64,000 nt of DNA from Hydrogenophaga flava NBRC 102514 (GTDB lineage Bacteria > Pseudomonadota > Gammaproteobacteria > Burkholderiales > Burkholderiaceae_C). This document shows positions 1 through 64,000 of the stretch, piece after piece (positions within the stretch are counted from its first letter, which is position 1; each line of letters starts with the position of its first letter). The translations under genes were made by a program, and so were the position numbers. Where the stretch lies: the NCBI RefSeq assembly GCF_001571145.1, contig NZ_BCTF01000007.1:62001-126000 (forward strand), given 5' to 3'. The notes under the pieces were generated by a model. That model saw only the letters and a list, made by a program, of their open reading frames with translations. It had not been told where the DNA came from and searched no databases.

Positions 1-583
1 CGCCCATGCCCAGCGGCAGCAGCACCTTGGTGGCCTCCTGCCAGAGGGTGGCGCCGTCCATGCGCGCGGCTTCCAGGATCTCGTGCGGGATCTCCTTGAA
101 GGACGAATACAGCATCCAGACCATGATGGGCAGGTTGGACAGCGTGAACACGATGATCAGGCCCAGCTGCGTGTCCAGCAGCTGGCTCTTTTGCGCCATC
201 ACGTAGATGGGCACCAGGGCGCCCACGGCCGGCATCATCTTGGTGGAGAGCATCCACATCAGGATGTCCTTGTCGCGCTTGCCCTTGTGGAAGGCCATCG
301 CGTAGGCGGCGGGGGCGGCGATGGCCAGTCCCAGCAAGGTGGACACCACGCTGGTGACCACCGAGTTCCAGGCGTAGTGCAGGTAGTCGCTGCGCTCCTG
401 CACCTCGTGGAAGTTCTCCAGCGTGGGCGAGAAGAACAGTTCGGGCGGCACCGCGATGGCCTGCAGCTCGGTCTTGAACGCGGTCAGCAGCAGCCAGCCC
501 AGCGGGAAGAACAGCAGCAGGGCCACCGCCCATGCGGCCACGGTGCGCACAAGATAGGCCGGTGTGTAGATGGAGGCTCTCAT
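1..583 (-). CDS. Sugar/polyol ABC transporter permease, MalG-type (partial)
   Basis: This is the second inner-membrane permease of a carbohydrate ABC importer; its 3' part lies outside the window, so about 194 residues are visible. The protein starts with a short cytoplasmic stretch and a first membrane helix rich in Ala, Leu and Phe at about residues 10-30, followed by further hydrophobic segments. The cytoplasmic EAA loop that docks on the ATPase is visible as EAARMDGATLWQEA near the window edge. The start is the ATG at 581-583. It lies downstream of the other permease and the binding protein on the same strand, in the order binding protein, MalF-like, MalG-like that is typical of SmoEFG/MtlEFG polyol transporters. 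The ATPase and a polyol dehydrogenase would be expected beyond the left edge. The family assignment is firm; the substrate is inferred from the binding protein. Confidence 0.9.
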   Translation of the reverse strand, partial: MRASIYTPAYLVRTVAAWAVALLLFFPLGWLLLTAFKTELQAIAVPPELFFSPTLENFHEVQERSDYLHYAWNSVVTSVVSTLLGLAIAAPAAYAMAFHKGKRDKDILMWMLSTKMMPAVGALVPIYVMAQKSQLLDTQLGLIIVFTLSNLPIMVWMLYSSFKEIPHEILEAARMDGATLWQEATKVLLPLGMG

Positions 584-701
584 GCGAAGCAACCTTTGCG
601 CGAAGTGTCTGGTCGAGGGGCGCCGCGGAACCGGCTTTGCCGGGCCGCAGGCGCCGCCCCCTTGAGGGGGACGAGCGGAGCGAGGCAGGGGTGGGCCATG
701 T
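584..701 (-). repeat. GC-rich intergenic element between permease genes
   Basis: The 118-bp spacer holds an imperfect palindromic GC-rich block around 645-700, including CCCCTTGAGGGGG and GAGCGGAGCGAGGCAGGGG. Short elements of this style recur between genes in Comamonadaceae genomes. A related but not identical element sits at about 40441-40520. It splits two genes that are usually adjacent and may act as an mRNA hairpin. That role is inference. Confidence 0.45.
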
Positions 702-1580
702 TCATTTGTCCAGGTTCTTGCCGACCATGCGGATCAGGAAGATCGCGGCGATGTTCGCCAGCAGCACGGCGAACAGGGCACCGGCCGAGGCCACGCCGGC
801 ATCGAAGTTCAGCAGCGCCTGCTTGAAGATCAGGAAGGCCACGTTGGTGCTGGCGTCGCCCGGGCCACCGCCGGTGGTGGTGTAGATCTCGGCGAAGACG
901 CTGAGCAAAAAGATCAGTTCGATCATCACCACCACGGCCACCGAACGGCCCAGGTGCGGGATGTAGAGGTAACGCAGCTGTTGCCCGTAGGTGGCGCCGT
1001 CCATGCGCGCGGCTTCCAGCTGCTCGCGGTCCATGCTCTGCAGCGCGGTCATGAAGATCAGCGTGGCAAAGGGCAGCCACTGCCAGCTCACCATGACGAT
1101 CACCGAGAACAGCGGGTGGTCGGTGAGCCAGTCCACCGGCGCGGCGCCGAAGAAGGCCCAGACCTGGGCCAGCACGCCGTAGATGGGGTTCATCATCATG
1201 TTCTTCCACATCAGCGCGTTGACCGTGGGCATGACGAAGAAGGGCGAGATCAGCAGCACGCGCACCAGGCCGCGGCCGGCGAAGGGCTCGTTGATCAGCA
1301 GGGCGATGGCCACGCCCAGGATCACGGTGATCAGGATCACGCTGCCCAGCAGCAGGATGGTGTTGATCACCGAGGTCGTGAACGACGGATCGGTCACGAA
1401 GTATTCGAAGTTCTCCAGCCCGACGAAGCCGCTCTGGTCGGGTTGCATCAGGTTGTAGCGGATGACGGAGAAATAGATCGTCATCACCAGCGGCACGATC
1501 ATCCACAGGAAGAGCGTGGCCACCGCGGGCGTCAGCAGAAGACGCGGCAGGGTGCGCGATGTGGGGCGGTTCATGGCCAT
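702..1580 (-). CDS. Sugar/polyol ABC transporter permease, MalF-type
   Basis: This 292-residue inner-membrane permease has about six predicted helices. The first is at about residues 12-38 (LTPAVATLFLWMIVPLVMTI). The EAA loop near residue 190 reads EAARMDGATYGQQL. Length and motif order match the MalF/SmoF branch of the CUT1 carbohydrate uptake family. It should form a heterodimer with the MalG-type permease downstream and receive substrate from the periplasmic binding protein encoded just upstream on the same strand. Two in-frame Met codons lie close together at the start; the first, at 1580, is used here. Sorbitol or mannitol is the best guess for substrate, from the binding protein. Other polyols or sugars cannot be excluded. 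Confidence 0.9.
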   Translation of the reverse strand: MAMNRPTSRTLPRLLLTPAVATLFLWMIVPLVMTIYFSVIRYNLMQPDQSGFVGLENFEYFVTDPSFTTSVINTILLLGSVILITVILGVAIALLINEPFAGRGLVRVLLISPFFVMPTVNALMWKNMMMNPIYGVLAQVWAFFGAAPVDWLTDHPLFSVIVMVSWQWLPFATLIFMTALQSMDREQLEAARMDGATYGQQLRYLYIPHLGRSVAVVVMIELIFLLSVFAEIYTTTGGGPGDASTNVAFLIFKQALLNFDAGVASAGALFAVLLANIAAIFLIRMVGKNLDK

Positions 1581-1598
1581 GGACGTGAGAGGGGAAAG

Positions 1599-1624
1599 CC
1601 CCTCCCCGCGGGCGGGAGAGGGGG
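1599..1624 (-). terminator. Stable hairpin after the binding-protein gene
   Basis: On the minus strand, CCCCTC-TCCCGC pairs with GCGGGGAGGGG, giving a stem of about eleven base pairs followed by a pyrimidine stretch with only a short T run. It lies between the binding-protein stop and the first permease. It could be a partial terminator or an mRNA-stabilising hairpin that keeps the binding protein in excess. Its function is inferred from position and structure. Confidence 0.45.
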
Positions 1625-1653
1625 CGGTCAGACCGTGTGGGGTCTGCAGTGGC

Positions 1654-2958
1654 TTACTTGTAGTAGCCGGCCTTCTTCATCTCGCGTTCGGCGGCGACCT
1701 GCGAGGCCTTCAGCGCGTCGTCCACGCTGGTCTTGCCGGCGAGCGCGGCGCTCATCTGCTGGCCCACGGCGATGCCGATGGACTGGAACTCCGGAATGGC
1801 GGCGAACTGCACGCCCACATACGGGCTCTTGGGCAGGGTCGAGTCGGTCGGGTTGGCCGATTCGATGGCCTTGAGCTCGGCGGCGGCGAAGCGGGCCGCC
1901 TTCTGGAATTCCGGCGAGGCGTAGGTGCTCTTGCGGGTGCCGGTGGGCACGTTGGCCCAGCCGTTGGTCTTGGCAACCAGCTGGATGTATTCCTTGCTGG
2001 TGGCCCAGGTCACGAACTTCTGGGCCGCGTCGACTTTCTTCGAGCCGGCGGGGATGGCCAGGTTCCAGGACCACAGCCAGTTCGCGCCCTTCGGGGTCAC
2101 GGCGGTGGGCGCCTGGGCAAAAGCCATCTGGTCGGCCACCTTGGACTGCTTGGGGTCGCTCACGAACGAGGCGGCGATGGTGGCGTCGATCCACATGCCG
2201 CACTTGCCCGAGTTGGTCAGCGCCAGGATTTCGTTGAAGCTGTTGTTCGACGAGCCGGGCGGGCCGTAGTTCTTCAGCAGGTCGACGTAGAAGGTGATCG
2301 CGTCCTTCCAGGGCTTGCTCTCCAGCTGGGGCTTCCAGCTCATGTCGAACCACTGGCCGCCGTGGGTGTTGACCAGGGTGGACAGGAAGGCCATGTTGTC
2401 GCCCCAGCCCGGCTTGCCGCGCAGGCAGATGCCGTAGGTGTTGGGCGGGTTGTGGATCTTGGCGGCCAGGGCCTTGATGTCGGTCCAGGTCGGGTTGTCG
2501 GCGACCTTGATGCCGGCTTTGTCGGCCAGGTCCTTGCGGTACATCAGCATGGACGATTCGCCGTAGAACGGGGCGGCGAACAGCTTGCCGTCCACCGTCA
2601 GGCCACCGCGCACGGCGGGCAGCAGGTCGTTCACGTCGTAGGCGGCATCGGTCTTGAGCTCGGTGAGCCAGCCCTTCTTGCCCCAGATCGGCGCTTCGTA
2701 CATGCCGATGGTCATGATGTCGAACTGGCCGCCCCTGGTGGCGATGTCGGTCGTCACGCGCTGGCGCAGCACGCCTTCTTCCAGCGTGACCCACTTGAGC
2801 TTGATGTCGGGGTTGGCGGCCTCGAAGTTCTTCGAGAGCTTCTGCATCTCGATCATGTGGCCGTTGTTCACGGTCGCGATCACGAGTTCGGTGGCGGCGT
2901 GGGCGCCCGCGGCGGCCAGCAGGCCAGCGGCGAACACAGTGGCAAGGCGGAATTTCAC
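1654..2958 (-). CDS. Periplasmic sugar/polyol-binding protein (SmoE/MtlE-like)
   Basis: This 434-residue extracytoplasmic solute-binding protein belongs to family 1. It opens with a clear Sec signal peptide, MKFRLATVFAAGLLAAAGAHA, with cleavage expected after the AHA motif. The mature part begins with TELVIATVNNGHMIEMQKL and continues with the RGGQFDIMTIGMYEAPIWGKKGWL region, which closely resembles sorbitol/mannitol-binding proteins SmoE and MtlE. It should deliver the ligand to the two permeases encoded next on the same strand. A good ribosome site (AGGAGACAACC on the coding strand) precedes the ATG at 2958. The 220-bp leader upstream probably carries the operon promoter. The assignment as a CUT1 polyol-binding protein is strong; the exact ligand is inferred. 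Confidence 0.9.
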   Translation of the reverse strand: MKFRLATVFAAGLLAAAGAHAATELVIATVNNGHMIEMQKLSKNFEAANPDIKLKWVTLEEGVLRQRVTTDIATRGGQFDIMTIGMYEAPIWGKKGWLTELKTDAAYDVNDLLPAVRGGLTVDGKLFAAPFYGESSMLMYRKDLADKAGIKVADNPTWTDIKALAAKIHNPPNTYGICLRGKPGWGDNMAFLSTLVNTHGGQWFDMSWKPQLESKPWKDAITFYVDLLKNYGPPGSSNNSFNEILALTNSGKCGMWIDATIAASFVSDPKQSKVADQMAFAQAPTAVTPKGANWLWSWNLAIPAGSKKVDAAQKFVTWATSKEYIQLVAKTNGWANVPTGTRKSTYASPEFQKAARFAAAELKAIESANPTDSTLPKSPYVGVQFAAIPEFQSIGIAVGQQMSAALAGKTSVDDALKASQVAAEREMKKAGYYK

Positions 2959-3178
2959 AGGTTGTCTCCTGAGGTGGGTGGTGGCGTTCGTCTGGGTTCA
3001 ACGGTGTCTGAAACCGTGAGGCGGATTCTGGGCACCTTCTGGCCCGCGGTTTGTACAAAAACCGGCCAAATATGTACTTGCTTGCGCTATTGGGCTGGGA
3101 TTAACCCTAGGTGCCGGCAAAAAGTATGTGCCACCCGCAAAAGGGTACTTCGCGGGTGCAGCAAGGTATCGAAAAGGC
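2959..3178. promoter_or_regulatory. Leader and promoter region of the polyol transporter operon
   Basis: This gene-free stretch between the LacI-type regulator and the binding protein contains the palindrome TTTGTACAAA at 3050-3059. It also has a short hairpin, CACCCGC/GCGGGTG, at 3132-3158 that could end the regulator transcript. GTACTT occurs twice, at 3074-3079 and 3145-3150. Any of these could be operator half-sites. None matches a motif I can name with certainty. Confidence 0.4.
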
Positions 3179-4213
3179 TCAGGTGGAGGCGCGCAGCTGC
3201 AACTCGAAACCCAGGTCCACCGAGTGCCGGGCGGGTGTGTCGCCGCGCATCAGGCTCAGCAGCATCTGCGCGCTGGCCTCGCCGATGGCGCCGCGCGGCG
3301 TCGCCACGGTGGTCAGCGGCGGCAGCATCTGGTCGCTGCCCGAGAGGTCGTTGAAGCCCGCCACCGCCAGCCGCTGCGGCACGGCCACGCCCAGGCGCAG
3401 CGCAGCCAGCAGCCCGCCCTGGGCCAGGTCGTCGTTGCAGAAGAAGACGGCGTCGCAGCCGGGCTGCTCTTGCAGCAGCCGTTCCAGCAGTTCGCCGCCC
3501 AGCGCCATCGACGAGGGCCGCGGGTCCAGCCGTTCCAGCGCCGGGTCGTACAGGCCCTCGGCCTGCAGTGCGCGGCGGTAGCCCTCGGCGCGCTGCAGGG
3601 TGCGCGGGTCCAGCTGGGCGGCCACGAAGGCGATGCGCCGGCGGCCGCGCGCCAGCAGGTGGCGGGTGATGGCCTCGCCCGCGTCGCGCTGCGAGAAACC
3701 CACGCAGTACTGCGCCGGGTCGGTGGACAGTTCCATCAGGTGCACGCAGGGCACGCCGCTGTGCGCCATCAGTTCGCGCGTGGCTGCGTTCTGGTCGATG
3801 CCGGTCACCAGCAGGCCGGCGGGCCGGTGCTGCAGCTGCTCGCGCAGCAGCTGTTCTTCTTCGTCGGGGCTGTAGTGGGTGATGCCGATCAGCGTCTGGT
3901 AGCCGGCGGGGCGCAGCGTGCGCTGCACCGCCTCCAGCAGGTCGACGAACAGGGCGTTGGAGAGCATCGGAATCAGCACCGCCACGTGCGAGCCGTGGCG
4001 CGAGGCGAGGGCGCGCGCCGCGGGGTCGGGCACGTAGCGCAGCTGCTGCGCCGCCTCCCGGACGCGCCCGGCCAGCACCGGGTCCACGGTGCGCTCGCCG
4101 CGCAGGGCGCGCGAGACGGTGATCGGGCTCACACCCGCCAGCGCCGCGACGTCGGCCAGGGTCACCCGGCCGGTGGCGCGGGGGCGGGAAGGGGGTGGGG
4201 GCGCGGGAGGCAT
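3179..4213 (-). CDS. LacI-family transcriptional regulator (gluconate repressor GntR-like)
   Basis: This 344-residue repressor has a LacI helix-turn-helix at about residues 16-40 (RVTLADVAALAGVSPITVSR) and a hinge ending in a NALFVDLLEAV-type junction. A periplasmic-binding-like effector domain follows (LIPMLSNALF, GFNDLSGSDQML). The sequence style is that of GntR/IdnR gluconate repressors. It faces the gluconokinase and TRAP transporter genes, and two identical palindromes lie in the shared spacer, one 40 bp upstream of its own start. It should therefore repress both the gluconate operon and itself, with gluconate or 6-phosphogluconate relieving repression. It could also act on the polyol transporter downstream, but no copy of the palindrome is seen there. 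The first 15 residues are low-complexity, so a later start is possible. Confidence 0.85.
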   Translation of the reverse strand: MPPAPPPPSRPRATGRVTLADVAALAGVSPITVSRALRGERTVDPVLAGRVREAAQQLRYVPDPAARALASRHGSHVAVLIPMLSNALFVDLLEAVQRTLRPAGYQTLIGITHYSPDEEEQLLREQLQHRPAGLLVTGIDQNAATRELMAHSGVPCVHLMELSTDPAQYCVGFSQRDAGEAITRHLLARGRRRIAFVAAQLDPRTLQRAEGYRRALQAEGLYDPALERLDPRPSSMALGGELLERLLQEQPGCDAVFFCNDDLAQGGLLAALRLGVAVPQRLAVAGFNDLSGSDQMLPPLTTVATPRGAIGEASAQMLLSLMRGDTPARHSVDLGFELQLRAST

Positions 4214-4252
4214 CAGGGTTTTTACGGGTGTCGGCCAGGGATCATAGCCCTA

Positions 4253-4266
4253 AGATAGCGCTATCT
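4253..4266. promoter_or_regulatory. Putative LacI-family operator O1
   Basis: The perfect 14-bp palindrome AGATAGCGCTATCT has the central CG typical of LacI-family operators. It lies 40 bp upstream of the regulator gene and is identical to a second copy 91 bp away, next to gntK. The match between copies and the divergent gene pair support an operator role. Confidence 0.75.
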
Positions 4267-4343
4267 CAACGCGGCAGACCCCCTCGGAAACCCGATCTGC
4301 CCCACGCCCGGCCTGGCCACAGGCCGTTTTTTCTTCCTACAAA

Positions 4344-4357
4344 AGATAGCGCTATCT
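4344..4357. promoter_or_regulatory. Putative LacI-family operator O2, abutting gntK
   Basis: This second exact copy of AGATAGCGCTATCT ends five bases before the gntK ATG at 4363. No Shine-Dalgarno sequence separates it from the start. A weak promoter guess is TGGCCA at 4314-4319 and TACAAA at 4338-4343, which would put the transcription start inside the palindrome and give a nearly leaderless mRNA. With O1 it could hold the DNA in a repression loop. Confidence 0.75.
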
Positions 4358-4362
4358 CAAAA

Positions 4363-4890
4363 ATGAACACGGTTCAAAATGCGTCGCTGGTGATCATGGG
4401 CGTGGCCGGTTGCGGCAAGTCCAGCCTGGGCGCCGGTCTGGCCCAGCGCCTCGGGCTGCCGCTGATCGAAGGCGACGACCACCACAGCCCCGCGAGCCGG
4501 CAGAAGATGCGCGAAGGCATCGCCCTGACCGACGTCGACCGCGCCGGCTGGCTGGCAACCCTGGCCGACTTGCTGGCGCGCTCGCCCGGCGGCGTGGTGC
4601 TGACCTGCTCGGCCCTGCGGCGCGCCTACCGTGACCAGTTGCGCGCCGCGGCCCCGGGTCTGCGCTTCGTCTTCATCGACATCACGCCGGCGCTGGCCAG
4701 CGAACGCGTGGCCACGCGCTCGGCGCACTTCTTCAACACCGCGCTGGTGGACAGCCAGTTCGCCACCCTGGAATCGCCGGTGGGCGAGCCCGGCGTGCTG
4801 CGCGTCGACGCGGCCGAACCCCTGCCGCAGCTGCTGGACCAGGCCGCCGCCTGGGCCGCCGCCCCGTCCCCGAGCCAGGAGGCCGCATGA
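4363..4890 (+). CDS. gntK: Gluconokinase
   Basis: This 175-residue enzyme phosphorylates D-gluconate with ATP to 6-phosphogluconate in the cytoplasm, feeding the Entner-Doudoroff genes edd and eda found at 33507-35991. The P-loop GVAGCGKS is at residues 13-20. It is followed by the gluconokinase signature EGDDHHSPASRQKM and by DVDRAGWL. Length agrees with GntK/IdnK enzymes. The reading frame is open for 56 codons further upstream, but the ATG at 4363 gives the usual short N-terminus before the P-loop, and the upstream stretch contains both operators. The stop overlaps the start of the next gene (ATGA), so it is translationally coupled to the TRAP transporter. Repression by the divergent LacI-type protein is likely. 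Confidence 0.95.
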   Translation: MNTVQNASLVIMGVAGCGKSSLGAGLAQRLGLPLIEGDDHHSPASRQKMREGIALTDVDRAGWLATLADLLARSPGGVVLTCSALRRAYRDQLRAAAPGLRFVFIDITPALASERVATRSAHFFNTALVDSQFATLESPVGEPGVLRVDAAEPLPQLLDQAAAWAAAPSPSQEAA

Positions 4891-5393
4891 ACACGTCCGA
4901 CCAACCCAAGGCGCATCCCCTGCAGCGCGCGGCCCAGACCCTGATGGCCGCCTGCCTGGCGGTGATGGCCTGCTCCGTCTTCCTCAACGTGGTGCTGCGC
5001 TACGGCTTCGGCAGCGGCGTGGCCGCCAGCGAAGAACTCTCGCGCCTGCTGTTCGTCTGGATGGTGTTCCTCGGCGCCGCCGCGGCCTACCCGGCCGGCG
5101 AACACATGGCTTTCACCAGCCTGGTGGGCCTGCTGCGCCGCCGCCCGCTGGCCTTCAAGGCGGCCACGCTGCTGATCCGTCTGCTGGTGCTGCTGGCCTG
5201 CGTGCTGCTGGCGCGCGGCGCCTGGCAGCAGGTGGTGGTGGGCATGGACAGCCAATCGGTGGTGCTGAAGGTGCCGGCCGCGCTGCTGCCGCTGCCGGCG
5301 CTGCTGTGCGCCATCGCCATCGGCGCCATGGTGGTGTGGGAAATCATCAAGGCCAAACCGCTGGACCTCGGTCACGGCGTCGACGTGGAGTGA
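4887..5393 (+). CDS. TRAP transporter small permease, DctQ-type
   Basis: This 168-residue membrane protein has four hydrophobic segments. It carries the DctQ-family pattern SEELSRLLFVWMVFLGAAAAYP in the middle, where the first helices meet the cytoplasmic loop. It forms the small membrane subunit of a tripartite ATP-independent periplasmic transporter, driven by the sodium or proton gradient. Its start overlaps the gntK stop by four bases, and its stop is five bases before the large permease gene. The order kinase-DctQ-DctM-DctP strongly suggests uptake of gluconate or a closely related sugar acid. The substrate is inferred from context only. Confidence 0.9.
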   Translation: MNTSDQPKAHPLQRAAQTLMAACLAVMACSVFLNVVLRYGFGSGVAASEELSRLLFVWMVFLGAAAAYPAGEHMAFTSLVGLLRRRPLAFKAATLLIRLLVLLACVLLARGAWQQVVVGMDSQSVVLKVPAALLPLPALLCAIAIGAMVVWEIIKAKPLDLGHGVDVE

Positions 5394-5397
5394 TGTG

Positions 5398-6690
5398 ATG
5401 ACCGTCGAAGCCCAAGCCTTCATCGTCTTCGTGGTCGGCATGCTGGTGCTCATGGGCATCGGCATGAACATGGCCTTTGCCCTCTTGCTCACCGGCGCCG
5501 GCATGGCCTGGGTGATGGACTTTTTCGATACCCAGCTGCTGGCGCAGAACATGGTGGCGGGTGTGGACAGCTTCCCGCTGCTGGCCGTGCCTTTCTTCAT
5601 CCTGGCCGGCGAGCTGATGAACAGCGGCGGCATCAGCCGGCGCATCATCGAAATGGCCCAGACCTGGGTCGGCCACATCCGCGGCGGCTTGGGCTTCGTG
5701 GCCATCGGCGCGGCCGTGCTGATGGCGTCCATGAGCGGCTCGGCCCTGGCCGACACCGCGGCGCTGGCCACCATCCTGCTGCCCATGATGCGCGAGCACG
5801 GCTACCCCATGCACCGCTCGGCCGGGCTGATCGCCTCGGGCGGCATCATCGCGCCCATCATCCCGCCGTCCATGCCGTTCATCATCTACGGCGTCACCAC
5901 CAACACCTCCATCTCGGCGCTGTTCCTCTCGGGCATCGTGCCTGGCCTGATGATGGGCGCCGCGCTCATCGTCACCTGGAAGATCGTGCTCAAGGGCATG
6001 AATCTGCAGGACAACCCGCCGGTGCCGATGGCCGGCCGGCTGCGCGCCACGGCGCGCGCGTTCTGGGCGCTGCTGATGCCACTGATCATCATCGGCGGCA
6101 TGAAGACGGGGGTGTTCACGCCCACCGAGGCCGCCGTGGTGGCCGCGTTCTACGCGCTCGTGGTGTCGCTGTTCATCCACCGCGAAATGAAGATCGGCCA
6201 GCTGCACGGGGTGCTGGTGCGCGCCGCCAAAACCACGGCGGTGGTGATGTTCCTCTGCGCCGGTGCCCAGGTGGCCAGTTACATGATCACCCTGGCCGAC
6301 CTGCCCGGTGTGCTGGGCGGCTGGCTCGGCCCGCTGGTGGAGAACCCGCGCCTTCTGATGGCTGTGATGATGATCGTGCTCGTGCTCATCGGCACCGCGC
6401 TGGACCTCACACCCACCATCCTGATCTTCGCGCCGGTGATGCTGCCCATCGCCGTCAAGGCTGGCATCGACCCGGTGTACTTCGGCCTGATGTTCGTGCT
6501 CAACGGCGCCATCGGCCTCATCACGCCGCCCGTGGGCACCGTGCTCAACGTGGTGGCCGGCGTGGGCCGCCTGCCCATGCACCAGGTCATCAAGGGCGTG
6601 AACCCCTTCCTACTCAGCTACACGCTGGTGCTGGCCTTGTTTGTTTTGTTCCCGCAGATCGTCACCGCCCCCGTGGCGTGGATGCGCTGA
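5398..6690 (+). CDS. TRAP transporter large permease, DctM-type
   Basis: This 430-residue permease has about twelve predicted helices and the DctM hallmarks. The first half has AVPFFILAGELMNSGGISRR and ASMSGSALADTAALATILLPMM, followed by SGGIIAPIIPPSMPFIIYG. The second half has GAIGLITPPVGTVLNVVAG. It forms the substrate channel with the DctQ subunit. An in-frame GTG sits one codon earlier, but the GGAG at 5387-5390 is better spaced for the ATG at 5398. It belongs to the gluconate operon that starts at gntK. Family certain; substrate (gluconate or another sugar acid) inferred. Confidence 0.93.
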   Translation: MTVEAQAFIVFVVGMLVLMGIGMNMAFALLLTGAGMAWVMDFFDTQLLAQNMVAGVDSFPLLAVPFFILAGELMNSGGISRRIIEMAQTWVGHIRGGLGFVAIGAAVLMASMSGSALADTAALATILLPMMREHGYPMHRSAGLIASGGIIAPIIPPSMPFIIYGVTTNTSISALFLSGIVPGLMMGAALIVTWKIVLKGMNLQDNPPVPMAGRLRATARAFWALLMPLIIIGGMKTGVFTPTEAAVVAAFYALVVSLFIHREMKIGQLHGVLVRAAKTTAVVMFLCAGAQVASYMITLADLPGVLGGWLGPLVENPRLLMAVMMIVLVLIGTALDLTPTILIFAPVMLPIAVKAGIDPVYFGLMFVLNGAIGLITPPVGTVLNVVAGVGRLPMHQVIKGVNPFLLSYTLVLALFVLFPQIVTAPVAWMR

Positions 6691-6727
6691 TCGCCATTTG
6701 TCTGTTTTTTCACCCAAGGAGACTGTC

Positions 6728-7741
6728 ATGTCCATGTTCCGCCGCACCCTGATCGCCGCCACCGCCGTGGCCGCCTTCGCCGCCCCGTTTGCCAGCTTCG
6801 CGCAGGACATCAAGCCGCGCCTGATCCGCTTCGGTTACGGCCTCAACGAAGACTCCAACCAGGGCCGCGCCGTCAAGCTGTTCGCACAGGAAGTCGAGAA
6901 GGCCTCCGGCGGCAAGATGAAGGTGCGCGCCATCGGCGCCGCCGCGCTGGGCTCCGACGTGCAGATGCAGCAGGCCCTGATCGGCGGCGCGCAGGAAATG
7001 ATGGTCGGCTCCACCGCCACCCTGGTGGGCATCACCAAGGAAATGGCGATCTGGGACACGCCCTTCCTGTTCAACAACGCCAAGGAAGCCGACACCGTGC
7101 TCGACGGCCCGGTGGGTCAGAAGGTGATGGACAAGCTGCAGGAAAAAGGCCTGGTCGGCCTGGTGTACTGGGAGAACGGTTTCCGCAACCTCACCAACAA
7201 CAAGCAGCCCGTGGCCAAGCTGGAAGACCTCAACGGCATCAAGCTGCGTGTGATGCAGAACGACGTGTTCCTCAACAGCTTCAAGACCCTGGGCGCCAAC
7301 GCCATCCCGCTGCCGTTCTCCGAGCTGTTCACCGCGCTGGAAACCAAGACCGTCGACGGCCAGGAGAACCCCTACAACACCATCCTGTCGAGCAAGTTCT
7401 ACGAGGTGCAGAAGTACCTGACCGTGACCAACCACGTCTACAGCCCCTGGATCGTCACCGTGAGCAAGAAGTGGTGGGACGGCCTCTCGAAAGACGAGCA
7501 GAAGGTGCTGGCCGACGCCGCGAAGAAGAGCCGCGACTTCGAGCGCCAGGACACCCGCGCCGAAGCCGCCAAGGCCCTGGGCGACCTCAAGGCCAAGGGC
7601 ATGCAGGTCAACGAACTCAGCCCGGCCGAAGCCAACCGCATGCGCGAGAAGCTGGGCGCCGTCAACGCCAGCATCGCCGCCAACGTGGGCGAGGCGCTGT
7701 GGAAGGACACGCAGGCTGCTGTGGCCGCTGCGCGCAAGTGA
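6728..7741 (+). CDS. TRAP transporter substrate-binding protein, DctP-type
   Basis: This 337-residue periplasmic binding protein has a signal peptide of about 25 residues ending AFAAPFASFA. The mature part begins QDIKPRLIRFGYG. The DctP pattern is clear: LFAQEVEKASGGKMKVRA, the central LNGIKLRVMQNDVF segment with its conserved Arg for carboxylate binding, and VDGQENPYNTI. The carboxylate-binding arginine fits a sugar-acid ligand such as gluconate. The frame is open further upstream, but AAGGAGACTGTC just before the ATG at 6728 fixes the start. It is the last gene of the gntK operon and is followed by an intrinsic terminator. Confidence 0.93.
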   Translation: MSMFRRTLIAATAVAAFAAPFASFAQDIKPRLIRFGYGLNEDSNQGRAVKLFAQEVEKASGGKMKVRAIGAAALGSDVQMQQALIGGAQEMMVGSTATLVGITKEMAIWDTPFLFNNAKEADTVLDGPVGQKVMDKLQEKGLVGLVYWENGFRNLTNNKQPVAKLEDLNGIKLRVMQNDVFLNSFKTLGANAIPLPFSELFTALETKTVDGQENPYNTILSSKFYEVQKYLTVTNHVYSPWIVTVSKKWWDGLSKDEQKVLADAAKKSRDFERQDTRAEAAKALGDLKAKGMQVNELSPAEANRMREKLGAVNASIAANVGEALWKDTQAAVAAARK

Positions 7742-7782
7742 TCTGAGCCCGCTGCCCGCATCGGCGCGGGCGTGTTTTGCAC

Positions 7783-7814
7783 AAGCCGGCCTTGCCCAAG
7801 GTCGGCTTTTTTGT
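7783..7814 (+). terminator. Intrinsic terminator after the gluconate TRAP operon
   Basis: The stem AAGCCGGCCTT/AAGGTCGGCTT, with loop GCCC and one G-T pair, is followed by TTTTTTG. It lies 42 bp after the binding-protein stop and is a classical Rho-independent terminator. A second GC hairpin with a T stretch is at 7747-7778. Confidence 0.85.
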
Positions 7815-7859
7815 TTTCATGGGCCTCTTTCACGAGCCCAGGCTCCGCAGGGACACGCC

Positions 7860-8708
7860 ATGAACTTCCTCCACACGCTCACCGGCTCCTTCGCCCAGCC
7901 CGCCGCCGAGAACCCGACGGTCGCCATGATCGAGGCCGCCTACCGGCACCACGGCATGGAATGGCGCTACGTCAACTGCGAGGTGCCGCCCGAGAAGCTG
8001 GCCGACGCGGTGCGCGGCGCCCGCGCCATGGGCTGGGCCGGCTTCAACTGCTCGCTGCCGCACAAGGTGACCGTGATCGAGCACCTGGATGGCCTGGCGC
8101 CGTCGGCGCAGATCATCGGCGCGGTCAACACCGTGGTGCTGCGGGACGGCCTGCTGGTGGGCGAGAACACCGACGGCCAGGGCTTCGTCGAAGCGCTGCG
8201 CCCGGTCTGCACCATCGAAGGCCAGCTCGTGCTGCTGTTCGGCGCCGGTGGCGCGGCGCGGGCGGTGGCGGTGGAACTGGCGCTGGCCGGCGCGGCCCAC
8301 ATCACCGTGGTCAACCGGGGTCGGCTGCGCGGCCAGGAGCTGGCCGATCTGGTCGCCGAAAAGACCGGCGCCACCGCCGAATACCAGCACTGGCAGCCTG
8401 CCATGCCGGTGCCCGCCGGCACCGGCATCGTGGTCAACGCCACCTCCATCGGCCTTTTCCCAAATGTGGACGACCAGCTCGACATCGACTGGAGCACCCT
8501 GCGCCCCGGCATGGTGGTGGCCGACGCCATCCCCAACCCGCCGCGCACCCACCTCATCCGCACCGCCGAAGCCGCCGGCTGCACCGTGCTCGACGGCCTG
8601 GGCATGCTGGTCAATCAGGGCGCAGTGGCGATCCGGCTGTGGAGCGGGGTGGATGTGGACCGGGGGGTGATGCGCAGGGAGCTGGAATCCATCTTCAACA
8701 CGGCCTGA
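7860..8708 (+). CDS. Shikimate dehydrogenase-family oxidoreductase (AroE-like, substrate uncertain)
   Basis: This 282-residue protein has the shikimate/quinate dehydrogenase fold. The catalytic Lys is at about residue 69 (NCSLPHKVTV), the catalytic Asp at about 105 (ENTDGQG), and the Rossmann NAD(P) loop GAGGAARAV at 128-136. The usual N-terminal Ser-x-Ser pair that holds the shikimate carboxylate (as in PIxHSxSP) is not present; here the region reads LTGSFAQPAAENP. It is therefore more likely an AroE paralogue (AroE-like1/quinate-type) than the biosynthetic enzyme. It starts 46 bp after the TRAP terminator with an AGGGACACGCC leader, so it is probably transcribed separately. It may act on a polyhydroxy acid related to the nearby transporter, but that is only inference. 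Confidence 0.75.
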   Translation: MNFLHTLTGSFAQPAAENPTVAMIEAAYRHHGMEWRYVNCEVPPEKLADAVRGARAMGWAGFNCSLPHKVTVIEHLDGLAPSAQIIGAVNTVVLRDGLLVGENTDGQGFVEALRPVCTIEGQLVLLFGAGGAARAVAVELALAGAAHITVVNRGRLRGQELADLVAEKTGATAEYQHWQPAMPVPAGTGIVVNATSIGLFPNVDDQLDIDWSTLRPGMVVADAIPNPPRTHLIRTAEAAGCTVLDGLGMLVNQGAVAIRLWSGVDVDRGVMRRELESIFNTA

Positions 8709-8780
8709 GCGTCCCTGCTGACACCACGTTGTCAGTGGCCTGCCGTAGGCTTGCGGCTTCTTCCGCACATCCCTTTCACC

Positions 8781-9140
8781 ATGAATCCGCCCCGAGTCCA
8801 GACCTTGCTCAATGACATCCGCTTCACCAGCGAGGCGCACTTCCTGCTCGTCTCGCGGTTGCGTGAGCTGATCCAGAAGACCGTGCCCGGCGCGACCGAC
8901 GAAGTCAAATACGGCGGCTTCCTGTTCTCGGCCGATGTGCCGTTCTGCGGCGTGTTTGCTTACAGCGCCCACGTGTCGCTGGAGTTTGGGCACGGAGCCG
9001 CCATGCCCGACCCGCACAAGGTCCTTCAGGGCTCAGGCAAGCTGCGTCGCCACATCAAGCTCGGCAGTGTGGACGACATCTCGGCCATGCATGTGGCGTT
9101 CTATCTTCCGCTTGCGCTGGAAGCTGCTCGGGGTGCCTGA
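8781..9140 (+). CDS. DUF1801 domain protein
   Basis: This small soluble protein of 119 residues has the DUF1801/YdhG-like pattern: LRELIQKTVPGATDEVKYGGFLFS, then VFAYSAHVSLEFGHGAAMPDPHKVLQGSGKLRRHIKL. The family is of unknown function; the fold is a small alpha/beta sheet domain. The start at 8781 removes ten residues of an open upstream extension and gives the usual N-terminus. It stands alone between the AroE-like gene and creB, with no clear operon partner. Confidence 0.8.
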   Translation: MNPPRVQTLLNDIRFTSEAHFLLVSRLRELIQKTVPGATDEVKYGGFLFSADVPFCGVFAYSAHVSLEFGHGAAMPDPHKVLQGSGKLRRHIKLGSVDDISAMHVAFYLPLALEAARGA

Positions 9141-9205
9141 TCCGCGCGTGGGTGTGCCTCGCACGAGGCCTATGATCGCGGGCTGACGCACTCACCTAGG
9201 CCCAC

Positions 9206-9907
9206 ATGGCGCACCGCATCCTGCTGCTGGAAGACGAACAGGCGATCGCCGACACACTGCTCTACGCGCTGCGCAGCGAGGGCTTCGAGGTCACCCACGT
9301 CACGCTCGCGCGCGACGCGCTGGCAGCATTCGCGCAACAGCCTCCGGATCTCGCCATCCTCGACGTCGGCGTGCCCGACGGCAACGGCTTTGACGTGTGC
9401 CGCGCCATCCGCAAGACCAGCGAGTTGCCCATCGTCTTCCTGACCGCGCGCAGCGAGGAGATCGACCGTGTGCTCGGGCTGGAGCTGGGAGCGGACGACT
9501 ACGTGAGCAAGCCGTTCTCGCCGCGCGAGGTCTGCGCGCGGGTCAAGGCGATCCTGCGGCGCACGGCCAACGGCAAGGCGGCGGAGCATGGCGCCGCGCT
9601 GCCGACGGCCGGCTCGGCCTCGCTGCGGCTGGGCGAAACCGCGCAGCGCATCGCCTGCGGCGGCGGCTACCTCGCGCTCACGCGCTACGAGTACCTGCTG
9701 CTGGCGACGCTGCTGCGCCGGCCCGGTCGCATCTTCTCGCGCGCCGAGCTGATGGACCTGGTCTGGGCCGACGCGCCCGACACGCTGGACCGCACGGTCG
9801 ACGCCCACATCAAGCTGCTGCGCGCCAAGCTGCGCGAACGCGGCCTCTCGCCCGACCTGATCCAGACGCACCGGAACATGGGCTATTCGCTGCAGCTTTC
9901 CCCATAG
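9206..9907 (+). CDS. creB: Two-component response regulator CreB
   Basis: This 233-residue OmpR-class regulator has an N-terminal receiver domain. The acidic pocket is at residues 10-11, the phospho-acceptor Asp at about 53 (LAILDVGVPDGNG), and the switch Thr and Lys in FLTARSEEI and YVSKPFSP. The C-terminal winged helix covers about residues 135-230 and ends VDAHIKLLRAKLRERG. Similarity to CreB is supported by the next gene, whose N-terminus is clearly CreC. Phosphorylated CreB activates genes carrying TTCAC-N6-TTCAC tags; one such tag lies upstream of creD at 13826-13841. It is 32 bp from creC and likely co-transcribed with it. Confidence 0.9.
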   Translation: MAHRILLLEDEQAIADTLLYALRSEGFEVTHVTLARDALAAFAQQPPDLAILDVGVPDGNGFDVCRAIRKTSELPIVFLTARSEEIDRVLGLELGADDYVSKPFSPREVCARVKAILRRTANGKAAEHGAALPTAGSASLRLGETAQRIACGGGYLALTRYEYLLLATLLRRPGRIFSRAELMDLVWADAPDTLDRTVDAHIKLLRAKLRERGLSPDLIQTHRNMGYSLQLSP

Positions 9908-9939
9908 GCTGACGTCGCACACACATATATAGACCCACG

Positions 9940-11379
9940 ATGCGCATCGGCCTGCGTCTGCTGTTCGCTTTCTTCCTGGTGCTCGGCCTGGCGCTGTTTG
10001 TCGTGCTGCGCGTGTTCATCGAGGAGGTCAAGCCCGGCACGCGGCTGGCGATGGAGGACAGTCTGGTGGACGCGGCGAACGCGCTGGCGCTGGTGGCGGC
10101 ACCCGATCTGAAGGCCGGCACCATCGCCAGTGGGTCGTTTGCGCAGGCGCTGTCGGCGCTGCCCTCGGTGGACCCGGGCGCGACCATCTGGGGCTTTCGC
10201 AAGTCGCGCATCGACTACCGCATCACCGTCACCGACGCGCGCGGCATCGTGGTGTTCGACAGCCGCGGGCAGGACCTGGGCAAGGACCATTCGCAGTGGA
10301 ACGACGTGCTGCGCACGCTGCGCGGCGAGTATGGCGCGCGCTCCAGCGGCGAAAGCGCCTACGACGCCGACCGCACCGTGATGCACGTGGCGGCGCCGGT
10401 GACGGATGGCGCGCGGATCATCGGCGTGCTCACAGTCTCTCGCCCGAACCAGACGCTGGAGCCCTACATCCAACGCAGCCGCGACCGCATCCTCAACTGG
10501 TCCTGGGTGCTGCTGGGCTTGTCCCTGGCAATCGGCCTGCTGTTCACCTGGTGGATCGCCAGCTCGCTCTCGCGCCTGCGTGGGTATGCCAACGCGGTGG
10601 CGCGTGGCGAACGGGCCGAGCTGCCGCGCATGGGTCGGCTCTCGGGCAACACCGAGTTCGCCGACCTGGCGCAGGCGGTCGAGCGCATGCGCCTGAAGCT
10701 CGAAGACAAGGCCTATGTCGAGAACTACGTGCACACGCTGACGCACGAGCTCAAGAGCCCGCTGGCGGCGATCCGCGGCGCGGCCGAGCTGCTGCAGGAG
10801 CCCATGCCCGAGGCCGACCGCGAGCGTTTCGCGGGCAACATCCAGCGCCAGACCGAGCGCCTGCAGCAGCTGATCGACCGGCTGCTGGCGCTGGCCGATG
10901 TGGAGCAGCTGCGGCAGCTGCGCACGGTGGAGCCGGTGGACCTGTCGGCGCTCACGCGCGAGCTGCTGCACACGGCCGAGCCGACGCTGCGGCGCAAGGG
11001 CCTGCGGCTGCAGACCACGCTGGACGAGGGCGCCACGGTGCGCGGCGACCGCTTCCTGATCGCGCAGGCGCTGCAGAACCTGCTGGACAACGCCATCGAC
11101 TTTTCACCGCAGGGCGGCGCGCTGGTGGTGGTTGCCAGGCGCCTGGACGGGCAGGTGGAATGGTCGGTGCGCGACGAGGGGCCGGGCGTGCCCGACTACG
11201 CGGCCGACAAGATTTTTGACCGCTTCTATTCGCTGCCGCGCGCCGACACGCACGAGAAAAGTTCGGGCCTGGGCCTGTGCCTCGTGAAGGAGGTCAGCGA
11301 GCTGCACGGTGGCACGCTTCGCATTGACAACGTGGCCGACCCGCGCGGCTGCCGTGCGAGCTGGACGCTGCCAGCCTGA
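9940..11379 (+). CDS. creC: Sensor histidine kinase CreC
   Basis: This 479-residue inner-membrane kinase begins MRIGLRLLFAFFLVLGLALF and continues with EEVKPGTRLAMEDSLVDAAN, which is very characteristic of CreC. A periplasmic sensor region runs from about residue 30 to 185, followed by a second helix near residues 186-208 and a HAMP segment. The phospho-acceptor His is at about 269 in THELKSPLAAIRG. The ATP-binding domain has an N box (LLDNAIDFS), DEGPGVPD, and SGLGLCLVKEV. It should phosphorylate CreB in response to a metabolic signal linked to carbon source, as in enterobacteria. The signal itself is unknown here. Confidence 0.93.
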   Translation: MRIGLRLLFAFFLVLGLALFVVLRVFIEEVKPGTRLAMEDSLVDAANALALVAAPDLKAGTIASGSFAQALSALPSVDPGATIWGFRKSRIDYRITVTDARGIVVFDSRGQDLGKDHSQWNDVLRTLRGEYGARSSGESAYDADRTVMHVAAPVTDGARIIGVLTVSRPNQTLEPYIQRSRDRILNWSWVLLGLSLAIGLLFTWWIASSLSRLRGYANAVARGERAELPRMGRLSGNTEFADLAQAVERMRLKLEDKAYVENYVHTLTHELKSPLAAIRGAAELLQEPMPEADRERFAGNIQRQTERLQQLIDRLLALADVEQLRQLRTVEPVDLSALTRELLHTAEPTLRRKGLRLQTTLDEGATVRGDRFLIAQALQNLLDNAIDFSPQGGALVVVARRLDGQVEWSVRDEGPGVPDYAADKIFDRFYSLPRADTHEKSSGLGLCLVKEVSELHGGTLRIDNVADPRGCRASWTLPA

Positions 11380-11391
11380 ATCGCAGGAGAC

Positions 11392-11943
11392 TCAGCCCTT
11401 CGCGCGCGACGCGTCGAAGATGAAACAGGTGGTGGTGGCGTGGGCGTAGAGCTTGCCGTCGGGGCCGACGATGCGGGCTTCGGCGGTGGCCATCTGCCGG
11501 CCGCTGTGGATCACCTTGCCGATGGCGCGCAGCGGGCCGGACTTGTCGCTGGCCGAGCGCACGATGTTCAGGCCGAGTTCGGCGGTGGTGTAGCCGGTGC
11601 CGGCGGGCAGCTTGGTCTGCACCGCGCAGCCCAGAGCCGAGTCCAGCAGCGTGGCGTACCAGCCGCCGTGCACCGTGCCCAGCGGGTTGTAGTGCTTGAA
11701 CTGCGGCGCGCCCTGGAACACCGCGTGGCCGTCGCCCACCTCGATCAGGTAGAAGCCCAGGGTCTCGCTGATGGGCGGGTAGGGCAGTTCCCCGCACAGC
11801 AGCGCCTGCATGATTTCCAGCCCGGTCTTGCCGGCGATCTGTTCCGGCGTTGAAACGCCGGCCCGGCCGCCACCGGCTTCGATGCGCTGCCGCGCGGCGG
11901 CTTCTTCCTGTTCCCAGCGCAGGCGGATGTTCTCGGTGTCCAT
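11392..11943 (-). CDS. PaaI-family hotdog thioesterase
   Basis: This 183-residue protein has a helical N-terminal extension (about residues 1-55) and a hotdog thioesterase domain. The core motif HYNPLGTVHGGWYATLLDSALGCA carries the PaaI-type HGG and the catalytic acidic residue. It is followed by TTAELGLNIVRSAS and GRQMATAEARIVGPDGKLYAHATTTC. It probably hydrolyses acyl- or aryl-CoA thioesters, but the substrate cannot be told from sequence. It is divergent from a MarR regulator; the 52-bp spacer holds two palindromes, so MarR control is likely. Confidence 0.88.
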   Translation of the reverse strand: MDTENIRLRWEQEEAAARQRIEAGGGRAGVSTPEQIAGKTGLEIMQALLCGELPYPPISETLGFYLIEVGDGHAVFQGAPQFKHYNPLGTVHGGWYATLLDSALGCAVQTKLPAGTGYTTAELGLNIVRSASDKSGPLRAIGKVIHSGRQMATAEARIVGPDGKLYAHATTTCFIFDASRAKG

Positions 11944-11961
11944 GGTGTGTCCTCAAGACGG

Positions 11962-11989
11962 TTGCATATGCAATCATTGTAGATACAAT
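11962..11989. promoter_or_regulatory. Twin palindromes, putative MarR operator
   Basis: The palindrome TTGCATATGCAA (11962-11973) and the near-palindrome ATTGTAGATACAAT (11976-11989, arms ATTGTA/TACAAT) lie side by side in the short spacer between the thioesterase and marR genes. MarR-family repressors typically bind such AT-rich inverted repeats over their own promoters. The role is inferred. Confidence 0.6.
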
Positions 11990-11995
11990 CAAATC

Positions 11996-12466
11996 ATGGC
12001 CGCAAGCACCTCCACCCAATCCCTGCCGCAAGGCTGCACCAACCTGAAGTTGCGTCAGTTCATGCGCCGCGTGGCCCAGTTCTACGACGCCGAGATGGCG
12101 CAGGTGGGGCTCAAGACCACGCAGTACTCGCTGCTGTCCTACGTCGACAAGCTGGGTCCGGTGCGTCCTGGCGAGCTGGCCGAGGGGCTGAAGATGGACG
12201 CGTCCACGCTCACGCGCAACCTGCGGCCGCTGGTCGACGCGGGCTGGGTGGTGGTGTCGGCGGGCGAGGACGCGCGCAGCCGCCTGGTGAACCTCACGCC
12301 CGCTGGCCGCGAGAAGCGCGCCGAGGCCAAGCGGCGCTGGAAGGTGGCCCAGCTGGGCATCAACCGGCGGCTCGGCGAGGACCAGGTGGTGGCGCTGCAC
12401 GCGCTGATCGACGCGTCGATGGACAAGCTCGCTCCCGTGGCGGCCGGGGGCGAGGGCGATGAGTGA
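11996..12466 (+). CDS. MarR-family transcriptional regulator
   Basis: This 156-residue winged-helix regulator has the MarR pattern. A first helix (LRQFMRRVAQFYDAEMAQVGLKTTQYSLLS) precedes the reading helix PGELAEGLKMDASTLTRNLRPL, and the wing is GWVVVSAGEDARSRLVNLT. It is likely a dimeric repressor of the divergent thioesterase and of the MATE exporter, whose gene overlaps its stop by eight bases. The ligand is unknown; many MarR proteins sense phenolics or drugs. The start chosen is the ATG at 11996, directly after the palindromes. An upstream in-frame extension would run through the operator and is rejected. Confidence 0.88.
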   Translation: MAASTSTQSLPQGCTNLKLRQFMRRVAQFYDAEMAQVGLKTTQYSLLSYVDKLGPVRPGELAEGLKMDASTLTRNLRPLVDAGWVVVSAGEDARSRLVNLTPAGREKRAEAKRRWKVAQLGINRRLGEDQVVALHALIDASMDKLAPVAAGGEGDE

Positions 12467-13820
12467 GCCCGGCGCCAAAGCGCCCAACCCCCTGCTGACC
12501 GCGCCCATCCTGCCGCTGCTGCTGAAGTTTGCGCTGCCCAACATGGTGGCGATGCTGGCGACCGCGCTGGCGGCGATCGCCGAGACCGCCTACGTCGGCC
12601 GCTTCGGCTCGCCCGCGCTGGCCGGCATGGCGCTGGTGTTTCCCTTCGTGATGTTCCAGATGATGCTGTCGGGCGGCGCCATGGGTGGCGGCGTCTCCTC
12701 GGCGGTGAGCCGCGCGCTGGGCGCGGGCGACGCCGTGCGGGCCAACGCGCTGGCGGTGCACGCGGTGTGGATCGCGCTGGCGGCCGGCGGGGTGTACATG
12801 GTGGCCATGCTCACGCTGGGTGAGGCCGTGCTGTCAGCGCTGGGCGGGCAGGGCGAGGCGCTGGCGCAGGCCATGGCCTATGGCAACGTCGCCTTCCTGG
12901 GCTCGGTGTTTGTCTGGCTGGTGAACACCCTGGCCTCGGTGAGCCGCGGCGCCGGCAACATGGCCGCGCCCTCGCTGACGCTGTTCGTGGTGGCGCTGCT
13001 GCAGGTGGCGCTGGGCGGCGCGCTCGGGCTGGGCTGGGGGCCGTGGCCGCCGCTGGGCATGGCGGGCGTCGCCGCGGGCGGTGTGATCGCCTACGGGGCG
13101 GGCGCGGCCTGGCTGTGGTGGACTCTCGCCTCAGGGCGGGCGCGCATATCGCTGAACATGCGCGGCACGCGTTTCGAGCGTGCTTTGTTCGCCGACATCC
13201 TGCGCGTCGGCGCGGTGGCCTGCATCTCGCCGCTGCAGACGGTGCTGACCATCCTCATCCTCACGCGGCTGGTGGCGCAGTTCGGCACCGACGCGCTGGC
13301 CGGCTACGGCATCGGCACGCGGCTCGAATTCCTGCTGGTACCGGTGGCGTTCGCCATCGGCGTGGCCTCGGTGCCGCTGGTGGGCATGGCGATTGGCGCC
13401 GGGCTGGTGGCCCGGGCGCGGCGCGCGGCCTGGACGGCGGCGGCTCTGGCCACCGCCGTGCTCGGCGGGCTGGGCCTGATCGTGACGCTGGCGCCCGACC
13501 TCTGGACCGGCCTGTTCTCGCAGGACCCGGCGGTGCTGGACGCCGCCGCGGGCTACTTCCGCTGGGCCGGCCCGGTCTATGGCCTGTTCGGTCTGGGCCT
13601 GTCGCTGTACTTCTCGTCGCTGGGCGCGGGCAAGGCCATTGGCCCGGTGCTGGCGGGCACGCTGCGGCTGGTGATGGTGGCCGGCGGCGGCCTGCTGCTG
13701 GCGCTGTGGCAGACGCCCACCTGGACCATCTTCGCGCTGCTGTCGGCGGGCATGGCGGTGTACGGCCTCAGCTCGGTGCTGTTCGTGCGCCTCACCCCGT
13801 GGGGAGTGGGGAAGGCCTGA
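12459..13820 (+). CDS. MATE-family efflux transporter
   Basis: This 453-residue inner-membrane protein has twelve predicted helices in two similar halves, as expected for the MATE (NorM/DinF) family. The N-terminal half begins ILPLLLKFALPNMVAMLATA and the helix AETAYVGRFGSPALAGMALV carries the typical family pattern. The repeat in the second half is DILRVGAVACISPLQTVLTI. It exports drugs or metabolites using a sodium or proton gradient. The gene overlaps marR by eight bases and is therefore translationally coupled to it, which suggests derepression by a toxic ligand. The substrate is unknown. Confidence 0.92.
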   Translation: MSEPGAKAPNPLLTAPILPLLLKFALPNMVAMLATALAAIAETAYVGRFGSPALAGMALVFPFVMFQMMLSGGAMGGGVSSAVSRALGAGDAVRANALAVHAVWIALAAGGVYMVAMLTLGEAVLSALGGQGEALAQAMAYGNVAFLGSVFVWLVNTLASVSRGAGNMAAPSLTLFVVALLQVALGGALGLGWGPWPPLGMAGVAAGGVIAYGAGAAWLWWTLASGRARISLNMRGTRFERALFADILRVGAVACISPLQTVLTILILTRLVAQFGTDALAGYGIGTRLEFLLVPVAFAIGVASVPLVGMAIGAGLVARARRAAWTAAALATAVLGGLGLIVTLAPDLWTGLFSQDPAVLDAAAGYFRWAGPVYGLFGLGLSLYFSSLGAGKAIGPVLAGTLRLVMVAGGGLLLALWQTPTWTIFALLSAGMAVYGLSSVLFVRLTPWGVGKA

Positions 13821-13825
13821 TCCGT

Positions 13826-13841
13826 TTCACATTCACTTCAC
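13826..13841 (+). promoter_or_regulatory. cre-tag direct repeat upstream of creD
   Basis: TTCAC-ATTCAC-TTCAC fits the TTCAC-N6-TTCAC CreB recognition sequence known from Escherichia coli exactly. It lies 66 bp before the creD start, just after the MATE stop. The position and the creBC genes nearby make direct CreB activation of creD likely. Confidence 0.8.
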
Positions 13842-13907
13842 ACAGGCTGCGTGGGCGCCGCACAGCCGCTTTGAAGAATCGCTCCGTCCCAACACAAGGA
13901 GCGAGAA

Positions 13908-15272
13908 GTGAACCGATTTCCCCTGCTGAGCAAGACCGCCGTCATCGGCTTGCTGATGGTCCTGCTGCTGATTCCGCTGGCCATGGTGAGCGACCTGGTC
14001 CGCGAGCGCACCGAGCACCGCGAACACGCGCGCAGCGAGGTAGCCCGTGCCCACGCCGGCACCCAGACCCTCACCGGCCCCGTGCTGCACGTGCCCTACA
14101 CCGAGACGTTCACCCGCAAGGTGGTGGTCGACGTGGCGCGCAACATCGAGCGCGAAGAGACGGTTAAGGAACACCGCGTGGCCACGGTGTTTCCGCAGAC
14201 GATGGACACGCGCAGTCGCCTGACGACCGAGGTGCGCTGGCGCGGCGTGTTTCCGGTCACGGTCTACAACAGCCGCCACGACAGCGCCGGGCGTTTCGTC
14301 TGGAAGGACGTGGCGCCGCGCGAGAAGGGTGGCAAGATCGCGCTGGGCCAGCCCTGGCTGAACTTCGGCGTGAGCGACCTGCGCGGCCTGCAAGGCCAGC
14401 CCGAACTGAAGCTCGCGGGCCAGGCCCTGACCGTCACCGCAGCGCCCGCCGATGCGGACCTGCCTCTGCCCCTGGCCGCCGCCCTCGGCGCCGAGCTGCT
14501 GCAGCCCGGTGCGACGCTGGACTTCACGCTGGGCATGGACCTGGCCGGCACAGGGCAGATCGGCTTCGTGCCGCTGGCCGATGACAACAGACTCAGCCTG
14601 GTCTCGGCCTGGCCGCATCCCACCTTCGGCGGCGACTTCCTGCCGCGCCAGCGCACGGTGAACGCCGACGGCTTCGAGGCGCACTGGAGCGTGCCCGCGC
14701 TCTCCACCCAGGCGCAGCAGCAGTTCCTGTCGCAAGGCAAGGAGCGCGTGGCGCTGGACAGTTTCTCGGTCTCGCTGGGCAACCCGGTCGACGTCTACCG
14801 CCTGACCGAGCGCGCCACCAAGTACGGCCTGATGTTCATCGTGCTCACCTTCGCGGCCTTCTTCGTGCTGGAGATGGTCAAACGCTGGCGCATCCACCCC
14901 ATGCAGTACCTGATGATCGGCGCGGCCCTGGTGCTGTTCTTCCTGCTGCTGCTCTCGCTGTCGGAACAGCTGGGCTTCTTCACCGCCTACCTGGCCGCCA
15001 GCGCTGGCTGCATCGCGCTGCTGACGCGCTACCTGCGCCACGTGCTGGGCGGCTGGCGGCCGGCGCTGGGCATCAGCGGCCTGCTGGTGGCGCTCTATGG
15101 CGTGCTCTACGGCATCCTGCAGTCGGAGGACAACGCGCTGGTGATGGGCTCGCTGCTGCTGTTCGGTGTGCTGGCCGCGGTGATGGTCGCCACCCGCAAG
15201 ATCGACTGGTACAACGTGATGGGTTCTGGGCCGGCGCGGACAGGCCCGGAGCTTGAATCCGCCCCCACCTGA
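13908..15272 (+). CDS. creD: Inner-membrane protein CreD
   Basis: This 454-residue membrane protein is close to the usual CreD length. It has an N-terminal helix (KTAVIGLLMVLLLIPLAMV), a long periplasmic domain at about residues 30-305, and five or six C-terminal helices beginning at YGLMFIVLTFAAFFVLEMV. It is the classic effector of CreBC and is linked to envelope stress and beta-lactam response in Gram-negatives. Its biochemical role is unsettled. The start is a GTG at 13908 with a strong AAGGAGCGAGA site. Here creD is separated from creBC by the thioesterase, MarR and MATE genes, but it carries its own cre tag. Confidence 0.93.
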   Translation: MNRFPLLSKTAVIGLLMVLLLIPLAMVSDLVRERTEHREHARSEVARAHAGTQTLTGPVLHVPYTETFTRKVVVDVARNIEREETVKEHRVATVFPQTMDTRSRLTTEVRWRGVFPVTVYNSRHDSAGRFVWKDVAPREKGGKIALGQPWLNFGVSDLRGLQGQPELKLAGQALTVTAAPADADLPLPLAAALGAELLQPGATLDFTLGMDLAGTGQIGFVPLADDNRLSLVSAWPHPTFGGDFLPRQRTVNADGFEAHWSVPALSTQAQQQFLSQGKERVALDSFSVSLGNPVDVYRLTERATKYGLMFIVLTFAAFFVLEMVKRWRIHPMQYLMIGAALVLFFLLLLSLSEQLGFFTAYLAASAGCIALLTRYLRHVLGGWRPALGISGLLVALYGVLYGILQSEDNALVMGSLLLFGVLAAVMVATRKIDWYNVMGSGPARTGPELESAPT

Positions 15273-15285
15273 GGCCCGGGCTCCC

Positions 15286-15960
15286 ATGGCAACGTATCTG
15301 CACTTTGCCCCCGCGGTCGCGCTGGCCGTGGCGTTGGGGCCGCGCCGGGTGGGCTGGCGGCTGATGGTCGCGGGCGCCTTGTGTGGCGTCATGCCCGACC
15401 TCGACTTTGTCTCGGTCACGATGGGTTTTGACCGCTACAGCGGCACCTATGGCCACCGGGGCTTCACCCATTCGCTGGGCTTCGCGCTGCTGATTGGCCT
15501 GCTGGGTGCGCTGTGGCCTGCGGACGGCTGGCGACGTCGGGTCGGGCGCGGCGCCTTCCTCGCGCTGTGCACCGCGTCGCACCCGCTGCTCGACAGCCTG
15601 TTCGACGTGGGTATCTGCAGTGCCTGGCTCTGGCCGCTGGACGGCGCGCGGCATTGCCTGGACTGGCGGCCCGTACCGATGCAAGGCGTCGCGCTGTTCG
15701 GTGAGGAGCGCTTCCTGCTGGAGCTGCAGTGGATCGGCGTGCCGCTGCTGGTGCTGGCGAACGTGGGCATGCTGCTGCGGCACCTCGGGGCGCGCTGGAC
15801 CGGATGGGCCAGGCGCAGCACCCCGCGCCCGGTCCCTGTCCCGGCGCCGCTGACGACCACCGCAGAAGCCCAGGGGCCGCGCGCGCGCCGCCGGCAGCGG
15901 GTGCGCTACATGAATGCCGTGGCGCTGGCCTGGATGGGGCGGCGGGCACAACGGCTCTGA
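15286..15960 (+). CDS. YdjM-like membrane-bound metal-dependent hydrolase
   Basis: This 224-residue membrane protein has the YdjM/DUF457 pattern. A hydrophobic N-terminus (HFAPAVALAVAL) is followed by GVMPDLDF, GHRGFTHS in the middle, and ASHPLLDSLFD. The conserved Asp and His residues form the presumed metal site. Relatives are often LexA-regulated inner-membrane hydrolases of unknown substrate. The ATG at 15286 is favoured over an upstream in-frame codon because the hydrophobic part follows at once. It sits 13 bp downstream of creD and may be in the same transcript. The C-terminal tail from about residue 180 is Arg-rich and probably cytoplasmic. Confidence 0.85.
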   Translation: MATYLHFAPAVALAVALGPRRVGWRLMVAGALCGVMPDLDFVSVTMGFDRYSGTYGHRGFTHSLGFALLIGLLGALWPADGWRRRVGRGAFLALCTASHPLLDSLFDVGICSAWLWPLDGARHCLDWRPVPMQGVALFGEERFLLELQWIGVPLLVLANVGMLLRHLGARWTGWARRSTPRPVPVPAPLTTTAEAQGPRARRRQRVRYMNAVALAWMGRRAQRL

Positions 15961-15972
15961 GCAGACCCCGGC

Positions 15973-16470
15973 TCACTCCAGCGGCAGCGCGCCGGTGCAC
16001 TTGAGCTCGTTCAGGCAGATGCTGGAGCGCACGCCGCTGACGCCGGGCTGCTGCGCCAGCGTGCCGAGCAGGAAGTCGGACAGGCCCTTGAGATCGTGTG
16101 CGACCACCTTGCAGACGTAGTCGAAATCGCCGGTCACCGCGTAGCACTCCAGCACCTGCGGCATCTTGCCGACGGTGCGCTGGAATTTCAGCACCTCCTT
16201 GTGCTGTCCGCGCTCCATCGAGATGTGCACGAAGGCGGTCACGCCCAGGCCCAGCCGGTCGGCGTCCAGCCGCGCCTCGTAGCGGCGGATCACGCCCATG
16301 GCCTCTAGCCGCCGGTGGCGCCGGTTGCACTGCGCCGGTGACAGGTGCACCAGGCCGGCCAGTTCCTGGTTGCTGATGCGGCCGTTGGCCTGCAGCGCGG
16401 CCAGGATGCGCCGGTCCAGACGGTCGAGGCTGGCGGCGTGCAAGGAATCCTTGCCGATGTCTTCGTTCAT
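15973..16470 (-). CDS. Lrp/AsnC-family regulator (phh pathway)
   Basis: This 165-residue Lrp-type regulator has an N-terminal helix-turn-helix (LDRLDRRILAALQANGRIS, then LAGLVHLSPAQCNRRHRRLE). The C-terminal RAM ligand-binding domain is at about residues 75-155 (ARLDADRLGLGVTAFVHISM and VTGDFDYVCKVVAHDL). It is transcribed away from phhB and phhA, with a 116-bp spacer, and so probably controls them in response to phenylalanine or tyrosine. The frame is open 41 codons upstream of the chosen ATG at 16470, but the shorter form has the usual Lrp N-terminus. The regulator-target link is inferred from gene order. Confidence 0.88.
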   Translation of the reverse strand: MNEDIGKDSLHAASLDRLDRRILAALQANGRISNQELAGLVHLSPAQCNRRHRRLEAMGVIRRYEARLDADRLGLGVTAFVHISMERGQHKEVLKFQRTVGKMPQVLECYAVTGDFDYVCKVVAHDLKGLSDFLLGTLAQQPGVSGVRSSICLNELKCTGALPLE

Positions 16471-16586
16471 GAAAGGGTCTCTCGTGAAAGCGGGTGATCG
16501 TGGTCGCAAACGAGAGCAAATTGTCCGCCACACGGCGCAAACTGCACAGCCTGTGGGCCCCCAGAGCCCCATCACAAGGAGACACC

Positions 16587-16895
16587 ATGACACCGCTGGA
16601 CGCCGAGTCCCTGAAGCACCACCTCGCCGGCCTGCCCGGCTGGACCCACCACCCCGAGCGCGGCGCGATCTCGCGCAGCTTCCGCTTCGCCAACTTCGCT
16701 GAGGCCTTCGGTTTCATGGCCCAGATGGCAGCCGTCTCGGAGCGGCTGGACCACCACCCCGAGTGGTTCAACGTCTACAACCGCGTCGACGTCACGCTCA
16801 CCACACACGACGCCGACGGCCTGTCCGAGCGCGACATCACCTGGGCCAAGGCCGCCGACGGCGCCTTTGCCGCGTTCCAGCGCAACGGGGGCTGA
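16587..16895 (+). CDS. phhB: Pterin-4a-carbinolamine dehydratase
   Basis: This 102-residue cytoplasmic enzyme dehydrates 4a-hydroxytetrahydropterin, the product of phenylalanine hydroxylase, so that the cofactor can be recycled. The signature is the His-rich segment ERLDHHPEWFNVYNRVDVTL. It is preceded by FAEAFGFMAQMAAVSERLD and followed by TTHDADGLSERD. The AAGGAGACACC ribosome site fixes the ATG at 16587. It lies one base before phhA, so the two proteins are made together. Regulation by the divergent Lrp-type protein is likely. Confidence 0.95.
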   Translation: MTPLDAESLKHHLAGLPGWTHHPERGAISRSFRFANFAEAFGFMAQMAAVSERLDHHPEWFNVYNRVDVTLTTHDADGLSERDITWAKAADGAFAAFQRNGG

Positions 16896-16896
16896 C

Positions 16897-17778
16897 ATGC
16901 TGGCCGAACCTGTTGCCGCCAAACACGGCCTGGCCGCTGGCGAGGCCGGCCGCCCCGCCAACGCCGACTGGACCATCGACCAGGGCTGGGACCACTACAG
17001 CGCCGCCGAACACGCGACCTGGAAGACCCTGTTCGAGCGCCAGACCAAGCTGCTGCCGGGACGCGCCTGCGATGCGTTCGTGCAGGGCATGAAGGACCTG
17101 CCCATCGGCGCGGACCAGATCCCGGATTTCCGGCGCCTGTCGGACGTGCTCATGCAGCGCACCGGCTGGCAGGTGGTGGCGGTGCCGGGCCTGGTGCCCG
17201 ACGACGTGTTCTTCGAGCACTTGGCCAACCGCCGCTTTCCCGCGGGCCACTTCATCCGCAAGCCGCACGAGCTGGACTACCTCGAAGAACCCGATGTGTT
17301 CCACGACGTGTTCGGCCATGTGCCGATGCTGATGAACCCGGCCATTGCCGATTTCATCCAGGCCTACGGGCAGGGCGGCCTGCGCGCGCAGCAACTAGGC
17401 TGCCTGCCACAGCTGGCACGGGTCTACTGGTACACCATCGAGTTCGGACTGGTGCAGCAGCGCGATGGCCTGCGCATCTACGGCGCGGGCATCGCCTCGT
17501 CGTTCACCGAATCGGTGTTCTGCCTCGACAGCCCCTCGCCCAACCGCGTGCGCTTCGATCTGGAGCGCGTGATGCGCACGCACTACCGCATCGACGATTT
17601 CCAGGAGAGCTACTTCGTGATCCGCGATCTCGACGAACTGCTGGACTTCACGCGCGTCGACTTTGCGCCGCTGTACCAGCGCGCCCTGAACGCCCGCGAA
17701 CTGCAGCCCGGCGAACTGCTGCCGGACGACGTGCTGTTCCAGCGCGGCGATGGCAGCTACCACCGCGGCCAGAGCTGA
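16897..17778 (+). CDS. phhA: Phenylalanine 4-monooxygenase
   Basis: This 293-residue iron enzyme hydroxylates L-phenylalanine to L-tyrosine using tetrahydrobiopterin and oxygen. The facial triad is visible as His136 and His141 in HDVFGH and Glu182 in YTIEFGLVQQ; numbering and spacing match the bacterial enzymes. Other conserved parts are FHDVFGHVPMLMNP and YGAGIASSFTESVFC. It starts one base after phhB and ends just before an intrinsic terminator, so the phhBA unit is closed. It feeds phenylalanine into tyrosine catabolism, the usual purpose of phhA in this group. Confidence 0.97.
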   Translation: MLAEPVAAKHGLAAGEAGRPANADWTIDQGWDHYSAAEHATWKTLFERQTKLLPGRACDAFVQGMKDLPIGADQIPDFRRLSDVLMQRTGWQVVAVPGLVPDDVFFEHLANRRFPAGHFIRKPHELDYLEEPDVFHDVFGHVPMLMNPAIADFIQAYGQGGLRAQQLGCLPQLARVYWYTIEFGLVQQRDGLRIYGAGIASSFTESVFCLDSPSPNRVRFDLERVMRTHYRIDDFQESYFVIRDLDELLDFTRVDFAPLYQRALNARELQPGELLPDDVLFQRGDGSYHRGQS

Positions 17779-17817
17779 TTCCCTGCAGCCACCCGGCTGC
17801 ATCCAGCCACTTCATCG

Positions 17818-17842
17818 ACGGCGCCCGAGGGCGCCGTTTTTG
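17818..17842 (+). terminator. Intrinsic terminator after phhA
   Basis: The perfect eight-base stem ACGGCGCC/GGCGCCGT, with loop CGAG, is followed by TTTTTGTTT. It begins 40 bp after the phhA stop and separates phhBA from the sugar operon that follows. Confidence 0.88.
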
Positions 17843-17895
17843 TTTCCTAGGGGAAACCCCGATGACTCTCCGGTGGTGTGCGGCATACACTTTTG

Positions 17896-17920
17896 ATCAT
17901 TGAGTCACATGTGAATAAAT
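17896..17920 (+). promoter_or_regulatory. Palindrome in the leader of the transketolase operon
   Basis: The AT-rich leader contains the perfect palindrome TCACATGTGA at 17905-17914 with TGATCA at 17895-17900, only seven bases before the ATG. Because it is so close to the first gene it could be the operator for the SorC-type regulator of this operon. That assignment is inferred; no second copy was found. Confidence 0.5.
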
Positions 17921-18841
17921 ATGCAAATCACTTCTGAATCTCCTTCCGGCGCGGCAGCCCCCCTGTCTGTCGACGCTGCGGCGGTGGCGCGCTGGAGAGA
18001 GCGCCGGCAAGCCGTTAGTGCCGCTCCCGCCGCCCACAAGCCCATGCTGCTGCAGGCCAGCAGCACCCATGTGCGCCGCCAGGTGTTGCAGACCATCCAG
18101 GGTGCAGGCCTCGGCCACGTGGGCGGCGATCTGTCGGTGACCGACGTGCTGGTGACCTTGTTCGACGCCGTGCTGTCCATCGACCCGGCGCAGCCCCAGT
18201 GGCCCGATCGCGACCGCTTCATCCTCAGCAAGGGCCACTGCGCCGCCGCCCTGTATTCGGTGCTGGCGCACAGCGGCTTCTTCCCGGAAGCGCGGCTGCA
18301 GCACTTCGCGGCGGCGCTGTCGCCCCTCAACGGCCATCCGAACCGCCGCAAGGTGCCTGGCGTGGAAACCAACACCGGTCCGCTGGGGCACGGGCTTCCC
18401 GTGGCGGTGGGCTGTGCCACCGGAGCGCGGCTGGCCGGCAAAGCCTGGCGCACCTATGTCGTGCTGGGCGACGGCGAACTGCAGGAAGGCAGCAACTGGG
18501 AGGCGGCCATGTACGCGGCGCAACGCGGGCTGGGCGGCCTGACGGCCATCGTCGACCGCAACCGCCTGCAGCAGGGGGCCACGACCGCGGACACCAACGA
18601 TCTGGAGCCCCTGGCCGACAAGTGGACTTCGTTCGGCTGGGAAACCCATGTGGTCGACGGTCATTCGCACGCCGCGCTGCTGGAGGTGCTGCAGGCGGCG
18701 CCCGGCAGCCGCCCGCGCGCCGTGATCGCCAACACCGTCAAAGGCAAAGGCATTTCGTTCATGGAGAACGGCGTCGAGTGGCACCACAAGGTGCCGAGCG
18801 CCGAACAGCACGAAGCCGCATTGAAGGAGCTTGCAGCGTGA
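17921..18841 (+). CDS. Transketolase N-terminal subunit (AptA-like)
   Basis: This 306-residue thiamine-diphosphate-binding subunit of a split transketolase has the typical GLGHVGGDLSVTDVLVTLF opening and LSKGHCAAALYSVLA. The cofactor motif is GDGELQEGSNWEAA, ending near IVDRNRLQQG. Two-chain transketolases are known for D-apulose 4-phosphate (AptA/AptB), sulfo-sugars and pentose phosphates. It is the first gene of the operon and its stop overlaps the second subunit's GTG. The first 40 residues are rich in Ala and Pro and lie before the conserved part, and no good ribosome site precedes the ATG at 17921. A start at about 18044 is possible. Which ketose phosphate it cleaves is not shown by the sequence. 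Confidence 0.9.
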   Translation: MQITSESPSGAAAPLSVDAAAVARWRERRQAVSAAPAAHKPMLLQASSTHVRRQVLQTIQGAGLGHVGGDLSVTDVLVTLFDAVLSIDPAQPQWPDRDRFILSKGHCAAALYSVLAHSGFFPEARLQHFAAALSPLNGHPNRRKVPGVETNTGPLGHGLPVAVGCATGARLAGKAWRTYVVLGDGELQEGSNWEAAMYAAQRGLGGLTAIVDRNRLQQGATTADTNDLEPLADKWTSFGWETHVVDGHSHAALLEVLQAAPGSRPRAVIANTVKGKGISFMENGVEWHHKVPSAEQHEAALKELAA

Positions 18842-19788
18842 GCAAGGTAGACCACAGCAGCGGCTTCGATTGCCGCGTGGCGTTCGCCGACGAGCTGGCC
18901 TCGCTGGCGCGGGCAGATGCGCGTGTCGTCGCGGTGTGCAACGACTCGGTGGGGTCCAGCAACCTGGGCGCCTTCCGCAAGGAGTTTCCCGACCGCCTGA
19001 TCAACGTCGGCATCGCCGAGCAGAACATGGTGGGCGTGGCGGCCGGGCTGGCCAACGCCGGCTTCCGTCCCTTTGTGTGCGCGGCCTCACCCTTTCTCAC
19101 CGGTCGCGCCACCGAACAGATCAAGGCCGACGTGGCGTACTCCGACTTCCCGGTGGTGCTGTGCGGCATGAGCCCCGGCATGGCCTACGGCGAGCTAGGA
19201 CCGACCCACCACTCGATCGAGGACCTGGCCTGGATGCGGGCCATCGACGACCTGCCCGTGATCGTGCCGGCCGACCCGGACGAGACCCGTGCGGTCATGC
19301 GCTGGGCCCTGGCGGCGGGGCGCCCCTGCTTCCTGCGCGTGGGCCGCACCAAGGTGCCGGCGGTCTCGCCCGACGGCGTCGTGTTCGAGCCGGGGCGTTC
19401 GGTCACGCTGCGGCAGGGCGAAGACGTGACCATTGTCGCCATCGGCACCATGGTGTCGCGGGCGCTGGAGGCGGCGCAGTTCCTGTCGGAGGGCGGCATC
19501 CGTGCCCGCGTGATCAACGCGGCCTCGGTCAAGCCCCTGGACGAGGAAACCCTTCTGGCGGCGGCGCGTGAAACGCACGGCATCGTGACGGTCGAAGAAG
19601 CCATCGTGCACGGCGGCCTGGGTTCGGCGGTGGCCGAACTGACCGCGCAGAGGCACCCGGTGCGCATGCGCATCCTGGGCGTGACGGGGTTCGCGCCCAC
19701 CGGGTCGGCCCAGATGCTGTTTGAACACTTCGGTCTCACGGCACCGCACATCGCGCGCGCCGCCATGGACCTGCTTGAGGCGCGCTGA
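18838..19788 (+). CDS. Transketolase C-terminal subunit (AptB-like)
   Basis: This 316-residue second half of the split transketolase carries the pyrimidine-binding domain (FPDRLINVGIAEQNMVGVAAGLANAGFRPFV, with the catalytic Glu in GIAEQN) and the C-terminal transketolase domain ending with VTGFAPTGSAQMLFEHFGL. It starts at a GTG overlapping the stop of the first subunit, so the subunits are made in equal amounts. The two together should transfer a two-carbon ketol unit from a ketose phosphate to an aldose phosphate. The next gene, an FGGY kinase, would make that ketose phosphate. An open frame far upstream of the GTG is a shadow of the first subunit. Confidence 0.9.
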   Translation: MSKVDHSSGFDCRVAFADELASLARADARVVAVCNDSVGSSNLGAFRKEFPDRLINVGIAEQNMVGVAAGLANAGFRPFVCAASPFLTGRATEQIKADVAYSDFPVVLCGMSPGMAYGELGPTHHSIEDLAWMRAIDDLPVIVPADPDETRAVMRWALAAGRPCFLRVGRTKVPAVSPDGVVFEPGRSVTLRQGEDVTIVAIGTMVSRALEAAQFLSEGGIRARVINAASVKPLDEETLLAAARETHGIVTVEEAIVHGGLGSAVAELTAQRHPVRMRILGVTGFAPTGSAQMLFEHFGLTAPHIARAAMDLLEAR

Positions 19789-19797
19789 GCGGCGGTG

Positions 19798-21279
19798 ATG
19801 GACATGAACCACGTCCTGGCGATCGATCAAGGCACCAGCGCCACGAAGTGCGTGCTCGTGGATGCGCAAGGCCGCATCGTGGCCAAGGCCTCGGCGCCGC
19901 TGGGTGAACACTATCCGGCGCCGGGCTGGGTGGAGCAGGACCCGCTGGCGATCCGCGACAGTGTGTGCCGCGCCATCGGGCTCTGCCTGGACCAGGCACC
20001 ACAGGCCCAGGTGTGTGCGGTGGGGCTGTCGACCCAGCGCGAGTCGGCGCTGCTCTGGGAGCGCGCCGGCCATTCGCCGGTGTCGCCCCTGCTGAGCTGG
20101 CAGGACCAGCGCACGGTCGATCTGCGGGACCGGCTGCACCGGTCCCAGGGCGATGCCCTGGTGCGTGAGCGTTCCGGCCTGCCGCTCGACCCGATGTTCT
20201 CGGCCCTGAAGATCCTCTGGTTGCTGGAACAGGATCCGTCGCTGGCGGCGCGTGCGGCCCGCGGCGAGCTGCTGGCCGGCACCGTGGACGCCTGGCTGAT
20301 CGGCGATCTGGGGGGCGAAGCCACCATCGAGGTGGGCAACGCCTCGCGCACCCAGTTGCTGGATGTCCGCACCGGGACGTGGGACACCGACCTGCTGGCC
20401 TATTTCTCCATTCCTTCCGCCCTCATGCCCACGGTGGTGCCTTCGCTGCACCGGCGGCCGACGGCGGGGCGCTGGCACCCGCGGCTGGCCCAGGCGCCCG
20501 TGTGGGCGGTGATGGCCGATTCGCACGCCGCGCTGTACGCCCACGGCGTGCGCGCCCCCGGTGACGTCAAGGCCACCATGGGCACGGGCTCGTCGGTGAT
20601 GGGCCTGGCCGCGTCGGCCGATGTGCGCAGCACCGAGGTGTGCCAGACCATCGCCTGGGACGAGGGCGACGGGCACCGGATGGCCCTCGAAGGCAACATC
20701 CGTTCGGCCGGCGCCACGCTCAAGTGGGCGGCCGAGCTGTTCGGCATCGACGTGGCGCAGGCGGCTGCGGAAGCGTCGGCCGCCTCCTGCGACGGGCTCT
20801 GGCTCGTACCCGGGTTCAGCGGCCTGGGCGCACCCTACTGGGACGCGCGGGCCGTGGGCCTGATCAGTGGCCTGACCCATTCGACCGGGCGCGCCCAGCT
20901 GCTGGCGGCGGCGCTCGATTCGATGGCGCACCAGGTCAGCGACGTGCTCGAAGCCATGGACCGCAGCGCCACACCGGTGCGCCGTCTCCTGCTGGACGGG
21001 GGCCCCTCTGCCAACCCGGTGTTGCGCAAACGCATTGCCGCCTACATCGAACGCCCTGTGCTGCACTGCACCGATCCCGAACTCTCGGCCCTCGGTGTCG
21101 CGCACATGGCCGGACTGGGCGCCGGTCTCTGGGACCGCGGGACGCTGGCGCAGCTGCCCAGGGCACAGATCCTGACCGACGCCCCGGCCAGCGCGGCTGA
21201 CCATGTGCGCGCTGCGCGGGAAGGCTGGGCGCTGTCGGTGGCCCGCGCCCGGTTGCAGCCGTCCCCCCGCACCGCCTGA
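19798..21279 (+). CDS. FGGY-family carbohydrate kinase (glycerol kinase/pentulokinase-like)
   Basis: This 493-residue two-domain kinase starts with the phosphate-1 loop LAIDQGTSATKCVLVD. It has the typical WVEQDPLAI, the hinge region GLSTQRESALLW, and the C-terminal ATP site LLLDGGPSANPVLRK. Sequence style is between glycerol kinase and pentulokinases. Its place between the split transketolase and a ribose-type ABC importer suggests it phosphorylates a ketose made by the dehydrogenases at 25896-27478. D-apulose, D-xylulose or a tetrulose are all candidates; the sequence alone does not choose. The start could be 19795 (GTG), 19798 or 19804; the middle ATG is used. Confidence 0.88.
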   Translation: MDMNHVLAIDQGTSATKCVLVDAQGRIVAKASAPLGEHYPAPGWVEQDPLAIRDSVCRAIGLCLDQAPQAQVCAVGLSTQRESALLWERAGHSPVSPLLSWQDQRTVDLRDRLHRSQGDALVRERSGLPLDPMFSALKILWLLEQDPSLAARAARGELLAGTVDAWLIGDLGGEATIEVGNASRTQLLDVRTGTWDTDLLAYFSIPSALMPTVVPSLHRRPTAGRWHPRLAQAPVWAVMADSHAALYAHGVRAPGDVKATMGTGSSVMGLAASADVRSTEVCQTIAWDEGDGHRMALEGNIRSAGATLKWAAELFGIDVAQAAAEASAASCDGLWLVPGFSGLGAPYWDARAVGLISGLTHSTGRAQLLAAALDSMAHQVSDVLEAMDRSATPVRRLLLDGGPSANPVLRKRIAAYIERPVLHCTDPELSALGVAHMAGLGAGLWDRGTLAQLPRAQILTDAPASAADHVRAAREGWALSVARARLQPSPRTA

Positions 21280-21298
21280 ACGCCCTCCATTTCCTACC

Positions 21299-22321
21299 AT
21301 GACCGAGCTCACCCTGTCCCGCGACACGGCCGCCATGAACAAGTCCTCCGACGCCTCCGCACCCGCCGACCGCCCCAACCAGGTCTCCTGGCAGGAGCGC
21401 CTGTCCGACTACATGCCCTTGCTCAGCCTGATCGTGCTGTGCCTGGTGTTCTCGATCACCACCGACACCTTCCTGACGGTGCGCAACCTGCTCAACGTGA
21501 TCGACCAGCTCACCGTGCTGGGCATCATGGCGCTGGGCATGACGGCGGTCATCGTGATCGGCGGCATCGACCTGTCGGTCGGCTCCGTGCTGGCCATTTC
21601 CATGATGGTGATGGGCGCCCTGGCCAATGTGCTGGGGGTGCCGATGCCGCTGGCGATCGTCGCGGCCCTGGTGGTCGGTGCCGCCTGCGGCGCCTGCTCC
21701 GGCCTGCTGATCACCCGGGCCAACCTGCCGCCGTTCATCGCCACGCTGGCCGTGATGTCGATTGCCCGTGGCCTGGCCAACATGGTGACCGACGGCAGCC
21801 AGATCGTGGGCTACCCCGAGTGGTTCTCGGCGCTGTCGATCGAGCGCCACTTCGGGTTCATGTCGGTCACGGTGGCGCTGTTCCTGTTGCTCACGGCCGC
21901 GGCCGCGCTGTTCATGAAGTACCGGGCCGGTGGTCGCGCCCTGTACGCCATCGGAGGCGGGCACGAGGTGGCGCGGCTGGCCGGTATTCCGGTGCGGCGG
22001 ATGACGCTGATGGTCTACACCGTGTGTGGCCTGCTGTCCGGGCTGGCCGGGGTCGTGATGTCGACCCGGCTGGACTCCTCGCAGCCCAGCGGCGGAATGG
22101 GATATGAGCTCGACACGATTGCGGCCGTGGTGATAGGCGGTGCCAGTCTGGCGGGCGGTGTGGGATCGATCTTCGGCACGCTGATGGGTGTGTTGACGAT
22201 CGGTGTGTTGCGCAACGGGCTGAACCTGATGGGAACGTCTCCGTTCGTGCAGCAGATCGTGATTGGTGTCGTGATCGTGCTGGCCGTGATGGTCGACGCC
22301 AACAAGCGAAGGTCCCGTTGA
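21299..22321 (+). CDS. Ribose-type ABC transporter permease (RbsC family)
   Basis: This 340-residue inner-membrane permease of the CUT2 family has about ten hydrophobic segments after a 35-residue polar N-terminus. Family marks are VIVIGGIDLSVGSVLAISMM, GLLITRANLPPFIATLAVMS, and the end DTIAAVVIGGASLAGGVGSI. It is unaccompanied by a second permease, as usual for this family, and should work as a homodimer with the ATPase at 23331. The start at 21299 follows the kinase stop by about 20 bases. An in-frame ATG 12 codons later (at 21335) is possible. Confidence 0.92.
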   Translation: MTELTLSRDTAAMNKSSDASAPADRPNQVSWQERLSDYMPLLSLIVLCLVFSITTDTFLTVRNLLNVIDQLTVLGIMALGMTAVIVIGGIDLSVGSVLAISMMVMGALANVLGVPMPLAIVAALVVGAACGACSGLLITRANLPPFIATLAVMSIARGLANMVTDGSQIVGYPEWFSALSIERHFGFMSVTVALFLLLTAAAALFMKYRAGGRALYAIGGGHEVARLAGIPVRRMTLMVYTVCGLLSGLAGVVMSTRLDSSQPSGGMGYELDTIAAVVIGGASLAGGVGSIFGTLMGVLTIGVLRNGLNLMGTSPFVQQIVIGVVIVLAVMVDANKRRSR

Positions 22322-22367
22322 TTCCGCGTTCGTTTTTCATCAACCCCTGAAAACAGGAGACAAACCC

Positions 22368-23297
22368 ATGTTCAAGTTCAACAAGATCGCAATGGCTGTC
22401 GTGGCCGGTGTGGCGCTGACCGCCTCCAGCGGCGCGTTTGCCCAGCAAAAGAAGATCGGTCTGGCGGTGGCCAACCTGCAGGCCGAGTTCTTCAACATGA
22501 TCAAGCAGTCGGTCGAGGCCTACGGCAAGGAAAAGGGCTACACCATCGTCACGGTGGACGCCAAGGGCGACGCCACGACCCAGGTCAACCAGATCCAGGA
22601 TCTGATCGCCCAGAAGATCGACGCCCTGATCTACATCCCCGCCGGCGCCACCGCCGCGGCCGTGCCGGTCAAGGCCGCGCGCGCCGCCAAGATTCCGGTG
22701 ATCAACGTCGACCGCAATGCCGAAGGCGCACCTGGCGACACCTTCATCTATGGTCAGTCCGTGCCGGCCACCACCGCGCTGGGCAAGTGGATCTGCGAAC
22801 AGACCAAGGGCCAGGGCAAGGCTGTGATGATCCATGGCCAGAAGGGCACCACGCCCGAGGTCGAGCGCACCAAGGGCTTCACCGAAGGCCTGGCCAGCTG
22901 CGGCATCAAGATCACGCAGAACCAGTGGACCGAGCGCTGGGCCGCTGACGAGGGCAACAAGATCGCCCAGGACATGCTGCAGCGCGATCCGTCGGTCAAC
23001 ATCATCATCGGCCAGGCCGACGGCATCGCCCTGGGCGCAGCGCAGGCCGTGAAGCTGGCCAAGCCGGCGAACAAGGTCTGGGTGGTCGGCTTCGATGGCG
23101 ACGTTGGCGGCCTCAAGGCCGTGGAGTCGGGCACGCTGGACGCCACCGCCACACAGCAGACCTTCACCATGGGTCGCATGGCCGTGGACGCTGCCACCGC
23201 ACTGATGGCCGGCAAGCCGGTGCCCAAGGACCAGCCGACCGACGCCAAGGTGACCACCAAGGAGAACGTGGCCCAGTTCCTCAAGGCCCATCCTTGA
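22368..23297 (+). CDS. Ribose-type periplasmic sugar-binding protein (RbsB family)
   Basis: This 309-residue periplasmic binding protein has a signal peptide of about 25 residues (MFKFNKIAMAVVAGVALTAS, ending SGAFA). The mature part begins QQKKIGLAVANLQAEFFNMI. CUT2 features include QVNQIQDLIAQKIDALIYIP, IPVINVDRNAEGAPG and GVALGAAQAV-like segments. The ligand should be a monosaccharide or polyol in pyranose, furanose or open-chain form. Good ribosome site AACAGGAGACAAACCC. It sits between its permease and ATPase in the operon. Confidence 0.92.
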   Translation: MFKFNKIAMAVVAGVALTASSGAFAQQKKIGLAVANLQAEFFNMIKQSVEAYGKEKGYTIVTVDAKGDATTQVNQIQDLIAQKIDALIYIPAGATAAAVPVKAARAAKIPVINVDRNAEGAPGDTFIYGQSVPATTALGKWICEQTKGQGKAVMIHGQKGTTPEVERTKGFTEGLASCGIKITQNQWTERWAADEGNKIAQDMLQRDPSVNIIIGQADGIALGAAQAVKLAKPANKVWVVGFDGDVGGLKAVESGTLDATATQQTFTMGRMAVDAATALMAGKPVPKDQPTDAKVTTKENVAQFLKAHP

Positions 23298-23330
23298 ACC
23301 GAGTCCCCTTCTGACGCCGCGAGACATCCG

Positions 23331-24842
23331 ATGACCGTGCAAGATTCATCCCCTGCCCACGATGGCCTGGTCGTGCGCAATGCAGGCAAGAGCTATGGCA
23401 ACAACGTCGTGCTGCAAGGGGTGAATCTGGACGTTCGACCGGGTGAGTGCGTGGCGTTGCTGGGTGAGAACGGCGCAGGCAAGTCCACGCTGTCGTCGTT
23501 GGTCGCGGGGCTGATCGCCCCCGATCCCGGCACCCGGATGTGGTGGCGCGGCCAGGCCTATGCGCCCGTCTCGCCGGCCGACGCCCTGCACGCCGGCATT
23601 GGCCTGATCCACCAGGAAATGCGGCTGCTGCCGCACCTGACGATTGCCGAGAACGTCTTTGTCGGGCGCCTGCTGATGAAGAACGGGCGCATCGACATGC
23701 AGACCATGGTCGAACGCGCACAGGCCCAGCTGCACCGGCTGGGGCTGGACGTGCCGGCCACACGCAAGGTGGGCTCGCTGCGCGTGGCCGCGCAGCAGCA
23801 GGTCGAGATTGCCAAGGCGCTGACGCTGAATGCGCGACTGCTGATCCTGGACGAGCCGACGGCGGCGCTCGGCGACGAGGAAACCGACCGCCTGTTCGAG
23901 CAGGTGATGCGCCTGAAGGCCGAAGGCGTGTCGTTCATCTACGTGAGCCACCGGCTGGCGGAAATCGCACGCATCTGCGACCGTGTGGTCGTGTTGCGCG
24001 ACGGCAGGTATGTGGCCAGCCACGACCATGCCCAGGTGCCGCCGCCGCTGCTGGTGCGCGACATGGTGGGCCGGAGCGTGGAGCGCCTGTTTCCGGCCAT
24101 TCCCGAACCGGCGCCCACGGCCCCGGTGGCGCTGGCGGTGCGCGGGCTGACCGCGCCCGACGCCAGCTTCCGCAACCTGTCGTTCGAGGTGCGTGAAGGC
24201 GAGGTTCTGGGGTTTGCGGGCATCTCGGGTGCAGGCCGCACCGAGGCCATGCGCGCCATCGCCGGTGTCGACCCCATCGCGTCGGGCGAGATCACGATCG
24301 GTGGCAAGACGCTGGTGCCCCGTTCACCCATCGACGCCATCCGCGAACGGCTGGTGATGGTGCCCGATGACCGCAAGGCCCTGGGTGTGGTGCTGCAGCA
24401 CAGCCTGTGGGAGAACATGGCCTACAGCAACTTCGACCAGATCGCCCCACGGGGCTGGTTGCGTCCCGCGCGCGCCGTGCAGTTTGCCCAGGAGCTGATC
24501 CGCAAGCTCACGGTCAAGGGGCATCCGCAGCAGACCGCGGGGTCGCTCTCGGGCGGGAACCAGCAGAAGGTGGTGATCGCCAAGTGGATTGCCCGCAACC
24601 CGCGGGTCATCATCCTGGACGAACCCACCCGTGGTGTCGATGTGGGGGCGAGAGCCCAGATATACGAAGTGATCGCCGGCCTGGCCCGCGAAGGCATGGC
24701 CGTGATCGTGGTGAGCTCGGATCTTGAAGAGGTGCTGGGCCTGTCCCACCGGGTCATCGTGCTCTCGCGCGGCGAGATCCGGGGGGAGCTGTCCCGGGCC
24801 GAGGCCAGTGGCGACCGCGTGATGGAGCTGGCGGTGGCCTGA
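23331..24842 (+). CDS. Ribose-type ABC transporter ATP-binding protein (RbsA family)
   Basis: This 503-residue protein has two ATPase domains, as usual for CUT2 transporters. Domain 1 has Walker A GENGAGKST and Walker B LLILDEPTAAL, but a degenerate signature (LRVAAQQQVEIAKAL). Domain 2 has the loop GISGAGRTE with a modified Walker A, an intact signature LSGGNQQKVVIAKW and VIILDEPTRGVDVG. Only one of the two sites is expected to be fully active, which is typical of the family. It powers uptake of the operon's substrate through the permease at 21299. Confidence 0.93.
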   Translation: MTVQDSSPAHDGLVVRNAGKSYGNNVVLQGVNLDVRPGECVALLGENGAGKSTLSSLVAGLIAPDPGTRMWWRGQAYAPVSPADALHAGIGLIHQEMRLLPHLTIAENVFVGRLLMKNGRIDMQTMVERAQAQLHRLGLDVPATRKVGSLRVAAQQQVEIAKALTLNARLLILDEPTAALGDEETDRLFEQVMRLKAEGVSFIYVSHRLAEIARICDRVVVLRDGRYVASHDHAQVPPPLLVRDMVGRSVERLFPAIPEPAPTAPVALAVRGLTAPDASFRNLSFEVREGEVLGFAGISGAGRTEAMRAIAGVDPIASGEITIGGKTLVPRSPIDAIRERLVMVPDDRKALGVVLQHSLWENMAYSNFDQIAPRGWLRPARAVQFAQELIRKLTVKGHPQQTAGSLSGGNQQKVVIAKWIARNPRVIILDEPTRGVDVGARAQIYEVIAGLAREGMAVIVVSSDLEEVLGLSHRVIVLSRGEIRGELSRAEASGDRVMELAVA

Positions 24843-24878
24843 GCGCTGTCTGCACCCAGCCCCAGCGACAATCCGCCC

Positions 24879-25859
24879 ATGGCCACCCGACGCTCTGCGA
24901 CCCCCGACCTGTTGCGCCTGACCACCCGTGTGGCCAGCATGTACCACGAACGCGGCCTGCCCCAGGCCCAGATTGCCGAGCAGCTCGGTCTGTCGCAGGC
25001 GCGTGTGTCGCGGCTGCTCAAGCAGGCCGAGGAACTGGGCATCGTCAAGATCACCGTGCATGTGCCCGAAGGTGTCCACGCCGAGGTCGAGACCCGGCTG
25101 GAGACCGTCTACAAGCTGGACGAGGTGATCGTGGTCGAGGTGGACGAGGCGGCCCTGACCAGCGACGAGCTGCTGCCCCTTTCGATGGCGTCCACGGTGG
25201 CCAGCTACCTGGAGCTGATGGCGCCCACGCTGCAGAGCATCGGCGTCTCGTCCTGGAGTTCCACGCTGCTGGCGGCGGTCAACGCCATGCGTCCGATCAG
25301 CGGCAGCGGTCCCCGGTCCATCGTGCAGATCCTGGGCGGCGCCGGCCAGCCGGAAGCCCAGCGCTTTGCCACCCGCCTGACCGAGCGCCTGGCCCAGCTG
25401 TGCCACGCCGACCCTGTGTTCATGTTGGCGCCTGGCGTGGTCGCCACGCAGGACGCCAAACGGGCGCTGCTGGCCGATCCGTCCTGCCGCCAGGCCATCG
25501 AGCGCTTTGACGACCTGTCGGCGGTGCTGCTGGGCATCGGCGCGATTCCTCCCTCTCGCATGTTGCGCGAGAGCGGCAACGTGTTTTCCGACCAGGACTT
25601 GCTGGACCTCAAGAACGCTGGTGCCGTGGGCGATGTCTGCATGCGCTTCTACGACGAACGCGGGAGGCCAGTCCACACCCGTTTTGACGAGCGCGTGATC
25701 GGTATCGCACCCGACCAGATCAAACGCACCCGCCGGCGCATCGGCATCGCGGGGGGGCGACGCAAATTCGAAGCGATCCGCGGCGCGCTGCGGGGCGGCT
25801 GGATCAGCACCCTGATCACCGACCTCGACACAGCCGAGCGCCTGCTGGAACAACCCTGA
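24879..25859 (+). CDS. SorC/DeoR-type sugar-binding transcriptional regulator
   Basis: This 326-residue regulator has an N-terminal helix-turn-helix (HERGLPQAQIAEQLGLSQARVSRLLKQAEELG) and a large effector-binding domain of the SorC/CggR family (PRSIVQILGGAGQPEAQRFA, LLGIGAIPPSRMLRESG and KRTRRRIGIAGG). Such domains bind phosphorylated sugars, so a product of the FGGY kinase would be a natural inducer. It is encoded inside the operon, downstream of the ABC genes and upstream of two dehydrogenases, and probably controls the palindrome before the first gene. The start is the ATG at 24879. Confidence 0.9.
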   Translation: MATRRSATPDLLRLTTRVASMYHERGLPQAQIAEQLGLSQARVSRLLKQAEELGIVKITVHVPEGVHAEVETRLETVYKLDEVIVVEVDEAALTSDELLPLSMASTVASYLELMAPTLQSIGVSSWSSTLLAAVNAMRPISGSGPRSIVQILGGAGQPEAQRFATRLTERLAQLCHADPVFMLAPGVVATQDAKRALLADPSCRQAIERFDDLSAVLLGIGAIPPSRMLRESGNVFSDQDLLDLKNAGAVGDVCMRFYDERGRPVHTRFDERVIGIAPDQIKRTRRRIGIAGGRRKFEAIRGALRGGWISTLITDLDTAERLLEQP

Positions 25860-25895
25860 GACGGCCCGATAGGGTCACATTGACTGGAGACATTC

Positions 25896-26663
25896 ATGAA
25901 TCTTTTTTCCCTTCAAGGCGAGGTGGCCATGGTTACCGGTGCCGGCAGCGGCATTGGTCAGCGCATCGCGGTGGGCCTGGCGGAGGCGGGCGCGGACGTG
26001 GCCTGTTTTGATCTGCCCAGCCAGTCCGGTGGCATGGAAGAGACCGCCGCGCGCGTGCGGGCGCTCGGCCGCAAGGCCCTGATCGCCAGCGGCGACGTGA
26101 CCCGTGCGGACGACCTGGCAAAGGCCGTTCAGGCGGTCGAGACGCAGCTGGGGGCCCTGACCATCGGCATGAACTGCGCCGGCATCGCGAACGCGGCGCC
26201 GGCCGAGGAGATGTCGGAGGAGCAATGGCGCCGCGTGCATTCGATCAACGTCGATGGCGTGTTCCTGAGCTGCCAGGCCCAGGCGCGTGTGATGCTGGCG
26301 CGCAAGAAGGGGGCGATCGTCAACATCGCCTCCATGTCCGGCTCCATCGTCAACCGGGGTCTGCTGCAGGCGCACTACAACAGCTCCAAGGCCGCGGTCA
26401 TTCACATGAGCAAGAGCCTGGCGATGGAGTGGGCCGAGCGCGGTGTGCGTGTCAACAGCATCAGCCCCGGCTACACCGCCACGCCGATGAACCTGCGCCC
26501 CGAGGTGGCCGATCAGGTCAAGATCTTCGAGCGGGACACGCCGCTGGGCCGCATGGCAACGGTCGACGAGATGGTCGGCCCGGCCGTGTTCCTGGTGGGG
26601 CGCGGGGCTTCGTTCGTGACCGGTGTCGACCTCATCGTCGACGGCGGTTTCGTGTGCTGGTGA
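25896..26663 (+). CDS. SDR-family polyol/sugar dehydrogenase 1
   Basis: This 255-residue short-chain dehydrogenase has the cofactor loop VTGAGSGIGQRIAVG, the structural NCAG motif, and the catalytic residues Ser (IASMSGSIVN) with Tyr and Lys in HYNSSKAAV. The acidic FDLPSQ after the second strand favours NAD over NADP. It likely oxidises a polyol to a ketose or a sugar to a lactone. The PGYTATPMN loop resembles polyol dehydrogenases such as threitol or xylitol enzymes. It is in the sugar operon, 36 bp after the SorC regulator, with an ACTGGAGACATTC ribosome site. Confidence 0.9.
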   Translation: MNLFSLQGEVAMVTGAGSGIGQRIAVGLAEAGADVACFDLPSQSGGMEETAARVRALGRKALIASGDVTRADDLAKAVQAVETQLGALTIGMNCAGIANAAPAEEMSEEQWRRVHSINVDGVFLSCQAQARVMLARKKGAIVNIASMSGSIVNRGLLQAHYNSSKAAVIHMSKSLAMEWAERGVRVNSISPGYTATPMNLRPEVADQVKIFERDTPLGRMATVDEMVGPAVFLVGRGASFVTGVDLIVDGGFVCW

Positions 26664-26689
26664 GCGGCGCGCGCGCCCGGGAGCACCCC

Positions 26690-27478
26690 ATGAGATTTGC
26701 AGGCAAGGTCGTCGTCATCACGGGCGGCAGTCGCGGCATCGGTCTGGGCATTGCGAGCCGCTTTCTGCGCGAAGGCGCGTCGGTCTGCCTCGCCGCCAAC
26801 GAGGACCGGGTGATGGAAGCCGCCGAGGCGCTCGCGGCGCAGGCGCCGGCCGGTGCGAAGGTGATCGGCGCCCAGGTCGACGTCACCGACCGCTCGCAGG
26901 TCAAGGCGCTGTATGCGCGCGTGGCGGCCGAGCTGGGCGAGGTCGATGTGTCGGTGCAGAACGCCGGCGTCATCACCATCGCCAGGCTCGAAGACCTCAG
27001 CGAGGCCGAGTGGGACAAGGTGATGGACGTCAACACCAAAGGCGTCTTCCTGTGCTGCCAGGAAGCGGCGGTGCGCATGCGCGCGGCCGGCAAGAAGGGG
27101 CGCCTGATCAACACCGCCAGCGGGCAGGCGCGCCAGGGCTTTGTCTACACGCCGCACTACGCGGCCAGCAAGTTCGGGGTGGTCGGCATCACGCAAAGCC
27201 TGGCCAAGGAACTGGCCAGGACCGGCATCACGGTCAACGCGTTCTGCCCCGGCATCATCACCACCGACATGTGGGCCTACAACGACGAGGCCTGGGGCAA
27301 GCTGCTGGGCAACTACCAGCCCGGCGAACTCATGGCCGAATGGGTGGAGGCCATTCCCATGGGCCGCGCGGGGACCGGTGAAGACGTCGCCGGCCTCGTG
27401 ACGTTCCTGGCATCGGACGACGCCGCCTACATCACCGGTCAGACCATCAACGTCGACGGCGGCATGTTCATGTCCTGA
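26690..27478 (+). CDS. SDR-family polyol/sugar dehydrogenase 2
   Basis: This 262-residue second short-chain dehydrogenase has TGGSRGIGLGIASRF at the N-terminus, NAGVITIA for the NAG motif, catalytic Ser in NTASGQARQG, and the Tyr-Lys pair in HYAASKFGVVG. It ends with QTINVDGGMFMS as usual. It is related to sorbitol and diacetyl-type dehydrogenases. With dehydrogenase 1 it gives the operon two redox steps before the kinase, for example alditol to ketose. The start at 26690 is 26 bp after the previous stop; an extended frame upstream is a shadow of dehydrogenase 1. It is the last gene of the operon and is convergent with ribB. Confidence 0.9.
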   Translation: MRFAGKVVVITGGSRGIGLGIASRFLREGASVCLAANEDRVMEAAEALAAQAPAGAKVIGAQVDVTDRSQVKALYARVAAELGEVDVSVQNAGVITIARLEDLSEAEWDKVMDVNTKGVFLCCQEAAVRMRAAGKKGRLINTASGQARQGFVYTPHYAASKFGVVGITQSLAKELARTGITVNAFCPGIITTDMWAYNDEAWGKLLGNYQPGELMAEWVEAIPMGRAGTGEDVAGLVTFLASDDAAYITGQTINVDGGMFMS

Positions 27479-27496
27479 AACACGCCGCCGCTCCGG

Positions 27497-28609
27497 TCAC
27501 TGGGGCGAGACGAACGACTCGGCCACCAGGCCGTAGGCGCCCATGCTCGGGAAGCGGCGCGGATTGCCCAGCACCTTCATGCGCGAGATGCCCAGGTCGC
27601 GCAGGATCTGGGCACCCAGGCCGTAGGTGCGCAGGTCGGCGTCGTGGCCGGTTTCAGGCTTCGCGGGTTTGGACGTGCGGGGTGCGCTGGCGGCGAGCAG
27701 CAGGTCTTCCGACGACTCCGAGGGGTTGAGCAGCAGCGCTGCGCCCTTGCCCTCGGCCTTGATCGCGCCCAGGGCGGCCGACAGCGGCCAGGAGTGCGGG
27801 CTGTTGGCGGTATCGAGCCAGTCCATCAGCGACAGCGGTTCGTGCACACGCACCATCACCTGCTCGTCGGCGCTCCACTGGCCCAGCGTCAGCGCAAGGT
27901 GCGCACCGCCGAACTCGTCCTGGTAGGTGTGCAGGTCGAACTCGCCAAAGGGCGTGCTCACCGGCCGCGCCGCCACCTGGCGAACCAGGCGCTCGTTCTG
28001 GCTGCGGTAGCGGATCAGGTCGGCAATCGACCCGAGCTTGATGCCGTGCTGCTTGGCGAACTCGACCAGGTCCGGCAGGCGGGCCATGGTGCCATCGTCC
28101 TTCATGATTTCGCAGATCACCGAGGCGGGCTGCAGGCCAGCCATCTGGGCCAGGTCGCAACCGGCTTCGGTGTGACCGGCGCGCATCAGCACGCCACCCG
28201 CGGCGGCGCGCAGCGGGAACACATGGCCCGGCTGCACCAGGTCGCTGGGTTGCGTGTCGGCGGCCACGGCCACCTGCACGGTGCGTGCGCGGTCTGCCGC
28301 AGAGATGCCGGTGTCGATGCCGGTGGCGGCCTCGATCGAGACAGTGAATGCAGTGCCGTGCTTGGTGCCGTTGCGCGAGACCATGGGCTGCAGGCCCAGG
28401 AAATCGCAGCGCTCAGGGCTCAGCGTGAGGCAGATCAGGCCGCGGCAGAAGCGGGCCATGAAGTTGATGGCCTCAGGCGTGATCTTGTCGGCGGCGATGA
28501 TCACATCGCCTTCGTTTTCGCGGTTCTCGTCGTCGACGAGCACGACCATGCGGCCGGCCGCGATGTCGGCCACGAGTTCGGGGATGGGGGCGAGCTGGAA
28601 TTCGGACAT
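27497..28609 (-). CDS. ribB: 3,4-dihydroxy-2-butanone 4-phosphate synthase with degenerate GCH II domain (RibBX)
   Basis: This 370-residue riboflavin-pathway enzyme converts ribulose 5-phosphate to 3,4-dihydroxy-2-butanone 4-phosphate and formate. The N-terminal domain (about 1-205) has VDDENRENEGD with the acidic metal site, TLSPERCD, GTAFTVSIEA and HTEAGCDLA. The C-terminal part resembles GTP cyclohydrolase II (PFGEFDLHTYQD, LGAQILRDLGISRMKVLGNP) but lacks the zinc-binding cysteines: the segment after VRVHE has none. It is thus probably inactive for GTP opening, as in known RibBX proteins. The start at 28609 is chosen because the reading frame upstream runs into the riboswitch. Expression should be controlled by the FMN riboswitch. 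Confidence 0.93.
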   Translation of the reverse strand: MSEFQLAPIPELVADIAAGRMVVLVDDENRENEGDVIIAADKITPEAINFMARFCRGLICLTLSPERCDFLGLQPMVSRNGTKHGTAFTVSIEAATGIDTGISAADRARTVQVAVAADTQPSDLVQPGHVFPLRAAAGGVLMRAGHTEAGCDLAQMAGLQPASVICEIMKDDGTMARLPDLVEFAKQHGIKLGSIADLIRYRSQNERLVRQVAARPVSTPFGEFDLHTYQDEFGGAHLALTLGQWSADEQVMVRVHEPLSLMDWLDTANSPHSWPLSAALGAIKAEGKGAALLLNPSESSEDLLLAASAPRTSKPAKPETGHDADLRTYGLGAQILRDLGISRMKVLGNPRRFPSMGAYGLVAESFVSPQ

Positions 28610-28674
28610 GGCTTCGGGCGTCAGGGTTGAACGGGTTGAACAAACACCGCTCGCAGGGCGCGACGAAGCCAAAA

Positions 28675-28704
28675 CAGCCACGGCGCTGCACGAGCGCGTG
28701 GCTG
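28675..28704 (-). terminator. Hairpin in ribB leader, riboswitch expression platform
   Basis: On the minus strand CAGCCACG pairs with CGTGGCTG, with an inner GCGCT/AGCGC, followed by TTTTGG. It lies between the FMN aptamer and the ribB start. It looks like the FMN-induced terminator of the expression platform; the U run is short, so the termination strength is uncertain. Confidence 0.65.
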
Positions 28705-28718
28705 GATTGGGTTGCGTG

Positions 28719-28887
28719 TCTCTTTTATCCGGACTGTGACCGTCGGCCATGGCTTCGACTTTGCGCGGGGCATTGCCTTCCATGTCTGCTGACCCTGCTG
28801 GCATGAGCCACCAGGCGCTCGCGGGCTCCCTCGGCCGAAGCCTCGGACACCGCCGGTGGGGAGTTTCACCCCGCCCTGAGAACGTCG
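28719..28887 (-). ncRNA. FMN riboswitch (RFN element)
   Basis: Read on the minus strand, the aptamer opens with GTTCTCAGGGCGGGGTGAAA and continues CTCCCCACCGGCGGT. It then has AGCCCGCGAGCG, GGTCAGCAGA, and ends with GCCGAC followed by AGTCCGGATAAAAGAGA. These are the conserved boxes of the RFN element in the right order. It lies about 110 bases upstream of ribB on the same strand and should switch expression off when FMN is high. Confidence 0.97.
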
Positions 28888-28920
28888 GGGTGAATTATGC
28901 CCGCGGCTACCATTGCCCGC

Positions 28921-29637
28921 ATGAACCGACTCGACACCGAACGCCAGCGACTTTTTGCCACCGACCCCGAAGCGGCCGCGGACGGCCGGCTGCGCCACCT
29001 GGTGATCGCCCTCAGTGGCCCCGCCGACTGGGCGCCGCTGTCGGCCGTCTGGCGCGGTGTGCAGGCCGATCTGGACCTGCCAGCGCCCGCCATCGCGGTC
29101 AACGGTGTGGACGCTTTTGAACTCTGGTTCTCGCTCGCCGACCCGGTGCCGGCACACACCGCGGCCGCGTTCCTGGACGGCCTGTGCGCGCGCTACCTGG
29201 GCGATGTGGCGCCGGCACGCCGCCGATGCTGGCCGTCGTCCGACCCCGGGTTGCAGGTCGAGCCGGCGCGTGTGCCGCAGCTGCAGGCCGAAACCGGCCG
29301 CTGGTCGGCCTTTGTCGCGCCGGACCTGGCCGCCGTGTTCGGCGACGACCCCTCGCTCGACCTTCCGCCGGGGGACGAGGCCCAGGCCGATCTGCTTTCA
29401 CGCCTGAAGTCCGTCACCCGCGCCGAGTTCCAGATCGCGCTGGCTCGGCTGACACCCGAGCCCTCGCCCTTCCTGCCGGCGGTGCAGGCGCCCGTGCCCG
29501 CGGTCGTGACCCCGTCGGCGGCACCGGCCAGCACCGTCCGCCACCACGACGACCCGCGCCAGTTCCTGCTGGACGTGATGAACGACCCGTCGGTGGCGAT
29601 GGAGCTGCGCATCAAGGCGGCGAAGGCGCTGCTGTGA
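28921..29637 (+). CDS. Hypothetical protein with C-terminal helical tail
   Basis: This 238-residue cytoplasmic protein has no family that I can name with confidence. The N-terminal half has alternating strands (RHLVIALSGPADWAPL, PAIAVNGVDAFELWFSLADP) that look like a small alpha/beta domain. A Pro- and Ala-rich linker at about 185-205 leads to a short C-terminal segment, DDPRQFLLDVMNDPSVAMEL, with the pattern seen at the end of some phage-terminase small-subunit-like proteins. There is an in-frame start at 28897, but the ATG at 28921 is preferred; neither has a strong ribosome site. It is followed closely by the VOC-HD fusion gene and may share its transcript. Confidence 0.65.
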   Translation: MNRLDTERQRLFATDPEAAADGRLRHLVIALSGPADWAPLSAVWRGVQADLDLPAPAIAVNGVDAFELWFSLADPVPAHTAAAFLDGLCARYLGDVAPARRRCWPSSDPGLQVEPARVPQLQAETGRWSAFVAPDLAAVFGDDPSLDLPPGDEAQADLLSRLKSVTRAEFQIALARLTPEPSPFLPAVQAPVPAVVTPSAAPASTVRHHDDPRQFLLDVMNDPSVAMELRIKAAKALL

Positions 29638-29647
29638 GGTGCCCGCG

Positions 29648-30958
29648 ATGACGCTGGCCATCGACCACCTTTTCCTGTTCGTCGAGCCCGAAGGCCCCGA
29701 GATCGAGGCCCTCAAGCGCCTGGGCCTGAGCGAAACCTACCGCCGCGCGCACCCTGGGCAGGGCACGGCCAACGCCTGTTTCGCGTTCGACAACCTCTAC
29801 CTCGAACTGCTCTGGCTCACCAGCGAAGCCGAGGCCCGCAGCGCGCCCATCGCCCGCACGCGCCTGTGGGAGCGCAGCCGGTGGTGCGAGCAGGGCGCCA
29901 GCCCGTTCGGCATTGCGGTGCGTGGCGACCTGGCGGGCGTGGGCGTGCCGACCAGGGACTACCGGCCTCCTTATCTGCCCGAGGGCATGGCCATTCCGGT
30001 GGCCTGCGCCAGCGACGACCCGGCGCTGCCGATGGTGTTCGTCTCGCCGGGACATCAGCAACCCTCCGACTGGCCGGAAGCACAGCGGGGTCACCTGCAA
30101 CGATCCGCCGGTTTCGGTAAGGTCTTGTCGGTTGAAATGGGCCTGCCTGCATCCACGGCGTCGGCGCCGCTGCTGCGCGCCCTGAGCGGCGCTCATCCGT
30201 CCACTAGCGTGGTGGCGCGCAGCGACGACCGCCACCACCTGCGGCTCACGCTGGCCGATACACAGGGGCGGCACACCCACACCCTGGATCTGGGTTCCAC
30301 CAAGCTGGGTTCGTGGCGCATCTCGCTCATCGACGAGCGCCTGCCCGAACGCTCCTGGCAGCGCGCCTGGGCCGCCCTGGGCCTGCGCGCGCCCGAGGGC
30401 CTGATGCAGCGCCTGCTGGACGCCTGGGCCGAGCCGCAGCGCCACTACCACTCGCAGCAGCACCTGCACGAATGCCTGGCCCTGCTGGAGCCGGCGCTGG
30501 ACCTGGCGCAACACCCTGGCGAAGTCGAGCTGGCCCTCTGGTTCCACGACGCCGTCTACGACCCGCAGGGCAAGGGCAACGAAGCCCGCAGCGCCGACTG
30601 GGCCATCGACGCGCTCGCACAGGCCGGTGCCAGCCAGGAGGTGCAGCAGCGTGTGCGCGCGCTGATCATGGCCACCTGCCACGACGCCGAGCCCGAGGGC
30701 GGCGACGCGCGGCTGCTGGTCGACATCGACCTCGCCATCCTGGGCGCCGACCCGGCGCGCTTCGCCGAGTACGACGCGCAGGTGCGTGCCGAATACCGCT
30801 GGGTGCCGGGCTGGCTGTACCGGCGCAAGCGCAAGGAGGTGCTGGCGGGGTTCCTGAACCGCCAGGCGATCTACGGCACCGGGCGGTTCAGGGACCGCCT
30901 TGAGGGACGGGCGCGTGACAATCTTCGGGCTGCCGTTGCGCGACCAACAGGTAGATGA
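29648..30958 (+). CDS. VOC (glyoxalase-like) and HD-domain fusion protein
   Basis: This 436-residue protein joins two domains. Residues about 1-215 are a glyoxalase/VOC-type region (LAIDHLFLFVEPEGPEIEAL, FDNLYLELLWLT and PFGIAVRGDLA). Residues about 225-425 are a predicted metal-dependent HD phosphohydrolase of the COG4339 type, with HYHSQQHLHECL at about 266, WFHDAVYDPQGKGNEARSA (HD at about 300-301) and IMATCHDAEP. HD proteins of this kind normally stand alone at about 200 residues. The junction is continuous and in frame, so a fusion is real unless the sequence has an error. Function is unknown. It starts 10 bp after the preceding hypothetical gene. Confidence 0.85.
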   Translation: MTLAIDHLFLFVEPEGPEIEALKRLGLSETYRRAHPGQGTANACFAFDNLYLELLWLTSEAEARSAPIARTRLWERSRWCEQGASPFGIAVRGDLAGVGVPTRDYRPPYLPEGMAIPVACASDDPALPMVFVSPGHQQPSDWPEAQRGHLQRSAGFGKVLSVEMGLPASTASAPLLRALSGAHPSTSVVARSDDRHHLRLTLADTQGRHTHTLDLGSTKLGSWRISLIDERLPERSWQRAWAALGLRAPEGLMQRLLDAWAEPQRHYHSQQHLHECLALLEPALDLAQHPGEVELALWFHDAVYDPQGKGNEARSADWAIDALAQAGASQEVQQRVRALIMATCHDAEPEGGDARLLVDIDLAILGADPARFAEYDAQVRAEYRWVPGWLYRRKRKEVLAGFLNRQAIYGTGRFRDRLEGRARDNLRAAVARPTGR

Positions 30959-30998
30959 GCCGACCCCAACCGACCCCTTCACACGCTTTTCTGTCGTG

Positions 30999-31484
30999 AT
31001 GGACTACCTACAACGCATGCTGGACCTGGCGCTGCACAAGGAGCAGCAAGGGATTCATTTCTGGGCCACGGTCTACGTCGTGGTGGTGCTAGCAGGCTCC
31101 CTGTGGCACGTCTTTTGGGTGCGCACTTGGCCCAGCACAGAGGGCCAGTTGTTGCACCTGGGCTTGCGCCCCCTGGGCACGCCCGATGTGGGCACCCGCG
31201 ATCAGGACTACGTGCCATCTGCGCTGTACCGCTACCGGGTCAACGGCATTGAGCACCTTGGGCGGGAGATCTCTGTCTGGAAGGTGTCTGCGTCGGGGCT
31301 TCTCCGAAACACGCCCGTGCTCTTGTCGCGTCGGGTGAAGTCCGACGCGTCAGGCAGGGTTAGGGTGTTCTACCACCCCAGACGCCCTCACAGGAGCCTG
31401 CTGTTGCGTCCAGGCTGGCAAAGCATTCTCCTTCTGTCCGCGGCAATAGCGGTCACCGTAGGCTTCTACCTCTTGCAGTGGTGA
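30999..31484 (+). CDS. DUF3592 membrane protein
   Basis: This 161-residue protein has two membrane helices, at about 20-38 (FWATVYVVVVLAGSLWHVFW) and 140-160 (SILLLSAAIAVTVGFYLL). The DUF3592 domain lies between them: WPSTEGQLL, ALYRYRVNGIEHLG, and RVRVFYHPRRPHRSLLLRPG. Function of the family is unknown; it is probably an inner-membrane protein with an extracytoplasmic domain. The base composition is lower in GC than its neighbours. The frame is open upstream to 30900, overlapping the VOC-HD gene, but the ATG at 30999 is preferred because it directly precedes the helix. Confidence 0.75.
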   Translation: MDYLQRMLDLALHKEQQGIHFWATVYVVVVLAGSLWHVFWVRTWPSTEGQLLHLGLRPLGTPDVGTRDQDYVPSALYRYRVNGIEHLGREISVWKVSASGLLRNTPVLLSRRVKSDASGRVRVFYHPRRPHRSLLLRPGWQSILLLSAAIAVTVGFYLLQW

Positions 31485-31514
31485 GTCAGCCGACGGATTA
31501 ACGAAGGAGCCGGC

Positions 31515-31880
31515 TCAGCGCCCGAGGCTGTCAAGCAATACCCGCGCCGTCGCCACATTCGTTGCGCACGGCACGTTGTGCACGTCACACGCACGCACCA
31601 GCGCGTTGATGTCCGGCTCGTGCGGCTGCGCCGTCATCGGGTCGCGCAGGAAGATCACCGCGTCGACCTCGCCGACCGACAGCCGCGCACCGATCTGCAG
31701 GTCGCCGCCCAGCGGGCCGCTGAGCAGGCGCTCCACCGTCAGGCCCACCTCGTTCTGCAGCCGGCCGCCGGTGGTGCCGGTGGCCATGAGGGTGTGTTGG
31801 CGCAGCAGCGGCGCGAACTCGGTGGCCAGGGCCACCATGTCGTCCTTCTTGCGGTCGTGGGCGACGAGGGCGATGCGCAT
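31515..31880 (-). CDS. mgsA: Methylglyoxal synthase
   Basis: This 121-residue enzyme converts dihydroxyacetone phosphate to methylglyoxal and phosphate. It begins [18 protein letters not shown]. The phosphate site TGTTGGRL and the catalytic Asp region [15 protein letters not shown] are followed by [14 protein letters not shown]. The length is slightly short compared with the enterobacterial form, as usual for the family core. The start overlaps the pgi stop by one base, so it is the last gene of the zwf-pgl-edd-eda-pgi operon. Placing it there may give an overflow exit for triose phosphate when phosphate is limiting. That reading is inference. Confidence 0.92.
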
Positions 31881-33469
31881 CAGGCCTGCTTTTCCATTTG
31901 TTTGGCCATCGTCTTGCCCAGCTCCACGCCCCACTGGTCGTAGGCATTGATGCCCCAGACGGCGGCCTGCACGAAGACCTTGTGTTCGTACAGCGCGATC
32001 AGCGCGCCCAGGCGGTGCGGGGTGAGCTGGTCGATCCAGAGCACGCTGTTCGGCACATCACCGGCAAAGCTGCGCTGGGTCACGAAGGGCTCGGCCTGCT
32101 CCAGGGTCTGGCCTTCGGCCATCAGGGCCTTGAGCGTGTCGGCGGCGTTGCGGCCCACGGCCATGGCCTGCGACTGCGCGCGCAGGTTGAGGTTGACCAC
32201 GCGGTGGTGTTCTGCGGCCAGCGGCAGGGCGGTGTCTTCGGTCTCCACGCCGACGAACTCCACCGGCACGCGGTGCGTGCCTTGGTGCAGCAGCTGGAAG
32301 TACGCGTGTTGCCCGTCGATGCCCAGGCCGCCCCAGAGGATGGGGCCGGTGCCGGTGTCGGCGGGCTGGCCGTCTTTGCGCACCCGCTTGCCGTTGCTTT
32401 CCATGTCCATCTGCTGCACGAAGGGCGCGAAGCGCACCAGGCGGCTGGGGTAGCAGCTCAGCAGCTGGGTGGGGCAGTTGAGGAAGTTGCGGTTCCACAC
32501 GCCACTCATCGCGAGGATGACGGGCAGGTTCTGCTCCAGCGGGGCCGAGCGGAAGTGCGCGTCCATGGCCTGGCCGCCGGCCAGGAACTCGCGGAAGGCT
32601 TTGGAGCCGATGGCCATGGCCAGCGGCATGCCCAGCGCGGACCAGACGGAGTAGCGGCCACCGACCCAGTCCCAGAAGGTGAAGGTGTGTTCGGCGGGGT
32701 AGCCGGCGGCGCCGGACTTCTGCGGCGCGGCGGTGATGGCGACCAGGTGCGCGCTCTGCGCCGCGCCGGTGATGCCGCCGTCTTCCAGCCAGCGGCGGGC
32801 GCTGGCGGCGTTGGTCATGGTTTCCTGCGTGGTGAAGGTCTTGCTGGCGACGATGACCATCGTGGTCTTCGGGTCCAGGTTGCGCAGCGTGCTGTGCAGC
32901 GCCCATGCGTCGGGGTTGCTGACGAAGTGCACGCGCAGGCCAGTCTTGCCGTCGCTGCACAGCGGGGCCAGGGCGTCGGCGGCCATGCGCGGGCCGAGGT
33001 CGGAGCCGCCGATGCCGATGTTCACCACGTCGGTGAACGCGGCGCCGGTGCTGCTCTTGACCTCACCCGCACGCACGCGCTCGGCGAAGGCGCAGACGCG
33101 GTCGAGTTCGTTCTGCACCAGCTGCTGGATCTGTGCGCCCCAGGGTGCCTCGTTGCCAGTGGCGCCGGGCGTGCCGCGCAGGGCAACGTGCAGCACGGCG
33201 CGCTGTTCGCTGGTGTTGATGGCCTCGCCCTTGAACATGGCGTCGCGCTGGGCTTCGACCTGCGCTTCGCGGGCCAGCTGCAGCAGGGCCGCCAGAATGG
33301 CGCCGTCGAAGGCCTGGCGGGTGAAGTCGAGCCGGATGCCGGTGCCGTCGGCGGCGGCCTGCATGGCCTCGCGGCCGGGCTGGGCCAGGCGCTCGCGCAG
33401 GTGCGGTTGCGGCAGGGCGGCGAACTGGGTGAGCGTCTGCCAGGCGGGCAGGGTGGTGGGGCTGGTCAT
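31880..33469 (-). CDS. pgi: Glucose-6-phosphate isomerase
   Basis: This 529-residue enzyme interconverts glucose 6-phosphate and fructose 6-phosphate. It has the classic signatures [50 protein letters not shown] and [19 protein letters not shown]. The length is near that of the enterobacterial enzyme. It stands downstream of eda and upstream of mgsA on the minus strand. In an Entner-Doudoroff organism it lets fructose 6-phosphate from the fructose system flow back to glucose 6-phosphate and Zwf. Confidence 0.97.
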
Positions 33470-33506
33470 GGTGGTGGTTCCTCTTCCCTTCTTCAGATGC
33501 GCCTGT

Positions 33507-34142
33507 TTATACCTGCGCCGCGAGCGCGCTCGCCTCGCGGGCCAGCTTCGTGATGCGCGCCCAGTCGCCGGCGGCCAGCGCGTCGGCCGGGGTCAGCCAG
33601 CTGCCGCCGGCCATGGACACGTTGGACAGCTTGAGGAAATCCTTCAGGTTCTCGGGGCTGACGCCGCCAGTGGGGCAGAACTGCACGTCGGGGATGGGCG
33701 CGCCCAGCGCCTTGAGCATGCCCATGCCGCCGGCCTGCTGCGCGGGGAATAGCTTCATCAGCGTGAAACCCTGTTCGCGGCGGTGCATCACCTCGCCGGG
33801 CGTCATCACGCCGGGGATGAAGGGCAGGTTGGCGGCCTTGACGGCGCTCACCAGCGCGTCGGTGGCGCCGGGCGAGAGCGCGAAGCTCGCGCCCGCGTCG
33901 ATCACCTGCTGCACCTCGGCCACGCGGGTCACAGTGCCGGCGCCGGTGTGCATCTGCGGCACCGCTTTGGCGACCGCTTCGATGGATTTCAGGGCCGCGT
34001 CGGAACGCAGGGTGATCTCCATCACGTCGATGCCGCCTTCGAGCAGGGCGTGCGCCAGCGGCACGGCGTGCGCCGGGTCCTGCAGCACGATGACGGGGAC
34101 GACGCGGGAGGTGAAGGCGGGGCGGGTGAAGCAGTTGGTCAT
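33507..34142 (-). CDS. eda: 2-keto-3-deoxy-6-phosphogluconate aldolase
   Basis: This 211-residue class I aldolase splits KDPG into pyruvate and glyceraldehyde 3-phosphate. The active Glu is in DVMEITLRS, and the Schiff-base Lys is in [21 protein letters not shown] and [12 protein letters not shown] are also conserved. It is 13 bp downstream of edd on the minus strand and forms the last step of the Entner-Doudoroff route. Together with gntK at 4363 it also breaks down imported gluconate. Confidence 0.97.
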
Positions 34143-34155
34143 GGTGTGTCCTGGT

Positions 34156-35987
<1,832 letters not shown>

Positions 35988-35991
<4 letters not shown>

Positions 35992-36692
35992 CCCTTCCAG
36001 ACGCTCACGGGCGTCTGTGTTTGGTTCAGGATCAGCGAGACGGGCAGGGCCTCGTCGGCCTTTTGCGAGGCGCGGTCGTAGACGGCGAGCTTGGACGCGC
36101 CGGCGATGGAGAGCGACAGTTCCCGCGATGCCAGCAGGGCGTGCAGCGTGAACGTGAGGCGGGCGTGCGGCGCGGGAATCGGCGCCTGTTCGGGTACCAC
36201 CCAGGCCAGGCGCTCGTCGGTGGCAATGGCGCGGGCGTAGCCGGGCGCACCGGGGAACAGCGAGGCGGTGTGGGCGTCCTCGCCCATGCCGAGCACGGCC
36301 AGGTCCAGCGGCCAGGGCAGGGGGGCGATGCGCGCGGTCGCGTCCTCGACCAGCGCGTCCAGCACCGCGGCGTTGAACTGCGGCGCCAGTTCGCGGAAGA
36401 ACGGCAGGAAGCGGGCTGCGGCGGCTTGGCCCTGCAGCAGGTGCTGGGCCACGAGCGCGGTGTTGCTGGCCTCGTGGTCGCGCGGGACGATGCGCTCGTC
36501 CACCAGCACCACGGTGACCTTGGCCCAGTCCAGGTCCTGCTCGCGCAGGGCTTCAAACATGGGGATCGGCGACTTGCCGCCCGAAACCGCCAGGCTGGCC
36601 TGGCCGCGTGCGGCGATGGCGGCGCGCAGCGCGTCGGCGATGTGCGCCGCGATGGCTGCGGGCGTGGCGCCGGTGTGTTCGGTCACGGCCAT
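35988..36692 (-). CDS. pgl: 6-phosphogluconolactonase
   Basis: This 234-residue DevB-type lactonase hydrolyses 6-phosphogluconolactone. It shows [16 protein letters not shown] near residue 40, [17 protein letters not shown], and [15 protein letters not shown], the usual active-site motifs of the SOL/DevB family. It starts two bases after the zwf stop and overlaps edd by four bases. An open frame running well upstream is an antisense-like shadow over zwf. Confidence 0.95.
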
Positions 36693-36694
36693 GT

Positions 36695-38164
36695 TCAGGA
36701 TTCCTCGACCCAGGAACTGCCTTCTCGCGCCATCAGCGCCGACGAGGCGGCGGGGCCCCAGCTGCCGGCGGTGTAGGCCTTGGGCTTCTCGCCCAGCTGC
36801 TGCCAGCCGTCGATGATGGGTTCGACCCAGGCCCAGGCGGCTTCCAGTTCGTCGCGGCGCATGAAGTGCGTCAGGCGGCCCTTGGTGACGTCGATCAGCA
36901 GGCGTTCGTAGGCCTCGGCGCGGCGCTCGGTGAAGGCCGATTCGAGGTCCAGGTTCAGGCTCACCGGGCGCAGCTTCATGCCGCTGCCGGGCTCCTTGGC
37001 CATCATCTGCAGCTGGATGTGTTCCTCGGGCTGCAGGCGGATCATCAGGCGGTTCACCGACTGGTGGGCCGAGTCGCTGAAGATGGTGAAGGGCAGGTCG
37101 GCGAACTCGATCACGATCTCGGACTGGCGCGCCGCCAGGCGCTTGCCGGTGCGCAGGAAGATCGGCACGTTGGCCCAGCGCCAGTTGTTGATGTGGGCCT
37201 TGAGCGCGACAAAAGTTTCTGTGGTGCTGTCGGCCGGAATGTTGGCCTCCTGCAGGTAGCCCACGGCGGCCTCGCCGTTGGAGGCGCCAGCGGTGTACTG
37301 GCCGCGCACCGTGTCCTTGGCCACGTCGGCCACCGTCATCGGGCGCAGCGAGCGCAGCACCTTGAGCTTCTCGTCGCGCACCGCGTCGGGGTCGAGCGAG
37401 ACCGGCGGCTCCATGGCCACGATGCACAGCAGCTGCAGCAGGTGGTTCTGGATCATGTCGCGCATGGCGCCGGTGCCGTCGTAGAAGCCAGCGCGGCTGC
37501 CCACGCCCACGCTCTCGGCCACGGTGATCTGCACGCTCTTGATGTAGGGGCTGCGCCAGAGCGGCTCGAAGATGCTGTTGCCAAAGCGCAGCACCATCAG
37601 GTTCTGCACCGTTTCCTTGCCCAGGTAGTGGTCGATGCGGAAGATCTGCTGTTCCTGGAAGTAGCGGCCCACGTCGTCGTTGATCTGGCGCGCCGAGGCC
37701 AGGTCGTGGCCCAGGGGTTTTTCCAGCACCACGCGGGCGCGCTCATCGATCAGGCCCGCGTTGTGCAGGTTCGCGCAGATGCCCACGAACAGGCTGGGCG
37801 CGGTGGCAAGGTAATAGACCCGGTCGGAGCCCGCCTGCATGGCCGCGGCCAGCGAGCCGAAGTCCTCGGCCCTGGTGGCGTCGACGCTGGTGAACTGCAG
37901 GCGGTTGAGGAAGCCGGCCCAGACGCCGTCGTCGAAGTGTTTGGCCTCGATGAAGCCGGGCACCTTCTCGCCGATGAAGGCCAGAAAGCCGGCGCGGTCC
38001 CAGGTCTGGCGTCCCAGGGCGTGGATGCGGGTGGCGGCCGGCAGGTTGTTGTGCAGGTGGGCCATGTAGAGCGCAGGCAGCAGCTTGCGCACCGAGAGGT
38101 CGCCCACGCCACCAAAGATGACGAGGTCCAGCGGGGCGGAGGAGGGGGACGGGGAAGTGGCCAT
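36695..38164 (-). CDS. zwf: Glucose-6-phosphate 1-dehydrogenase
   Basis: This 489-residue enzyme oxidises glucose 6-phosphate to 6-phosphogluconolactone, making NADPH or NADH. The cofactor loop FGGVGDLSVRKLLPALY differs from the common GASGDLAKRK but is in the right place. The catalytic region is RIDHYLGKETVQNLMVLRF, preceded by VVLEKPLGHDL. It is the first gene of the six-gene operon. A HexR-like palindrome lies 37 bases before its start. Confidence 0.96.
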   Translation of the reverse strand: MATSPSPSSAPLDLVIFGGVGDLSVRKLLPALYMAHLHNNLPAATRIHALGRQTWDRAGFLAFIGEKVPGFIEAKHFDDGVWAGFLNRLQFTSVDATRAEDFGSLAAAMQAGSDRVYYLATAPSLFVGICANLHNAGLIDERARVVLEKPLGHDLASARQINDDVGRYFQEQQIFRIDHYLGKETVQNLMVLRFGNSIFEPLWRSPYIKSVQITVAESVGVGSRAGFYDGTGAMRDMIQNHLLQLLCIVAMEPPVSLDPDAVRDEKLKVLRSLRPMTVADVAKDTVRGQYTAGASNGEAAVGYLQEANIPADSTTETFVALKAHINNWRWANVPIFLRTGKRLAARQSEIVIEFADLPFTIFSDSAHQSVNRLMIRLQPEEHIQLQMMAKEPGSGMKLRPVSLNLDLESAFTERRAEAYERLLIDVTKGRLTHFMRRDELEAAWAWVEPIIDGWQQLGEKPKAYTAGSWGPAASSALMAREGSSWVEES

Positions 38165-38200
38165 GGCTTTACCGGGTTACCGTTGATGGATGGAGTTTAT

Positions 38201-38215
38201 GGTAATTAAGTTACA
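38201..38215 (-). promoter_or_regulatory. Putative HexR operator upstream of zwf
   Basis: On the minus strand the site reads TGTAACTTAATTACC, which matches the proteobacterial HexR consensus TGTAATTTAATTACA at 13 of 15 positions. It sits 37 bp upstream of zwf. HexR senses KDPG and controls zwf, pgl, edd and eda in many proteobacteria. The hexR gene is not in the window. Confidence 0.75.
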
Positions 38216-38273
38216 TGCAGGGTACTTTTTTGCAGCAGCCCCTGCAAGGGCTGCGCGCATTGCCGCGAGCCGG

Positions 38274-39305
38274 TCAGGCCAGGGCCTTGAAGTGTGGCCG
38301 GCCCTGGGCCAGGCGCTGCAGCACCTGTTCGCGCGTCGGCGGCACACAGCCGGTCTCCATCACGCACAGGCTGGCGCAGGCGATGGCGTTGGCCAGCAGG
38401 TCTTCCACATCGTCGGCGCCCAGCGCCAGCTCGGCAGCGGTCTTCGCGGCGCGCATGGCGGGGCGGTCCAGCAGCGCGACCAGCATGCCGGCCAGGAAGC
38501 TGTCGCCCGCACCCACGGTGTCGGCCACCTGCACGGGCTGTGATTCCGAAGCCTGCCAGGCCCCACCGTCGCGCGCCAGGATGACCGCGCCTTTGGCGCC
38601 CAGCGTCAAGGCCAGCCAGCGCGCCGGTGTTTTCGCGAGCAGCTCGCGCGCGGCCACCAGCGGGTCGGGGTTCGTGAAGCCGAGGATGCCCAGGTCGTCG
38701 TCGCTGACCTTGACGATGTCGGCCTCGCCCAGCGCCGCCATCACGCTGGCCTGGTAGGCCGCCATGTCCGGCACGATGGCCGGGCGCAGGTTGGCGTCCA
38801 CCACGACCAGCTTGCCGGCCGCGCGCTGCGCCTGCAGCCAGGGCAGGTACTTGTGCGTGTCGTCGGCCACCAGGGCCAGGCAGCCGGTGACCACCATCTT
38901 CAGCGCCGGCTGGGCCGCGCACTGCGCATTCATGGTGGCGGCGTCGACGCGGCGGTCGGCCACACCCTCGCGGTAGAAGCTGTAGCTGGCCTTGCCCGCC
39001 TCGTCCAGGCTGACGACGGCGAGCGAGGTGGGCTCGTGCGCCGGCTCGGCGTGGGCCAGCGTCACGCGGGCCTGCGCGATGGCGTGCGCCAGGCCGCGGC
39101 CGAAGCGGTCCTGTGAGAGCGGGTTCAGGTAGAGCGTGCCCACGCCCTGCAGTCCGAGCGCGCGGGTGAGGTTGTAGACCGCGCCGCCGTCGCAGGGGCG
39201 CAGCCGGCCGTCGGCCTCCTGGATCATGTCCATCAGGGCCTCGCCGGCGGTGGCAACGGTGATCGGGGTGTTGGGCTGCATTTGGTCGGAAGTAGGGAAA
39301 ACCAT
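38274..39305 (-). CDS. PfkB-family sugar kinase (probable fructokinase)
   Basis: This 343-residue ribokinase-family kinase has the N-terminal sugar-binding motif GGAVYNLTRALG. The C-terminal ATP site with the catalytic Asp is DTVGAGDSFLAGML. It also shows VVDANLRPAIV as in fructokinases. It is divergent from frcB and is the natural partner that phosphorylates imported fructose to fructose 6-phosphate, as FrcK does in rhizobia. That substrate is inferred. A second Met eight residues in (at 39281) could be the start; no clear ribosome site favours either. Confidence 0.88.
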   Translation of the reverse strand: MVFPTSDQMQPNTPITVATAGEALMDMIQEADGRLRPCDGGAVYNLTRALGLQGVGTLYLNPLSQDRFGRGLAHAIAQARVTLAHAEPAHEPTSLAVVSLDEAGKASYSFYREGVADRRVDAATMNAQCAAQPALKMVVTGCLALVADDTHKYLPWLQAQRAAGKLVVVDANLRPAIVPDMAAYQASVMAALGEADIVKVSDDDLGILGFTNPDPLVAARELLAKTPARWLALTLGAKGAVILARDGGAWQASESQPVQVADTVGAGDSFLAGMLVALLDRPAMRAAKTAAELALGADDVEDLLANAIACASLCVMETGCVPPTREQVLQRLAQGRPHFKALA

Positions 39306-39338
39306 AACTAAATCCAGTTGATTTATTTAACGTGCAAC

Positions 39339-39348
39339 AACTATAGTT
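39339..39348. promoter_or_regulatory. Palindrome between the PfkB kinase and frcB
   Basis: The 145-bp divergent spacer (39306-39450) contains the palindrome AACTATAGTT and an AT-rich stretch around 39306-39335 where both promoters should lie. The palindrome could bind the ROK regulator from 42849. It is short, so the assignment is weak. Confidence 0.35.
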
Positions 39349-39450
39349 CAGTCACTCCGCAGCCGGATTCGGGCTAACCCGAAGGCCCGGCGGCAGAGAA
39401 AACCTGGTTCAACAACGTCTGATCCCATCCATCCTCCTCAGGAGACATCT

Positions 39451-40434
39451 GTGAAAAAAGTCGCTTTCGCCTTCACCGCCCTGGCCCTGGCCGCTGGTTC
39501 CACCTTCGCTGCCGAGCCCGTGATCGGCCTGATCACCAAGACCGAAACCAACCCCTTCTTCGTGAAGATGAAGGAAGGTGCGCAGGCGGAAGCCAAGAAG
39601 CTGGGTGCCAAGCTGATGACCGCCGCCGGCAAGAAGGATGGCGACACCGCCGCCCAGATCACCGCCATCGAGAACATGGTCACCGCCGGTGCCAAGACCA
39701 TTCTGATCACTGCCAGCGGCGACGCCATCATCCCCGCTGTCAAGAAGGCCCAGGCCAAGGGCGTGCAGGTGATCGCGCTGGACAGCCCGTTTGACGGCGC
39801 CGACGCCCTGTTCGCCACCGACAACTACAAGGCCGGCATCCTGATCGGCCAGTACGCCAAGGCCGCGCAGGGTGGCAAGCCCGCCAAGATCGCCATGCTC
39901 GACCTGTTCCCCGGCCATCCCGTGGGTGCCCAGCGCCACAACGGCTTCATGACCGGTTTCGGCCTGAAGGCCAACGACGCCAAGTCCAACGAACTGTCGT
40001 CCACGCCTGAGACCGTCTGCGCCGCCGACACCGACGGCAACCAGGCCAAGGGCCAGACCGCGATGGAAAACTGCCTGCAGAAGGACCCGGCCATCAACGT
40101 GGTCTACACCATCAACGAACCCGCTGCCGCCGGCGCCTACAACGCGCTGAAGAAGGCTGGCAAGGAGAAGGACGTGATCATCGTGTCCGTCGACGGCGGC
40201 TGCGCCGGTGTGGCCGATGTGGGCAAGGGCGTGATCGCCGCCACCAGCCAGCAGTACCCGCTGAAGATGGCCGCCATGGGCGTGGCCGCGGGCGTCGAGT
40301 ACGCCAAGGGTGGCAAGAAGGCCACGGGCTACGTCGACACCGGCGTGACCCTGATCGCCGCCAAGGCTGTGCCGGGCGTGGAAAGCAAGGACGTGAAGGT
40401 CGGTACCGAGCTGTGCTGGGGCGACAAAAAGTAA
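39451..40434 (+). CDS. frcB: Fructose ABC transporter substrate-binding protein
   Basis: This 327-residue periplasmic protein has a signal peptide ending AAGSTFA and a mature start AEPVIGLITKTETNPFF, which is typical of FrcB. Further conserved parts are KKDGDTAAQITAIENMVTAG, IALDSPFDGADALFATDN and the C-terminal WGDKK. It captures fructose and passes it to FrcC/FrcA. The gene is separated from frcC by a strong hairpin with a T run, so most transcripts may stop after frcB and give binding protein in excess. Good ribosome site CAGGAGACATCT. Confidence 0.93.
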   Translation: MKKVAFAFTALALAAGSTFAAEPVIGLITKTETNPFFVKMKEGAQAEAKKLGAKLMTAAGKKDGDTAAQITAIENMVTAGAKTILITASGDAIIPAVKKAQAKGVQVIALDSPFDGADALFATDNYKAGILIGQYAKAAQGGKPAKIAMLDLFPGHPVGAQRHNGFMTGFGLKANDAKSNELSSTPETVCAADTDGNQAKGQTAMENCLQKDPAINVVYTINEPAAAGAYNALKKAGKEKDVIIVSVDGGCAGVADVGKGVIAATSQQYPLKMAAMGVAAGVEYAKGGKKATGYVDTGVTLIAAKAVPGVESKDVKVGTELCWGDKK

Positions 40435-40440
40435 TTTGAG

Positions 40441-40520
40441 CCCCCACGCTCCGCCGCTTCACGGGTCGCTGCCCCCCAGGGGGTCTGACCCGGCCTGGGG
40501 CGGCCCGGCGCAGGGTCTTC
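40441..40520 (+). repeat. GC-rich intergenic element
   Basis: This element reads CACGCTCCGCCGCTTCACGG, then GCCCCCCAGGGGG, then GGCCTGGGGCGGCCC. It is of the type scattered between genes in Comamonadaceae. It lies between frcB and its terminator-like hairpin. It resembles in style the element at 584-701. Confidence 0.45.
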
Positions 40521-40542
40521 ATCTTCGCCACCAAGGCGCCAG

Positions 40543-40603
40543 GGGCGCCCCTTTGAACCGGGAACCATGAATCCCGGCGAAGCAAGGGCGCCCTTTTCTT
40601 TTC
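40543..40603 (+). terminator. Two-part hairpin between frcB and frcC
   Basis: An outer stem pairs GGGCGCCC at 40543-40550 with GGGCGCCC at 40586-40593. It encloses an inner hairpin CCGGGA/TCCCGG with loop ACCATGAA, and TTTTCTTTTC follows. It has the features of an intrinsic terminator or attenuator placed inside the operon. Partial read-through would explain low permease and ATPase levels. Confidence 0.7.
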
Positions 40604-40632
40604 TCTGTTTGCTCTCTACCGGAGATCTCGTC

Positions 40633-41592
40633 ATGAGCTCTTTCAAGGACAGGCTGCCTCCCATCAGCCAGATGGGGCCCTTCATTGCCCTCGCGATCGC
40701 CTGTGCCATCTTCGGCATGACGACCGACAACTTCTTCACCGGCGCGAACTTCGCGCTGATCCTCCAGCAGGTCATGGTGGTCGGCGTGATCGCCATCGGC
40801 CAGACCCTGGTCATCCTGACCGCCGGCATCGACCTCTCGTGCGGCATGGTGATGGCCCTGGGCAGCATCGTGATGACCAAGTTCGCGGTCGAGCTGGGCG
40901 TGCCCGCGCCGCTGGCCATCCTCTGCGGCATTGGCGTGACCGCCGGTTTCGGCCTGATCAACGGGCTGCTGGTCACCCGCATCAAGCTGCCGTCTTTCAT
41001 CGTGACCCTGGGCACGATGAACATCGCCTTCGCGATCACCCAGCTGTATTCCGGTGCGCAGACCGTTTCCGACCTGCCGCCCTTCATGACCGCGCTGGGC
41101 GGTACCTTCGACATCGCTGGCGCACCGGTCGCCTACGGCACCGTGGTGATGATGTTGCTGTACCTGGGCGCCTGGTTCTGGCTGCGCGAGACCGCCTCGG
41201 GCCGCCACGTCTACGCCGTGGGCAACAGCCCCGAAGCGACCCGCCTGGTCGGCATCCCCACAGACCGCGTGTTGCTGGGTGTCTATGTGCTGGCCGGCGT
41301 GTTCTACGGCATCGCCTCGCTGCTGCTGGTGGCCCGCACCGAAGTGGGCGACCCGAACGCCGGACAGACCGAGAACCTGGACGCCATCACCGCCGTGGTG
41401 CTGGGCGGCACCAGCCTGTTCGGCGGCCGCGGCATGATCCTCGGCTCGCTGGTCGGGGCCATCGTGGTCGGCGTGCTGCGCAACGGACTGACGCTGATGG
41501 GTGTTTCGTCGGTGTACCAGGTGCTGATCACCGGCATCCTGGTGATCATCGCCGTGACTGTGGACCAACTCTCCCGCAAAGGAGCCCGGTAA
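40633..41592 (+). CDS. frcC: Fructose ABC transporter permease
   Basis: This 319-residue CUT2 inner-membrane permease has about eight to ten helices. It shows ILTAGIDLSCGMVMALGSIV, GLLVTRIKLPSFIVTLGTMN and DAITAVVLGGTSLFGGRG, which place it with FrcC. The ATG at 40633 follows CCGGAGATCTCGTC and is preferred to an upstream in-frame codon lying within the terminator. Its stop overlaps the ATPase start by one base. Confidence 0.93.
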   Translation: MSSFKDRLPPISQMGPFIALAIACAIFGMTTDNFFTGANFALILQQVMVVGVIAIGQTLVILTAGIDLSCGMVMALGSIVMTKFAVELGVPAPLAILCGIGVTAGFGLINGLLVTRIKLPSFIVTLGTMNIAFAITQLYSGAQTVSDLPPFMTALGGTFDIAGAPVAYGTVVMMLLYLGAWFWLRETASGRHVYAVGNSPEATRLVGIPTDRVLLGVYVLAGVFYGIASLLLVARTEVGDPNAGQTENLDAITAVVLGGTSLFGGRGMILGSLVGAIVVGVLRNGLTLMGVSSVYQVLITGILVIIAVTVDQLSRKGAR

Positions 41593-42383
41593 TGAGCACT
41601 TCCCACAAACTCGTGATGCAGGCCAAGGGCCTGGTCAAGCGCTACGGCCAGGTCACCGCCCTCGACGGCGCCGACTTCGAGCTGCGCGCCGGTGAAATCC
41701 TGGCGGTGATCGGCGACAACGGCGCCGGCAAGTCCAGCCTGATCAAGGCGCTGTCCGGTGCCACGATCCCCGACGAGGGCGAGATCTTCCTGGACGGCCA
41801 GAAGATCCACTTCAACACCCCGATCGACGCGCGCCGCGCCGGCATCGAGTGCTGCTACCAGGACCTGGCCGTGGCCCCCGCCATGACCATCACCGAGAAC
41901 CTGTTCCTGGGCCGCGAGATCCGTCGCGAAGGCTTCCTGGGCAGCACGCTGCGCATGCTGGACAAGAAAAAGATGCTGGAGACGGCCATCCAGCGCATGG
42001 CCGACCTCAAGGTGGGCATCCGCTCCATGACGCAGGCGGTGGAGACGCTCTCGGGCGGCCAGCGCCAGTGCGTGGCGGTGGCGCGCGCCGCGGCCTTCGC
42101 GCAGCACGTGGTCATCCTGGACGAGCCGACCGCTGCGCTGGGCGTGAAGGAAGGCAACATGGTGCTGGAACTGATCCGCCGCGTGCGCGACAAGGGCCTG
42201 CCCGTGATTCTGATCTCGCACAACATGCCGCACGTGTTCGAGATCGCCGACCGCATCCACATCGCCCGCCTGGGCAAACGCGCCTGCGTGGTCAACCCCA
42301 AGACGATCAGCATGAGCGACACGGTGGCGGTGATGACGGGCGCGCGCGACCCGGCGACGCTGCCTGCGGAATGTCTGGCCTGA
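41592..42383 (+). CDS. frcA: Fructose ABC transporter ATP-binding protein
   Basis: This 263-residue single-domain ATPase has Walker A GDNGAGKSSL, signature LSGGQRQCVAVARA and Walker B VVILDEPTAALG. It matches FrcA, which has one ATPase domain where most CUT2 systems have two. It starts on the last base of the frcC stop codon. It energises fructose import with FrcB and FrcC. Confidence 0.93.
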   Translation: MSTSHKLVMQAKGLVKRYGQVTALDGADFELRAGEILAVIGDNGAGKSSLIKALSGATIPDEGEIFLDGQKIHFNTPIDARRAGIECCYQDLAVAPAMTITENLFLGREIRREGFLGSTLRMLDKKKMLETAIQRMADLKVGIRSMTQAVETLSGGQRQCVAVARAAAFAQHVVILDEPTAALGVKEGNMVLELIRRVRDKGLPVILISHNMPHVFEIADRIHIARLGKRACVVNPKTISMSDTVAVMTGARDPATLPAECLA

Positions 42384-42392
42384 GGACGCACC

Positions 42393-42845
42393 ATGCTCAA
42401 AGGAATTGATCCCCTGCTCAGCCCGGAGCTGCTCAAGCTGCTGGCCGAGATGGGGCACGACGACGCGGTGGTGCTGGCGGATGCCAACTTCACCGCCATG
42501 AGCCTGGGCGCTGGCAAGCCGGTGCTGCGCCTGCCGGGTGTCGGCATGCTTCGAACATTGGAGGCGGTGGTGAGCGTGTTTCCCCTGGCCGAGGATGTGA
42601 CCCATCCCGTGGCCTACATGCAGGTGAGCGACACGCCGGAAGGCTACCGGTCGGCCCTGCAACGCGAGGCTGTGGCCCTGCTGGCATCGGCCGGTCTGCC
42701 GCCCGAACGCGTGCAGGCGGTGGAGCGCTACGAGTTCTACGAGCGTGTGAAGAAGGCCTACGCCATCGTCGTCACCGGCGAGCTGGAGCCCTGGGGCAAC
42801 TTCCTGCTGCGCAAGGGTGTGCTGGGACAGGCCCTGCGGCCCTGA
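42393..42845 (+). CDS. RbsD/FucU-family sugar mutarotase
   Basis: This 150-residue cytoplasmic protein interconverts sugar anomers. FucU-type marks include LKGIDPLLSPELLKLLAEMGH, VLADANF, VFPLAEDVTHPVAYMQ, and RYEFYERVKKAYAIVVTGE with the active His/Tyr region. It is 9 bp downstream of frcA. It probably speeds anomer conversion of the imported sugar before the kinase. Ribose, fucose or fructose are possible substrates; fructose is inferred from context. Confidence 0.88.
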   Translation: MLKGIDPLLSPELLKLLAEMGHDDAVVLADANFTAMSLGAGKPVLRLPGVGMLRTLEAVVSVFPLAEDVTHPVAYMQVSDTPEGYRSALQREAVALLASAGLPPERVQAVERYEFYERVKKAYAIVVTGELEPWGNFLLRKGVLGQALRP

Positions 42846-42848
42846 GGC

Positions 42849-44138
42849 GTGTCACACTCGCCGGCTGTGAGCGAAGACAAGCACCCCCAAGAGCCGATCG
42901 ATCCGCCGGCGCCGGACGGTGGCGCCGACGCGGGCGACGCCCCGCGCCTGCGCCAGCGCGGCTCGAACCAGATTGGCATGCGCCAGTTCAACGACCGCGT
43001 CGTGCTGCAGGCGCTGCGGGTGCACGGCAGCATGCCCAAGGCAGAACTGGCACGGCTGACCGGGCTGACGGCACAGACCATCGGCCTGATCACCGCTCGT
43101 CTGGACGAAGACCAGCTGCTGGTGCGCGAGGCACCGGTGCGTGGCCGGGTCGGCCAGCCCTCGGTGCCGCTGGGCCTGAACCCCGACGGTGCGTTCGCGG
43201 TCGGCATCAAGATTGGCCGGCGCAGCGCCGACTGGCTGCTGGTCGACTTTCTCGGGCGGGTGCGTCAGCGCCTGTCGATCGCCTATCCGTTTCCGGATGC
43301 GGCATCGCTGCTGCCGGAGATCGAGAAGAACCTCAACCGCCTGCTCGACGACCTGGGTGGTCTGCGCAGCCGGGTGGTCGGCGTGGGTGTGGCGGCGCCT
43401 TTCCAGCTGGGCGGCTGGCACCGCATGCTGGGCCTGACCGAGGCGCAGTCCGACGCCTGGACCCACCTCGACCTCGCCGCCGAGGTGCAGGCCATGACCG
43501 AGCTGCCGGTCAGCTTCGCCAAGGACACCTCGGCCGCCTGCGTGGCCGAGCTGCTGCAGGGGCGCGGGCGCGACCTGCACAGCTTCCTGTATCTCTTCAT
43601 GGACACCTTCGTCGGCGGCGGGCTGGTGATCGACTCGCACCTGCACCGCGGCGTGAACGGCAACGCGGGTGCGGTGGCCTCGCTGCCGCTGCAGGTGGCC
43701 GCGTCGGCGAGCCCGCGGGAGCTGCCGCCGCAGCTGATCAGCCAAGCCTCGCTGTGGGACCTGGAGCAGCGCTTCCGCGAACACGGGCTGGACCCGATGG
43801 CCGCCTACGATGCGCGCGCGCTGGCCGGCCACTGGCTGCCCTACACGCGCGAGTGGATTGATCGCGCGGCGCTGGCGCTGGCGCACTGCGTGGTGGCGGG
43901 CACGGCCTTCCTCGACGTGGAGGCGGTGGTGATCGACGGCGTGGTGGTACCCGACCTGCTGCGCGAACTCTGGCAGCGCACCGGCGAGGCACTCAAGGCC
44001 TACAACCCCGAAGGTCTGCTCGCGATGCCCCGGCTCGAACTCGGCACCATCGGCTCCGACGCGCGTGCGCTTGGCGGGGCGCTGCTGCCGCTGCACGCGA
44101 GCTTCGCGCCGGATCGGGATCTGTTCCTGAAGGTCTAG
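42849..44138 (+). CDS. ROK-family transcriptional regulator (FrcR-like)
   Basis: This 429-residue regulator has a polar N-terminus, a winged helix at about residues 45-100 (NDRVVLQALRVHGSMPKAEL, LTGLTAQTIGLIT), and an ROK sugar-binding domain (VVGVGVAAPFQLGG, LFMDTFVGGGLVI). It is the last gene of the fructose cluster and probably represses frcBCA and the divergent kinase, with a sugar as inducer. The start is uncertain: GTG at 42849 overlaps the spacing of the only purine-rich site, and GTG at 42867 is an alternative. The zinc-site cysteines of active ROK kinases are not evident, fitting a regulator role. Confidence 0.87.
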   Translation: MSHSPAVSEDKHPQEPIDPPAPDGGADAGDAPRLRQRGSNQIGMRQFNDRVVLQALRVHGSMPKAELARLTGLTAQTIGLITARLDEDQLLVREAPVRGRVGQPSVPLGLNPDGAFAVGIKIGRRSADWLLVDFLGRVRQRLSIAYPFPDAASLLPEIEKNLNRLLDDLGGLRSRVVGVGVAAPFQLGGWHRMLGLTEAQSDAWTHLDLAAEVQAMTELPVSFAKDTSAACVAELLQGRGRDLHSFLYLFMDTFVGGGLVIDSHLHRGVNGNAGAVASLPLQVAASASPRELPPQLISQASLWDLEQRFREHGLDPMAAYDARALAGHWLPYTREWIDRAALALAHCVVAGTAFLDVEAVVIDGVVVPDLLRELWQRTGEALKAYNPEGLLAMPRLELGTIGSDARALGGALLPLHASFAPDRDLFLKV

Positions 44139-44238
44139 GCGCCGGGTACCAGGCCCTAGGCGGTCAGGTGCAGTGTGCAACCGCCCCGCGCGCACTTCAC
44201 CGGTGCAAGAATCGCGGCTGACTTTCAGGGGGGTGTGA

Positions 44239-44820
44239 ATGCACAAGGATCTGTGGAAGGGGGCTCTTGGCTCCCTTGCGTTTGCCCTTGCCGGCGCGCT
44301 GTGTCTGGCCTTCGCCGATCTGTCCTGGCCCGAAGCCATCATCGCTTGGGCGACCGTTCTCTTTTTCGGGGGTGGCTTCGTCGTCCTTGTGACTCGCCTG
44401 TGGCGGCAGGCGTCGCGTCAACCAACATTCCATGCCCGCATTCCTGCGGACATCCGCATCGAGCAGCTCGACCCCGACGACGAAATCGAAGAGTCCTGGT
44501 CGCACACTTCCGCGGCGCAACCGCTGCTGCGTGTGACCGCCCAGAAGTGGAAGGAAGGGGCCAGGTTCCGCTGGCAGGTGTACGCCTACCTTCCGACGCT
44601 GGTTCACGATCCCGTATGGTCCGAGCAACTGGGCTTGCGCCTGCATGAAGCCCTCAGGAAAACCTGCAACGTCGTGGAAGTCGGGCGAGACGACGTCGAG
44701 GTCTGGGTGGTCGACGGTGAGCCGGAGGGCAGGGATCTGGTGGCCAATGCCGGCGCGGCACTGGCGTCGTGCATACCCGCGATCCTCCCGACGCTCCAGC
44801 GTGGGCGACAAGGCCCGTGA
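44239..44820 (+). CDS. Hypothetical membrane protein
   Basis: This 193-residue protein has two membrane segments near the N-terminus (about 8-28 and 32-54) and a cytoplasmic or periplasmic rest. No family is recognised. The soluble part begins with FHARIPADIRIEQLDPDDEI, has a strand-rich middle (LLRVTAQKWKEGARFRWQVY), and ends with a helical segment VANAGAALASCIPAILPTLQ. It starts with ATG at 44239 after TTTCAGGGGGGTGTGA, a usable ribosome site. It stands alone, downstream of the ROK regulator and upstream of a secreted protein. Confidence 0.65.
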   Translation: MHKDLWKGALGSLAFALAGALCLAFADLSWPEAIIAWATVLFFGGGFVVLVTRLWRQASRQPTFHARIPADIRIEQLDPDDEIEESWSHTSAAQPLLRVTAQKWKEGARFRWQVYAYLPTLVHDPVWSEQLGLRLHEALRKTCNVVEVGRDDVEVWVVDGEPEGRDLVANAGAALASCIPAILPTLQRGRQGP

Positions 44821-44919
44821 GGCGGGTACGGGTGGACAATCGCCTCTGAGGTACGCCGCGAGCGCGTGACACCTGTGGCGCTTGCACCTTTGTGAAGATT
44901 CTTGCCTGGGGAGGCGATG

Positions 44920-45642
44920 ATGAAACCGGTACTTTTCCGATCGTCAGCATGCTTGTGTGTCGCAGCAGCCTTGTGGTGCAGCGCGGGAAGCTCTCTCGCT
45001 TTTGACATCCCGCCACCCCCGCCACCGGTGTACGAGGGGCTGATCCTGCCGCTGTTCCCGAACGCAACGACGGTTCCTTTCACCGGGCAATCGGGTTCCG
45101 GAACTGGGAAAAGACCGGGCGCGATCGGTAGCACCCAGGTTCAGGGCGGGTCCAGAGTGGAAGAAAGCGCCCGTCAGCTGGCTCAAGCGGTGCCTGTCGA
45201 GCAACGGGAGCGCACACGGCAGGCCTACGTTCAGGCCTTCGAGGTCTACCGTCAGCTCGAACGCAAACTGGGTCTGCCGGCGGGCGATGCGGCCGGGGCG
45301 GTGGCTGCCTACATCGCGGGCAACTACATGGCGCTGCACGGAGTCGAGGTGCCGGATCCGCACTTCCTGCAACTGGCCCGGCAGATGCGGGTGGCATTGG
45401 ACAAGAGCCCGGACTTCCGGCGGCTCTCACCGTCGGGCCGGCGGCGCCTCTACGAACAGTCGGCCATGGTCGGGACCTTCATGGCGGTGACCCACCTGTC
45501 GCTGCAGAAAAACCCGCAACCAGCGGTCGAGCAGAACTTCCGCAACGCAGCCCGGGCTCATCTGCAGGCGGCGCTGAACACCGCACCCGATCGGGTTCTG
45601 ATCGATGGTTCCGGGCTTCATCTGCAGGAGCAGAGCCGCTGA
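44920..45642 (+). CDS. Secreted hypothetical protein (DUF6683-like)
   Basis: This 240-residue protein has a signal peptide of about 30 residues ending SAGSSLAF. The mature part begins DIPPPPPPVYEGLI, a short Pro-rich stretch. A helical domain covers about residues 90-235 (RQLAQAVPVEQRERTRQAYV, AVAAYIAGNYMALHGVEVPD, RRLYEQSAMVGTFMAVTHLS). The pattern recalls DUF6683, a family of exported proteins of unknown function; this assignment is tentative. The ATG at 44920 is spaced best from GGGGAGG; the ATG one codon earlier is possible. Confidence 0.7.
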   Translation: MKPVLFRSSACLCVAAALWCSAGSSLAFDIPPPPPPVYEGLILPLFPNATTVPFTGQSGSGTGKRPGAIGSTQVQGGSRVEESARQLAQAVPVEQRERTRQAYVQAFEVYRQLERKLGLPAGDAAGAVAAYIAGNYMALHGVEVPDPHFLQLARQMRVALDKSPDFRRLSPSGRRRLYEQSAMVGTFMAVTHLSLQKNPQPAVEQNFRNAARAHLQAALNTAPDRVLIDGSGLHLQEQSR

Positions 45643-45713
45643 CATCCGTCGCAGTTTTGAATGCGCCAGCGTGGGTGACAGGAGGCAGCGTGGGCGGGTG
45701 CGCCAATCTGCTG

Positions 45714-46373
<660 letters not shown>

Positions 46374-46477
46374 CCCGGCATTGTCCTTGACGAACCAGAG
46401 CGAGGCTCGGAATAGATTTGATACAAATGAATACAATTCAGATCGTTTGGCTGCGTGCCACCCAACAGGGAGTGTTC

Positions 46478-48520
46478 ATGAGCTTTTTTAGATCATTGGC
46501 CGGGGTGTTCCTGGTCAGTGCCTTGGCCGCCTGCGGCGGTGGCACCGGAGGACAGGTGCAGGATGCAGACACGCAGAGGGCCTCTGCGAGCTCTGCGACG
46601 GAAACCGACCTGACGAGAGGCCACGCAAAGGGTCTGGAAGATTCCTCATACGGCAAGCCGGTCATTGGCCTTGATCTGACAGAAATGAAGCAGCGCTTGG
46701 CCAAACGGTTCAATGGCCGCTTCGCCGGTCAGCCGGAAGAACTCATGGGTGAGCGCCAGAAGTACGCGGGTACGAAGGCCTTTCAGTCGGTCGCCAAGGC
46801 ATATGGGGGTGCCCCTGCATCGGTTCACCGCTTCCTGAACACGCTGACCGGTGCGCACTTCTACACCATGTCTGCTGAGGAGAAGGCTTCCATCGAACGG
46901 AATCTGCCCCAGTTCAGCTACGAAGGACAGGCCTTCTTTGCATTGACGTCTTCGGATGTCCCGCTCAGCCCGGTCTATCGCTTCTACAGCATCTACACCG
47001 GGACCCACTTTTATACGATCGACCCGGAAGAGCGGGACTTCGTGCGCACCTATTACTGGGAGTACTTCAACTATGAAGGCATCTCCTGGTACGCGACAAC
47101 CTTTGCAGGTTCCGGGTGGACGCCGATGCACCGGTTCTTCAACAATGCGGCAGGCACGCACTTCTACACTGCCAGCGAAGCGGAGCGCCTGAACGTGATC
47201 GCGACGGCACCGCACATGGAGTATGAAGGCATCGGGTACTACGTCCGAACCAGCGGTTCTGCGCTGCCTGTTTCGCCCGTTTCGCGCAGCGATGGTGGGC
47301 GTGGTTGCATCTCCCCGGACGGCAGCGACGAATACAGTCCCTGTGAAACTGCCACACAGATGCCGCCGAGGGAGCATGTGGATGGCAACCGGGCGGTGCC
47401 CAATGACACGACCCGCTTTGCTCAGGTGGAGGGTCGGCCGGAAACGGACTGCAAGCTCGACAGGACGACGGGACTGATGTGGGAGGTCAAGACAAGCGAT
47501 GGCATGAGGAGTTCGTCTCGATCGTTCCTGCATATTGACCGGACAGACCGTCCGCAGGTGGCAGTCGAGGTCGAGGAGTTTTTCCCCAACAACGTTTTCT
47601 ATGTTTCTCGTGCTCCGACGCAGGCCGAGATCGATTCTCCGGACGCCAGCCGTGCCTATGTGGATTACATCAATAACATCCAGTTGTGCGGCTACTCCGA
47701 CTGGCGCATTCCCACCGCGTCTGAGCTGGTCAACGTCATGAATGTCCAAGGAGGTTTCTTCCAGCCTCCGATTGGCGGTGTGGGCCCCTACATCTCCGCC
47801 GACTCGGCCACCTGGGACTACGACGTGACCTACAACTCGGGCGGCGTAGTGAGGCAGAGGGTGGACGGTGTGGTGACTGTGCGGGCGCGCGAGGGGTGGT
47901 TGGCCGGCAATCCTGGTGCGGCAGGTCACTTCGTGGACTTCGATTTCCGTGCCAAGGAAGATTTGGGTTACGTCGCTACCTCCCACAATCGCCTGTATCT
48001 GCATCTGGTGCGCGGATCCTCTGTGCCCACGACATCGCGCTATTCGGCGGTGACCGTTCCATATGGACGGGACGCTGCGAACAACGTGCTCGTGGACAAC
48101 TGGAGCAAGCTCCAATGGCGGCGTTGCGCCGAGGGGCAAGTCTGGACCGGAACCAATTGCAACGGCCAACCCTTGTCCTTGAATCTGTATGACGCCTTGT
48201 CGAGGGCGGCGTCGCTGCCGGGCTGGCGCCTGCCTGGGATCAAGGAGCTTGATTCTCTGTATCTCCGCGACCCGGACACAACGAAGACGCAGATGGACGT
48301 CTCGGCGTTCCCGATGAGCGGGTTCGGACCAGGCGCGCTGCCGTTCTGGTCCATGACGATACATTCGCAGACCATCTACGATCCCGTGCACCAGAAACTG
48401 GGTCTACCGGGTTTCCAGGCCTCTTTTGAGGGCACAGCGGTCGGCTCTCCCACTGCGAATGTGAGTCAGGTTTCCCGTTACCGGAACGGGTACGTCCGTT
48501 TGGTTAGGGTGCACCCCTGA
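46478..48520 (+). CDS. Large lipoprotein with three DUF5648 repeats and two Lcl (DUF1566) domains
   Basis: This 680-residue protein has a lipoprotein signal MSFFRSLAGVFLVSALAACG with the lipobox SALAAC. Three similar repeats follow at about 116-160, 166-210 and 217-262, each with RF(x)n-TG/AG-HFYT and YEG(x)n near the end, as in DUF5648. Two Lcl C-terminal-like (DUF1566) domains follow. The first is at about 320-412 (LDRTTGLMWEV, GYSDWRIPTASELVNV) and the second at about 540-595 (KLQWRRCAEGQVW, PGWRLPGIKELDSL). Such proteins are thought to sit on the outer surface and bind ligands or help adhesion; no role is proven. Ribosome site CAGGGAGTGTTC. GC content is lower than in most neighbours. Confidence 0.88.
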   Translation: MSFFRSLAGVFLVSALAACGGGTGGQVQDADTQRASASSATETDLTRGHAKGLEDSSYGKPVIGLDLTEMKQRLAKRFNGRFAGQPEELMGERQKYAGTKAFQSVAKAYGGAPASVHRFLNTLTGAHFYTMSAEEKASIERNLPQFSYEGQAFFALTSSDVPLSPVYRFYSIYTGTHFYTIDPEERDFVRTYYWEYFNYEGISWYATTFAGSGWTPMHRFFNNAAGTHFYTASEAERLNVIATAPHMEYEGIGYYVRTSGSALPVSPVSRSDGGRGCISPDGSDEYSPCETATQMPPREHVDGNRAVPNDTTRFAQVEGRPETDCKLDRTTGLMWEVKTSDGMRSSSRSFLHIDRTDRPQVAVEVEEFFPNNVFYVSRAPTQAEIDSPDASRAYVDYINNIQLCGYSDWRIPTASELVNVMNVQGGFFQPPIGGVGPYISADSATWDYDVTYNSGGVVRQRVDGVVTVRAREGWLAGNPGAAGHFVDFDFRAKEDLGYVATSHNRLYLHLVRGSSVPTTSRYSAVTVPYGRDAANNVLVDNWSKLQWRRCAEGQVWTGTNCNGQPLSLNLYDALSRAASLPGWRLPGIKELDSLYLRDPDTTKTQMDVSAFPMSGFGPGALPFWSMTIHSQTIYDPVHQKLGLPGFQASFEGTAVGSPTANVSQVSRYRNGYVRLVRVHP

Positions 48521-48529
48521 GTCAAGGGG

Positions 48530-49495
48530 TCAACTCAAAAGGGTACTGACCGCGGCGAGCAACTGCGCCAGCGCATCGGGCGCATCGCACGCGATCACCC
48601 GCCGCTGCGGCATCGAGCGTAGCCAGGTGATCTGGCGCTTGGCGAGCTGGCGCGTGGCGAAGATGCCGCGGTCGCGCAGTTCGGCCTGTTGAGCGGATGT
48701 CAGTGGCGCATCGCCGGCCGCGTCCAGCGCCTCCCAGGCCTGGCGGTAGCCGACGCAGCGCATCGAGGGCAGGTCCGGGTGCAGGTCGCCGCGCGCGCGC
48801 AGGCGTCGCACCTCGTCCACGAAGCCTTCGGCCAGCATGGCGTCGAAGCGTTGGGCGATGCGCTCGTGCAGCCACCCGCGGTCGGCGGGTTCCAGGCTGA
48901 GGAAGGCGCCTTCCGGCACCGGGTTGTCCGCTTCGCGTTGCCCGCCGGTCTGGAACGAGGAGATCGGCCGGCCCGAAACCTCGAACACTTCAAGCGCGCG
49001 CTGGATGCGCTGGGCATCGTTGGGCGCGAGTCGGGCGGCGGTGACCGGGTCGACCTTCGCCAGTTCGGCGTGCATCGCGGGCCAGCCGTGCGCCGCGGCG
49101 GCGGCTTCGATGCGTGCGCGCGCGTCGGCGTCGGCGCGGGGCATGTCGTCCAGACCCTGCATAAGCGCCTTGAAATACAGCATGGTGCCGCCCACGAGCA
49201 GCGGCGTGCGACCGCGGGACCGGATTTGCTGGATCAGCCGCTGCGCGTCGCGCACGAATTCGGCCGCGCTGTAGGCGTGCAGCGGGTCGGTGATGTCGAT
49301 CAGGTGGTGCGGCACCAGTGCCTGTTCCTCACGCGAAGGTTTGGCGGTGCCGATGTCCATGCCCCGGTAGACCAGGGCGGAGTCGACGCTGATGATCTCG
49401 ACCGGCCAGCGCTGGGCGATGGCGAGCGCGGCAGCGCTTTTGCCGCTGGCGGTCGGTCCGGCGATGGCGATGCAGCGCACCGGGTCAGCGGGCAT
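48530..49495 (-). CDS. miaA: tRNA dimethylallyltransferase
   Basis: This 321-residue enzyme transfers a dimethylallyl group to A37 of tRNAs that read U-starting codons. Motifs include the P-loop [38 protein letters not shown] and HHLIDITDP, and the C-terminal [12 protein letters not shown]. The stop is near 48530, convergent with the lipoprotein gene and only nine bases from it. Its start overlaps the stop of the efflux gene upstream by eleven bases. Confidence 0.96.
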
Positions 49496-50741
49496 CGGCC
49501 GCTCCCGGGGTGACGCGCTGCGGAGGCGTCTTCACCTCGCCGTGGCGCTGCACCAGCGTCCAGGCGGTCAGCGCGATCAACACGCTCCAGAACCACAGGC
49601 CATCGGTCAGCGGCCGCACGCTGCCGGGGTTCTCGGCCAGGCTCTTGCCGAGCCAGCCGCCCATGAAGAAGGCGGTGACCATCATCAGGAAGCCGCTCAT
49701 GGCGGAGGCCGCGCCGGCCGCCTGCGGGAATGGGGCGACGGCGCCGCTCTGGCCGCAGGGCTGGTGCACGCCGTGGCCGAGCATGAAGAGGATGAAGGGC
49801 CCGAGGATGGCAGCCGGGTGCTGGATGCCCGCCAGTGCCAGCAGCCCCATGGTGCTGCCCGCGAGCAGGGTACATCCGCCCGCGATGACGACGGTGCGCC
49901 GCACGCCCAGGCTCTGCAGCAGGCGGCGGCAGATGAAGGTGCCCACGATGTAGGACAGCGACATCACCAGCATCAGCAGACCGTAGGCGGTCTTGCTCAG
50001 GCCCAGCACGCCAATGAACACAAACGACGAGGCGGCCAGGAAGGTGAACAGGCCGCCGTAGGACGTGGCCGAGAGCAGGGTGAAGGCCCAGAAGGTCGGG
50101 TGGCGCAGGATGCGGCCCCAGGTGCGCAGCAGGGTCAGCGGCTCCAGCGCGCGCGGGTTTTTCTGCGGCAGGGTCTCATCGAAGCGCCAAATGAGCAGCG
50201 CCAGCGCCCCGGCGCCGAACACCGCCTGGGCCATCAGGGCCATGCGCCAGCCCGCGAGGTCGGCCAGCAGGCCGCCGACCGGCGCGCTCGCGCAGGCGAT
50301 CACGCCCAGGCCGGTCAGTCCCTTGGACATCACCCGCGCGCCATCCACCGGCGCGTAGAGGTCGCGCACCACGGCGCGCGCGCACATCACGCCTGCGCCC
50401 ATGGCAATACCCTGCAGGATGCGCCAGACGATGAGCTGCTCCATCGACGCTGAAAACGTGCTGCCCACCGCGGCCAGCACATACAGGCCGGTCCCGATCA
50501 TCAGGACCGGGCGGCGGCCAAAGCGGTCGGACAGCGGTCCCCAGACCAGCTGGGAGAGACCGAAGGCCAGCAACAATGCGGTGAGGGTCAGCTGCGCCTG
50601 CGGCATGCTGGCGCCAAAGCCCTGGGTGATCGAGGGCAGGGCGGGCAGGTAGAGGTCGGTGGTGACCGGCTGCAGGCCCAGCAGCAGGGACAGCACCAGC
50701 ACGATCAGGCTGGGCGACATGGCGGAACGGGAAGCGGACAT
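49485..50741 (-). CDS. Bcr/CflA-family multidrug efflux MFS transporter
   Basis: This 418-residue transporter has twelve membrane helices. The DHA1/Bcr marks are [17 protein letters not shown] near the N-terminus, [14 protein letters not shown] in the loop after helix 2, and [26 protein letters not shown]. It exports drugs such as bicyclomycin-type compounds or small metabolites. The ATG at 50741 is used; an upstream ATG at 50768 is nine codons earlier. The last eleven bases overlap miaA, which may be read from the same transcript. Confidence 0.93.
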
Positions 50742-50805
50742 CTGTTTGAGGGTAGCAGATGGCCTCATGTTCGACCGGTGCGACGCCGATGGCGGCGCGG
50801 GAGGA

Positions 50806-51648
50806 TCACTTCATGCCGAAGAGTTCGGCCAGCGCCACCCGGTACTGCGGCTGCCCCACCGCGTTGGTGTTGTGGTGCGACCCGCCCTCGACCAGTTCGA
50901 AGCGCTTGGGGCCGGTGGCGGCCTCGAACAGCTTGCGGCCCAGTTCCGGCGCGATGGTGCGGTCCTCGCTGCCATGCACCACCAGCAGTGGCGAGCCGAT
51001 CTTCTTGACCCGCTCCACGGTTTCGAAGCGCTGGGTGATCAGCGGACCGACCGGCAGCCAACCCCACTTGTAGGAACTGACCACATCGGGAATCGAGGTG
51101 AAGGTGCCCTCGACCAGGGTTCCGGCTTCGTCCTGCACCTGGGCCGCCAGGTCGATGGCGATCGCGCCGCCCAGCGAGTGGCCGAAGATGTAGCGCGGCC
51201 GGTCGGGGTACTGGCGTGCCAGCCAGTCCCAGGCGGCGCGGGCGTCTTCGTAGGCCATGGTCTCCGAAGGCAGGGTGTTGGTGCTCTTGCCGAAGCCCCG
51301 GTAATCCACCGCCAGCACCGAGAAGCCCAGCTCCTGCATGCGCCGCGCGCGGAAGGCCGAGCCCACCACGTTGAAGCGCGCCCCGTGCAGGTAGAGCAGC
51401 ACGGGGGCCTTGGGGTCGCTCTCGAAACGTTCGTGGGCGCTCCACAGGCCGTGCAGCTTCACCGGCTGGTTGGTTTCCTGCGACTGGAACTCGATCCAAA
51501 CGTCCTGCATGCCTTGGGCAGCTTCCTCGCCACGCCACCAGCTCCGGTCGGAGGGCTGGAAGATCCAGCCGCGCTGGCGTTCGTCGAGGGAGGCACAGCC
51601 CGCCAGCATGGCGGCGGAGAGGAGGACGAGGGCGATCAGGCGCTTCAT
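50806..51648 (-). CDS. Lipoprotein alpha/beta hydrolase
   Basis: This 280-residue hydrolase has a lipoprotein signal MKRLIALVLLSAAMLAGCAS with the lipobox LAGC. The alpha/beta hydrolase core has oxyanion region LLYLHGARFNVVG, nucleophile Ser in FGHSLGGAI, Asp in VVHGSEDRTI, and His in EGGSHHNTN. It resembles the BEM46/YqiA-type hydrolases, with no substrate known. It is a single gene between the MFS exporter and the rnk region, read away from rnk. Confidence 0.88.
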   Translation of the reverse strand: MKRLIALVLLSAAMLAGCASLDERQRGWIFQPSDRSWWRGEEAAQGMQDVWIEFQSQETNQPVKLHGLWSAHERFESDPKAPVLLYLHGARFNVVGSAFRARRMQELGFSVLAVDYRGFGKSTNTLPSETMAYEDARAAWDWLARQYPDRPRYIFGHSLGGAIAIDLAAQVQDEAGTLVEGTFTSIPDVVSSYKWGWLPVGPLITQRFETVERVKKIGSPLLVVHGSEDRTIAPELGRKLFEAATGPKRFELVEGGSHHNTNAVGQPQYRVALAELFGMK

Positions 51649-52001
51649 GGGCTTACACGATCCACCAGACCGGTGGAAAGTTCACTGCCGGCGCGCCGGC
51701 CGGTCGCCGCCGGACGCTCACCGGTTGACACGGGCGCCTGTCCTGCCTACATTGCCGCCCATGCTGCGCATCCACCACCCGACGACCCTGTGTCGCGCTC
51801 TGTCGCCTCTGGCGACGGAACCGGGTGCGCGCGTGCCCGTCCACACCTCAGGCGGTGGCGCGACGGCCGCACATTCCTGAGCCCGGCGATCCCCTCCCTC
51901 TCCCATTCATTCGCGCCACGCGCGATCGCCGGGCCCCTCCACCAGAGCGCATCCTTGTCCTGACCCTCGTGAGGTCGGGACACGCCTTTTCTGGAGCCGA
52001 C
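51649..52001. other. 353-bp gene-free spacer before rnk
   Basis: This gap holds the divergent promoters for the hydrolase and rnk. I see several GC-rich short repeats (GCGATCGCCGGG near 51930) and no convincing gene, terminator or known regulatory motif. Weak open frames here are shadows. Confidence 0.5.
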
Positions 52002-52403
52002 ATGTCCCTGTTGTCCCGTGGTGACCGCATCGTCACCGAACTCGATTTCGTCCGCCTGCACAAGCTGGGCACCCAGCGCATGCCTGCCGGTCTGCCCGAC
52101 GCCCTCGATCTGGCCGAGCAGGTGCCTTCGCCCGAGGTGCCACCCGACGTGGTGACCATGTATTCGCAGATCGAGATCCTTGAAGCGGGCGAAACGGCAC
52201 CGCGCAAGCTCACCCTCTGCTATCCCGACGACGCCGAGCCGGCCCAAGGCTTTGTCTCGGTGCTTTCGCCGGTGGGCGCCAGCCTGCTGGGGCTGCGCGT
52301 CGGTGGGCGCGCGCACTGGCACACGCCGCAGGGCGAGCCGCGCTCGGCCCGGGTGAAAGCCATCCTGTTCCAGCCCGAGGCGAGCGGCGACTACACCACC
52401 TGA
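52002..52403 (+). CDS. rnk: Regulator of nucleoside diphosphate kinase (Rnk), GreA/B-like
   Basis: This 133-residue protein has an N-terminal short helical part and a C-terminal GreA/GreB-like FKBP-type domain. Conserved parts are DVVTMYSQIEILEAG, RKLTLCYPDDAEP and SVLSPVGASLLGLRVG. Rnk proteins bind RNA polymerase near the secondary channel and affect nucleotide pools. The ATG at 52002 with GGAGCCGAC fits best; an upstream extension has no such signal. It is convergent with gdhA, with four bases between stops. Confidence 0.9.
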   Translation: MSLLSRGDRIVTELDFVRLHKLGTQRMPAGLPDALDLAEQVPSPEVPPDVVTMYSQIEILEAGETAPRKLTLCYPDDAEPAQGFVSVLSPVGASLLGLRVGGRAHWHTPQGEPRSARVKAILFQPEASGDYTT

Positions 52404-52407
52404 TGCG

Positions 52408-53760
<1,353 letters not shown>

Positions 53761-53783
53761 GCTCCGAAAAAGTGCATGAAATT

Positions 53784-53805
53784 ATGCGAAAACGGTATTT
53801 CGCAT
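53784..53805. promoter_or_regulatory. Inverted repeat upstream of gdhA
   Basis: ATGCGAAA and TTTCGCAT are perfect 8-bp arms separated by six bases (ACGGTA), beginning 23 bases before the gdhA start. The symmetry suggests a dimeric regulator site. No family is assigned. Confidence 0.55.
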
Positions 53806-53903
53806 GCCAAAAGGCGCATGAATGGTGCGCAACATTTGCTGATGGTGCGCTTTAGCCGACCGGCTGGGTGCCGGGTTGCTCTGATTTGGTGCGGACAGGC
53901 CGA

Positions 53904-55853
53904 TCAGCGTCCGCGCAGGAACAGCGCGTCCAGATCCTTCATGCCCAGCTGCCGCCAGGTCGGCCGGCCGTGGTTGCACTGGTCGCTGCGCTCGGTCACT
54001 TCCATCTGGCGCAGCAGGGCGTTCATCTCGTCCAGCGTCAGGCGGCGGTTGGCGCGCACCGCGCCGTGGCAGGCCATGGTGGCCAGCAGCTCGTTGCGGG
54101 CGCGCTGCACCACGGTGCTGGCGTCGTGCTGGCTCAGTTCGGCCAGCACGCTGCGGGCGAGTTCCACCGGGTCACCAGCCGCCAGGGTGGTGGGCACGGC
54201 GCGCACCGCCAGGGTCTTGGGCGAAAACGGCACGATTTCCAGCCCCAGCTGGGCCAGCACCTCGGCTGTGGTTTCCGCGGTGGCGACTTCTTCGGGCGTC
54301 GCGGCGAAGGTGGCCGGGATCAGCAGCGGCTGGCTGCTGATCTGGTGCGCGTCCAGCTGCTGTTTCAGGCGTTCGTAGACGATGCGCTCGTGCGCGGCGT
54401 GCATGTCCACCACCACAAGCCCTTGCGCGTTCTCGGCCAGGATGTAGACGCCGTGCAGCTGCGCGATGGCGCGGCCCAGCGGCCATTCGCCGTCGGGCAG
54501 GGGGGCCGGAGTGGCGGGAGTCGCCGTGTTCGGGCTGAACTCTAGTCCGGCGCGGCGGATGTCGGGTGCGTCCAGCGGCGCCGCGATCCGCTCCGACGGG
54601 CGCCACAGCGCTTCGAGGTCGCTCACGCGCTGGCCAACCTGTGGCACGTCCGGCCGCCAGGGCAGGGGTTGCTGGCGCGGCACCGGGCTCAGGAAGGACG
54701 AGGCGGGCGCCTCGGTCAGTGCCTCCGCAGACGGCATGGTGGCCACCGGCAGCGTCTGCGTCGAGCGCGGCGCGGCCAGCGCGCCTTCCACCGCATGGCG
54801 CACGGCCTGGTGCACCTCGCGGCTGTCGCGGAAGCGCACCTCGATCTTGGTCGGGTGCACGTTCACGTCCACCCGGGTCGGGTCGATACTGACGTACAGC
54901 GCATACACCGGCTGGCGGTGTCCGTGCAGCACGTCCTCGTAGGCGCTGCGCGCGGCGTGAGTGATGACCTTGTCGCGCACGAAGCGGCCATTGACATAGG
55001 CGAACTGCCAGTCGCCGCGCGAGCGGGCCGAGTCGGGCACGCCGGCAAAGCCCCAGACACGCAGGCGCTGCTGGCCGCCGGCGGTGGCTTCTTCGCCGGG
55101 CAAATCGCTGGCCGGCCAGTTCACGGCGACCGCGTTTTCAATGAACTCTTCGCCCAGCACGTCGGCCAGGCGGCGGCGCAGCGCGTCCAGAAGGTGTTCA
55201 CCCCCGGCCAGGTCGGGCGCCACGGCGCGCCACTGCGCCACCAGCTTGCCGTCGTGCCAGATGGCAAAACCCACCTCGGGCCGCGCCAGCGCGTGGCGGC
55301 GCACGGCTTCGATGCAGTGGGCCAGCTCGGTGCTTTCGGACTTGAGGAACTTGCGCCGTGCGGGCGTGGCGAAGAACAGCTCGCGCACCTCCACCGTGGT
55401 GCCGCGTGCGCGGGCCGTGGGCTGCAGCTCTCCGCTGCGGCCGTCCAGCAACCAGCCGTGCGCCGCGCCTTCTTCGGTGCGCGTGAGCACCGAGACTTCG
55501 GCGATGGAACAGATGGCAGCCAGCGCCTCACCGCGGAACCCCATGGTGTCCACGGCTTCCAGGTCGTTCAGGCTGGCGATCTTGCTGGTGGCGTGGCGCT
55601 TGAGAGCGGTGGGCAGTTCCTCGCGCAGGATGCCGATGCCGTCGTCCTCCACGCTGATGAGCCGGATCCCGCCGGCCTGCAGCCGCACGGTGATCTGCGT
55701 GGCGCCGGCGTCCAGTGCGTTGTCCACCAGCTCGCGCACCACGGACGCGGGGCGTTCGACCACCTCGCCGGCCGCGATCTGGCTGATCAGCTCGTCGGGC
55801 AGTTCACGGATGGGGCGGCGGTGGGCGGGCAGGGGGGCGTTCACCCGGGGCAT
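53904..55853 (-). CDS. mutL: DNA mismatch repair protein MutL
   Basis: This 649-residue mismatch-repair ATPase has the GHKL N-terminal domain: LISQIAAGEVVERPASVVRE, DNALDAGATQI, TMGFRGEALAAICSI. The C-terminal dimer domain is at about 460-649. The C-terminal endonuclease motif DQHAxxExxxxE is not evident, and the end reads ACHGAVRANRRL then PTWRQLGMKDL. Between the two lies a linker rich in Pro, Ala and Gln. The gene is divergent from dedA with a 38-bp gap. Start MPRVNAPLP is as in relatives. Confidence 0.97.
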   Translation of the reverse strand: MPRVNAPLPAHRRPIRELPDELISQIAAGEVVERPASVVRELVDNALDAGATQITVRLQAGGIRLISVEDDGIGILREELPTALKRHATSKIASLNDLEAVDTMGFRGEALAAICSIAEVSVLTRTEEGAAHGWLLDGRSGELQPTARARGTTVEVRELFFATPARRKFLKSESTELAHCIEAVRRHALARPEVGFAIWHDGKLVAQWRAVAPDLAGGEHLLDALRRRLADVLGEEFIENAVAVNWPASDLPGEEATAGGQQRLRVWGFAGVPDSARSRGDWQFAYVNGRFVRDKVITHAARSAYEDVLHGHRQPVYALYVSIDPTRVDVNVHPTKIEVRFRDSREVHQAVRHAVEGALAAPRSTQTLPVATMPSAEALTEAPASSFLSPVPRQQPLPWRPDVPQVGQRVSDLEALWRPSERIAAPLDAPDIRRAGLEFSPNTATPATPAPLPDGEWPLGRAIAQLHGVYILAENAQGLVVVDMHAAHERIVYERLKQQLDAHQISSQPLLIPATFAATPEEVATAETTAEVLAQLGLEIVPFSPKTLAVRAVPTTLAAGDPVELARSVLAELSQHDASTVVQRARNELLATMACHGAVRANRRLTLDEMNALLRQMEVTERSDQCNHGRPTWRQLGMKDLDALFLRGR

Positions 55854-55891
55854 TCTAGGGGTGGGGCAACGCCCGGGGATAATCGCGGGCT

Positions 55892-56557
55892 ATGGATTTC
55901 GCCCTCTACCTTCTCGACTTCATCCTGCACGTGGACAAGCACCTGCAGGCCTTTGTGCAAACCTACGGCGCCTGGGTGTATGCCCTGCTGTTCCTCATCA
56001 TCTTTGTCGAGACCGGCCTGGTGGTCATGCCCTTCCTGCCGGGCGACTCGCTGCTGTTCATCGTGGGCGCGCTGTGTGGCGCCGGGCTGATGGACTGGTC
56101 GATCGCGGCGGGGCTGATGCTGGCGGCCGCCATTCTGGGTGACCAGACCAACTACAGCATCGGGCGCTACTTTGGCCCGAAGGTGTTCCAGTGGGAGAAC
56201 TCGCGCTTCTTCAACAAGAACGCCTTCAACCAGGCCCACAACTTCTACGAGCGCTACGGCGGCGTGACCATCATCCTGGCGCGCTTCATGCCCTTCATCC
56301 GCACCTTCGCGCCCTTCGTGGCGGGCGTGGCCGAGATGACGCGCAGCAAGTTCACCGCCTACAACGTGGTGGGCGCGGTGATCTGGGTGATCGGCCTGAC
56401 GGCCGCGGGCTATTTCTTCGGCAACCTGCCCTGGGTCCAGGCCAACCTGTCCAAGATCATCTGGGCGCTGATCTTCGTGCCGGGCCTGATCGCCATCTTC
56501 GGCGGCTGGCGCGCCGCGAAGGCCGAGAAAGCCCGGGCTGCGGCGGGGCAGGCCTGA
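55892..56557 (+). CDS. DedA-family membrane protein
   Basis: This 221-residue inner-membrane protein has about five helices. DedA marks are LIIFVETGLVVMPFLPGDS near residue 40, GDQTNYSIGRYFG and the NFYERYGGVTIILARFMPFIRTF segment with its conserved Arg residues. Members are undecaprenyl-phosphate or lipid transporters affecting membrane potential and peptide resistance. It is divergent from mutL and convergent with the amidase, whose stop is directly adjacent. Confidence 0.93.
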   Translation: MDFALYLLDFILHVDKHLQAFVQTYGAWVYALLFLIIFVETGLVVMPFLPGDSLLFIVGALCGAGLMDWSIAAGLMLAAAILGDQTNYSIGRYFGPKVFQWENSRFFNKNAFNQAHNFYERYGGVTIILARFMPFIRTFAPFVAGVAEMTRSKFTAYNVVGAVIWVIGLTAAGYFFGNLPWVQANLSKIIWALIFVPGLIAIFGGWRAAKAEKARAAAGQA

Positions 56558-57952
56558 TCAGGCCTGCTGCTTGCGCGCCAGCGGCGGGTTCGCCGAGAAG
56601 TACTTGACGATGCCCTTGAGCAGGGCGTCGGCCAGCTGGTTCTGGTAGGCCTCGCTGCGCAGCCGGGCCTCTTCGTCGGGGTTGCTGATGAAGGCCGTTT
56701 CCACCAGCACGCTGGGAATGTCCGGCGCCTTGAGCACCGCAAACCCGGCCTGCTCCACGCGCGGCTTGTGAAGCTTGCCCACGCGGCCCACCTCGGTCAG
56801 CATCGCGCCGCCCAGTTTGAGGCTGTCCTTGATCTGGGCCGTGGTGCTCATGTCCAGCAGGGCGCGCGCCACGGTCGCATCCTTGGACTTGACGTTGATC
56901 CCGCCAACCAGGTCGGCGGCGTTTTCCTTGTTGGCCATCCAGCGCGCGGCCGCGCTGCTGGCGCCCTTGGTGCTGAGCGCAAAGATGCTCGCACCCTGCG
57001 GCCGCGGCGTCATGAAGGCGTCGGCGTGGACGCTGATGAACAGGTCGGCGCGTACCCGCTGCGCCTTTCTCACCCGCGTGCCCAGGGGCACGAAGAAGTC
57101 GGCGTCGCGCGTCATGTAGGCGCGCATTGGGTTGCCGTTGACCGTGGTCGCGTTGATGCGGTCGCGCAGCTTCTGGGCCACCTGCAGCACCACGTCCTTC
57201 TCCTGCGTGCCACCGGGGCCGATGGCGCCCGGGTCTTCGCCGCCGTGGCCCGGGTCGAGCGCCACGATGATCAGTCGTTCGGTTTTTTTCCCGGGTGCGG
57301 CCTTCGGCTCACCGGCTGGGGCGGGTTTGCCGGCGGTGGCGCCGGGCGCCTTGGGCGGTGCCGGTTTGTCGTGGCGGGCGATGAGGTCGGCCAGCGGGTC
57401 GTCCGCTGGCGTGGCCGGCATGTCCCGCAGCTCGGCGCCCAGCAGGTCGGCGGCGCGTTGGGCCGATTCGTCGACCGCGGCCGTGTGCTGGCGGATCAGT
57501 TCCTCGAACGGGTCGACCGTCTGCACCGGGTAGAGGTCGAGCACCAGCCGGTGGCCATAGGCCGCGACCGGTTCCAGGTTGAACACCTGCGGCTTGATCG
57601 GCTTTTTCAGGTCCACCGTCAGCCGCGCGACGTTGGCACTGACCGGGGCGACGCGGATGGCCGCAATGTTCGGGTCGTCGCTCTGCAGCTTGCCGACCAG
57701 CTCGCGCATGCCTTCGATGAGGTCGATGCCCTCGATGTCGACCACCAGCCGCGACGCCTGGTCGACCGTGGTCTTCTGTGCCTTGAGCTCGCCGTCGGAC
57801 TCGATGGTCACGCGCGTGTAGTCCTGCGCCGGCCAGATGCGCACCGCCACCACGCGCCCTGCGCGAGCCAGGTGCGGCGCACCGATCAGCAGCACCAGCG
57901 CGCCGGCCTGCAACAGGCGGCGGCGGTCGGGTTGGTGCGGTGGTCGGATCAT
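56558..57952 (-). CDS. amiC: N-acetylmuramoyl-L-alanine amidase (AmiC-type)
   Basis: This 464-residue cell-wall hydrolase cuts the amide bond between MurNAc and the peptide at division sites. An N-terminal twin-arginine-like signal, DRRRLLQAGALVLLIGAP, is followed by an AMIN domain at about 35-140 (RIWPAQDYTRVTIESDGELK). A Pro- and Ala-rich linker leads to the amidase_3 catalytic domain from about 225 (IIVALDPGHGGEDPGAIG, FISVHADAF, SVLVETAFISNPDEEARL with the zinc and catalytic Glu). Its start overlaps the tsaE stop by four bases. Confidence 0.95.
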   Translation of the reverse strand: MIRPPHQPDRRRLLQAGALVLLIGAPHLARAGRVVAVRIWPAQDYTRVTIESDGELKAQKTTVDQASRLVVDIEGIDLIEGMRELVGKLQSDDPNIAAIRVAPVSANVARLTVDLKKPIKPQVFNLEPVAAYGHRLVLDLYPVQTVDPFEELIRQHTAAVDESAQRAADLLGAELRDMPATPADDPLADLIARHDKPAPPKAPGATAGKPAPAGEPKAAPGKKTERLIIVALDPGHGGEDPGAIGPGGTQEKDVVLQVAQKLRDRINATTVNGNPMRAYMTRDADFFVPLGTRVRKAQRVRADLFISVHADAFMTPRPQGASIFALSTKGASSAAARWMANKENAADLVGGINVKSKDATVARALLDMSTTAQIKDSLKLGGAMLTEVGRVGKLHKPRVEQAGFAVLKAPDIPSVLVETAFISNPDEEARLRSEAYQNQLADALLKGIVKYFSANPPLARKQQA

Positions 57953-58452
57953 GTGTTCAGGGCGGCCAGCAGACGCCGGCCGGTGTCGGTGAAGGCCTGT
58001 ATCGTCACCTGGCGCGGGCCGTCGGTGAAGTCGGTGTCGTCACCGGGTGTTTCCTCCGGCCCGATGGTCAGTGCCGCGTCCACCGCGCCCATGAGGCCGG
58101 CGGCGCGCTCGGGCCATTCCACCAGCTTGAGACCGGGGTTTGCAAACAGTTCCCGAAAACCCGCGTCTTCCCACTCGCGCGGGTCGCCGAAGCGGTAGAA
58201 ATCGAAGTGCCAGGCTGACAGGGCGCCGTGCGGCCCGGCCTCGGCGCGGTGCGGCTCGACCACCGCGTAGGTCGGGCTCTTGATGCGGCCCTGCACGCCC
58301 AGCGCGCGCAGCAGGTGGCGCACGAAGGTGGTCTTGCCCGCGCCCAGGTCGCCGGCCAGCGTCAGCGTGGCGTTCGCGATTGCGGGCGACGTGGCCAGGC
58401 GCTGCGCGAAGGCGGCGGTGGCGGCCTCGTTTGCCCAACGCCCGTTCCACAC
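57949..58452 (-). CDS. tsaE: tRNA threonylcarbamoyladenosine biosynthesis ATPase TsaE
   Basis: This protein of about 167 residues works with TsaB and TsaD to make t6A37 in tRNAs. It has Walker A GDLGAGKTTFVRHLLRALG, the YAVVEPH and FDFYRFGDPREWEDAGF segments, and the C-terminal VEWPERA. The start is uncertain. The frame is open to an ATG at 58566, but that would overlap the divergent queG gene by about 75 bases. A GTG at 58452 gives the usual length and is used here. Its stop overlaps amiC by four bases. Confidence 0.88.
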   Translation of the reverse strand: MWNGRWANEAATAAFAQRLATSPAIANATLTLAGDLGAGKTTFVRHLLRALGVQGRIKSPTYAVVEPHRAEAGPHGALSAWHFDFYRFGDPREWEDAGFRELFANPGLKLVEWPERAAGLMGAVDAALTIGPEETPGDDTDFTDGPRQVTIQAFTDTGRRLLAALNT

Positions 58453-58491
58453 GGCACTCTCCGGGGAGGGCGTTCCTACAATGGGCGGACG

Positions 58492-59580
58492 ATGCGATCC
58501 GGTTTCGATGCTGCTCAACTGATGGTTCAGGTTCAGGCCTGGGGCCGGGAACTGGGATTCTCCCAAATCGGGGTGGCCGGCGTCGACCTCTCAAGCGCCG
58601 AACAGGGCCTTCAGTCGTGGCTGGCGGCCGGATTTCACGGCGGCATGGACTACATGGCGCGCCACGGCCTCAAGCGTGCCCGCCCGGCCGAGCTGGTGCC
58701 CGGCACCGTCAGCGTGATCACCGCGCGCATGGACTACCTGCCGCGCAGCACGCCCGAGGGCTGGCAGGCGCACGAGCTTGCGCGGCTGCAGCGGCCCGGC
58801 GAGGCCATCGTCTCGGTCTATGCCCGGGGCCGCGATTACCACAAGGTGCTGCGCAGCCGCCTGCAGCAGCTGGCCGAGCGCATCGACGCCGCCGTCGGCC
58901 CGCTGGGCCACCGCGTGTTCACCGACTCGGCGCCCGTGCTCGAAGCCGAGCTCGCCCGCCGCAGCGGCCAGGGCTGGCGCGGCAAACACACGCTGATCCT
59001 CAGCCGCGAGGGCGGTTCGATGGCCTTCCTCGGCGAGATCTACCTCGACCTCGCCATGCCACCCACCGCAGCGGTCAGCGACCACTGCGGCGCCTGCAGC
59101 GCCTGCATCGACGCCTGCCCCACGCAGGCCATCGTCGCGCCCTACCGGCTCGACGCACGCCGTTGCATCTCTTACCTCACCATCGAACACGAGGGGCCGA
59201 TTCCGGAAGACCTGCGCCCGCTGATCGGCAACCGCATCTACGGCTGCGACGACTGCCAGCTCGTCTGCCCCTGGAACAAGTTCGCGCAGCGCAGCCCGCT
59301 GCCCGACTTCGACCCGCGCGAGGGCCTGACCGGCGCGACCCTGGTGGAGCTGTTCGGCTGGAGCGAAGAAGAATTCCTGCGCCGCACCGAAGGCAGCCCG
59401 ATCCGCCGCATCGGCCACGTGCGCTGGCTGCGCAACATTGCGGCGGCCATGGGCAACGCGCTGGGCCGCAACGACGACCCCGCTGTGCGGGTAGCACTGA
59501 CCGGCCGGCAGCACCATCCGGACGCCACGGTGCGCGAAGCCGTGTCGTGGGCACTGGACCGCCACGCGCCGGTGGTCTGA
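58492..59580 (+). CDS. queG: Epoxyqueuosine reductase
   Basis: This 362-residue cobalamin- and iron-sulfur-dependent enzyme completes queuosine in tRNA. Two [4Fe-4S] motifs are visible: CGACSACIDACPTQAI and CDDCQLVCPWNKFA. The N-terminal cobalamin-binding part has the FHGGMDYMARH segment and the DYLP region. Start at 58492 fits the usual N-terminus; the Met at 58522 is an alternative. It is divergent from tsaE. Confidence 0.95.
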   Translation: MRSGFDAAQLMVQVQAWGRELGFSQIGVAGVDLSSAEQGLQSWLAAGFHGGMDYMARHGLKRARPAELVPGTVSVITARMDYLPRSTPEGWQAHELARLQRPGEAIVSVYARGRDYHKVLRSRLQQLAERIDAAVGPLGHRVFTDSAPVLEAELARRSGQGWRGKHTLILSREGGSMAFLGEIYLDLAMPPTAAVSDHCGACSACIDACPTQAIVAPYRLDARRCISYLTIEHEGPIPEDLRPLIGNRIYGCDDCQLVCPWNKFAQRSPLPDFDPREGLTGATLVELFGWSEEEFLRRTEGSPIRRIGHVRWLRNIAAAMGNALGRNDDPAVRVALTGRQHHPDATVREAVSWALDRHAPVV

Positions 59581-59591
59581 ATCCCCTGTTT

Positions 59592-59637
59592 GGTTGATGC
59601 AGTCAACCTTGTGGCAAAATGGTTGACACTATCAACA
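59592..59637 (+). promoter_or_regulatory. Two GTTGA-N5-TCAAC inverted repeats upstream of the DUF2798 gene
   Basis: The first copy is GGTTGA-TGCAG-TCAACC at 59592-59608, a perfect inverted repeat. The second is GGTTGA-CACTA-TCAACA at 59621-59637. The centres are 29 bp apart, so both lie on nearly the same DNA face. They are typical of TetR- or MarR-type operators. No regulator gene is adjacent. Confidence 0.6.
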
Positions 59638-59654
59638 TGAAAGCCAAGCCATGA
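59637..59654 (+). CDS. Five-codon upstream ORF overlapping the DUF2798 start
   Basis: ATG AAA GCC AAG CCA TGA encodes MKAKP and its stop overlaps the ATG at 59651 as ATGA. The DUF2798 gene has no strong ribosome site of its own. The tiny ORF could couple translation, but it may be a chance occurrence. Confidence 0.25.
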   Translation: MKAKP

Positions 59655-60118
59655 CACCGTTCCGCAAATTCCAGGCCCTGTACCCCGTCTTCCTTATCTC
59701 CATCACCATCGCCCTGTGCATCACCGGTCTGGTGACCTGGCTGCAGACCGGCACCGGCGGCGACTTCCTGCAGCGCTGGCTCAAGGCTGCCGCCATGGCC
59801 GTGGTGGTCATGCTGCCGCTGGGCAGTCTGGTCATGGTGCAGGTCGGGCGCATCGTCAGCCGCTGGTGGGGCCACCACAGCGAACTGCGCCAGCGCATCG
59901 TGTTCGCGCTGCTCATGGGCCTGTCGATGGAAGCGCTGGCCACCGGCATGGCCACCGGCGCCAACCTGGGCCTGAGTGTGGACGCCCTTGCCCAGTGGGT
60001 CCACGCCTACGTGCGTGCCCTGCCGCTGGGGTTGTGCATCGGCCTGCTCATGGCTTTCGTCGTGCGGCCGTGGCTGCAGGCCCGGATGCTGCGGTACGGG
60101 ATGGGGCCGAAGGCGTGA
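59651..60118 (+). CDS. DUF2798 membrane protein
   Basis: This 155-residue membrane protein has four predicted helices in two similar halves, each with the DUF2798 pattern. The first half is around FLISITIALCITGLVTWLQT, and the second around FALLMGLSMEALATGMATGA with a later helix LPLGLCIGLLMAFVVRPWLQ. Function of the family is unknown. The start follows two inverted repeats that may be an operator. The downstream region is a decayed Rhs locus. Confidence 0.82.
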   Translation: MTPFRKFQALYPVFLISITIALCITGLVTWLQTGTGGDFLQRWLKAAAMAVVVMLPLGSLVMVQVGRIVSRWWGHHSELRQRIVFALLMGLSMEALATGMATGANLGLSVDALAQWVHAYVRALPLGLCIGLLMAFVVRPWLQARMLRYGMGPKA

Positions 60119-60119
60119 C

Positions 60120-60225
60120 GGCCTGAGGGTAGGGCGGAACGCCCGTGGCCTGCGACAGGTGCTCTGCGGAGTAGTAGACCAGTGGTTTGCCCAGCAGGCT
60201 GGTGATGCCGTTGAACAAGTGCAAG
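60120..60225 (-). pseudogene. Short Rhs-core fragment (second copy)
   Basis: Read on the minus strand this stretch encodes NGITSLLGKPLVYYSAEHLS followed by QATGVPPYPQA. It is clearly related to SLLGKTLQYDTAGRLSEATG at the beginning of the other Rhs remnant at 60540-61461. DNA similarity includes GCCCAGCAGGCTGGTGATG in both. It is a broken leftover of a second Rhs module and is not expected to be translated. Confidence 0.7.
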
Positions 60226-60253
60226 ACCTGCCCTGCAGAAGACCGCTACGGCT

Positions 60254-60529
60254 TCAGGCGCCGTCGGCCTTTCGCACATAGCCCCAGGTTAAGAGGACAA
60301 GCACGAATGCGAATCCGAAGATGGCCAGTACATCAGTTCTGGATCCGCTCCCGTCCCAGAACTGCAATAGGACTGTAGTCGGTGCGAACACCCATGTGGG
60401 AACCGAGATGGCGAGAAGCGGCCTTCCCATCCGTGCGAGCTTGCCAGACAAAAAGAAGCCTCCGTACACAGAGCAAACAGCACCGAGCCACACGGCGGTT
60501 GGTAGCCATGAGGATGACTGACTCTCCAT
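60254..60529 (-). CDS. Small membrane protein, candidate Rhs immunity protein
   Basis: This 91-residue protein has three predicted helices (WLPTAVWLGAVCSVYGGFFL, LLAISVPTWVFAPTTVLLQF and VLAIFGFAFVLVLLTWGYV). It starts ten bases after the stop of the Rhs toxin tip on the same strand, with a GGAG site five bases before the ATG. In Rhs loci this position usually encodes the immunity protein for the toxin just upstream. I know no family match, so the call rests on gene order. Confidence 0.55.
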   Translation of the reverse strand: MESQSSSWLPTAVWLGAVCSVYGGFFLSGKLARMGRPLLAISVPTWVFAPTTVLLQFWDGSGSRTDVLAIFGFAFVLVLLTWGYVRKADGA

Positions 60530-60539
60530 TTATGCTCCA

Positions 60540-61461
60540 TCAAAAACCTAGGTTGTCCCAGAAGTTCCGAACAAGGTGCGGCATGTTCTCTTTGGCCTTC
60601 GCTCGGAGGCAGTCGCACTCTGCCGAGTTGCCGAACGGCGTATATGGCCGGAGCGGTGATGTCGCCTTGACTGCGAATCCACTAGTCTGAGTTCCGGCAA
60701 CGAAAGACCAGGGAGCGGTACGAAAAAATCCATTCATGAAGGTGGGGCCGACCAGGCCAAAACCTGCGGATATGACCACCTTGTTGAGGTCTACGCATCG
60801 CGCAGCCTCCTCCAATGTCGCACCGTCAAACTTCATAAGTGCCCAAAGCTGCCCACCCCCCATCCAGCCCAATCGGATCAGCCTTGGTATACCGCCCGAC
60901 CCGCGGGTCGTAGAAGCGGTGCCAGTTGTAGAACAGCTCGTTGCCATCGTCAATCTGGCCGGGGTAGCGGAGTTGGTAGTTCACCGGGGCTTGCCCAGCC
61001 GCTGGCGTGCTCTGCGGCGCAATCTCCCCAAAGCCGCTGTAAGGCCACTGCCACCGTGTCTGCCCGGCCGAGTCGCTGAGCCTGCGCGGCGTGTTCAGAT
61101 GATCCGCATGCACCGCGTAGTGGGTGCCGTCGATCACCGCCGCAATCGGCATCGGCCCCGAGGCGGTGGGCAGCCAGATGTGTTCGGTGGTGGACCGCAG
61201 GGAGGTGGCCAGGCGGCGCGTGGTCTGCGACAGCAGATTGAAGCCCTCCAGCCCGTAGCTGAACACGCTCTGCTCCAGATCGTTCTCGCGCAGCAAACGC
61301 TGGCCCCAGCCGTTGTAGCGGCTGAGCGTGGTCTGAGCGCCCGAGCAGTTCACCCCGGTGGGGCAAGGCGGAACACCCGTGGCCTCCGAGAGGCGCCCGG
61401 CGGTGTCGTACTGCAGCGTCTTGCCCAGCAGGCTGGTGATGTCGCCGGCGGCGTTGCTCAC
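60540..61461 (-). pseudogene. Truncated, frameshifted Rhs protein with C-terminal toxin tip
   Basis: The core part (61461 down to about 60866) has Rhs repeats (TLQYDTAGRLSEATG, HADHLNTPRRLSDSAGQTRW) and the core end RFYDPRVGRYTKADPIGLDG. It stops early at 60826. After a run of six G on the minus strand (60856-60861), the reading frame that continues with GGQLWALMKFDGATLEEAAR is one base off and runs to 60540, ending VRNFWDNLGF. Removing one G would join them. The beginning is also cut: an in-frame stop is just upstream of 61461 and no large upstream Rhs part exists. The variable tip is of unknown activity. It may be an orphan tip or a phase-variable gene. Confidence 0.75.
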
Positions 61462-61482
61462 TCAACTTGCGCGAATTGGGAC

Positions 61483-61629
61483 TCACTCCAAGAGCATGAG
61501 CAAAACGACGATTGCCGAACCGACCACGACATCAACGATGAGCCATGTTCCCCATCCCCATTGCTCCGGGTGGACCCCTTGTCGTTCCGGGTTCATCTCG
61601 CTATGGCTGGAAGGTTTGTTCGTGGGCAT
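61483..61629 (-). CDS. Small single-helix protein (48 residues)
   Basis: This short open frame begins MPTNKPSSHSEMNPERQGVH and ends in a membrane segment, GTWLIVDVVVGSAIVVLLML. It lies between the acyl-CoA ligase stop and the Rhs remnant, on the same strand, and is too short for ordinary gene calls. The polar N-terminus followed by one helix is like small membrane proteins. It could be a remnant of an Rhs-associated gene. No family recognised. Confidence 0.4.
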   Translation of the reverse strand: MPTNKPSSHSEMNPERQGVHPEQWGWGTWLIVDVVVGSAIVVLLMLLE

Positions 61630-61657
61630 GAGGCAATGTGGCGTATCGGCCCGCAGA

Positions 61658-63232
61658 TCACGTCGAGTACGCCCGCCGCAACTCCCGCTTCAACAGCTTC
61701 CCGCTCGGGTTCTTCGGCAGCGCTTCCGCAAACACCACGCGCTTGGGGCATTTGAAATGTGCCATGTGTTCGCTGCAATGCGCCATCACCTCGTCCTCGC
61801 TCAATGACTGCCCCGCCTTGACCACGATCACGGCGGTCACCGCTTCCACCCATTTCGGGTCGGGCAGACCGATCACCGCCACCTCGCTCACGGCGGGCAG
61901 GCGGTAGATCATTTCTTCCACCTCGCGGCTGGCAACGTTTTCGCCTCCGGTCTTGATCATGTCCTTCTTGCGGTCGACGACGGTGATGTAGCCCTCGGCG
62001 TCGATGGTGGCGAGGTCGCCGCTGTGGAACCAGTCGCCGCTGAAGCTGGCGGCGGTCTTCTCCGGGTCGTTGAAGTAGCCGAGCATCAGGTGCGGCGAGC
62101 GGTGCACGATTTCGCCGACCTCGCCCACGGCCACGTCCTGCATGTCGTCGTTCACCACGCGGGTTTCGACGTTGATGACGGCCTTGCCACACGAACCCGG
62201 TTTGCGCAGCTGGTCTTCGGGCGGCAGCATGGTCGCCAGCGGCGCAATCTCGGTCTGGCCGTAGAGGTTCCACAGGCGCACGTTCGGCAGGCGCGCGGCC
62301 AGCTCCTTCAGGACCTCGACCGGCATGATGGATGCGCCGTAGTAGCCCTTGGCCAGATGCTTCAGCTTCTCCGCGTCGAACAGCGGCGAGCGCAGCAGCG
62401 CGATCCACACCGTGGGCGGCGCGAAGAAGCTGGTGATCTGGTGCTGCTCCAGCAGCGCCAGCAGGTGGTCGGGCGTGGGTTTGCCGGTGATGACGTTGCG
62501 GCTGCCGATGTAGATGGCGGGGCCGAAGAACACGTCCAGCTGCGCGCAGTGGTAGAGCGGCAGGGCGTGCAGTGTGCGGTCGGCCTCGGCCACCTCGGCG
62601 TTGATGACGCAGCTGACGTACTGCCACAGCACCGCGTCGTGCGTGAGCATGGCGCCTTTGGGCATGGACTCGGTGCCGCTGGTGTAGACGATCTGGGCCA
62701 GGTCGTGGCTCTGCGTGCCCACGGCGGGCAGCGCGTCGGTGCAGGCAGCGAGCTCGTCGAAGCGGTGCATGCCCGGTGCCGGCTCGGTGGCGTCTTCGCT
62801 GGGCAGCCAGATGAACTGTTTGACCTGCGTCTCCAGCGCCGAGGCCTCGCGCGCCAGGCCGGCCAGGCCGCTGTCGGTGGCCAGCGTACGGGCGCCGGCG
62901 TGGCGCAGGATGTAGGCGACTTCTTCCGCCTTGAGCATGAAGTTGATCGGCACCAGCACCGCACCGCGCCGGGCCAGCGCGAAGCGCAGCGCCGCGAAGC
63001 CGTGCGAGTTGCGCGCCAGCACCGCCACCTTGTCGCCTTCGCCGACGCCGATCGCGTTCAGGCCCGCCGCCAGCCGCGTGACCAGGGCGTCGAACTCGGC
63101 GTAGGTCCAGCTGGTGGCGCCGCAGGTGATGGCGGGCTTGCCCGGCAGCCGCAGCGCGGTGCGGTGCAGCGCGTCCGCGATGGTCTGGCGGCGGATGGCG
63201 GGGGCGAGCGGGGGCAGGGGCTTGGCGGTCAT
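61658..63232 (-). CDS. Long-chain/aryl acyl-CoA ligase (AMP-forming)
   Basis: This 524-residue member of the adenylate-forming superfamily activates a carboxylic acid as an acyl-AMP and then acyl-CoA. Motifs are IVYTSGTESMPKGAMLTH, LYGQTEIAP, GDWFHSGDLATID and the C-terminal hinge VDRKKDMIKTGGENV, with the catalytic Lys in NPSGKLLKRE. Medium- or long-chain fatty acids are likely substrates, but aromatic acids cannot be ruled out. It is divergent from the permease that closes the window. Confidence 0.92.
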   Translation of the reverse strand: MTAKPLPPLAPAIRRQTIADALHRTALRLPGKPAITCGATSWTYAEFDALVTRLAAGLNAIGVGEGDKVAVLARNSHGFAALRFALARRGAVLVPINFMLKAEEVAYILRHAGARTLATDSGLAGLAREASALETQVKQFIWLPSEDATEPAPGMHRFDELAACTDALPAVGTQSHDLAQIVYTSGTESMPKGAMLTHDAVLWQYVSCVINAEVAEADRTLHALPLYHCAQLDVFFGPAIYIGSRNVITGKPTPDHLLALLEQHQITSFFAPPTVWIALLRSPLFDAEKLKHLAKGYYGASIMPVEVLKELAARLPNVRLWNLYGQTEIAPLATMLPPEDQLRKPGSCGKAVINVETRVVNDDMQDVAVGEVGEIVHRSPHLMLGYFNDPEKTAASFSGDWFHSGDLATIDAEGYITVVDRKKDMIKTGGENVASREVEEMIYRLPAVSEVAVIGLPDPKWVEAVTAVIVVKAGQSLSEDEVMAHCSEHMAHFKCPKRVVFAEALPKNPSGKLLKRELRRAYST

Positions 63233-63378
63233 GGGCGAAATCTCCTGTTACAGCGAAGGCGGGTTGGCCGGCGCAAGATCGGCCCATTGAAAACCAGCCG
63301 CGCCCGTTTGCCATGGGCGTTTCCACCATGCCGCGCGCCGGGTCTGTCGCCTGGGTGTCGCGGGCTATCATCCTTCGC

Positions 63379-64000
63379 ATGCCCGGCTCGCCGCTCGTTC
63401 CCCCCGTCCTGGACCGCTCGCTCGGCGGCTGGGGCCGTCGCATCAGGGCCTCCTGGGCGGCGTGGTGGCATGTGCTGCTGCTGGGCGCGCAGGTGCTGGT
63501 GCTGGCCATGGCGCCGTCGAGCTATGCGCAGGGCGCGCAGCGCAGCGCGGTGCTGCGCCACCTCTACCGGGCCTCGGCGCCGCTGCTGCCCGGGTTCCTC
63601 ACGCTGTCGGCACTGCTGAGCCTGGTGCTGATCCGCATCGTGGTGGCCACCGCCACCAGCTACGGCCTCTCGCAGTACGCGCTGGAGGTGCTGGTGCGCA
63701 CCCTGGTGCTGGAGATCATCCCCTTGTACGCGGCAATGTTCGTGGCGCTGCGCCACACCATGCCCGAGGGTCAGCGCATCCGCAAGCTGCTCTCGCAGCA
63801 GCACCGCAGCGGCGTGCAGCACGAGCAGCAGGCCCTGCTGCGCACCGAACTGCTGCCGCGCGCACTGGCGGGCGTGTTTTCGGTGCTGCTGCTGGCGGCC
63901 GTGAGCAGCGTGATCGCGCTGGTGCTCACCTACCTCAATGTCTACGGCTTCTCGCACTGGGCGCTGCAGGCCTACACGCTCGCCGTCGGCCAGGTGTTCA
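63379..64000 (+). CDS. MlaE/YrbE-family ABC permease (partial)
   Basis: This gene starts at ATG 63379 and runs off the right edge, with about 207 residues visible. It has four or more hydrophobic segments, beginning HVLLLGAQVLVLAMAPSS. The segment LEVLVRTLVLEIIPLYAAMFVALR is typical of MlaE-type permeases, which together with an MlaF ATPase and MlaD-type binding protein move phospholipids between membranes. The ATPase and MCE-domain genes would be expected just to the right. Confidence 0.75.
   Translation, partial: MPGSPLVPPVLDRSLGGWGRRIRASWAAWWHVLLLGAQVLVLAMAPSSYAQGAQRSAVLRHLYRASAPLLPGFLTLSALLSLVLIRIVVATATSYGLSQYALEVLVRTLVLEIIPLYAAMFVALRHTMPEGQRIRKLLSQQHRSGVQHEQQALLRTELLPRALAGVFSVLLLAAVSSVIALVLTYLNVYGFSHWALQAYTLAVGQVF

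What the first reader, a model, noticed from the sequence alone, without database searches (positions are those of the whole stretch)
17921..27478. Unassigned sugar/polyol operon with split transketolase, FGGY kinase, CUT2 importer, SorC regulator and two dehydrogenases
All nine genes are colinear with short gaps or overlaps, so they form one unit. The logic would be import, oxidation by one or two SDR enzymes, phosphorylation by the FGGY kinase, and ketol transfer by the two-chain transketolase. Known two-chain transketolases with an FGGY kinase act on D-apulose 4-phosphate, but the D-apiose isomerase of that route is not present here. The dehydrogenases could replace it by oxidising a branched alditol or another polyol to the ketose. 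The substrate may be new.
Basis: partly seen in the sequence, partly recalled or inferred. Interest (0 to 1): 0.75.

Follow-up and report, generated by a model that had tools for sequence, protein, structure and literature searches.

The report
Apiose operon without an isomerase
This is a nine-gene operon that probably lets a bacterium eat apiose, a branched plant sugar, or a close relative of it, using two dehydrogenases in place of the usual isomerase; the pathway is known, but this entry step is unproven and appears in distantly related bacteria.

Summary
In detail: nine colinear genes (17921-27478) encode a two-chain transketolase (TK), FGGY kinase, CUT2 importer, SorC regulator and two SDR dehydrogenases. 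A wholly new pathway is unlikely. All nine kinds of gene occur in the E. coli SE15 cluster that PMC13001218 links to growth on D-apiose; it too lacks the isomerase ApsI, and its authors hypothesise that two oxidoreductases replace it. The two SDRs are the proteins most like that cluster's (62% and 60%; the rest 26-42%). The TK N-chain groups with AptA, and the kinase has AplK's pocket signature, not glycerol kinase's. Relatives carry an isomerase instead of the SDR pair; on the best TK tree pair and isomerase change places at least four times, so the pair probably does the isomerase's job. SDR-B looks NADP-type, SDR-A NAD-type, which fits apiose -> apiitol -> apulose. Against this, the importer's pocket type changes together with the first step, so SDR-pair operons may take in another compound (apiitol, an apioside). 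All activities are inferred. Verdict: an uncharacterised variant of the known apulose-4-phosphate pathway.

The parts
17817..17838 (+). terminator-like hairpin that closes the upstream gene and sets the 5' border of the operon
   Evidence: 2 sites found in 10 kb, 4.2 expected by chance, so weak alone; sequence
17921..18841 (+). transketolase N-chain (ThDP domain), AptA-like, 306 aa
   Evidence: Transketolase_N 7.4e-43; 42% to E. coli AptA, 71% to D. gobiensis; tree
18838..19788 (+). transketolase C-chain (Pyr + C domains), AptB-like, 316 aa, GTG start
   Evidence: Transket_pyr, Transketolase_C; 40% to E. coli AptB
19798..21279 (+). FGGY kinase, AplK-like, proposed apulose 4-kinase, 493 aa
   Evidence: FGGY_N/C; 36% to AplK; pocket signature shared with AplK and not with GlpK
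21299..22321 (+). CUT2 ABC permease (start corrected from 21203), 340 aa
   Evidence: BPD_transp_2; start by position and length
22368..23297 (+). RbsB-like solute-binding protein, 309 aa
   Evidence: Peripla_BP_4; pocket comparison
23331..24842 (+). CUT2 ABC ATPase, 503 aa
   Evidence: two ABC_tran stretches
24879..25859 (+). SorC/DeoR-type sugar-binding regulator, 326 aa
   Evidence: Sugar-bind PF04198 1.8e-50; 37% to the E. coli cluster's regulator
25896..26663 (+). SDR-A (PRK06114 family), NAD-type; proposed apiitol 2-dehydrogenase
   Evidence: NF004774 436 bits, over its cut-off of 360; 62% to ECSF_RS02670; Asp at the end of beta-2
26690..27478 (+). SDR-B, NADP-type; proposed apiose reductase
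   Evidence: adh_short; 60% to ECSF_RS02675; Ala/Ser/Thr at the end of beta-2 in 30 of 30 rows compared

Best explanation
The operon feeds on D-apiose or a close derivative by the transketolase (apulose 4-phosphate) route, with an oxidoreductive detour in place of D-apiose isomerase. A CUT2 importer, under SorC control, brings the compound in. SDR-B (NADP-type) reduces D-apiose to apiitol and SDR-A (NAD-type) oxidises C2 to apulose, so the pair acts as a two-step redox isomerase. The FGGY kinase makes apulose 4-phosphate. The two-chain transketolase moves the two-carbon ketol to glyceraldehyde 3-phosphate and leaves dihydroxyacetone phosphate plus xylulose 5-phosphate. Shown: gene content, synteny, orthology, signatures, exchange with isomerase genes. 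Inferred: every reaction, the direction of each SDR, and the imported compound. The transketolase and isomerase chemistry is recalled from the apiose literature (Carter et al. 2018), which I could not read here.
For: 1) E. coli SE15 cluster: SDR, SDR, permease, ATPase, DUF2291, SBP, AplK, SorC-type regulator, AptA, AptB. PMC13001218 (passages) reports that cluster-positive strains grow on D-apiose, K-12 does not, no apsI is present, and two oxidoreductases are hypothesised to replace it. 2) The window's SDRs are the proteins most like that cluster's: 62% and 60%, against 26-42% for the rest. 3) Of 398 genomes of the phylum, 18 have SDR-B (E <= 1e-80). All 18 have a second SDR in the same cluster (SDR-A 15, GolD-like 3); 16 of 18 have split TK and AplK-like kinase in the stretch (and the window); the other 2 have them elsewhere in the genome. 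Neither isomerase reference matched in the 17 fetched stretches or in the window. 4) Of the 10 genomes with TK N-chains at least 53% like the window's, 9 have the SDR pair; the tenth (G898) has a xylose-isomerase-like gene about 1.2 kb from the TK. Streptomyces NBC_00184 has the same exchange inside a pectin-degradation locus, its TK 68% like the window's. A relative at 87% identity to that isomerase is named D-apiose isomerase by NCBI; most of the other listed relatives bear general names. 5) On the best TK tree the first step changes between SDR pair and isomerase at least 4 times (36 labelled rows). 6) Cofactor split: Asp (NAD-type) in 25 of 27 SDR-A rows, the 2 exceptions having no TK in the fetched stretch; Ala/Ser/Thr in 30 of 30 SDR-B rows, Arg/Lys before GIG in 29 of 30. 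7) Kinase signature DS for GlpK's DQ and loss of F270 in 33 of 33 cluster kinases, absent from both GlpKs examined. 8) tpiA lies in 4 of the clusters scanned (L048, L057, L100, L106), as expected if DHAP is made.
Against: Importer and first step change together. Three SBP pocket patterns were found: one in 21 of 21 window-type importers, all in SDR-pair clusters; a second in 8 of 8 E. coli/Caballeronia-type SDR-pair clusters; a third in 4 of 4 isomerase-type clusters with an SBP and in the remote TK cluster of G1033. So SDR-pair operons may import something other than what isomerase operons import. The SBP is only 26% identical to E. coli's. The kinase is no closer overall to AplK (36%) than to the genome's own GlpK (35%), AplK itself scores higher on the GlpK model (495 bits) than the window's kinase (366), and the kinase tree places GlpK among these kinases. 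SDR-B also resembles polyol dehydrogenases (L-iditol 2-dehydrogenase model 221 bits), so its direction is open. The growth data are a strain correlation; no knock-out or enzyme assay was seen. The AU test did not reject joining the window's TK group to ordinary transketolase (p = 0.122). The pair also occurs without TK in the fetched stretch: Pararhizobium A13. The genome's apiosidase-family protein lies among polysaccharide-synthesis genes, so it adds little.
Confidence: 0.65

Rival explanations
1. The imported food is apiitol, another branched polyol or another relative of apiose, not free D-apiose. SDR-A alone makes apulose, or the pair carries another compound to apulose; kinase and TK then act as in the apiose pathway.
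For: The importer pocket type goes with the first-step type: 29 SDR-pair clusters have two patterns, 4 isomerase-type clusters a third. SDR-A's second and third best solved relatives are galactitol dehydrogenase (165 bits) and a putative polyol dehydrogenase (157 bits); the best is an unassigned SDR (176 bits).
Against: SDR-B has a second SDR in its cluster in 18 of 18 genomes, more than a single polyol oxidation needs. E. coli strains with the orthologous pair and no apsI grow on D-apiose (PMC13001218).
Confidence: 0.2
2. A different sugar with the same logic: another aldose is turned to a ketose, phosphorylated and cleaved by the two-chain TK.
For: Only 26% SBP identity to the E. coli cluster; the window-type SBP pocket loses three Asn contacts; TK, kinase and importer have diverged to 42% or less.
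Against: Isomerase exchange with the D-apiose isomerase family inside the window's own TK clade; E. coli-type TK occurs with the window-type importer and SDR pair in G1015, G976, G1004 and G838.
Confidence: 0.12
3. Ordinary glycerol or D-xylulose use: a GlpK- or XylB-like kinase with a pentose-phosphate transketolase.
For: The best NCBIfam kinase models are glycerol kinase, and JGI names many relatives glycerol kinase.
Against: The score is far below the GlpK cut-off (366 against 590 bits); GlpK's Y135, Q246 and F270 are all changed; the genome has its own GlpK on C1 and XylB on C9; TK N-chain clade 99/93 apart from TktA.
Confidence: 0.03

Closest known systems
Isomerase-less D-apiose cluster of E. 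coli ST131/STc14 (SE15 ECSF_RS02670-02715; PMC13001218, passages seen)
   Same: two orthologous SDRs, split TK, AplK-type kinase, SorC-type regulator, CUT2 importer, no ApsI
   Different: importer of another type (SBP 26%, another pocket pattern), no DUF2291 protein, one colinear operon instead of two divergent arms, kinase only 36% identical
Transketolase branch of D-apiose catabolism (ApsI-AplK-AptA/AptB), Carter et al. 2018 (recalled; seen only as a reference)
   Same: two-chain TK and FGGY kinase; xylose-isomerase-like relatives of the known isomerase sit with the same TK clade
   Different: no isomerase; two SDRs in its place; another importer pocket
Fucose-isomerase-C type clusters of Rahnella, Sodalis and Klebsiella pINF102.2
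   Same: AptA/AptB/AplK core and SorC regulator
   Different: a third kind of first-step enzyme (472 aa), another importer
Fungal xylose reductase / xylitol dehydrogenase route (recalled)
   Same: proposed logic: NADPH-linked aldose reduction, then NAD-linked polyol oxidation replaces an isomerase
   Different: other sugar, other protein families, bacterial operon

Membership tests
D-apiose catabolism, transketolase branch | two-chain transketolase of the AptA/AptB clade | tested here: met
   TK N-chain clade with E. coli AptA: 34 rows 99/93, 37 rows 95/89; the C-chain was compared only by BLAST (40% to AptB)
D-apiose catabolism, transketolase branch | apulose kinase AplK | tested here: inconclusive
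   pocket signature shared with AplK in 33 of 33 cluster kinases, but overall identity is no higher than to GlpK and activity is untested
D-apiose catabolism, transketolase branch | D-apiose isomerase ApsI | tested here: not met
   no match in the window; best match in the genome 31%, while isomerases of this family in TK clusters are 46-57% like the reference
D-apiose catabolism, transketolase branch | binding protein that binds D-apiose | not testable with these tools
   needs a binding assay; the pocket differs from the isomerase-type clusters' SBPs
E. coli-type isomerase-less apiose cluster | the orthologous pair of SDRs beside TK and kinase | tested here: met
   62% and 60% identity, other SDRs in the compared set 37% or less; genome paralogues of SDR-B at most 41%
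E. coli-type isomerase-less apiose cluster | growth on D-apiose | not testable with these tools
   shown only for Escherichia strains (and Pectobacterium as control) in PMC13001218
E. coli-type isomerase-less apiose cluster | same importer with DUF2291 protein | tested here: not met
   another importer type, SBP 26%; no DUF2291 match in the window
Glycerol kinase / xylulokinase | catalytic-pocket residues of GlpK or XylB | tested here: not met
   Y135M, Q246S, F270 lost against GlpK; QRE against XylB's QMH
Ordinary pentose-phosphate transketolase | single chain, clusters with TktA | tested here: not met
   two chains; outside TktA in the tree; weak point: AU p = 0.122
Sulfo-sugar transketolase pathway | sulfoquinovose isomerase and sulfo-sugar genes beside the two-chain TK | tested here: not met
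   no such gene among the nine; TK sequences of that pathway were not compared

The most novel reading that the evidence does not exclude
Bacteria of several lineages (Burkholderiales, Rhizobiaceae, enterobacteria, Deinococcus) use a bacterial counterpart of the fungal xylose route for a branched sugar: an NADPH-linked SDR and an NAD-linked SDR form a redox isomerase with apiitol as a true intermediate, exchangeable with two unrelated isomerases, and fed in many of them by a separate importer that takes up apiitol, an apioside or another form that the isomerase-type operons do not use.
Probability: 0.45. Interest if true: 0.65.

Novelty: new variant of a known kind. Interest (0 to 1): 0.5.

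Why it matters
It turns an unassigned operon into a testable pathway and gives the open question of the E. coli paper (which enzymes replace ApsI) a concrete mechanism with assigned cofactors and a wide taxonomic base. Bacteria usually isomerise aldoses directly (general knowledge), so a conserved two-cofactor detour that changes places with isomerases would be unusual. It would also let apiose use be predicted from genomes that a search for ApsI misses.

Tried and rejected
Glycerol or xylulose kinase and ordinary transketolase: tested and rejected, with the weak points stated. Operator: the palindrome TCACATGTGA at 17905-17914 was not found exactly upstream of the TK gene in 14 other loci, and a match in a window this size is expected by chance, so it is no evidence. 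Apiosidase support: the genome has one PF13204 protein, rare in its family (4 of 250 genomes over the cut-off, its own included), but it sits among polysaccharide-synthesis genes, and only 3 of 20 cluster genomes have one over the cut-off; dropped as an argument. ribB as a pathway part: rejected, because the five ribB neighbours checked (window, L048, L050, L060, L061) carry an FMN riboswitch; L100 and L103 also have ribB and were not checked. First TK tree: rows from minus-strand loci were translated in the wrong frame; replaced, where 2 of 29 rows (L030, L039) were dropped as too short. For one search six long-branch rows were dropped, one of them the genome's second split TK, and three rows were added (G898, G1033, G857; the last two labelled by an SDR pair that lies more than 100 kb from their TK). 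First kinase residue table used a wrong anchor; its position columns are void and one search replaces them. Kinase tree rows own_C16 and own_C23 are poor FGGY matches and were left out, as was the Pararhizobium kinase. Search of the own genome with the fucose-isomerase-C protein found nothing, but without a positive control. Structure prediction was not used, because it would not settle substrates.
Full report
OBSERVATION. The nine genes are real and colinear on the + strand, with gaps of -4 to +46 bases. Corrected starts are in the parts list. The same nine genes in the same order occur in Deinococcus gobiensis plasmid P1 (51-71% identity) and in genomes G436 and G630 of the window's family. 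The kinase at E <= 1e-110 was found in 3 of 299 genomes of that family, the window's included, so the operon is sparse and patchy there. The host was not identified; its kinase is 74% like one of Hydrogenophaga sp. MI9.

RELATION TO THE E. COLI APIOSE CLUSTER. PMC13001218 (abstract and passages; not read whole) describes a D-apiose cluster in E. coli STc131/STc14 that lacks apsI and has two putative oxidoreductases, which the authors hypothesise replace it. Carriers grew on D-apiose and K-12 did not. Its screen (at least 5 of 10 genes at 40% identity, kinase and both TK chains required) found the pathway in 98 genera and 364 species, so a wide spread of the kinase/TK core is already in print. 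The SE15 locus has two SDRs, permease, ATPase, DUF2291, SBP, FGGY kinase AplK, a SorC-type regulator, AptA and AptB. Against the window: SDR-A 62%, SDR-B 60%, TK N 42%, TK C 40%, regulator 37%, ATPase 37%, permease 36%, kinase 36%, SBP 26%. The SDRs are the best conserved, so they belong to the core of this type.

CO-OCCURRENCE. SDR-B was sought in 398 genomes of the phylum (E <= 1e-80): 18 hits including the window's genome. I fetched the other 17 stretches (L104 and L113 are cut by contig ends) and scanned them with reference proteins; the window was scanned. A second SDR lies in the same cluster in 18 of 18 (SDR-A in 15, a GolD-like SDR in 3), in some of them up to about 8 kb away. Split TK plus AplK-like kinase lie in the stretch in 16 of 18; the other two genomes (G1033, G857) carry AptA-AptB-AplK more than 100 kb away on the same contig. 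No isomerase reference matched in the 17 stretches or the window. As a control, 7 loci with other split TKs (46-50% to the window's), taken from the 59 genomes, matched none of the kinase or isomerase references; the only SDR match was a general one at 32% in one locus.

EXCHANGE WITH ISOMERASES. Of 10 genomes in the phylum sample with TK N-chains at least 53% like the window's, 9 have the SDR pair and one (G898) has a xylose-isomerase-like gene about 1.2 kb from the TK. Streptomyces NBC_00184 carries that isomerase with a TK 68% like the window's, among pectinesterase, GH28 and other cell-wall enzymes; Streptomyces NBC_01450 and Rhizobium SL42 have the same combination. NCBI names a close relative (87%) D-apiose isomerase, while most other listed relatives are named TIM barrel protein or xylose isomerase; the nearest solved structure is 3KTC, which I recall as the Pectobacterium protein. 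Rahnella, Sodalis and Klebsiella pINF102.2 have a fucose-isomerase-C enzyme at this place. On a TK N-chain tree of 61 rows, 36 labelled rows need at least 6 changes among four first-step types and at least 4 between SDR pair and isomerase. Holding all seven isomerase rows (two unrelated kinds) in one clade is rejected (AU p = 0.0002). Some forks around the xylose-isomerase-like rows are weakly supported, so the exact number of changes may be lower. Counts of changes do not give direction. In the plasmid collection SDR-A (92 records), SDR-B (86) and the isomerase (20) were counted at E <= 1e-60; I inspected only part of those records. Exceptions: Phyllobacterium has SDR-A alone, Pararhizobium A13 has the pair and importer with another FGGY kinase and no TK in the stretch, and Pantoea At-9b has the isomerase with no TK annotated nearby.

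FAMILY TESTS OF KINASE AND TK. In the TK N-chain tree all 34 cluster rows form one clade (99/93) apart from other Burkholderiales split TKs, the genome's second split TK and TktA. The window's sub-clade of 20 rows (97/94) holds both SDR-pair and isomerase operons. A test that joins the window's trio to ordinary TK was not rejected (p = 0.122), so the root is uncertain. The kinase is GlpK-like in general (366 bits, cut-off 590; E. coli AplK itself 495). At the pocket (GlpK contact residues recalled) all 33 cluster kinases keep R83, E84, W103 and D245, have Ser for Q246 and lack F270; Y135 is Met or Leu in 31 of 33. The window's own GlpK and E. coli GlpK keep Y, Q and F. The kinase tree does not separate AplK-like kinases cleanly from GlpK.

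MECHANISM. SDR-A has Asp at the end of strand beta-2 in 25 of 27 rows; the two exceptions, L062 and L063, have no TK in the fetched stretch. SDR-B has Ala, Ser or Thr there in 30 of 30 rows, and Arg or Lys before GIG in 29 of 30. By the usual SDR rule (recalled) this means NAD for SDR-A and NADP for SDR-B. Reduction of apiose by NADPH followed by oxidation of apiitol by NAD+ gives apulose and would be pushed by the cell's cofactor ratios. SDR-A's solved relatives include galactitol and other polyol dehydrogenases; SDR-B's best are acetoin and ketoacyl reductases, but sorbitol dehydrogenases are among them too, so the direction of each step is a proposal. tpiA lies inside four of the clusters scanned, which fits DHAP as a TK product.

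WHAT DOES NOT FIT. The importer. At RbsB contact positions (recalled) the 21 window-type SBPs have lost N13, N64 and N190 and share one pattern (one of them with Tyr for Phe at position 15); all 21 stand in loci with the SDR pair. The E. coli/Caballeronia-type SBPs of 8 other SDR-pair loci share a second pattern. The four isomerase-type loci with an SBP (Rahnella, Sodalis, Klebsiella pINF102.2, Rhizobium SL42) share a third, together with the remote TK cluster of G1033 (no SBP match in L043, L064, L105, L151). Between E. coli and Rahnella clusters the TK N-chain stays 79% and the kinase 72% identical while first step and importer both change. So the first step may have been exchanged together with the imported compound. 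G1033 carries both importer types. E. coli grows on D-apiose with the second type in its cluster, which keeps apiose possible for SDR-pair operons, but apiitol, an apioside or another form remains open.

NOVELTY. The transketolase route is known and the two-oxidoreductase variant is in print for Escherichia as a hypothesis. Added here: the SDR pair in Burkholderiales, Rhizobiaceae, Deinococcus and other lineages, the repeated exchange with isomerases, the cofactor split, the kinase signature and the importer patterns. Searches of the held library showed no paper on it besides PMC13001218; the key 2018 paper is not held, so part of this may already be in print there.

Noticed in passing
window 27497-28804 (-), riboswitch 28712-28887 (-): ribBA (DHBP synthase plus GTP cyclohydrolase II) converges on the operon with an FMN riboswitch. 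ribB with an FMN riboswitch also neighbours apiose-type clusters in L048, L050, L060 and L061. The ORF's listed ATG lies inside the riboswitch, so the real start is probably nearer the low end.
   Followed up: partly
G000:C11:62569-63306 (L071): A second split transketolase in the same genome sits beside TRAP transporter genes and an SDR (36% to AptA): a different, unassigned pathway.
   Followed up: partly
L063 (Pararhizobium A13): Window-type importer plus SDR-A and SDR-B with a different FGGY kinase and a DRL_cat oxidoreductase, no transketolase in the stretch; its SDR-A lacks the NAD-type Asp.
   Followed up: partly
L098, L110, L114, L049: SDR-A is replaced by a GolD/DthD-like SDR (Tyr at the beta-2 end) while SDR-B is kept: perhaps a second solution for the same oxidation.
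   Followed up: partly
L045 13809-15227, L046 13806-15224, L051 8664-10082: A fucose-isomerase-C family enzyme (472 aa; the Rahnella one has no match in the PDB at E <= 0.001 and a weak match to sulfoquinovose isomerase) takes the isomerase place in Rahnella, Sodalis and a Klebsiella record.
   Followed up: partly
G1033:C10 and G857:C5 (L110, L114, L152, L153): The pathway is split in two modules more than 100 kb apart: SDR pair with importer, and AptA-AptB-AplK; G1033 has a second importer with the isomerase-type pocket beside its TK.
   Followed up: yes
SBP genes of 34 loci: Three sugar-binding-protein pocket patterns go strictly with the first-step type (window-type SDR pair, E. coli-type SDR pair, isomerase); this could be used to predict the imported compound once one of each is assayed.
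   Followed up: partly
G000:C8:66351-67337: One apiosidase-family (PF13204 plus DUF5060) protein next to polysaccharide-synthesis genes; rare in the family (4 of 250 over cut-off).
   Followed up: yes
window 16867-17778 (+): Biopterin-dependent aromatic amino acid hydroxylase directly upstream, ended by the hairpin at 17817-17838.
   Followed up: no
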